From a virus: DNA of 24,647 nt. Position 1 is the first letter of the stretch. Each line of letters opens with the position of its first letter. This document shows, piece by piece, positions 1-24,647 of the stretch. Below the pieces are notes generated by a model. The model saw nothing but the letters and a program-made list of their open reading frames with translations, was not told where the DNA came from and made no database searches. Made by a program: the position numbers and the translations under genes. The DNA is taken from positions 1-24,647 of the IMG/VR virus record IMGVR_UViG_3300007363_000098; one strand, written 5' to 3'.

Positions 1-29
1 TCTATCGCGTTGGGGAAATTGCCGACCAT
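1..29 (-). CDS. possible start of the gene after terminase (partial)
   Basis: On the minus strand, downstream of the large terminase stop, an ATG at 29-27 opens a frame (MVGNFPNAI) that runs off the window edge. The same frame is also open upstream into the terminase gene, so the true start is unclear. In many tailed phages the portal gene follows the large terminase, but nine residues cannot show that. No ribosome binding site is evident, which is common in Bacteroidota. Confidence 0.25.
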
Positions 30-112
30 TTTTGCTGATATATAGTATGGCGCGCTGGGGTGCGCTGCAATAGCGGCACAGGTAGAGTAATAGCAATGGT
101 GTTGTGTAATGG

Positions 113-1762
113 CTAGTAAAGCCCGCCCGGATGGGAGGCAATGCTCTTGCCCTTGTCTTTGTTCTTGCCGAAGTTAAGCGTATCCCAGGCATCAGAGAAG
201 TCGGTGGCTTCCTCGCGTGTGGTGAGTAACTTCCACTCGCTGCTCTTGTCTTTTTCAAAGCCGCGCTTGCCTTGTTTAAGTGGCGCTTGGTTCATGCTGA
301 GCAGAAGGTATTTACAGTTTGTTTTATTAAACTGTTGGCGGGCAAATGCAGGGTCTTTACCCTCAAGCGACTTGGCGCTTACCAGGTACTTATCATGGTG
401 GTGGGGTGCTTGCCCTATGTATTTAATAGTTACTGCCCACCCATTTAATGTAAGCACCTTAACCACTTCATCCCTGTAGTTGGTATTCGTGCGACCATCA
501 GCAGGCAAGGCGGTATGGTCGTGCCAGTAGTTTACCTGCTTGCGCCCGTGGTATCGGTAGTAATCACAGAAATCCTGCACCAACTTTTGTATAAGCTCAG
601 GGCGCTTTACATACATACCGTTAAGGGTCCAGTCGGTGTGGTCGTATGTTTGCTGCACGACCAGCGTGTTAATGTAAGAGCCATAGTCAAAAGCAATATC
701 CAGCGGCAGATCATCGCGCAGGTCTGCATCCTTCCGGCAGTGGTTAGTGTCGTTCTGCAGCTTATCCATATCATAGTCAAGGCTGTCAAGATATTGGTAG
801 TTTACAGCATCGTATAAATGTGCATCGGTAATATTATAAAAGCAGTTTTCTACCAGCTCAAAGGCCTTGTTTAAAACTTCCACGGCAAACATGAGGTCGG
901 TCATGGTTCTGCGCAAGCCCTTAACATAATCCCACTTCAGGTGGGTAATATTATCCCAAACATCAGCCTCATTATAATAAACACCCTCTTTGCTTACATA
1001 CCAGCGCACCTCATTCTTTAGCTTAACCATTTCGCGCCAACATTCCTGCTGTTCGTTGCGGTTGCTGCTGTCAATCATTTTAATTCCAAGCGCTACTATC
1101 CGGTTAAGCTTCTCGCGGTAATCGTTGCCATCTTCAGCATAGTATTTACCAAAATCATCAATCCATTTAAACTCAGAGCCAAAGCCTGCGCTGGTGCTTA
1201 AGTGCACGCTATGGTGTAGCTTACACTTGCGAAATATATCGCGGTTGCCACGGTTGGCTGTTAATGAGCCCGTTTCAAGCTTTGTGCGGTCAAGGGTAAG
1301 CGCCTCATCCGCTGTAATACTATCAACGTTCAAGCCACGGGCATCACCCGGGCGGTCTTGGCTTATAATCTGAAAGAGCGCACCCGTAACCCATGCCATT
1401 GTATTATCATAGCTGCCGGGCTTTTCATAGCAGGTGGGCCAGTTCTTTGGTGGCTTTTGATTAAGCACAAAGTGCACGTTTTGATAATAACCAATCCTTT
1501 CAAGCGATGCAATAACCCCTGGCAGCGTTTTAGTAAGCACCTGCTGATAAGTGCGCCCCTCAATAATGTTTTTACTGCGCGGCATTTCAAAGGCAATCTT
1601 TTCTAATCTCCATGCGTGGCCGGTACTTTTACCCGTTCCCCTGCTCCACTTATCTACAGTCATGGGTGCGCTCAATAGCTGGCTAAGCAGCTGCGGGCGG
1701 TTGGGTGTAATAAGCCTGATGGGTAATTTATTCGCTGTCTGCTCCATCCTCAATAAAGTCAA
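113..1762 (-). CDS. terminase large subunit (TerL)
   Basis: This is the ATP-driven DNA-packaging motor and headful or site nuclease of a tailed phage. The 549 residues show an N-terminal ATPase with a Walker A-type loop SRGTGKST (residues 40-47) and a Walker B-type stretch DSITADEA (147-154). A C-terminal RNase H-like nuclease probably starts at DIAFDYG (355-361), with later acidic clusters at HDHTALPADG and TDFSDAWD that could complete the metal site. The length fits the family. The start at 1762 overlaps the end of the preceding gene by 35 nt; a second ATG at 1747 (MEQTANK) is equally possible. It is the last complete gene of a late operon that begins after the terminator at 3043-3070. The protein acts at the prohead portal. 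Confidence 0.9.
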   Translation of the reverse strand: MTLLRMEQTANKLPIRLITPNRPQLLSQLLSAPMTVDKWSRGTGKSTGHAWRLEKIAFEMPRSKNIIEGRTYQQVLTKTLPGVIASLERIGYYQNVHFVLNQKPPKNWPTCYEKPGSYDNTMAWVTGALFQIISQDRPGDARGLNVDSITADEALTLDRTKLETGSLTANRGNRDIFRKCKLHHSVHLSTSAGFGSEFKWIDDFGKYYAEDGNDYREKLNRIVALGIKMIDSSNRNEQQECWREMVKLKNEVRWYVSKEGVYYNEADVWDNITHLKWDYVKGLRRTMTDLMFAVEVLNKAFELVENCFYNITDAHLYDAVNYQYLDSLDYDMDKLQNDTNHCRKDADLRDDLPLDIAFDYGSYINTLVVQQTYDHTDWTLNGMYVKRPELIQKLVQDFCDYYRYHGRKQVNYWHDHTALPADGRTNTNYRDEVVKVLTLNGWAVTIKYIGQAPHHHDKYLVSAKSLEGKDPAFARQQFNKTNCKYLLLSMNQAPLKQGKRGFEKDKSSEWKLLTTREEATDFSDAWDTLNFGKNKDKGKSIASHPGGLY

Positions 1763-2330
1763 TAGTATCGGGTGTCATTGCCTTGTAAACATTATCAATA
1801 ACCCGCTGCTTTTCATCTTTGGGCAAGCGTTCAAAATCCTTTAATGAAAGGGCCTTTGCATCCGTATCAGCGCCACCCATGATAATGATAACGTTGTTGT
1901 GCTGCTGCACCATGCTTGGGTCAATTTCCTTATCATCAGGGCGGTTGAGCTGCAAAATATCAATCATGTTTTTGCGCGCCATATTCATGCCGCGCACATC
2001 CTTTCTGAGCTTTGCAAACTCGTAATCGCTTTGTGCACCTTCAAACATCAGCGCCCGCCAGTATTCCTTATTCATCATGGGCATAGCACCCCAAACCTCC
2101 TGCGCAAGTGAGCAGTATCGGTAAGCCGTTGCCTGGCTTATTTCACTAAAATGTGTTTGTAGCATTTTTACAGCCACACTCAGCTTATGCACACGCATAA
2201 GGTTATGCGCCACATCTATACGCTCCCACATTTCGCGCATTTTAGGTGGCAAATCATCGGCTTTGCCCCCAGTAGTAAAGTGCTCAATTAATACATCTTT
2301 TTCTGAGCGGTTTCTTCCGGTTAAAATCAT
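1728..2330 (-). CDS. probable terminase small subunit (TerS)
   Basis: A 200-residue protein directly upstream of the large terminase, the usual place for the DNA-recognition subunit of the packaging complex. A helical segment around residues 55-85 (LSVAVKMLQTHFSEISQATAYRY) reads like a helix-turn-helix, and the rest is charged and mostly helical. The C-terminus is acidic (DFIEDGADSE). The start ATG overlaps the TGA of the upstream gene (GCATGA, 4 nt), and the 3' end overlaps the large terminase gene, so the three are probably translationally coupled. The assignment rests on position, size and the predicted helix-turn-helix, not on recognised family similarity. Confidence 0.65.
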   Translation of the reverse strand: MILTGRNRSEKDVLIEHFTTGGKADDLPPKMREMWERIDVAHNLMRVHKLSVAVKMLQTHFSEISQATAYRYCSLAQEVWGAMPMMNKEYWRALMFEGAQSDYEFAKLRKDVRGMNMARKNMIDILQLNRPDDKEIDPSMVQQHNNVIIIMGGADTDAKALSLKDFERLPKDEKQRVIDNVYKAMTPDTIDFIEDGADSE

Positions 2331-2998
2331 GCTTCATTTATTAGGTTTTCAAGCCGTTGCTTTTCTTCCTGCAGGGCAGCAAGCTTTGCGGCATCGCCCC
2401 TTTTTTTGTATTTGCTTATTTGTGCCATAACGTTTGCGTGTTTGCGGACCAATTCAATCCCCCGCCTTACTGCTCCGGGTGCCGGTTTGTCGGGCAGGGC
2501 AGTTTCGTCAATCTTATCGCGCTGCCACCTTTCAAGCGTGCGCCAAATAGCTGCCCGCTCATCCTCAATATCAAGTATGCGCAGCGCAGCCTCCAGCCGC
2601 GCTTCTTTTTTAGGCAAAAGCAAAAGCTGAGCGTGCAGCCTACCTTGCTCACGGCTTAAGTCAGCCTTTTTTATCCATAGTTTTTTTAAACCATCGGTAA
2701 GTCCGTTGTAGTCAATCCACATCTTTTTGTTTTCGCTGTGGCGCTCATAATCTTCGGGTGCTGTTATGTATTTACCGGGTGTTTTCTTTGTTTGGGCAAC
2801 CTGTGGTATATCTGCAGCGCTTTGCTCGTCATAGATCTGCTGCAGCGCCCGCGCAAGCTTGCTGCGGGTAAACTCATTTTCACCGCTGCGCAACAGGGTA
2901 AGCATGGTGGCGCTGCCTCCGTGCTCCTGCAATAATTCTATGCCCGCGCTATAATTGCGTGTACCCTTTAGCCAGTGCGCTATTTCAGCGTAACTCAT
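2327..2998 (-). CDS. unknown phage protein upstream of terminase
   Basis: About 223 residues from MSYAEIAHWLKG at 2998. A longer frame opens at 3055, but that ATG lies inside the terminator hairpin at 3043-3070, so the internal start is preferred. A purine-rich GGAAGGGG precedes it at a distance. The N-terminus is helical; the middle has a basic and glutamine-rich segment; the C-terminus (KKRGDAAKLAALQEEKQRLE) is a likely coiled coil. It is the first gene after the terminator and is coupled by a 4-nt overlap to the small terminase gene, so a packaging role is plausible, but I do not recognise the family. Confidence 0.7.
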   Translation of the reverse strand: MSYAEIAHWLKGTRNYSAGIELLQEHGGSATMLTLLRSGENEFTRSKLARALQQIYDEQSAADIPQVAQTKKTPGKYITAPEDYERHSENKKMWIDYNGLTDGLKKLWIKKADLSREQGRLHAQLLLLPKKEARLEAALRILDIEDERAAIWRTLERWQRDKIDETALPDKPAPGAVRRGIELVRKHANVMAQISKYKKRGDAAKLAALQEEKQRLENLINEA

Positions 2999-3042
2999 AC
3001 CCAAATTTCCACAACCCCTTCCAACCAAAAAAGGACAAATAA

Positions 3043-3070
3043 AAAAGTCCCGCACTGCTGCGGGACTTTT
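3043..3070. terminator. strong bidirectional intrinsic terminator
   Basis: A perfect 12-bp stem (AAAAGTCCCGCA against TGCGGGACTTTT) encloses the 4-nt loop CTGC. The stem has a GC-rich core flanked by A and T runs on both sides, so it can end transcription in either direction. It separates the capsid and tail genes from the terminase genes on the minus strand, implying a separate promoter or partial read-through for terminase. Confidence 0.85.
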
Positions 3071-3118
3071 CCACCAAAACCAATCATGAAAACCTGAGAT
3101 ACCCCTACCTCATTGCCG

Positions 3119-3334
3119 TCAATCCGCAGCTTCAGCCTTTTGCTTTTTTGCCTTTTTAGGGGCTTCGGCCTTTGGATTTATATAAGTAAACTTCGGGTTG
3201 TCGGCCAATTTTTGAGCCTGCTCTACGGTCAAGTGAGCCGCTGTAAAATCAATCTGCCCGAAGTTAAACTTTTCAGGTAGAAGAGGCGAAACTTCAAATT
3301 TCGCCTCCACTTCCTGATTTATGCTTTTTGCCAT
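3119..3334 (-). CDS. small unknown late protein, basic tail
   Basis: 71 residues. The first 50 look like a small folded domain (FGQIDFTAAHLTVEQAQKLADNPKFTYI); the last 15 or so are lysine- and alanine-rich (PKKAKKQKAEAAD) and probably disordered. It follows the tail-tube candidate by 8 nt and precedes the terminator, so it closes a transcription unit. Small proteins with such position may be head-tail or tail-assembly factors, but nothing in the sequence settles this. Confidence 0.65.
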   Translation of the reverse strand: MAKSINQEVEAKFEVSPLLPEKFNFGQIDFTAAHLTVEQAQKLADNPKFTYINPKAEAPKKAKKQKAEAAD

Positions 3335-3342
3335 TCTAGTTA

Positions 3343-3870
3343 TTAGAAGGTGTTATCAATGGTGCCCTCGTAAAAAGTAAGCGAGTTGGTAAAGCAAGTA
3401 ATCTCAATATCATATCCTGCACCATTTCCGCTGCGGGTATTGCTTTTCCATGTTGCCAAAACTTCGCACTCAGCGCCTGCAGCACCCAACTGCAATACTT
3501 TGCCATCGGCCATCGGCACCAATACAATAGCATCAAGGTTTTTCCAGTTGCGCTCAGCCTCACCAAATATTTTGTTGCTGCCCGGGTGAAACGCTTTGAA
3601 CGTAATTTTTTTGCTTCTGCCATCGCGGCTGCCAATGTTTTCAACCGTTACCTCACCGGTATCATCGGTAATATACACTTTTGCAAATGCTTTACCTGCT
3701 GAAAAAGCGTGGTTGGAGCTGATAGTAACTTCATCACCTGCCGAAGAATATGAATCATACGTTTGCAGCGTAGAAAAATCATTTACATCGGCAATGTGGA
3801 AAAACTTTTTTGTACCACCGTTTTTATCAACTGTGGTGTCTTTGGTTACGTTGGCTAATGAGTATGCCAT
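3343..3870 (-). CDS. putative tail tube or other structural protein
   Basis: 175 residues, rich in beta-strand patterns, aromatic and small polar residues, without signal peptide or membrane segment. The middle (residues about 95-150, FKAFHPGSNKIFG, LVPMADGKVLQLGAAGAECEV) and the glycine-rich stretch SNTRSGNGAGYDIEITCF resemble the architecture of phage major tail proteins, and the gene lies two genes after the capsid gene. This is an inference from composition and order. A decoration or head-completion protein is the main alternative. Confidence 0.55.
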   Translation of the reverse strand: MAYSLANVTKDTTVDKNGGTKKFFHIADVNDFSTLQTYDSYSSAGDEVTISSNHAFSAGKAFAKVYITDDTGEVTVENIGSRDGRSKKITFKAFHPGSNKIFGEAERNWKNLDAIVLVPMADGKVLQLGAAGAECEVLATWKSNTRSGNGAGYDIEITCFTNSLTFYEGTIDNTF

Positions 3871-3873
3871 AGT

Positions 3874-4155
3874 TTATTTAGTATTTACAGGTTTTACAAT
3901 GTTTTGCCCTTCCAGCGCCAGTATGGCTGCCGCAAGGTCTTTATCCGTTTCAAGGTCGCTGGCTTTGTAGCTTTGCCCCTCAAAATGAAAAGAAGGAGTT
4001 ACCACTTCAAAATCTTCTTTGCCTATGGTAATCAGTTTTTTGCCCGATGCGCCCGCCTTTTCGGCTGCAGTCACCTTTGCATTAAGTTCGACAATAACTT
4101 CGTGAGCCTCTTCAAGCTCAGTCTTTTCAATCTCGGGTTTAGCTTTTTTAGCCAT
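3874..4155 (-). CDS. small late protein after capsid gene
   Basis: 93 residues. The first third is a lysine- and glutamate-rich helix with heptad character (IEKTELEEAHEVIVELNAKVTAAEK), followed by a compact segment with ITIGKEDFEVVTPSFHFEGQSYKASDL. It sits between the capsid gene and the tail-tube candidate, 3 nt before the latter. This is where head-completion or connector proteins are often found. I do not recognise the family. Confidence 0.65.
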   Translation of the reverse strand: MAKKAKPEIEKTELEEAHEVIVELNAKVTAAEKAGASGKKLITIGKEDFEVVTPSFHFEGQSYKASDLETDKDLAAAILALEGQNIVKPVNTK

Positions 4156-4171
4156 TTTTTATTTTTGTAAT

Positions 4172-4210
4172 GGCTGTTGGCTATCAGCTAAACGCTAATG
4201 GCCAACAGCC
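4172..4210. repeat. 10-bp inverted repeat between capsid and next gene
   Basis: GGCTGTTGGC at 4172-4181 pairs with GCCAACAGCC at 4201-4210 around a 19-nt loop that also contains AGCTAA/GCTAA repeats. No U-run follows on the minus strand, so it is not a standard terminator; it may protect or separate the abundant capsid transcript. Related AACAGCCAACAGC sequence recurs at 10451-10475, inside the signal-peptide codons of the fibre gene. Confidence 0.55.
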
Positions 4211-4220
4211 CGTTTTATTC

Positions 4221-5117
4221 TTAAGCCTGATCGTTTACAACAACTGCACTTAAATCAGCAATCTGGCAACCTACTTCAGTCAAAATACGACCTTCAATCA
4301 GGTTACGGCTTTGTGAAGCTGCTACACGCATTCCGCTTCCGAAACCAACAACCAGGTTGTCAGCAATAGTTGCTATAATTCTGTTTGAAGAGCCCATCCA
4401 TGAAGCCACCTTTAACTTCCAGCTTGGGTAGTTATCAATTTGATACTCGCCATCAGCTGTAGCTTTAAACTGGAAGTTGTAAAGTGAGCGATAACGCTGT
4501 ACATAGTAATTGAATACTGTGCGCGATACTAAAATAACACCACCTTTTTGCACCATCCACTCAGGGAAGGTTGCAATCATAGCATCTACTTTTTCAACTG
4601 CGTTGGCAGAAGTAACCGCTCCTGTTGCTACAGGTGTAATGTTAGTTGCAGTAATCTCGTCAGCCACAATGGTTAAAAACCCATCAGCAATAGCTGCAGC
4701 AGTTGAGCCCGATGCGTTGTAGTTACCTGCACCAAGCACACTGTTATTAATAGCAGCCATAAAAGCCTCGCTTAATACGTTAAGCGAAAACTGATAATAA
4801 GGGTCAGCCGCACCTTTTGCAAGGTAGGTGTTAAAATATAATTCAGGATCATACAAGAAATCCCATTTAGCCTTGCGCGCTGTAAGCGTGCGGTCAGTTC
4901 CCACAACACCTTGCGATGCGCTGTCATCGTTTTCGCGATAAGGGCGCGGGTTACCTGTAGCAGAAAGCTTCGGTAATACTTCCGGCTTATCAAGGTTTTT
5001 CAAAACAAGAATACCTTGCCCATCAAGGTCTAACTTGTTTACATTGTTCATTAAAATCTGCCCGCCAAAGTTTACAAAGTCGGTGGTCAGTGCTGATAAA
5101 TCCGGTGTTGCTGCCAT
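4221..5117 (-). CDS. major capsid protein
   Basis: 298 residues, the expected size and position for the HK97-fold shell protein: directly downstream of the ClpP-type protease and scaffold. Visible features are an N-terminal region likely to be scaffold-like or flexible, a central KWDFLYDPELYFNTYLAKG segment with aromatic and acidic residues, an alanine- and threonine-rich middle, and a C-terminal core (VVGFGSGMRVAASQSRNLIEGRILTEVGCQIADL). No catalytic motifs are seen. The identity is inferred from context and overall composition; I did not align it to a reference. Confidence 0.75.
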   Translation of the reverse strand: MAATPDLSALTTDFVNFGGQILMNNVNKLDLDGQGILVLKNLDKPEVLPKLSATGNPRPYRENDDSASQGVVGTDRTLTARKAKWDFLYDPELYFNTYLAKGAADPYYQFSLNVLSEAFMAAINNSVLGAGNYNASGSTAAAIADGFLTIVADEITATNITPVATGAVTSANAVEKVDAMIATFPEWMVQKGGVILVSRTVFNYYVQRYRSLYNFQFKATADGEYQIDNYPSWKLKVASWMGSSNRIIATIADNLVVGFGSGMRVAASQSRNLIEGRILTEVGCQIADLSAVVVNDQA

Positions 5118-5156
5118 GGTAATTTATTGTTTTTTGTTTGTTGTTTTTTGTTTAGT

Positions 5157-5501
5157 TTAAATTTGCCCTTTAGCCTTTTTTTCTCTGGCTATTCTGTCGT
5201 AGCTGGTTTCGTTATATGCCGGCTTTACTTTCTCAATGTTATCGGCAGCCTCCTGCACAGTAGCCGCAGGATCTACAGCCTTTGCTTTCAATTCTTCATG
5301 CGCAGCTTTTTCAGCAGCCAAAGCAGCCTGTGCCTGAACCAGCTCTGCCTGAGCAGATACAAAAGCAGCAAGCTCATCATGAGTTAAAATGTTTTTTTCG
5401 GCTGTCATAGCCTCAATTTCAGCCATCACAGCCGCTTTATCCGCATCATTAAGCGCAATTTTGCCCTCGCTGATAGCGTTTTTTAAAGTTGAAAAGTTCA
5501 T
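5157..5501 (-). CDS. possible nested scaffold protein (internal start)
   Basis: In frame within the protease gene, ATG at 5501-5499 (MNFSTLKNAISEGK) is preceded closely by AAAGAAGAAG, one of the better Shine-Dalgarno-like runs in the window. Initiation here would yield 114 residues covering only the coiled-coil portion. Phage lambda uses the same arrangement for its C protease and Nu3 scaffold, in which the short product is the more abundant. The frame continuity is visible; use of the internal start is inferred. Confidence 0.4.
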   Translation of the reverse strand: MNFSTLKNAISEGKIALNDADKAAVMAEIEAMTAEKNILTHDELAAFVSAQAELVQAQAALAAEKAAHEELKAKAVDPAATVQEAADNIEKVKPAYNETSYDRIAREKKAKGQI

Positions 5502-6185
5502 TACTTCTTCTTTTTTAGGTTTAAAGTTTACTGCCTCGCGCAAACGGTTTACAATGCCCGCCACAAAATTCTCTTTGTTATCAGTACCGCGTTGTTTAGC
5601 ATAAAAAGCATAAACATCAGTAATACTCATAGCTGCAAGGTTTGCAGGCACGTTTTCTGCCGGGCGGTTAATTACTTCATCAATAAGCTTTGCACCAAGC
5701 GCCTCATCGGCACTTAAAGTATGATCCTGAAAATCCAGCCATTTAGCCATCACTTCCTCAACAGTCATTCCTGTTTTTTCGGCAATTGAAATAGCAAGGC
5801 TGTTATCCAGCTTCTGCATCATTTCAACGGCTCCGGCTAAATCTTTGCTGTTGCCCATGGCACCGCCATAAACATTATGAATAAGGATGGTGGCGTTCTT
5901 AGCCGCTGCAACCTTTTGTCCGGCCAGCGCGATTATACCCGCCATGCTGTAAGCAATACCATCCACAAACGTATTAACAGGCTTTTTAGCCTGTAAAAGC
6001 ATATTATAAATTGCTACACCTTCAAACACATCGCCACCCGGTGAGTTTATACGCACATTAATGGTATCAACAGAAGGGTCAGCCTCCATTGCGCTTAACT
6101 GAGCCTTCACCGATTTAGCAGTTACGCCCTCACCGGTCCAGAAATCAGCACCAATAATATCGTATATAAGTAGCTCGCCTGTCAT
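5157..6185 (-). CDS. ClpP-type head maturation protease with scaffold domain
   Basis: A two-part capsid assembly protein of 342 residues. Residues 1-200 are a ClpP/S49-like serine protease: INSPGGDVFEG (46-56), the nucleophile Ser80 in DGIAYSMAG, and His103 in ILIHNVYGG; an acidic residue further on should complete the triad. Residues from about 228 onward form an alanine- and glutamate-rich coiled coil, as in scaffolding proteins. The protease would process the scaffold and capsid during prohead maturation. The start overlaps the upstream stop as TAATG. An internal ATG at 5501 could give the scaffold alone (see separate entry). Confidence 0.88.
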   Translation of the reverse strand: MTGELLIYDIIGADFWTGEGVTAKSVKAQLSAMEADPSVDTINVRINSPGGDVFEGVAIYNMLLQAKKPVNTFVDGIAYSMAGIIALAGQKVAAAKNATILIHNVYGGAMGNSKDLAGAVEMMQKLDNSLAISIAEKTGMTVEEVMAKWLDFQDHTLSADEALGAKLIDEVINRPAENVPANLAAMSITDVYAFYAKQRGTDNKENFVAGIVNRLREAVNFKPKKEEVMNFSTLKNAISEGKIALNDADKAAVMAEIEAMTAEKNILTHDELAAFVSAQAELVQAQAALAAEKAAHEELKAKAVDPAATVQEAADNIEKVKPAYNETSYDRIAREKKAKGQI

Positions 6186-6778
6186 TATTGTAAAAGCCCT
6201 GCCGCCTGAAGCTTAGCCTCAAGCTCATTAACCTTTGTTTGTAAATTGATAATTACTTTTAAAACACTTTGCCCTTCATCTGCCGAAACAAAACCATAAG
6301 GCGATGAGTTTGTTAAATTCGCAATAGCATAATCGGGTGTGCCCGGTGCCGATGCTGTAACTGTAGTAAGCGATGCTGTTAAAGCAGTTGCTGCCGCTAC
6401 CGATATAACCGGAACCCATGCAGTATTATTATATACGTTTAAAGCGTTGGTTGTTGTGTTATAAATAAGTAAACCTTTTGCAGCTGTACTGTCCGCTGTG
6501 CTGGTGCTAACATCCTCCAGAATAGCATTGCGCTGTGTAGTAGTCATGCGCGGAACCAAAACACCACTGGTAGTGCTGTTTACTTCCAGCCCTGCATTTT
6601 CGCTGGTGCCTACAGTTGAAGAAGATATTACCGCCTTGGCTACATAAGCCGAATCGCCAACAACTAAATTTTTTTCAAACTTAGAGTCAACATTAGAAAT
6701 AATCTTTGGATAAGTAATTTGCGCCTGCGTTACAGTTGCAAATAAAACAAGTGTAAAAAGTATAATTATGTTTCTCAT
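6185..6778 (-). CDS. fibre-like structural protein with signal peptide
   Basis: About 197 residues from MRNIIILF at 6778; a longer frame to 6877 adds residues overlapping the preceding gene and lacks sense as a signal. Residues 1-20 form a typical Sec signal peptide ending TQAQ. Then comes a fibre-type segment with GLEVNSTTSGVLVPRMT, RNAIL and GLLIYNTTTNALNVYNNTAWV, which is also found in the large fibre gene at 8857-10500. The C-terminus (VLKVIINLQTKVNELEAKL) is a coiled coil suited to trimerisation. The stop overlaps the protease start. Likely role: receptor-binding or surface-exposed virion protein; a signal peptide on such a protein is unusual. Confidence 0.7.
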   Translation of the reverse strand: MRNIIILFTLVLFATVTQAQITYPKIISNVDSKFEKNLVVGDSAYVAKAVISSSTVGTSENAGLEVNSTTSGVLVPRMTTTQRNAILEDVSTSTADSTAAKGLLIYNTTTNALNVYNNTAWVPVISVAAATALTASLTTVTASAPGTPDYAIANLTNSSPYGFVSADEGQSVLKVIINLQTKVNELEAKLQAAGLLQ

Positions 6779-6857
6779 TGTATAATTCAGTATTTTGACG
6801 ATACAAATATTGCACGGCACAAAGCCTATAAAAAGGACAGGTTTAAAACCGCCATTA

Positions 6858-7880
6858 TTACCGCACCTTATAATCAATTATTTTGCGGTTATCCACCACA
6901 AAATCGCCCTCCTTATTAATAAGCTCCACTACAGCAAACCCCTTATTGTGTTTGCTTACCTGTGGGTTATACTCAGGGTTTACTGATGTAAGGCAGCCAA
7001 CACTCCAGCATCCGGTTACTTTGCCCTTAATATCGGTTTCAATATGCTCACTGCTTCTGTGGCAGTGCCCTATCATTATACTTGCGTTGGCTTTTGTAAA
7101 CGCACCACGGGCAGGATTAACCGGAGCAAATACACCCTTTACAATATGGTTACCATGCGCAATTACCAGCTTGCCGAAATGCATGGTGCGCACATTCTTT
7201 ACATAATCAATATGCATTTTTTTGCAGTCCAGCAGGTTTTCCAGCTCAATAGATGGCAACCCCCAAAACTCAGGCGCTTTTTGTATCAGGTAATTTTCAA
7301 CCCTTATATCATGGTTGCCCTCATGTAAAATAATTTTACAGCCCAGAGCAGCCTTAATGTATTTCAAAATCTCTTTACCCTGCTCAATACTTTCAAGCAT
7401 GCGCGGAGCGTTTGGTTTGCTGATGTATTTGCTGATGGTGGTAAAGTCCAGCAAATCACCATTAATAATAACCGCATCAACACTTTCGTTAAATCCATAC
7501 TCAAGCGCAATATCCAGCGCCTTCATATCCACATACGGTATGTGAGTATCGCCAATAACCAGCACTTTTTTAAACCGCTGGTTAATAAGGTAAGGAGTTA
7601 CATCGGCATGGTCGGCCTCCTCTATTTTACTTTCAGCCCTTAGTTTTGCCAGGCGATCAAGAAACGAAACATTAACGGCAGCTTGTGCAATGTGTTTTTT
7701 ACCAACCCCTGCTTTACCCATTACCTGCAAAACCACTTTCCGGGCCCTTTCAATATCCTTAAAAATAAGCGGGTATTTGCTGTGTAGCAATTTACCAAGT
7801 GTGCGGTGCGCGGTTGTTTTTGGGTTGTCTGTTATTACCTTGCGGGCAAGGTCAAATTGCGTCACCTTTTGCTTTGGCAT
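6858..7880 (-). CDS. calcineurin-like metallophosphoesterase
   Basis: 340 residues with the full motif set of the two-metal phosphoesterase superfamily: GDTHIP (110-115, metal ligands Asp111 and His113), GDLLD (141-145), GNHD (188-191), AHGN (241-244) and GHCH (271-274). The first 80 residues are basic and helical and may bind DNA or another protein. Such enzymes hydrolyse phosphodiesters or phosphomonoesters; phage members may act on nucleic acid, but the substrate cannot be read from sequence. The gene lies in the late operon between the lysis genes and the second fibre, and its start abuts the stop of the putative o-spanin. Confidence 0.88.
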   Translation of the reverse strand: MPKQKVTQFDLARKVITDNPKTTAHRTLGKLLHSKYPLIFKDIERARKVVLQVMGKAGVGKKHIAQAAVNVSFLDRLAKLRAESKIEEADHADVTPYLINQRFKKVLVIGDTHIPYVDMKALDIALEYGFNESVDAVIINGDLLDFTTISKYISKPNAPRMLESIEQGKEILKYIKAALGCKIILHEGNHDIRVENYLIQKAPEFWGLPSIELENLLDCKKMHIDYVKNVRTMHFGKLVIAHGNHIVKGVFAPVNPARGAFTKANASIMIGHCHRSSEHIETDIKGKVTGCWSVGCLTSVNPEYNPQVSKHNKGFAVVELINKEGDFVVDNRKIIDYKVR

Positions 7881-8129
7881 TTATTGCTGTTTTGGTTTAA
7901 CTTCCTTTGGTTTATCAAAATACCGCTCAGCCTGTAATTGCCTGAGCATGTAAAGTATATCTTCTGCCTGTTGCGATGCAGTGTCAACCCGCGCTGAAGC
8001 CTCGCGTATGTGTTTTGCCATTATTGCTGTATCAACTAAGGCTGGCTTTGGGCACTGTGCCAGACTAACGGTTGCTATAAATGGTGTAAACCATTTTATA
8101 CATCTCGCTGTTTTGCTGAGTAAGCACAT
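7881..8129 (-). CDS. putative o-spanin (Rz1-like lipoprotein)
   Basis: 82 residues from ATG 8129, overlapping the preceding gene by 65 nt in another frame. The N-terminus has a basic patch, a hydrophobic run WFTPFIATVSLA and then LAQC at about residues 23-26, a lipobox-like site with a non-ideal Q at -1. The rest is a helical, glutamine-rich chain ending in charged residues. An overlapping small lipoprotein after a membrane coiled-coil protein is the classical Rz/Rz1 layout, in which the pair fuses inner and outer membranes at lysis. A later ATG at 8021 would remove the lipobox, so the upstream start is favoured if the role is right. Confidence 0.5.
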   Translation of the reverse strand: MCLLSKTARCIKWFTPFIATVSLAQCPKPALVDTAIMAKHIREASARVDTASQQAEDILYMLRQLQAERYFDKPKEVKPKQQ

Positions 8130-8325
8130 CCACTTTTTTGTTTAGTTCCTCTTGCTGTGTTTGCAGGCGAATAAATCCATCGCGCTCGTCATTCAGTTTT
8201 TCAATATTTGTTTTAAGCTCGCCAATCTGATACTGGCTGACTGCAATATTTGAAACCAAACCAACGGCAACCACTATAATGCCGATGTAGTCCTTTACCT
8301 TAGTTACCGTTATTTGCTGGCTCAT
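8065..8325 (-). CDS. putative i-spanin (Rz-like)
   Basis: 86 residues: short cytoplasmic N-terminus, one membrane segment at about 13-30 (DYIGIIVVAVGLVSNIAV), then a long coiled coil (LKTNIEKLNDERDGFI, TQQEELNKKVDVLTQQ). This is the layout of inner-membrane spanins, which span the periplasm to meet a lipoprotein partner. It follows the holin candidate with a 26-nt overlap and itself overlaps the lipoprotein candidate. No sequence family was recognised, so the assignment is from topology and neighbours. Confidence 0.55.
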   Translation of the reverse strand: MSQQITVTKVKDYIGIIVVAVGLVSNIAVSQYQIGELKTNIEKLNDERDGFIRLQTQQEELNKKVDVLTQQNSEMYKMVYTIYSNR

Positions 8326-8572
8326 TATTTTTTAATAATTCGGTTTTATCAGCGCTTGATTTTGAGCTTCCAAAAAAGTAATTAATAATGCCGGCTATAA
8401 TAGTACCCAACACAAAGCCCTGGGTGGTATCTGCTATTCTTACGTTTGGCTCAGGTATTTCACAAAACGTGGTGGTAAATACATAAACAATGGCTGCTAT
8501 ACTCCACATAACAGCAAGTAAGGCCTGCACCGTGTTTTTTCCGAAGAAAAGCTTTTTAAAGGTTTCGCTCAT
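8300..8572 (-). CDS. putative holin
   Basis: 90 residues with two likely membrane segments, about 15-33 (TVQALLAVMWSIAAIVYVF) and about 50-67 (GFVLGTIIAGIINYFFG), a short polar link between them, and a polar C-terminal tail (SSKSSADKTELLKNNEP). Size and topology match small class II-like holins, which permeabilise the inner membrane at the end of infection. It begins the holin, i-spanin, o-spanin series. No endolysin gene is visible in this window, so that gene must lie elsewhere or be unrecognised. Confidence 0.6.
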   Translation of the reverse strand: MSETFKKLFFGKNTVQALLAVMWSIAAIVYVFTTTFCEIPEPNVRIADTTQGFVLGTIIAGIINYFFGSSKSSADKTELLKNNEPANNGN

Positions 8573-8584
8573 GGTTTGCTGTGT

Positions 8585-8839
8585 TTAAAGTTCGCTTACC
8601 ACCTGTTTGGTGCGCGCAATAAGATCACTATCCTCAAACTGACCTATCTCTTCATAGGTAGGCGTTGTTTCGGAACTCCAAAGAGTAAGTGTTTTTTTTT
8701 GCCCTGCTATTTCAACGTGAGCAATTACCTCCGTAAAATCATCTTCGTATTTAAGATATTTAAAGTCGGTGATGTTTTCTTTTTGTTCCTGAACAACCAC
8801 AACCTCTTTAGGTTGGTCTAATGTTAATTCTATTGGCAT
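8585..8839 (-). CDS. small late protein between fibre and holin
   Basis: 84 residues, acidic, with beta-like stretches (IELTLDQPKEVVVV, EVIAHVEIAGQKKTLTLWSS) and no membrane segment. It sits 17 nt after the fibre gene. Genes in this position sometimes encode fibre-assembly chaperones, but I do not recognise the protein and cannot assign a role. Confidence 0.65.
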   Translation of the reverse strand: MPIELTLDQPKEVVVVQEQKENITDFKYLKYEDDFTEVIAHVEIAGQKKTLTLWSSETTPTYEEIGQFEDSDLIARTKQVVSEL

Positions 8840-8856
8840 GTTAATTTATTTATTGA

Positions 8857-10500
8857 TTAATAATAACGAACTGTTGTTTCAACCCCTACACCGTGCAAGC
8901 CTACGGTTTCGCCTCCGGGAGCTTCGCTTTCTACAATAATGTAGTAAAAGGTTCCTTCCACGGCAGCTTCGTCAGCAAAATTGTAGGTCGTAGTGGTTAA
9001 TCCTGCTCCGGTCATGGTTTGCTGTGCGCCAATAACGGTATAAGCAGTTGCTGCGGAAGTAATACTCTTTTTAACAAATGTAACCAGCACCCCGCCAGAT
9101 GCTCCGGAGCTACTCCATTTTACACGCAGACGCGAAAAGTTTGTGCCCGGCTGAAAATTTACCGGAAAGGCTATAATACGCGCATCTGCTGTAGTGTGTA
9201 AACTATCAGCAGTACCACTCCACGAACCTGATACGGTATGATAATTAGCTACCGATGACCAGTCCTCCCAGCGCGTATAGGTGCTGTAAGTTTGCCCGTC
9301 TGTATTTACGCGAAATCTTTCGGTTGCTGTGTTTAGCGTAGTGCCGCCAGCACCGGCTGCACCTATTTTTACTATTAAAGATGCACCGGTTCCGCTGCCA
9401 GTTCCCAAACTTGGCTGCAACGTTAAATCTGCGGTTGAAGTTTGGTTGGTGCCCGTTTCATTTGTATTTCTAATCAATACACTGGTTGGTGTTGTATTTG
9501 TATTTCCATTGCCAACTAGTAGTTCATTTACACCTATTGTACTTGCCCGACTTAATGCATCTGCTCCGCCTATGACACATTGATTATTTGCCGATGTAAT
9601 TGCTCCTACACCTATAGCTATTGATGCAGTGTGTGCGGGATTACAATCAACACCCACGCCAATAGCTCCTAAACCATGAGTTAAATTACGGCTCACTCCA
9701 TACCCCATCATTACTCCGTAATTATTGATAGTTCCTCCGCTTCCTGCTCTTTGACCTACAATTGTAACAGCATCAGGCGCAGAAGCGCCTATTCCCTCAT
9801 AATTAATAATTATTCCTGAATTTGGGCTTGCTGTTGTAGCCCCTATAACAATACCACTTGATGAATTTCTAAATGAAGACGCTCCTGTTTTAAAACCAGA
9901 TGTAGATGTTAAAATATTGTTTGTTTTATCCCAAGTCAGATCTGCATCACCGGCAGATGCTCCCGCATCATTAAATATAACCTGTGTAGTGCTTCCTGCT
10001 ACTGGTCCTGTTGCTCCCGTAGCACCAGCGGCTCCTGTTGAGCCATCTGCACCGCTTGGGCCTGTTGCACCCGTTGCACCCGCGCTTCCTGTAGCTCCAT
10101 CTGCACCGCTAGGCCCTGTTGCTCCATCTGCGCCACTCGGTCCGGTTGCACCCGTTGCGCCTGTGGCTCCTGTTGCACCAGTTGACCCTACGCTTTGCAC
10201 CCATGCCGAGCCGTTGTAGTAATAAAAACCGGTGGTACCATCGGTTTGGTAAATCATTAATCCGGTTGCGGGTGATGCAATGGCTGATTTTTGGGCGGCA
10301 GTCATGCGCGGCACCAGAAATCCTTTGGCGGTGCTTTCCAGTTCCAGTATGGCGCTGGCATCAATGGCTGTGCTTTGGCCTATGGCCATGGTAGCGGTGC
10401 TGGCATAATTCCAGTTGCCCTTCATTAAAGGGTTGGTTTGGGCGGTAGCCCCAACAGCTAACAGCCAACAGCTAACGGCTAAAAAAAATGTTTTTTTCAT
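8857..10500 (-). CDS. collagen-like tail fibre with signal peptide
   Basis: 547 residues. Order: Sec signal peptide (1-21, ending GATAQ); fibre segment with [11 protein letters not shown] and GLMIYQTD (50-100) shared with the gene at 6185-6778; about 21 Gly-X-Y collagen triplets (105-168) rich in GATG and GPSGADG; a beta-rich shaft with IGATTASP and [16 protein letters not shown] repeats like the heads of trimeric adhesins; and a C-terminal beta domain, probably the receptor-binding tip. Collagen triplets form a trimeric rod. Late-operon context supports a virion fibre. The signal peptide is odd for a protein assembled in the cytoplasm. Confidence 0.85.
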
Positions 10501-10501
10501 C

Positions 10502-10807
10502 TTATATATATAATACCCTTACCACCGTTCCGGCAGTAAATGCATCGGTTAATGTAAATGTTGTGGTTGCCAGTGAGTAATCCGTATCAGCCAGAAAAGC
10601 CTGCCCAACCTTTACCGCCACTATTGTTTTACCCTCAAGGTTTTCAAGCTCATAAGCAAGGTCGCTGCCCGTAGTGCTGAAAATCTCAACCTTAACACCA
10701 TAAATAGCAGAAAGCTCATCGGTAAATACTACATTATCCAGTATTTCCTCAAATTGTGCCTGCGTTGGCGGGTAATATGTTTTGGCTATGTCACGGTTTG
10801 CACTCAT
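10502..10807 (-). CDS. late structural protein, probably tail or baseplate
   Basis: 101 residues: a helical start ([23 protein letters not shown]), then beta-rich sequence ([32 protein letters not shown]). It lies directly upstream of the collagen-like fibre and overlaps the stop of the gene before it by 4 nt (ATGA), so the three are probably co-translated. A fibre-attachment or fibre-base role would fit the order, but the family is not recognised. Confidence 0.65.
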
Positions 10808-11346
10808 GCTACTTTTACTTTATTTCCTATGGTTATTAATCCCGCAGTATTTACAAGCGCCTGCGTTGGCGTATAATTATAAGCTGGTGCCGGACGAGTT
10901 ACCGTAAACGAAATCTCAATTTCGTTGCGCTCGTCAAAACTGCCTTTGCTTCCGCGTTTGTTAATACTGAAAAAACAGGGCTGATCCTGGCTGCCTATAA
11001 TTACATTTTTGCCGTTACGGTCTGGCACCACTACTATAAAGCGCTTCTTATCCCACTTCATTAGCTGGTCCATTACAAACGGGCGATACTTGGGCACAAT
11101 AGCAGTAACGGTTGATGTATATACAGGAACGCCATCAACCACGCTTACTTCCTCATTAAATACAACGCTGTCGCGTACACCCTCAATATAAGTGGCAGGC
11201 GAATCGCTGTAGTGGCAAATAGCCTCATTTACATAATGGCCTACAGGTTTACCAACCGAAACAACCCGCGCAGCATCCCATGCCAAAAGATAACGGTTGC
11301 CACCGTTATTATCTTCTTTTAGTTTTATAAGGTTGTAATTACTCAT
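10804..11346 (-). CDS. late structural protein, possible distal tail or baseplate
   Basis: 180 residues, beta-rich, no signal peptide or membrane segment. Segments include LLAWDAARVVSVGKPVGHYV, KRFIVVVPDRNGKNVIIGSQDQPCFF and NEIEISFTVTRPAP. The 4-nt overlap with the next gene and its position before the fibre gene point to a tail tip, baseplate or tail-completion role. No defining motif is visible. Confidence 0.6.
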   Translation of the reverse strand: MSNYNLIKLKEDNNGGNRYLLAWDAARVVSVGKPVGHYVNEAICHYSDSPATYIEGVRDSVVFNEEVSVVDGVPVYTSTVTAIVPKYRPFVMDQLMKWDKKRFIVVVPDRNGKNVIIGSQDQPCFFSINKRGSKGSFDERNEIEISFTVTRPAPAYNYTPTQALVNTAGLITIGNKVKVA

Positions 11347-11402
11347 TTTTTATACCTCGGGACAATCGGGGAAAAAAGTCCGTTATTTTTTTCTTTGCCT
11401 TA

Positions 11403-11843
11403 TCAGTTGCACGTTTCGCGCCTTACCTTTTCTCGGTAAAATGCCTTTTTCATGTTTTCGTAGGTCGTTTCACTATAATCAATGTTGTAGCGTGAGCAAA
11501 AACTCTCAATCGCATTCTTTTGCCTTACACCCGCAATCATTTGCATTTGAACATAATGAAACAACTCCTCATAAATCTTAGCCGTTACATAGTAAATAAA
11601 GCGTTCCACATCTTTTTCTGTGATGTGAGTTCGCCCTTTTTCAACCATGTCGCTGGGCAGTTTCGCCTGCACAAAACATGGCTCCTTTACTATCATAGGC
11701 TTCTCACCAAAGTTAATGCGCCTGAATGGCGAAAAAAGTACAATACTTAAAGGGTCGGTTATTTTGTAGGTTATTATTTCTGAGCGGTAATAGCTCTGCA
11801 GAAAACTGCGCACCGGAGGAGTAACAGGAATTTTAACAACCAT
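11403..11843 (-). CDS. possible DNA-binding regulator at head of late operon
   Basis: 146 residues. The first half is beta- and helix-mixed (VRSFLQSYYRSEIITYKI). The C-terminal part (AIESFCSRYNIDYSETTYENMKKAFYREKVRRE) reads as a helix-turn-helix followed by a basic helix, which would suit a transcription factor. It is the first gene of the late block, and a 21-bp palindrome lies just upstream (11862-11882), a plausible autoregulatory site. DNA binding is inferred from helix pattern only. Confidence 0.55.
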   Translation of the reverse strand: MVVKIPVTPPVRSFLQSYYRSEIITYKITDPLSIVLFSPFRRINFGEKPMIVKEPCFVQAKLPSDMVEKGRTHITEKDVERFIYYVTAKIYEELFHYVQMQMIAGVRQKNAIESFCSRYNIDYSETTYENMKKAFYREKVRRETCN

Positions 11844-11861
11844 GTTAAATATTTCCTGCGA

Positions 11862-11882
11862 ATTTACATAAACTATGTAAAT
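11862..11882. promoter_or_regulatory. perfect palindrome upstream of late genes
   Basis: ATTTACATA, AAC, TATGTAAAT: two perfect 9-bp arms with a 3-nt centre, about 20 nt upstream of the first late gene. It resembles a dimeric operator. Its half-site TTTACA(T/A)A is close to that of the inverted repeat over the repressor promoter at 21908-21932, so one protein may bind both. No exact TAnnTTTG box is present here, so late transcription may need an activator. Confidence 0.55.
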
Positions 11883-11922
11883 ACTTTATATTTTCTTTTG
11901 ATTTATTTTATACACTAAGTTA

Positions 11923-12141
11923 TCAACCACCCATAACATAAACAAGTCGGCCGGTAAAAATGGCCTCCATAAAATCACTCAGTTTATAGCTCAGCTCTTT
12001 TTTATTAACTACACTTTTGCCATCCAAAATTCCACCCGATTCCAACTCGGCAGCCACCACCTTTTCCTGATCGCGGTCCACAACCTTCCAGTGCGTTTCG
12101 GTCTTTTTTGACCTAAAAACCATGTTTTTTTCAATTTTCAT
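11923..12141 (-). CDS. small unknown protein downstream of the iterons
   Basis: 72 residues from MKIEKNMVF at 12141: charged, with EKVVAAELESGGILDG and LSYKLSDFMEAIFTGRLVYVMGG. The frame stays open to 12297, but those extra codons simply translate the TTGGAAC repeats (ERWN, TFQR), so the shorter start is preferred. It lies between the repeat region and the late operon. The family is not recognised; proximity to a candidate origin hints at replication or regulation, no more. Confidence 0.5.
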   Translation of the reverse strand: MKIEKNMVFRSKKTETHWKVVDRDQEKVVAAELESGGILDGKSVVNKKELSYKLSDFMEAIFTGRLVYVMGG

Positions 12142-12442
12142 TTTAGCCAAAGCATTTTTGTGAAAAACGTTCCAACGTTCCAAAAAAGTATATAACATAT
12201 TGATACCTAAAATTATAACCATCAAAAAACCTTTGGAACACCTTTGGAACGTTTGGAACACTTTTGTCATGGTTTTGTCTGCGTTCCAACGTTCCAAAAA
12301 AAATACTATACATTTTACTATACTTATCTATTTGATTTTTACTTATTTATATACTTATTTTTGGAACGTTGGAACGTTGGAACGCTTTTCACCATATCCT
12401 AAAACCGATTTTTTGAAATATGGGGGTCGTGGGGTGACTGAT
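12142..12442. repeat. iteron-like TTGGAAC repeats flanking an AT-rich core; candidate origin
   Basis: No well-supported gene lies here. About ten copies of TTGGAAC(G) or its complement occur in four clusters: two at 12168-12183, three at 12233-12259, two at 12282-12297 and three at 12360-12383. Neighbouring copies in the outer clusters are 8 bp apart, and clusters face each other in opposite orientation. Between the last two is a 60-nt stretch that is almost all A and T (12299-12359) with repeated ACTTAT. Iterons beside an AT-rich unwinding element are typical of replication origins; arm sites for the adjacent recombinase are the alternative. Confidence 0.6.
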
Positions 12443-13276
12443 TTATAGATTAAATCCATTAATCGGAGTTTGTATTTTTGAAATAAATCTATCGCTCAGA
12501 TGCAAATAAATGTTGGTAGTTTTTACTGAGTTGTGGCCCGCCACTTTTTGTATAAGATTTATATCCGTTCCACTTTCAACCATGTGGGTAAAAGAGCAGT
12601 GCCGCATCAGGTGCGCATAAACCTTTTTATTGATCCCGGCTTTGCCTGCCAGCTGCTTTAATACCTCATTTACGCTGCGCGAGCTATATTGCGGCTCAAG
12701 CCGTCCGTTTAATACATACACCTGCGGCTTATAAGTATGATAATACTTTTCCAGCAGCGGAATAAGCTCAGGGGCCAGCGGCACCTGCCTGTCTTTTTTA
12801 CCCTTTGCCTGCAATATGTTTATGATCATACGGCTTCGGTCAATATGCTTCCACTGTAAATTTATCAATTCTGAAACCCGCAACCCGCAGCTGTAAAGCA
12901 GCGCCATAATAACCTTATGCTTGGTATTACTGCAAACAGCAAACATGCGCTGCACTTCGTCTTTACTTAGCACAATAGGCAGCTTTTTACTTCCTCGCGG
13001 ATATTCTACCTTATCAAGCTTATCCGGTTGGTTGCCAACCTTTGCATAAAATAACTTAATAGCACTTAGGTAAGCCCGGTGCGTGTTGGGTTCATTAAAC
13101 TGAGTAAGAAACAATTTTATTTTTTCTGCAGATATTTCGCTTGGCTTGGTTGCCTGCCCATCAAAATGCGCCAGAAACTTGCCCAGGCACGAAACATAAT
13201 TTTTAACACTTTCAGGGGAGTAGCGTTTGTAATTCATCCAGTCGGTAAGCTGCCGCTGGTATTTTCCGATGTTCAT
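12443..13276 (-). CDS. tyrosine recombinase (XerC/D-like integrase)
   Basis: 277 residues. Residues 1-85 form the SAM-like core-binding domain (YSPESVKNYVSCLGKFL). The catalytic domain has Arg133 (SCGLRVSEL), Lys160 (AKGKKDR), His222 and Arg225 (AHLMRHCSFTH), His248 (AGHNSVKTT) and nucleophile Tyr257 (NIYLHL), so it should be active. It cuts and rejoins DNA through a 3'-phosphotyrosine. The C-terminus KIQTPING resembles the tail of XerD-type and IntI enzymes. It is shorter than typical IntI proteins and has no insertion ahead of the HxxR box. It follows the cassette array in the same orientation. It could integrate the phage, move cassettes, or both. Confidence 0.9.
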   Translation of the reverse strand: MNIGKYQRQLTDWMNYKRYSPESVKNYVSCLGKFLAHFDGQATKPSEISAEKIKLFLTQFNEPNTHRAYLSAIKLFYAKVGNQPDKLDKVEYPRGSKKLPIVLSKDEVQRMFAVCSNTKHKVIMALLYSCGLRVSELINLQWKHIDRSRMIINILQAKGKKDRQVPLAPELIPLLEKYYHTYKPQVYVLNGRLEPQYSSRSVNEVLKQLAGKAGINKKVYAHLMRHCSFTHMVESGTDINLIQKVAGHNSVKTTNIYLHLSDRFISKIQTPINGFNL

Positions 13277-13327
13277 GTTGTTTGGTTTTGATTATTAGTT
13301 ATTTATAAGGGTAGTTTACATATAATA

Positions 13328-13360
13328 GTTACGGAAAACCCCTTCGGGCTTTTCCGTAAC
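13328..13360 (-). repeat. 33-nt minimal, ORF-less element at array end
   Basis: On the coding strand it runs GTTACGGAAAA, an 11-nt loop region, TTTTCCGTAAC. Its two ends are complementary like those of the other units, but it holds no ORF. It may be an empty cassette remnant or half of the primary attachment site. As RNA it would also form a stable hairpin just upstream of the recombinase gene. Confidence 0.55.
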
Positions 13361-13461
13361 GGAGCGGCTGCTTTGCGACACGTGACAGCCTGAAGGGGCT
13401 GTCCCGTAACAGGTGCTTTGGCGAAATGCCAAAGGCACTGTCGCAAAGCAGCCGCTCCGTT
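13358..13461 (-). repeat. attC-like site 7, with 23-bp perfect arms
   Basis: Arms 13358-13380 and 13439-13461 are perfectly complementary (AACGGAGCGG... against ...CCGCTCCGTT). Two further hairpins sit inside: GACAGCC/GGCTGTC (13384-13403) and GTGCTTTGGC/GCCAAAGGCAC (13413-13438). The resulting cruciform has three stems. It follows the unit whose stop codon overlaps its left edge. It is the longest perfect pairing among the seven sites. Confidence 0.7.
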
Positions 13462-13729
13462 ATGTTCCAGTTTGCTCTGCCTCCCCACGCAGTAGTTCAC
13501 CATAATATTCCTTTGAGTGTTTGTCAGGATAATAATCCAAATGTCCACTTTCAAGGTATCCAGTTTTGTAAGCTGTAACTATAATCTGTTTCTCTTTTTC
13601 AAGCCATTCATCAAACTTCAAGCGCATTTCTTCGTGGTCTATTGCCACATATTTAGTTCCGTCTTGCCCTTCAATATTAAAGGCGTTTTCAAGTGTCCAT
13701 TGGATTAAATCCTGTAATGATGTCGTCAT
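13460..13729 (-). CDS. cassette gene, unknown 89-aa protein
   Basis: 89 residues, acidic, mostly helical, with EKEKQIIVTAYKTGYLE and a tyrosine-rich end (DYYPDKHSKEYYGELLRGE). It has its own start 49 nt inside the unit, after attC-like site 6, and its TAA overlaps the first bases of site 7. Similar short proteins with a 'EKEQII.A' helix are familiar in phage genomes, but no function is known to me. Confidence 0.65.
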   Translation of the reverse strand: MTTSLQDLIQWTLENAFNIEGQDGTKYVAIDHEEMRLKFDEWLEKEKQIIVTAYKTGYLESGHLDYYPDKHSKEYYGELLRGEAEQTGT

Positions 13730-13777
13730 ATTATTTTATTTTTAGTTAGTAAATCCACCCACGCAAACCGAAAACAT

Positions 13778-13835
13778 AACAGCACCTAAATCGCAAGTGG
13801 CTGAAAAAGCCACCAGCGTTTAGCTGCAAAACGTT
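13778..13835 (-). repeat. attC-like site 6
   Basis: 58 nt, the shortest site. Coding strand begins AACGTTTTGCAGCTAAACGC and ends ATTTAGGTGCTGTT; the middle folds as GTGGCT/AGCCAC around a T-run. The left arm has extra unpaired bases (GTTTT) relative to the right, the kind of asymmetry that lets integron enzymes choose one strand of an attC site. Confidence 0.7.
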
Positions 13836-14189
13836 CTACGCAATGCTACTGACTGCTTCTAATGGAGTGTATCGTTCAACTTTAAATAATTTTTTGCCCA
13901 CCCGCTTTAAAAGAAATTTTTGTTCAGTCATATCATAACAATATCCGTAATGCTTGCACCTACCATTTTTTCCATTGTTCGGTTTATACCCATCACAAGC
14001 CCTTCCACATTCACCCGTTTCGCCAATGCAGAAATATTCTTTGCAGAAAAAATATCCTGTGCCCGTTTCTCTTACTGCAAGCACCAGCACAATTTCTTTT
14101 AAATCGTTTTCTATCAAATAGTCCTTGAAGTAATCTATCTGATAACAGTTTTCATCATTGTCATCTGTGAAGTATAGTTTTTTTGCCAT
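13836..14189 (-). CDS. cassette gene, cysteine-rich 117-aa protein
   Basis: 117 residues starting MAKKLYFTDDND. The middle holds seven cysteines in a compact pattern (CKEYFC, GECGRACDGYKP, GRCKHYGYCY) with a His and several Gly, likely a zinc-binding or disulfide-stabilised knuckle. The N-terminal half alternates hydrophobic and charged residues (LKEIVLVLAVRETG). It is flanked by attC-like sites 5 and 6. The function is unknown; a small metal-binding protein that contacts nucleic acid or another protein is a reasonable guess only. Confidence 0.7.
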   Translation of the reverse strand: MAKKLYFTDDNDENCYQIDYFKDYLIENDLKEIVLVLAVRETGTGYFFCKEYFCIGETGECGRACDGYKPNNGKNGRCKHYGYCYDMTEQKFLLKRVGKKLFKVERYTPLEAVSSIA

Positions 14190-14258
14190 CGCTAAAAATT
14201 ATTTAAAGTTGTTTATCGTTTCAATTTAAGTTCATTGTAATTTGACCGCACTGCGTAG

Positions 14259-14331
14259 AACATACGATTAAATGCAACCTGCACCACCGCACAATGCCAC
14301 CCTTCGCAGGCAGCATTAATCGTCCATCGTT
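14259..14331 (-). repeat. attC-like site 5
   Basis: 73 nt. On the coding strand it begins AACGATGGACGATTAATGC and ends GCATTTAATCGTATGTT, so CGATTAATGC pairs with GCATTTAATCG; inner CTGC/GCAG and CCAC-type pairings continue the stem. It differs in sequence from the GCAGC-type sites but keeps the outer AAC and GTT and the unpaired bases next to them. Confidence 0.65.
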
Positions 14332-14342
14332 AGTGGCAAGTG

Positions 14343-14573
14343 CTACGATAGGTCGTCTATTTCAGCTTTCCAATCCATACAATCTCTTTCCCTAACATTT
14401 GATGACATCCAATCAGCTACATCGGGGTATTTGTGCATTTCAATTTCATCGCCATTTTCGGCAGCTTTTACCATTTGCTCATAAATTTCTTTAGGCATTT
14501 CTACTCCTCCGTAACCAACTCTATAAGTTACTGTTAGGGAAAGAGATTTTACTTTTTTAGTTCCTTTTGACAT
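14343..14573 (-). CDS. cassette gene, unknown 76-aa protein
   Basis: 76 residues: a basic start (MSKGTKKVKSLSLTVTYRVGYGG), the helical stretch MPKEIYEQMVKAAENGDEI, then an acidic end with VRERDCMDWKAEIDDL. It occupies the whole unit between attC-like sites 4 and 5 and has its own ATG 23 nt after the unit start. Unrecognised. Confidence 0.65.
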   Translation of the reverse strand: MSKGTKKVKSLSLTVTYRVGYGGVEMPKEIYEQMVKAAENGDEIEMHKYPDVADWMSSNVRERDCMDWKAEIDDLS

Positions 14574-14601
14574 TTTCGTTTAATTTACCGCACCAGCCAC
14601 T

Positions 14602-14696
14602 AACAGTGGTTTTGTGCTATTATTTTGCCTATTAATTTTATCTAAGGCTTGAAATGTCTGCAAGGCAAAATAACAGACACAAAGCCGCAAAACGTT
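14602..14696 (-). repeat. attC-like site 4
   Basis: 95 nt. Coding strand begins AACGTTTTGCGGCTTTGTG and ends AGCACAAAACCACTGTT. The main stem pairs TTTGTG with CACAAA and TTATTTTGCC with GGCAAAATAA, separated by small internal loops. No start codon in a useful frame lies within it. Confidence 0.7.
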
Positions 14697-14720
14697 AGCA
14701 GTAATAAACCGCCAACGCAC

Positions 14721-15119
14721 CTAAGCAAATCCTTCTCCTTTCTCAATCAGCACCCAAGTATTATCTCCATGTCTTTGATATGTTCCTGAACGCAACGGGA
14801 GGTTCAAATCAGCCAGCCACTCAACATTCGGTTCTTTCTTTGCCAATCGCTCAAACTTCATCAGCGTTGGGTATTCCTCAAATTCCAAGTTGCTATCTCC
14901 CATATAAAATTGCTTTCCGTCTTTCAGTATTACCCACCCGCCAAATCCGTTATACATTCTCGTATTTAATGGGAGTTTATCAACTGTGGCTGGACAGCAA
15001 AGGCAACCTCCCGTTCCTCCCTCAATAGCAGGCTTCCACCACGCAGGGTTACTACTGCTAACAGCAGCCTTATGCAATGCGGGGGTCGGTGCTTCGTTTG
15101 ATACTTTTTTCTTTGTCAT
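14721..15119 (-). CDS. cassette gene fused to attC-encoded leader, 132 aa
   Basis: 132 residues. The first 19 or so (MTKKKVSNEAPTPALHKAA) are encoded by attC-like site 3, and Val20 is the GTT at the cassette boundary. The body has GGTGGCLCC with paired cysteines, GFGGWVILKDGKQFYMGD and LPLRSGTYQRHGDNTWVLI, a small beta-rich protein with a possible metal site. The leader closely resembles that of the gene at 16027-16599 (VSDEAQNPRFCKGAV), although the bodies are unrelated. No other ATG lies near the boundary, so the site probably supplies the start. The function is unknown. Confidence 0.65.
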   Translation of the reverse strand: MTKKKVSNEAPTPALHKAAVSSSNPAWWKPAIEGGTGGCLCCPATVDKLPLNTRMYNGFGGWVILKDGKQFYMGDSNLEFEEYPTLMKFERLAKKEPNVEWLADLNLPLRSGTYQRHGDNTWVLIEKGEGFA

Positions 15120-15185
15120 AAAATTCGTTTTTCAAATTAAGGTCTGTGCTATTAAGCCCGCACTGACATAAGGCTGCAAACCGTT
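15060..15185 (-). repeat. attC-like site 3
   Basis: 126 nt. Coding strand begins AACGGTTTGCAGCCTTATG and ends GCATAAGGCTGCTGTT; GCAGCCTTATG pairs with CATAAGGCTGC, and the stem continues with GCGGG/CCCGC. The roughly 80-nt loop holds an ATG and codons that read straight across the right arm into the next cassette gene. Confidence 0.75.
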
Positions 15186-15272
15186 ATCGGCAAGCGGGTG
15201 CAGTCCTTCGTATCAAGTGCAGAGAGGAAAATTTGAATTAAAAAATCCTCCCCGCAAATGATTGAATTATGA

Positions 15273-15335
15273 TTACTTCTTCGGCTTTTTTGGCTTCGGT
15301 TTTGGCATCGGCATTGTCATTGGTTTCTTAGCCAT
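15273..15335 (-). CDS. possible 20-aa lysine/proline-rich micropeptide
   Basis: ATG at 15335 opens MAKKPMTMPMPKPKPKKPKK, ending in TAA. It lies in the same unit as the gene at 15386, 50 nt downstream of it. The upstream A-rich leader (CAATTAAACGCAAATATC) resembles those of neighbouring genes. The composition is extremely basic and low-complexity, which suits nucleic-acid binding if it is translated; chance is a real alternative for so short a frame. Confidence 0.35.
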   Translation of the reverse strand: MAKKPMTMPMPKPKPKKPKK

Positions 15336-15385
15336 GATATTTGCGTTTAATTGTTATGCTGAAATTTATAGGCGTTCAGCTTCTC

Positions 15386-15778
15386 CTATTTTAATTTTAC
15401 TTCATCATTAGTCAGCCATTTGTGATTTGTCATCTTCATTCCGTCTTTCATCACCACATCTGAAAGCATTGCAGGAAGTGAGTAACTTTTTACAGTTGCC
15501 GTTCCTCCTTTCATTCCGTCCATGTGATTTACAAGCACTTCAATATTACTCCCTTCTTTGATTACTTTTGATTTTGCATCATCCTTATTGTAATCAATTG
15601 AAAAATTGTCTTTCAATTTCTTCTTTGCATCATCCCTGTTTGATTGTGCTTCTAAAGAGCGGTCAACCGCCCATTGTTTAAGTGCTTCATCATCATATAA
15701 TGCTTGAGCCGATTTTACTACTTGGTCGTAACTCTGTATCAGGTTAGCCAGTTTTTGTTTTGATGTATCTTTTGCCAT
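15386..15778 (-). CDS. cassette gene, unknown 130-aa protein
   Basis: 130 residues starting MAKDTSKQKLANLIQ. The first half is helical with coiled-coil character (QSYDQVVKSAQALYDDEALKQW, DDAKKKLKDNF). The second half looks like a small beta domain (NIEVLVNHMDGMKGGTATVKSYSLPAMLSDVVM). The start lies well inside the unit, after a 110-nt A/T-rich leader. Flanked by attC-like sites 2 and 3. Unrecognised. Confidence 0.7.
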   Translation of the reverse strand: MAKDTSKQKLANLIQSYDQVVKSAQALYDDEALKQWAVDRSLEAQSNRDDAKKKLKDNFSIDYNKDDAKSKVIKEGSNIEVLVNHMDGMKGGTATVKSYSLPAMLSDVVMKDGMKMTNHKWLTNDEVKLK

Positions 15779-15891
15779 TTTATTTTATAATTTAATTGTT
15801 AATGATTTAATGATTTGCCCACGCTATTTTTAATTCAAATTTTCTTTCCGTCTTCGTATCAACTTTTGTCGTGAGAAGTCCGCCAGCCGAT

Positions 15892-16016
15892 AACAGCACC
15901 TAAAACGAAGGCGGGGGTTCTCTGCCTCTTATAAAAATTTGTAGTAGTTTGAAATTCATTGCTTCGTATTTAGTTTAGTGGTTAATCTCCCCGCCTTCGT
16001 TTAGCTGCAAATCGTT
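15892..16016 (-). repeat. attC-like site 2
   Basis: 125 nt. Coding strand begins AACGATTTGCAGCTAAACG and ends CGTTTTAGGTGCTGTT. CGAAGGCGGGG pairs with CCCCGCCTTCG, with a one-base bulge and a mismatch nearer the ends and five unpaired bases (GATTT) only in the left arm. The loop carries a short frame, MNFKLLQIFIRGREPPPSF, whose TAG lies in the right arm just before the boundary. Confidence 0.75.
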
Positions 16017-16026
16017 ATAGCCAATG

Positions 16027-16599
16027 CTACGACAGCGATACAGCGGACACTTCATAAGGCTTTGGCTTTAGGTGTTTCGGTAAATACAATGGATGCTTTG
16101 GCGTTCCATCGTTTGACAATTCAATGTAGTGAAGTGGTTTGCTAATCCACGACAAAGGCTTCCAATTATGGTCTAATCGCTTTTGCAATTTGTCCACTAT
16201 TGCACTATTCCCCCATGCACAAACAACCAAGTGTGCAAGTGCCGACATTCTTCTAAACCACTTTTCATTTTCAACGCCTACAACAAATGGAGCCTTCAGT
16301 AAGTCTTTCGGGTTTGTGGCTCTTAATGCAAACAAGTTCACAACGTAAATTCCACCATATCCCCAATCCTTGGCAAAGCCCATACATCTTCGAATAGTCG
16401 GGTCGTCTTTTTCTGCATCAGCCGTTGAAGGATTTAGCATTATGAATAATACTCTCGGTTTATTTTCATCCCAAACACGACAAAGGGAATAGCGATACTT
16501 TTCGCAATCAGACAGAACAGCACTGGCTATAACAGCACCCTTGCAAAAGCGGGGGTTCTGTGCTTCGTCTGATACATTTGTGGTTAAATCATTGTTCAT
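16027..16599 (-). CDS. DUF1643 family protein with attC-encoded start
   Basis: 190 residues. From about residue 35 it matches my memory of DUF1643: YRYSLCRVWD, then MLNPSTAD (54-61), DDPTIRRC (65-72), GYGGIYVVNLFALRATNP and VVCAWGNS. The family is found in phages and host genomes; its activity is unknown. The first 22 residues (MNNDLTTNVSDEAQNPRFCKGA) come from attC-like site 1; Val23 is the boundary GTT. No usable in-frame start follows until the middle of the domain (Met54), so the leader appears needed. It is the first cassette after the primase gene. Confidence 0.8.
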   Translation of the reverse strand: MNNDLTTNVSDEAQNPRFCKGAVIASAVLSDCEKYRYSLCRVWDENKPRVLFIMLNPSTADAEKDDPTIRRCMGFAKDWGYGGIYVVNLFALRATNPKDLLKAPFVVGVENEKWFRRMSALAHLVVCAWGNSAIVDKLQKRLDHNWKPLSWISKPLHYIELSNDGTPKHPLYLPKHLKPKPYEVSAVSLS

Positions 16600-16650
16600 C
16601 TTTCTAATTCAATTTTGTGGTTAAGTTCCCCGCCTTCGCAAGGCTGCAAC
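16531..16650 (-). repeat. attC-like site 1 (array start)
   Basis: 120 nt, beginning directly at the end of the primase gene. The left arm GTTGCAGCCTTGCGAAGGCGGGG pairs with CCCCCGCTTTTGCAAGGGTGC. The usual left AAC is replaced by AATAGTT, part of the outer 11-bp repeat. The loop includes the ATG of the DUF1643 gene and GTATCA.ACGAAGCAC, a stretch also found in site 3. Confidence 0.7.
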
Positions 16651-16652
16651 TA

Positions 16653-19600
16653 TTATATCGCCCCCTCCATCTCCATTTCCATTTGAGGATCATTATTTTT
16701 AAGGTTTACACCTAGCTCATCATATTTAAAAACATAAGCGCTGCTTACACCATCCTCAAAGCCGGTGGCTTTAATAAGCCCAACAAAAGCCTTGTGCCCG
16801 TGTATGTATGTTTTTAGTGAGCTCATGGCCATACCATTATGCCCGTGCTGCTTGCGGTGCATTTCCATATAAAGCGGATGCACCTTGGTAAACCTCATAT
16901 AAAGCAGGCGGGTTGGTTTGTCAAGCACCACCGTTTTTTGCTCGGTGCGGTTAAGCATAATTTTAATCTCCTGGGCAGTATCAACCTTAAAATCAGTTTC
17001 AACAGAGCGCAAGCCATCCCAGTTAATGCGCTTATCACGAAACAAAAACTCAATCATCATCCAGAACTGGCTCAACGCTTCACTTTCACTTATCTGTGCG
17101 CTCTGCTCAATAATCATGGCTTTACTTAGCTTGTAAATTTCCTTATAAGTAAAAGGCAGTGGCAGCACATCTTCCAGCACCTTGGCCGCAGTAATAACAG
17201 TAATAAAGTTGCGCAGTATCCGCTCATTATAATCTTCCAGCTCCTCCTTCATGGCGGTAAACTGCTCCTGAAAAACGGTGGCAAACTTCGCCTCCATCAA
17301 ATCGCGGTATTTGATCACATCAGCTATAACCCCGCTCAGTCCGCTTTCCTCCATCTGCTTAAGCTCGCTGTAAGCCTTTGTTGTATCTGTTTTACCTTGC
17401 CAGTCCTCTCTGCGAAAGGTAAGCAGCAGCGAGCGGGTAAAAAGCGCATTATCATCAAGCGTTGGCAGGTATTGCCCCGAAATAACACAGGCGCTGTTTA
17501 CCTTGGTGCTTTCGGTGCGGTTATCGCGGCTCATTACACCCTTCTCGTGCCCGATACCATCATAAGCAGATTTCAAAGCCTGAAAGCGCTTCTGGTCAAT
17601 CATGTCATTATACTCATCAAACCAAACAATGCTGTTGCGGGCGCGGGCAAGCTTGCGGTAAAAACCTACATTGGTTCCTGCTGTAAGGTTAAAGCCCGGC
17701 TGCGAGTTCCAGAAAATATTATTTAAGCTCCAGCCAAGCTGCGATTTACCACTACCCTTCTCACCAAACAAAAACAGGTGCGGGAAAATCTTGTATTTGC
17801 TGTAAATCATATCCCTGAAAAGCGCTGCCAGCAAAAAAGCAACTCCAAAGCGCCCCTTATCGCCATACGCCTCAACCATTAGCTTAGCCCAGCGCTCAAA
17901 ATTGTTTTTAGGGGTGTGGGTAAACTTAAACCATCTGTCATTTTCATATTGATCATCCTCCTCACGCACATCGGCATAAATGGTAGAAAAGGCAGGCAAA
18001 AAGAAGTGCTTATCCTTATGCATAACCACCCCGTGCTGATTTACGCGCATAAAAGCACCATTATAAATACCATCGCTAAAGGCATAAAAACCTTCCGGCT
18101 GCCAGCCAAGCGTTTTTAACTCCTCGCAAAGCGGAAACTTATCTGCTATTTTAGCCACTATTTTATTTAAGTGTGCAGCGTTGCCCTCAAAGAGATAGTT
18201 GCCTTCATTAAAAACGGTTTCTTTAAATTGCTGCACGCCAACAAGCGCCTTGCTTTGTAAGTCCAGTACTTTATTAAGCCTGCCATTATCAATCTCAACA
18301 AGGCGCTTATTATCCATCTTGCTGTAAATATGGTGTAATGGCTTCATTATAAAATTGCTTACCGGCTTAAAGTCTATTGCGCCCACATTCCAAAAATAAT
18401 AGCCCGCGTTACCCTTCTCAGAAAGCTCGTAAAAACCATTCTTTTCGAACTCCTCACGGTTTACACCCTTTGGTAATGGCTTATCAGTTGGGGCAATAAC
18501 TTCGTCAAAAATTTCGCTTTTGTGGTTAAACACCTCGCGCTTAAAATCTTTTGAATCAAGTGCGCATATTTTAGCAACGCTTTTGCAGTAATCATTTACA
18601 ATAATATCATCATCAATACGGCAAATCAGGTCAACCATTTCGTTAAAGAGTTCGCTTTTTTCGCGTATGTTTTTAATCAGTTTTGTTTTTACATCGGCAA
18701 AGTGCAGGATGGCATCGGTATGCATACCATGTATCTGAGCATACACATCTTCTGCCGGTGCTGTGGATCTGAAAAAATCATCCGGATCTAATCCTTCAGG
18801 TAAAATAACACACTCGGCAGTAAAGCCTGCCGCAATGGCAATGGGCAGGTTTTTAATAAGTGCGTTGCGCCCTGCCTTGTCGGCATCGTAAATAAAAACA
18901 AGGTGGTTGCAGTATTTTTTGAGCAGGCGGCACTGGGCAGGAGTTAAAGCGGTGCCGCAGGGAGCCACTGTATTTTCTAATCCAAAGCCGTGCATGCTTA
19001 CCACATCCCAGTTACCCTCTGCAACATAGGCAAAACCCTTTTCGCGTATTTTGCTTTTGGACAAATTGAGTCCAAAAAGTTCGTTTCCCTTTATAAATAC
19101 AGATGTTTCGCCTGTGTTTAAATATTTGGCGGCTTCCTTTTCTCCGCTCAGGTCGCGGCCGCTAAATCCAACCACCATATTTTTCTCATTGTGTATTGGA
19201 AACATAAGGCGGTTGCGGAATACATCGTATTTTTTCCCCTTACTCTCGCGTATAAGATCAAGGTCCTGCAACTGCTGCGCATTTTGACCGGCAAGCTGTG
19301 CCGCTTTAATCAGGTTATCCCAACCATCGGCAGCAAAACCAAGGTTAAACTTTTCAGCAAGTTCTTTAGAGCAGCGCAGTGCACCCTTTGGCGCATCAAT
19401 CAAACGCTCATGGTAGTAGTTAGATGCCCATGCGTTAATATCGGTAAGGCGCTGGGTGCTTTCCATCTTTGCTTTGTAGGCAACAGCCTGCTCACTTTCA
19501 TCATACTCAACAACAATATTGTGGTTGTGTGCCAGTATTTTTATAGCCTCCAGCCACTCAACACCCTCTTTGTGCATTACAAAATTAACAGGGCTGTTAC

Positions 19601-19796
19601 CACCTTTGCCGCAGCCAAAGCATTTATAAATCCCTTTGGCTATGCTAACATTAAAGCTTGGTGTTTTCTCATCATGAAAAGGGCAGCAGCTTCCATAGTT
19701 GGCTCCCTTCTTTTTAAGGTCAACTCCATAGCGGTTTATTACCGTTACAAGGTCTAATTCATAAACTTTATCAATAGTGGAAGGCGAAATGAGCAT
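16653..19796 (-). CDS. primase/ATPase fusion (DnaG-like primase with helicase-like domain)
   Basis: 1047 residues, the main replication protein in the window. Residues 37-62 are a CHC2 zinc finger (CCPFH, YKCFGCGKGG; Cys38, His41, Cys59, Cys62). A TOPRIM catalytic core follows, with Glu260 (VAEGNWD) and the Asp304/Asp306 pair (YDADKAG). The C-terminal half has Walker A GEKGSGKS (678-685) and Walker B WFDEYND (725-731), then an ISGQ stretch after RDNRTE, as in superfamily 3 or DUF927-like phage ATPases. It should prime and probably unwind DNA at the phage origin. The stop codon lies in the outer repeat that bounds the cassette array. Confidence 0.88.
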   Translation of the reverse strand: MLISPSTIDKVYELDLVTVINRYGVDLKKKGANYGSCCPFHDEKTPSFNVSIAKGIYKCFGCGKGGNSPVNFVMHKEGVEWLEAIKILAHNHNIVVEYDESEQAVAYKAKMESTQRLTDINAWASNYYHERLIDAPKGALRCSKELAEKFNLGFAADGWDNLIKAAQLAGQNAQQLQDLDLIRESKGKKYDVFRNRLMFPIHNEKNMVVGFSGRDLSGEKEAAKYLNTGETSVFIKGNELFGLNLSKSKIREKGFAYVAEGNWDVVSMHGFGLENTVAPCGTALTPAQCRLLKKYCNHLVFIYDADKAGRNALIKNLPIAIAAGFTAECVILPEGLDPDDFFRSTAPAEDVYAQIHGMHTDAILHFADVKTKLIKNIREKSELFNEMVDLICRIDDDIIVNDYCKSVAKICALDSKDFKREVFNHKSEIFDEVIAPTDKPLPKGVNREEFEKNGFYELSEKGNAGYYFWNVGAIDFKPVSNFIMKPLHHIYSKMDNKRLVEIDNGRLNKVLDLQSKALVGVQQFKETVFNEGNYLFEGNAAHLNKIVAKIADKFPLCEELKTLGWQPEGFYAFSDGIYNGAFMRVNQHGVVMHKDKHFFLPAFSTIYADVREEDDQYENDRWFKFTHTPKNNFERWAKLMVEAYGDKGRFGVAFLLAALFRDMIYSKYKIFPHLFLFGEKGSGKSQLGWSLNNIFWNSQPGFNLTAGTNVGFYRKLARARNSIVWFDEYNDMIDQKRFQALKSAYDGIGHEKGVMSRDNRTESTKVNSACVISGQYLPTLDDNALFTRSLLLTFRREDWQGKTDTTKAYSELKQMEESGLSGVIADVIKYRDLMEAKFATVFQEQFTAMKEELEDYNERILRNFITVITAAKVLEDVLPLPFTYKEIYKLSKAMIIEQSAQISESEALSQFWMMIEFLFRDKRINWDGLRSVETDFKVDTAQEIKIMLNRTEQKTVVLDKPTRLLYMRFTKVHPLYMEMHRKQHGHNGMAMSSLKTYIHGHKAFVGLIKATGFEDGVSSAYVFKYDELGVNLKNNDPQMEMEMEGAI

Positions 19797-19812
19797 ATAG
19801 GGGTTTTGTATA

Positions 19813-20202
19813 TTAAAGGTTTATAAATAATAGTGCCGCGGCTATAGCCACAATAATTACTACCGCACTTACGGTAATAACCTCGGCAATAAAATCGCGG
19901 GGCGCATTTTTCTGCGCATTAATAGCCGCAAGCTCTGCAGCCTTATCAGCAGCAGCCTGATGGGCAGCCTGCACCATTTTCTCCACTCTTCTTTTAAAGC
20001 TGTCCGGGTCAAGATTATAAGGGCGGTTGCCCTCATTTACAAAGCGGGCGGTGCGCCTCCATGCTTTATCAAGTTGTGTGTAAATCTCGTCAAGCTCGTG
20101 CTCAGGAGTTTTGGCAAGTATTGCCTGTTTAAATTGCTCAACATAAATGGCAAGCTGGTTGCCATATTTTTCTGCTGCCCTTTCTGTAATTCTGCTATTC
20201 AT
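19813..20202 (-). CDS. unknown early protein with C-terminal membrane anchor
   Basis: 129 residues. The first 100 are helical and charged (LAIYVEQFKQAILA, DEIYTQLDKAWRRTARFV); residues about 107-127 are a single hydrophobic helix (VITVSAVVIIVAIAAALLFI) at the extreme C-terminus, like a tail-anchored protein with its bulk in the cytoplasm. It is 16 nt upstream of the primase gene. Membrane tethering of replication or host take-over is possible; nothing proves it. Confidence 0.65.
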   Translation of the reverse strand: MNSRITERAAEKYGNQLAIYVEQFKQAILAKTPEHELDEIYTQLDKAWRRTARFVNEGNRPYNLDPDSFKRRVEKMVQAAHQAAADKAAELAAINAQKNAPRDFIAEVITVSAVVIIVAIAAALLFINL

Positions 20203-20241
20203 TTATTTTTAATTATGAGCGCAAATACACTGCGCTGTGGT

Positions 20242-20493
20242 TTATATCTGGTAAAGTGCGCGGCCTCCGCGCAGGTAAATTTCCTGCAGCTTATTTATTA
20301 CTAGCTGAGCGCGGCTGTGGCTTTCAATATTCACAGCAAAATCAATCATATTAAGCTTGCCCTGCTTTTTATTAAATTGTATTATTTTACAGGTTGTTTT
20401 TCCTTCCTCCTGAGTAATTGTAAATATTCCGGCAGCAGGATCTCCGTTTAGTATTTGCATAATGCTGGTTTCGCTTTTTTCTACTGCGCGCAT
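20242..20493 (-). CDS. small unknown early protein
   Basis: 83 residues from MRAVEKSETSIMQ at 20493, 2 nt after the stop of the previous gene; an upstream ATG in the same frame would overlap that gene. The protein has a compact alpha/beta pattern (GIFTITQEEGKTTCKIIQF, MIDFAVNIESHSRAQLVINKLQEIYL). It is not recognised. The tight spacing shows it belongs to the early operon. Confidence 0.65.
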   Translation of the reverse strand: MRAVEKSETSIMQILNGDPAAGIFTITQEEGKTTCKIIQFNKKQGKLNMIDFAVNIESHSRAQLVINKLQEIYLRGGRALYQI

Positions 20494-20495
20494 AA

Positions 20496-20657
20496 TTATT
20501 GCTGTGTTTGGTATGCATAACGGCCCCATCCGGTTGCCTTCTTTTTTTCAAATAGCTTTTTGCGCAGCTTTTCTATATCTGCACCGGGCTTAGCAAATAC
20601 CACTGTTTTTTCATCCAAGCGATATGGCACAAGATTTTCGGGTTGCGGGTTTTTCAT
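20496..20657 (-). CDS. 53-aa basic early protein
   Basis: ATG at 20657 overlaps the TGA of the upstream gene (ATGA) and the frame ends at TAA 20498-20496. The 53 residues begin MKNPQPENLVPYRLDEKT and contain ADIEKLRKKLFEKKKATGWGRY, a basic helix. It fills what would otherwise be a 160-nt gap, and both junctions have the spacing of real operon genes. The function is unknown. Confidence 0.7.
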   Translation of the reverse strand: MKNPQPENLVPYRLDEKTVVFAKPGADIEKLRKKLFEKKKATGWGRYAYQTQQ

Positions 20658-20875
20658 TTGTTGCGGGTGTTAAAGTTTGGGCTCTCAAATGTTTCAATGG
20701 TAGCATCGTGCTCATCGTGCAAGGCAACTCTGTAATCGCTTTGCTTATGCTTAAGCCCGATAATAAGAGCGGGGATGTCTGCAATCATATCCATGTATTT
20801 ATCAAATGTGCGCTCGCCATACAGTTTATCGGGGCGGGCTTTTGTGTACTCGGTAATTTTTAGTTTGTAAGGCAT
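20654..20875 (-). CDS. small unknown early protein
   Basis: 73 residues starting MPYKLKITEYTKARPDKLYG, with a helical centre (RTFDKYMDMIADIPALIIGL) and an acidic end (LHDEHDATIETFESPNF). Its stop overlaps the start of the 53-aa gene by 4 nt. Unrecognised. Confidence 0.65.
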   Translation of the reverse strand: MPYKLKITEYTKARPDKLYGERTFDKYMDMIADIPALIIGLKHKQSDYRVALHDEHDATIETFESPNFNTRNK

Positions 20876-20913
20876 TTGGGGTATTGTTTTTGGTTTGGAG
20901 GTTTTGTTTAGTG

Positions 20914-21270
20914 CTATAAATCAGCAGTAGCCCGCGAGTTTGCATAAGCAGCAAGATCGTTGCAGGCAAATCTTACAGGTATTCCAAGCTCATCAGCCAG
21001 CTCAATTTCCATTTTTGCGCCTTTGCTGTTTTGCCAGCCATCCAGCACCATAAGATAATCTACATTTTGAGTGCGTATAGCTTTAAGGCACTCATCCATA
21101 TAATCATCGTGAGTAAAGCCTGTGGTATCTATTCCTTCAAATAAATCGTGCGGAACAATGGTATCATAACCCATTTCAGTTAAAATAACTTCCACTGCCC
21201 TGAACTCATCAAGGTTAAGCCCCGGCATATCGGTAATAGGTCCGCAGATGTATGCTTTAAGTTTGCTCAT
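20914..21270 (-). CDS. DUF4406 family protein (nucleoside deoxyribosyltransferase-like)
   Basis: 118 residues. Motifs YICGPITDMP (7-16), NLDEFRAVEVILTEMGYDTIVPHD, DYMDECLKAIRTQNVDYLMVLDGW and the closing SKGAKMEIELADELGIPV match DUF4406, a phage-frequent branch of the nucleoside 2-deoxyribosyltransferase-like fold. Acidic residues after DGW would be the catalytic candidates. A role in nucleotide handling is plausible but unproven for the family. It is in the early operon and its start overlaps the preceding stop. Confidence 0.82.
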   Translation of the reverse strand: MSKLKAYICGPITDMPGLNLDEFRAVEVILTEMGYDTIVPHDLFEGIDTTGFTHDDYMDECLKAIRTQNVDYLMVLDGWQNSKGAKMEIELADELGIPVRFACNDLAAYANSRATADL

Positions 21271-21527
21271 GCTGATAGTATTTGGTTTAATTGGTTTAAT
21301 TGTTTTTGATTGTGCCCGTTTTTGGGTATAAGCAGCGCTACCTTTTCGGCATTTTTGCGCACCCAGTTTTTTAGCACCTGCTCGTTGCTGTAATATGTTG
21401 CGTATTTTTTTACTTCTTCATAAGCGCTGCGCACCTGCATTGTAGTATTGCCTTTGCAGCTGTTAAGCAACATGGCTCTCTGCTTTAAAAGCGAGCACAA
21501 AAACTGAGATGTGGAGTTGGTTGCCAT
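21267..21527 (-). CDS. small unknown early protein
   Basis: 86 residues from MATNSTSQFLCSLL at 21527, one base after the stop of the preceding gene; an ATG at 21536 would overlap that gene by 8 nt. The protein is basic and helical (RSAYEEVKKYATYYSNEQVLKNWVRKNAEKVALL) with an asparagine- and glutamine-rich end. Its stop overlaps the DUF4406 start by 4 nt. The function is unknown. Confidence 0.65.
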   Translation of the reverse strand: MATNSTSQFLCSLLKQRAMLLNSCKGNTTMQVRSAYEEVKKYATYYSNEQVLKNWVRKNAEKVALLIPKNGHNQKQLNQLNQILSA

Positions 21528-21528
21528 A

Positions 21529-21762
21529 TTAATCAAGTTGATCTATTGCAATCTCCAGCGCTTTTGCTTTTTTCTGGTCGGCAGCCGCTTTTTCGGTTAC
21601 CAGTTGAATTATGCGGGGTATAATATCATGATGGTCGGGCGCGATTCCGTTTAATACCCGCTCAATCCATGCAATGCTTTTACCCTTTTCATCTGCCACC
21701 ACCGCTTTAATTTCGGGGGTGGTTTTGGCTTTCAGTTTATTAAGTTTTGCTTTGGTTATCAT
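21529..21762 (-). CDS. small early regulator, possibly Cro-like
   Basis: 77 residues. GKSIAWIERVLNGIAPDHHDIIPRIIQLVTEKA looks like a helix-turn-helix of the lambda-repressor class, and the flanks are short and basic. It is the first gene of the early operon, divergent from the repressor-like gene at 21956, exactly where Cro-type proteins are found. It would then repress lysogenic transcription during lytic growth. The motif is read by eye. Confidence 0.55.
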   Translation of the reverse strand: MITKAKLNKLKAKTTPEIKAVVADEKGKSIAWIERVLNGIAPDHHDIIPRIIQLVTEKAAADQKKAKALEIAIDQLD

Positions 21763-21833
21763 TTATGGCACGCTTTTAGATTAGTTTGTATTTACTTTTT
21801 AAAATGTGTTGTTTTTGCTTTTAAAAAACTTTG

Positions 21834-21864
21834 CAAATGTTTAATTAATGTTTGAAATATCAAA
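21834..21864 (-). promoter_or_regulatory. candidate early promoter
   Basis: On the minus strand: TTTG (21864-21861), 19 nt, then AACATTTG (21841-21834). This is one base away from the Bacteroidota consensus TTTG-N19-TAnnTTTG. Transcription would start near 21828, about 65 nt before the first early gene. An imperfect repeat TTTGA/TCAAA (21851-21864) overlaps the upstream box. Confidence 0.55.
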
Positions 21865-21902
21865 AGAAAAGCAAAGGTTTTATTAAACATAAAACACAAC
21901 TA

Positions 21903-21932
21903 TTTGATTTACAAACGGATTAATTTTGTAAA
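21903..21932 (+). promoter_or_regulatory. repressor promoter with overlapping operator
   Basis: TAATTTTG at 21921-21928 matches the Bacteroidota -7 box exactly; a TTTG at 21903-21906 lies 14 nt upstream, closer than ideal. An inverted repeat, TTTACAAA (21908-21915) and TTTGTAAA (21925-21932), covers the box, so the repressor probably regulates its own gene. The leader to the ATG is about 20 nt. Confidence 0.55.
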
Positions 21933-21955
21933 CACAATTTTTAAATACCCCCAAA

Positions 21956-22348
21956 ATGAAAACTACCCCAGAAGAGCATCGCGGCAAAATTGTTTTGCAG
22001 CGCATTAACGATTGCGGTTTTAGTAAAAAAGCTGTTTATAAAGCCTTAAAAAAATCACAGGTAACGCTTGACGCTTGGCTTGAAAACCCTCGCCTTGGCT
22101 ATGAACAAATAAGAAAAATAGGGAAAATTATTAATTATGACTTTGCTCGCGACTTTCCGCAAATGGCTCCATTAACACATAATGAGTTAATTTCGGGCAC
22201 GGCAAACAAAACTGCAGTTGTATATGAAAAGCCTGAAACAAAGGTCAAGTGCTGGCAAATGCTGGAGGAAATGCGCGGCAAATACATTCACCTCCTGGAA
22301 GAAAACAAGGCATTATCATCAGCCTATATTTCACTGCTCAACAAATAA
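21956..22348 (+). CDS. putative phage repressor
   Basis: 130 residues. FSKKAVYKALKKSQVTLDAWLENP (22-45) fits a helix-turn-helix, followed by YEQIRKIGKIINYDFARDFPQM, a continuation common in Bacteroidota regulators. The C-terminus (MLEEMRGKYIHLLEENKALSSAYISLL) is a coiled coil for oligomerisation. There is no LexA-type protease domain, so induction would not go through self-cleavage. It is divergent from the early operon with an operator-like repeat at its promoter, which supports a lysogeny repressor. Confidence 0.7.
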   Translation: MKTTPEEHRGKIVLQRINDCGFSKKAVYKALKKSQVTLDAWLENPRLGYEQIRKIGKIINYDFARDFPQMAPLTHNELISGTANKTAVVYEKPETKVKCWQMLEEMRGKYIHLLEENKALSSAYISLLNK

Positions 22349-22393
22349 TTTACAACAGCCGGAAACGGCTTGTAAATAAAATGACTATCTATT

Positions 22394-22432
22394 TAATAAA
22401 CAGTAAGTAAGTTGTTTACTTACTGTTTATTA
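22394..22432. repeat. 17-bp perfect hairpin between plus-strand genes
   Basis: TAATAAACAGTAAGTAA at 22394-22410 pairs perfectly with 22416-22432 around a 5-nt loop (GTTGT). It is AT-rich and not followed by a clean U-run, so it is a weak terminator at best. Located 46 nt after the repressor gene and 26 nt before the promoter of the next gene, it could be a protein-binding palindrome or a recombination site. Confidence 0.6.
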
Positions 22433-22457
22433 TAGGCACTTTAAAAAACATTAATTA

Positions 22458-22488
22458 TTTGATTTTCAAATAATTACAAATATATTTG
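22458..22488 (+). promoter_or_regulatory. promoter, exact Bacteroidota consensus
   Basis: TTTG at 22458-22461, a 19-nt spacer, and TATATTTG at 22481-22488. Both boxes and spacing match the primary sigma consensus of Bacteroidota. The gene start at 22506 is only 17 nt beyond the -7 box, giving a leader of about 10 nt. Confidence 0.8.
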
Positions 22489-22505
22489 CAATTCATTTCT
22501 AACAA

Positions 22506-23063
22506 ATGAAAGTAATAACATTCCGAAACTACCAACACCCCAACCTTGCATCAAGGTTTACCCGCGACAGAAAATACCACTTCTGGATACCAGGCAAAAC
22601 GTTTTATTTTGGCAGTGAGCGCAAATGCCTTGCGTTTATGGCTGAAACAAGCCGCTTTTTCTCAGATAAGTTTATTGAGTTAAACGACCTGTATGGCGAA
22701 ATATTTACAATGTGGCGCGGATTGTGGCTTTACGACCTTGGCGCTGATGAGCGCAGAATAGTTGAAAGCATTAACACTATTGAGTTATATATGAACCGTG
22801 CCCACAATTACGGCACATCTCACGATAATAGCCTGCCCGTGCGTGCCCTGCTTACCGTATGCGATACTATGGTGCAAACTTGCGAGCTTATGCGCCAGCA
22901 GCACGATAAGCGCAGCAGCACCGCATTAAAAAAGAAAGCGCGATCTTTTCAGATACGCGCCATCTCTATCAAATACCAGTTTGAAAACTACAAAGGCCCC
23001 GATGAGCTTACAATACCTGATGAGTATTTAATTGAGCAGGAACTGGAAGCCGCAAACATTTAA
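22506..23063 (+). CDS. unknown protein in lysogeny module
   Basis: 185 residues, no signal peptide or membrane segment. Features: an aromatic-rich start (FRNYQHPNLASRFTRDRKYHFWIPGKTFYFG), a helical middle (LNDLYGEIFTMWRGLWLYDLG, RRIVESINTIELYMNRAHNYG) and a charged end. It has its own strong promoter and shares orientation with the repressor, so it may be expressed in the lysogen. Its stop overlaps the stop of the convergent gene by 4 nt. The family is not recognised; a lysogenic conversion or immunity protein is possible. Confidence 0.7.
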   Translation: MKVITFRNYQHPNLASRFTRDRKYHFWIPGKTFYFGSERKCLAFMAETSRFFSDKFIELNDLYGEIFTMWRGLWLYDLGADERRIVESINTIELYMNRAHNYGTSHDNSLPVRALLTVCDTMVQTCELMRQQHDKRSSTALKKKARSFQIRAISIKYQFENYKGPDELTIPDEYLIEQELEAANI

Positions 23064-23323
23064 TCCTTGCTTATGTGCCTGGAAGAAGAAAACTCCTCCA
23101 TATCACTTACAAAATCGCCAAGCAGCTTTACTGTAGTTACTAGCTCGGCTCTGTCTGTACCTGTTATGTGTGCCATATCCGGGCTTTGCATAGCATAGGT
23201 AAGCAAATCAAATAATGCGGTGCGTGTTGTTTTTGAATTACTCCAGAAATAAAATTCATTAATTCTTTTCTGCAAATCTGCCAGGTCTGGCATTTGTTGA
23301 TTGTGTTTTTTTGCGTTCTGCAT
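23060..23323 (-). CDS. small unknown protein, convergent
   Basis: 87 residues, helical and polar (DLADLQKRINEFYFWSNS, RAELVTTVKLLGDFVSDMEEFSSS). It is preceded by the structured 184-nt spacer and ends against the plus-strand gene with a 4-nt stop overlap, so antisense interference between the two is possible. Unrecognised. Confidence 0.6.
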   Translation of the reverse strand: MQNAKKHNQQMPDLADLQKRINEFYFWSNSKTTRTALFDLLTYAMQSPDMAHITGTDRAELVTTVKLLGDFVSDMEEFSSSRHISKD

Positions 23324-23348
23324 TTTATTATGTATTTATTTAGAATCA

Positions 23349-23470
23349 GAAAGGGGCTGCAGAACGCTCACCAGCCGTAGCTAGCGATAATTACCGGTCT
23401 GGTTACCCGGCTCCCCTTTCCTTTTCGTTAAGTTATATTAGTAGTGCTACAAAGAACGATGAGCGTCTGC
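23349..23470. other. structured non-coding region with alternative stems
   Basis: No ORF of note lies between 23324 and 23507. GAAAGGGG (23349-23356) can pair with CCCCTTTC (23413-23420), ACCAG (23370-23374) with CTGGT (23399-23403), and GCAGAACGCTCA (23359-23370) with TGAGCGTCTGC (23460-23470) with one bulge. The first and last pairings cross each other, so they are either alternatives or a pseudoknot. A terminator, attenuator, packaging or attachment site are all possible. Confidence 0.45.
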
Positions 23471-23507
23471 ACTGCAAAGATTAGAATAGTTTTTGAATTG
23501 GCAAAAT

Positions 23508-24176
23508 TTATTTTTTTAAAGAGCTACCATCATTAAAAATAATTGCGTTTGGAAACCAACACGGTTTCATTGTAGCAGTATCCTTTTTTATGATTTCAGC
23601 AATGGTTTCAGGTGTCTTAAATCCTGATTTCACACTAATATAAACACTTGCTTGAGGCTCAATATCCTGCTCTGTTTCTACTCTAATAAAATCAATTTGC
23701 CTGTCAAATATATCATCAAGCCCAAACCTGCCATCTACGCCTATAATTTTTTTATTTGTATTGTTTGTAATGGTAAGTTTATAAATAAGATCTGGGTAGT
23801 ATTTGTCATTTGTTTTGGTTATTTCAATAATCCTAATTGCAACTGCCGCCTTTAATTTTGCCTCATTCTCCTTTTCCGCAATAGCAATCGAATCGGCCAC
23901 AAATGCTTCTCTTTCTTTTTTTATTTTTTCTACTGCAAGTAATTTGTTTGCATCATCTATGATTTGCCTATATGTTTTCCCATCCACTACATCGCCAAAT
24001 ATAGCAGATCTAAGCAAATACATATTTATAATGTAAGCTGCGCTGTCAACTTCATTGTCCGCGCTTATGTCTTGGAGGTCTTTTGGCAGTGTTGTAGCGT
24101 TATAATTTCTATCAAGCGGCTTTTTACACGATATCAAAACTACTACTGTAAGCAATAAAAATATGATTTTTCTCAT
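23508..24176 (-). CDS. phage-encoded lipoprotein
   Basis: About 222 residues from MRKIIFLLL at 24176; this ATG overlaps the upstream stop as ATGA, which decides against the longer frame to 24230. The N-terminus is a lipoprotein signal with lipobox LISC, the Cys followed by two lysines. A helical, charged middle (LLAVEKIKKEREAFVADSIAIAEKE) leads to a beta-rich C-terminal part (YKLTITNNTNKKIIGVDGRF, ASVYISVKSGF) like a small Ig-type domain. A surface lipoprotein next to the lysogeny genes could block superinfection or alter the host surface. The role is inferred. Confidence 0.75.
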   Translation of the reverse strand: MRKIIFLLLTVVVLISCKKPLDRNYNATTLPKDLQDISADNEVDSAAYIINMYLLRSAIFGDVVDGKTYRQIIDDANKLLAVEKIKKEREAFVADSIAIAEKENEAKLKAAVAIRIIEITKTNDKYYPDLIYKLTITNNTNKKIIGVDGRFGLDDIFDRQIDFIRVETEQDIEPQASVYISVKSGFKTPETIAEIIKKDTATMKPCWFPNAIIFNDGSSLKK

Positions 24177-24331
24177 GTTTTTTTGGTTATTCGTTTCAGC
24201 AAATCTATTGCAACTGTTTTTAATAACCAAAAGGGTGCAAGAATTAACCGCGAGCGCGGATGTATGTAATGGCGGTTACACCATTGCTCATATGTTTCTT
24301 CATCTTCCTGCGAGTGTTTTAATTTCGTCAT
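24173..24331 (-). CDS. 52-aa membrane protein overlapping the tape-measure end
   Basis: ATG at 24331 lies inside the 3' end of the tape-measure gene in another frame. The 52 residues begin MTKLKHSQEDEETYEQWC and continue through NRHYIHPRSRLILAPFWLLKTVAIDLL, with one probable membrane segment and a basic tail (KRITKKT). The TGA overlaps the lipoprotein ATG by 4 nt. Overlaps at both ends suggest translational coupling and support a real gene. The function is unknown. Confidence 0.7.
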   Translation of the reverse strand: MTKLKHSQEDEETYEQWCNRHYIHPRSRLILAPFWLLKTVAIDLLKRITKKT

Positions 24332-24647
24332 ACTCTGCCTGTTTTTGTACTAATCCGCTGCGCCCCGTAAGGCTTACTTCTGCTTTTAATACGTTTTGTT
24401 TTTTAGCAACCGTTTTCTTTAGGTCGGAAACTTCCGCAATAAGCGCATCAAATTTTTTATACATCATTTTATCTGCACCGCCCATAGCGCCTGCAGCGCC
24501 ACCGCCTGCCCTCGCAACCGATGCATTTGCCACATCAAAGTTAAGCAATTTAGGTAATAACCGATTTGGTATGCCTCCCAGCTGTGCGTTTACATCAGCC
24601 GGCACTATGCGCTCGCCCTCGTTCAAATATGCCGGTATGGTATCAAC
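24300..24647 (-). CDS. tape-measure protein, C-terminal end (partial)
   Basis: The last 115 residues of a gene that continues past the right edge. The opening VDTIPAYLNEGERIVPADVN matches the conserved 'DtvPAmLspGEfvv' segment found near the C-terminus of many tape-measure proteins, and is followed by LLPKLL. A glycine- and alanine-rich stretch leads to a coiled coil (KKFDALIAEVSDLKKTVAKKQ). The protein sets tail length and helps eject DNA, implying a long non-contractile or contractile tail. An ATG-less read-through to the edge confirms it is truncated by the window. Confidence 0.8.
   Translation of the reverse strand, partial: VDTIPAYLNEGERIVPADVNAQLGGIPNRLLPKLLNFDVANASVARAGGGAAGAMGGADKMMYKKFDALIAEVSDLKKTVAKKQNVLKAEVSLTGRSGLVQKQAEYDEIKTLAGR

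Follow-up and report, generated by a model that had tools for sequence, protein, structure and literature searches.

Integron-like array in a phage genome

A locus in IMG/VR virus record IMGVR_UViG_3300007363_000098 (positions 1 to 24,647; this whole stretch of 24,647 nucleotides is called the window here) is likely to be a phage-borne integron of Bacteroidota type, having its own recombinase, an attI site and attC sites that can bear start codons, while the recombinase activity, the strand used and leader translation are inferred. It is probably a phage-adapted variant, integron-like in its working and not an IntI integron, enzyme activity and strand again being inferences. Comparison with related loci shows the sites, their covariation, the polarity, the in-frame starts, the AA|C breakpoints, the conservation of attI, and the gain and loss of whole cassettes in cultured relatives. 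The initial annotation, made from the sequence alone, had proposed an integron-like cassette array inside a phage, which is supported; its remark that no standard phage feature has this layout is not quite right, because phage CALINs have already been reported (Qi et al. 2023, PMC9892861), and it overlooked the recombinase, attI and the in-site start codons.

The array, flanked by the genes of a primase and a tyrosine recombinase, is made up of seven attC-like hairpins and six small co-oriented genes, as had been claimed; all are on the minus strand. Tailed-phage genes in the window code for a head maturation protease, a tail-fibre-like protein and the phage-type primase; a terminase is present in 16 of 50 related viral records. 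The DnaG-type primase gene (16653..19796, minus) is upstream of the array and ends in the stop codon TAA (16655-16653), of which the final AA forms that of the distal crossover point. Cassette 1 (16015..16652) is composed of site S1 (16657-16527) and a DUF1643 gene (16027-16599), the ATG of which is inside S1 with its frame passing through GTT (leader MNNDLTTNVSDEAQNPRFCK-GAV). Cassette 2 (15184..16014) has S2 (16019-15888), in which the leader frame is broken; its DUF1541 gene (15386-15778) starts from an ATG of its own, and the cassette also has a mini-ORF of 20 codons (15273-15335). Cassette 3 (14695..15183) has S3 (15188-15056) and a 132-aa gene (14721-15119) with its ATG inside S3 (leader MTKKKVSNEAPTPALHK-AAV). 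The next three cassettes carry genes with their own ATG: cassette 4 (14330..14694) with S4 (14699-14598) and a 76-aa gene (14343-14573), cassette 5 (13834..14329) with the divergent S5 (14335-14255) and a 117-aa gene (13836-14189), and cassette 6 (13460..13833) with the short S6 (13838-13774) and an 89-aa gene (13460-13729). An in-site start is used by only two of the six gene cassettes. Cassette 7 (13329..13459) has no gene; it contains the palindromic S7 (13464-13354) and a 33-nt body, GTTACGGAAAAGCCCGAAGGGGTTTTCCGTAAC, with a terminator-like hairpin. The integrase-side half of attI (13310..13330; AA|CTATTATATGTAAACTACC) follows, and then the gene of a 277-aa tyrosine recombinase (12443..13276), which we take to be the cassette integrase; both are on the minus strand.

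Sequence and fold of the sites

The earlier claims that five sites have like left arms and that all repeats start with AAC held in part: the exact left arm AACGNTTTGCRGC is found in S2, S3, S4 and S6, S1 begins with TATAATAGTTGCAGCC, having AAT in place of AAC, and the left arm of S5 is unlike those of the other sites. A common right arm in several sites was confirmed, GGTGCTGTTA being exact in S1, S2 and S6 and one off in S3; with at most one mismatch, it has 12 matches in the window against a chance expectation of 1.8. Complementarity of unit ends specific to each unit also held. The first 18 bases of the seven units match the reverse complement of their own end at 11-15 positions (mean 13.3), compared with 7.6 for the ends of other units, and the values for 87 units of related loci are 7.2/12 and 4.5/12, respectively.

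A site of about 125 nt has been found in more than 119 viral stretches and across Bacteroidota genomes, and in the 2.17 Mb of DNA fetched a relaxed site scanner gave 347 sites, with two in the reversed control. Covariation, computed with fixed columns, is 0.523 for the site and 0.131 after shuffling; 96% of alignment cells are paired, and double changes occur in 15 of 22 pairs. Typical sites keep an asymmetric hairpin with a 5-nt versus a 1-nt spacer and a conserved G.G mismatch, which agrees with the attC-type asymmetry expected from the initial annotation. S5 and S7 deviate from this form, and S7 is a near-perfect palindrome with 24-bp arms that lacks the asymmetry. By comparison, these two excepted, the sites have what is required of attC, namely AAC...GTT ends, an imperfect asymmetric hairpin and conservation of structure over sequence; recombination of the folded bottom strand, with which folding and covariation agree, is inferred. 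Searches of Rfam and for tRNAs gave no match.

Cassette boundaries and cultured relatives

Comparison among phage contigs shows that a cassette is a site plus its downstream gene, with the boundary AA|C at the left edge of the site, which amends the AAC/GTT unit boundaries proposed earlier. Of 207 similarity endpoints, 63 lie within 5 nt of AA|C (control 4) and 22 within 10 nt of the right edge (control 4). Otherwise different contigs share one 291-nt cassette at 100% identity, and both of its ends are at AA|C; the sites of exchanged units are often unlike, and 14 body pairs are linked to a different site. The right edge (G|TT after GGTGCTG) has been rejected as the main boundary, since contigs sharing only the upstream gene have unlike attC (identity 0.33-0.74, background median 0.67), while those with only the downstream gene in common often have the attC in common too. 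Right-edge breakpoints do exist, in smaller number than at AA|C. Movement of cassettes as units with a G|TT (AA|C) crossover is thus supported comparatively only and in relatives; for the window phage itself, no further isolate with another array was found.

Because a BLAST search of phage records with a viral attC returned nothing better than short, weak matches, cultured relatives were sought via the recombinase; a generic AAC/GTT hairpin scan was too noisy for phage Leef. The flavophages Freya, Ingeline and Leef, like the window, have a related recombinase beside a run of small genes, with the order primase, small genes, integrase in Leef and Ingeline. The paper that describes them (Bartlau et al., PMC8776804) presents them only as phages of temperate type that have an integrase, and the words integron and cassette are absent from it. 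Polaribacter phage Freya isolates 1, 2, 5, 6, 8, 9 and 10, which have one host and the same flanks, carry arrays of 0 to ~5 kb with 0 to about 12 genes upstream of the integrase, and each difference starts and stops at AAC. The attI of Freya_1 is empty, Freya_6 has an additional cassette adjoining attI, and Freya_8 lacks an internal block. Every junction has a hairpin, and the junction sites are unlike one another. Whole units are gained, lost and re-combined, which favours the initial annotation on the comparison that it had proposed. The Freya recombinase is distant from that of the window, each being ~38% identical to the recombinase of phage contig L302, and most Freya sites are unlike window sites in sequence. 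Since Freya isolates differ by whole cassettes cut at the predicted points, the idea is directly testable.

Recombinase and attI

The R-K-H-R-H-Y residues of the window recombinase are visible in the alignment. Against TIGR02249 it scores 170 bits (cut-off 265) with the middle part of the profile unaligned, residues ~181-247 of IntI4 (2a3v) have no counterpart in it, and alignment with IntI1 and a Shewanella IntI likewise shows that the insertion specific to IntI integrases is missing. Its identity to integrases located next to bacterial arrays is 32-40%, and its closest solved structure is XerA (5hxy). In the tree, cellular Xer proteins of these genomes are apart from the array recombinases, with low support within the array group. 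A peptide-pattern search for close relatives found only its own contig. In all 11 viral array loci with a recombinase found, it is downstream of the array on the same strand; most fetched viral loci show none, and most of those loci are fragments.

The 21 nt of attI are identical in the window and phage contig L036, similar attI sites are present in contigs L298, L302, L290 and L291, and the window attI resembles the bacterial type TAA|CTAGTATATATG. The presence beside the integrase of an attI that receives cassettes is supported by its conservation at the array/recombinase boundary and by empty and filled attI among Freya isolates. A CALIN is an attC cluster without integrase; the locus is not one, since its array adjoins attI and a related recombinase, unless the name integrase is reserved for IntI.

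Polarity and start codons inside sites

Genes and motif have the same polarity in 209 cases and opposite polarity in two in phage arrays, the site being 5' of its gene, whereas genes run against the motif in bacterial arrays (1 same, 177 opposite), which come after the integrase and attI. The attC is 5' of the phage gene because gene polarity is inverted relative to bacterial arrays, and phages do not show the integron hallmark of a cassette gene with attC at its 3' end. The proposed integron identity has accordingly been amended: this is not a canonical IntI system, its recombinase lacking the IntI insertion and its gene polarity being opposite to the bacterial one.

An ATG with a frame open through the site into the gene is found in 104 of 147 unique viral sites (8 and 0 for the other frames), compared with 7, 0 and 3 of 165 bacterial sites. 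Its context has A at -3 in 82% and A at -11/-12 in 81-84%, in agreement with Flavobacterium initiation signals (PMC6847099). No amino-acid conservation of the leader peptide was seen (substitutions by codon position 20/25/21), so that selection on its amino acids is unsupported and the leader may be merely a tolerated extension.

Proposed mechanism

In the preferred reading, the phage XerA/XerC-like recombinase (12443-13276) would insert and excise cassettes, each an attC followed by one small gene, by site-specific recombination of attC hairpins with the attI (AA|CTATTATATGTAAAC) that immediately precedes its gene, the putative crossover being at AA|C, which reads G|TT on the opposite strand. 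In the majority of phage sites in the ~125-nt family, the unpaired loop would hold an A-rich translation start and ATG, from which the predicted frame passes the hairpin right arm (..GGT GCT GTT..) into the gene; a cassette with its own start signal may then be translatable wherever it is inserted in the phage operon. There is no biochemistry for the recombinase, and its role as catalyst, the folded single strand as substrate and leader translation are inferences. The cargo, often DNA methyltransferases in relatives, may help against host defences.

A bolder reading, which as one joint claim we favour only by a narrow margin, is that one integron system, resting on a recombinase lineage that lacks the IntI domain, is common to Bacteroidota and their phages, that phages inverted the cassettes and made attC a portable translation start, and that the fixed codon phase at the right edge fits unrelated genes to different attC leaders, giving a route to new cassettes. 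Phase-matched exon shuffling is comparable to this.

Alternative explanations

The alternative that survives best, unlikely as it is, is a CALIN moved in trans by a host integrase, with the phage recombinase serving only lysogeny or dimer resolution and being next to the array incidentally. In its favour, Bacteroidota hosts carry related array integrases, most fetched viral loci show no recombinase, the nearest solved structure is that of XerA, such integrases are taken as signs of a temperate lifestyle (PMC8776804), and IntI1 can recombine a Polaribacter phage attC in the laboratory (PMC9892861). Against it, the recombinase invariably adjoins the attI end of the array, attI co-varies with it (the 21 nt shared with L036), and Freya cassette gain and loss abuts the phage's own attI.

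Much less probable are ordinary accessory genes that are set apart by hairpins of terminator or repeat type and exchanged through homologous recombination between the repeats. Some sites are alike enough for such exchange, and the 22 right-edge endpoints and 14 re-paired bodies would fit it. However, endpoints bunch within 5 nt of AA|C and are not spread over the repeat, swapped units often have unlike sites, end complementarity is within units only, the hairpin shows covariation and a conserved mismatch, and Freya junction sites are mutually dissimilar. Recent acquisition of a canonical IntI integron or CALIN from a bacterium is also very unlikely: the AAC...GTT sites, attI, array and published phage CALINs would suit it, but a recombinase with the IntI insertion is absent, gene polarity is contrary to bacterial arrays, and start-codon attC types are nearly missing in bacterial genomes (7/165).

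Significance and comparison with known systems

Pieces of phage integrons were known before, mostly as CALINs without integrase. Phages of very different size (viral records of ~30 to 360 kb) appear to have cassette arrays, some of them together with a recombinase and attI of their own, although integron searches in the phylum gave almost nothing, only In0 elements and one complete integron (PMC9024848). No description of a Bacteroidota integron of such type was found in the literature searched, most subscription papers and all preprints being outside its scope. The start-codon attC bears on two questions, the expression of cassettes without their own start signal and how genes become cassettes, and the cultured Freya isolates open excision, attI use and strand choice to laboratory work.

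The phage CALINs of Qi et al. (PMC9892861) are similar in their attC arrays and methyltransferase cargo. They were reported to lack an integrase, and the two attC sites given for Polaribacter phage P12002L diverge in direction; in that phage we find several attC-like units on the gene strand. A phage recombinase, attI, coding attC and polarity flip were not described. Treponema-type integrons, in which intI is co-directional with the cassettes, resemble the phage system in having integrase and cassettes on one strand, and differ in having a true IntI and attC 3' of the gene. XerA, XerC and XerD are of similar size to the window recombinase and likewise have no IntI insertion, but in the tree the cellular Xer proteins encoded by these genomes are separate from the array recombinases. 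With canonical IntI integrons the phage system shares cassettes of gene plus attC, attI by the integrase, the G|TT crossover, hairpin attC with conserved ends and variable stem, and whole-cassette excision and insertion; it differs from them in a recombinase without the IntI insertion, spacers of 5 versus 1 with a conserved mismatch, attC 5' of the gene and often with a start codon, and integrase and cassette genes all on one strand.

Array in the window

The window belongs to a virus record encoding a head maturation protease, a tail-fibre-like protein and a DnaG-type primase, and on its minus strand seven hairpin sites (S1 to S7, numbered from the primase side) and six small genes extend from the primase stop codon to the gene for a 277-aa tyrosine recombinase. 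The initial annotation, which had described an integron-like gene cassette array here, was upheld apart from minor points: the first bases of S1 are AAT, the left arm of S5 differs from those of the other sites, and S7 is a near-perfect palindrome. The start of each unit is complementary to its own end at 13.3 of 18 positions, versus 7.6 for the ends of other units. Joining the array flanks at AA|C, the crossover point at the left edge of a site, gives ATATAA-CTA-TTATAT, an inverted repeat right after the primase stop. The cargo consists of DUF1643, DUF1541 and four unknowns.

Two further elements were observed. A 33-nt hairpin with R-box-like ends, GTTACGGAAAAGCCC-GAA-GGGGTTTTCCGTAAC (13328-13360), lies between S7 and attI, the insertion site just 5' of the recombinase gene; we regard it as terminator-like and simultaneously as a minimal cassette without a gene. 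In cassette 2 (S2 plus the DUF1541 gene), the mini-ORF MAKKPMTMPMPKPKPKKPKK (15273-15335, minus strand) encodes a repetitive basic peptide.

Site family and hairpin structure

At least 119 viral-contig stretches carry the pattern AACGNTTTGCRGC-N(80-110)-GGTGCTGTTA, as do at least 120 on contigs of bacterial genomes, the latter almost entirely from Bacteroidota; a slightly stricter pattern was found in 17 of 296 species genomes sampled from Bacteroidota (none for the reversed pattern). Site length peaks sharply at 125 nt; the gap limits of the pattern scan bias toward lengths near this value, and a relaxed scanner, which detected 347 sites versus 2 in reversed DNA, gives an agreeing result. Among 36 sites, pairing was present in 96% of cells, both-sided changes occurred in 15 of 22 pairs, and the covariation score was 0.523, versus 0.131 when shuffled and at most 0.12 when slid. 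An unpaired G.G at columns 12/117 and spacers of 5 nt versus 1 nt are kept. Since the site sets were gathered by sequence pattern, divergent sites are under-represented.

In one Bacteroidota genome (G010; C6, C8, C14, C17 and C18), 13 exact sites are spread over several contigs and form more than one array, with a distinct loop family. Full-length sequences with about 71-72% identity to a bacterial attC are present in five Bacteroidota plasmids (NZ_CP123862, NZ_CP072214, NZ_CP072225, NZ_CP102755 and NZ_CP092416), two of which are conjugative.

Cassette boundary, polarity and start codons

Where a pair of viral contigs shares only the upstream gene, the attCs are unrelated (identity 0.33-0.74, 8 pairs), and where only the downstream gene is shared, the attC is often shared as well (20 of 39 pairs at 0.8-1.0). 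Endpoints of similarity between phage contigs fall within 5 nt of AA|C in 63 of 207 cases (control 4), although not all 207 are independent, since some come from related contigs. From this gene and attC sharing and these endpoints, we infer that a cassette is an attC with its downstream gene. Identity is complete for a 291-nt cassette that L029 or L031 shares with L060 or L061, and 97% for a 459-nt cassette in L051 and L055 (all fetched loci), with AA|C at both ends in each case. A second, rarer and frame-keeping exchange is inferred at the right edge (after GGTGCTG), because 22 of the 207 endpoints lie within 10 nt of it (control 4) and because, in 14 pairs having the same gene with different attCs, both leaders were in frame in 12 and only one in frame in none.

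Comparison shows that polarity in phage arrays is flipped relative to bacterial arrays: surrounding genes are on the motif strand for 209 phage sites (2 opposite, 19 mixed) and on the opposite strand for 177 bacterial sites (1 on the motif strand, 21 mixed). Of 147 unique viral sites 121-129 nt long, 104 contain an ATG that opens a frame through GGT GCT GTT and on into the next gene for at least 30 codons; the remaining two frames gave 8 and 0, and the three frames of 165 bacterial sites gave 7, 0 and 3. A is frequent around this ATG (82% at -3, 75% at -4, 81-84% at -11/-12), in agreement with Flavobacterium translation starts (PMC6847099). An in-frame ATG is absent from the gene part in 18 of the 104 cases, and in a further 40 the first one lies more than 20 codons in. 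In six homologous pairs, substitutions by codon position were 29/25/57 in gene parts, a third-position excess, and 20/25/21 in leaders, with no such excess; we therefore infer that the leader's frame is retained and its peptide is not. Coding attC sites were also observed in jumbo-size phage records with a terminase (L297 and L302 of one 276-kb viral record; L057, 362 kb), one of which has the recombinase.

Freya isolates as a natural experiment

Searching phage records with a related recombinase reached the cultured flavophages Freya and Ingeline, and the window recombinase itself reached Leef. All ten Freya isolates (Freya_1-10, MT732463-MT732472; loci L316-L329) come from a single Polaribacter host; their genomes are circular and range from 43,978 to 48,920 b, and the cassette region around the integrase lies at the start/end of these records. 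Upstream of the integrase, the isolates are distinguished from one another by entire cassettes. For seven, the interval between the last backbone gene and the integrase was compared: Freya_1 has zero cassettes and an empty attI; Freya_2, 5 and 9 lack integrase-side blocks of the Freya_10 array, the missing block becoming progressively smaller; Freya_6 has an additional 469-nt piece adjoining attI; and Freya_8 lacks an internal 902 nt. All junctions fall at AAC, the attI half ACCCCTATAACAAC is unchanged, and hairpins of 124, 124, 124 and 188 nt begin exactly at the junction AACs, start codons being read through GTT in two of these four. The isolation paper (Bartlau et al., PMC8776804) contains neither "integron" nor "cassette", and the whole-cassette differences apparently went unremarked there. 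Because the Freya recombinase is distant from that of the window, these comparisons support the kind of system strongly and bear on the window indirectly.

Recombinases, attI and bacterial arrays

Relatives of the recombinase are array-downstream and on the same strand in every viral array locus where one was found (the window, L036, L102, L069, L273, L127, L285, L290, L291, L298 and L302, some being the same phage). TAA|CTATTATATGTAAACTACC, directly 5' of the window gene, is the attI half; its 21 nt from AAC onward are identical in L036, the two recombinases being 59% identical, and similar sequences are present in L298, L302, L291 and L290. For the window recombinase, the nearest solved structure is XerA, and no counterpart of IntI4 residues ~181-247 is present. 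The tree places IntI and Xer on a shared branch, separate from array recombinases (support 88), with low support within the latter group and the bacterial integrase G019 unplaced.

In eight Bacteroidota genomes, a tyrosine recombinase of 341-592 aa, 32-40% identical to that of the window, is encoded within a few kb of sites. These proteins score under the cut-off of the integron-integrase model, and their match leaves a gap at the position of the IntI insertion. Integrase and cassette genes share a direction with the motif on the opposite strand, and a short conserved TACTAG|TTA-type sequence follows the integrase stop codon in most of the eight. These arrays have the anatomy of an integron without IntI. 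At the N-terminus, the bacterial integrases (L250-L258) bear one to three modules, e.g., RWSKTLKAWHLPNTPENRLRF, possibly DNA-binding, which phage recombinases lack.

Cargo

Among 82 cassette-region proteins from viral contigs, Pfam detected nine N6/N4 DNA methylases, two C5 methylases, one MT-A70 and one Mom, with no match for most; PADLOC concurs on the methyltransferases. An anti-restriction role is possible, as a guess by analogy with relatives.

Comparison with known systems

Qi et al. (2023; PMC9892861) described phage-borne integrons and CALINs and showed that IntI1 recombines an attC from Polaribacter phage P12002L. By eye, this phage (L313, 29960-38960) apparently has, near its methyltransferase genes, further gene-strand attC-like units in addition to the two already published. 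In Bacteroidetes, IntegronFinder 2.0 detected a single complete integron and otherwise only In0 elements (PMC9024848). No account of a system like the present one was found in the open-access literature, the sole literature covered. Viral contigs are mostly fragments, and a terminase, searched with one family, was present in 16 of 50. On evidence that is comparative throughout, the window system appears to function like an integron. Since it meets neither the IntI criterion nor the gene-then-attC order, we regard it as a variant, not a member, of IntI integrons.
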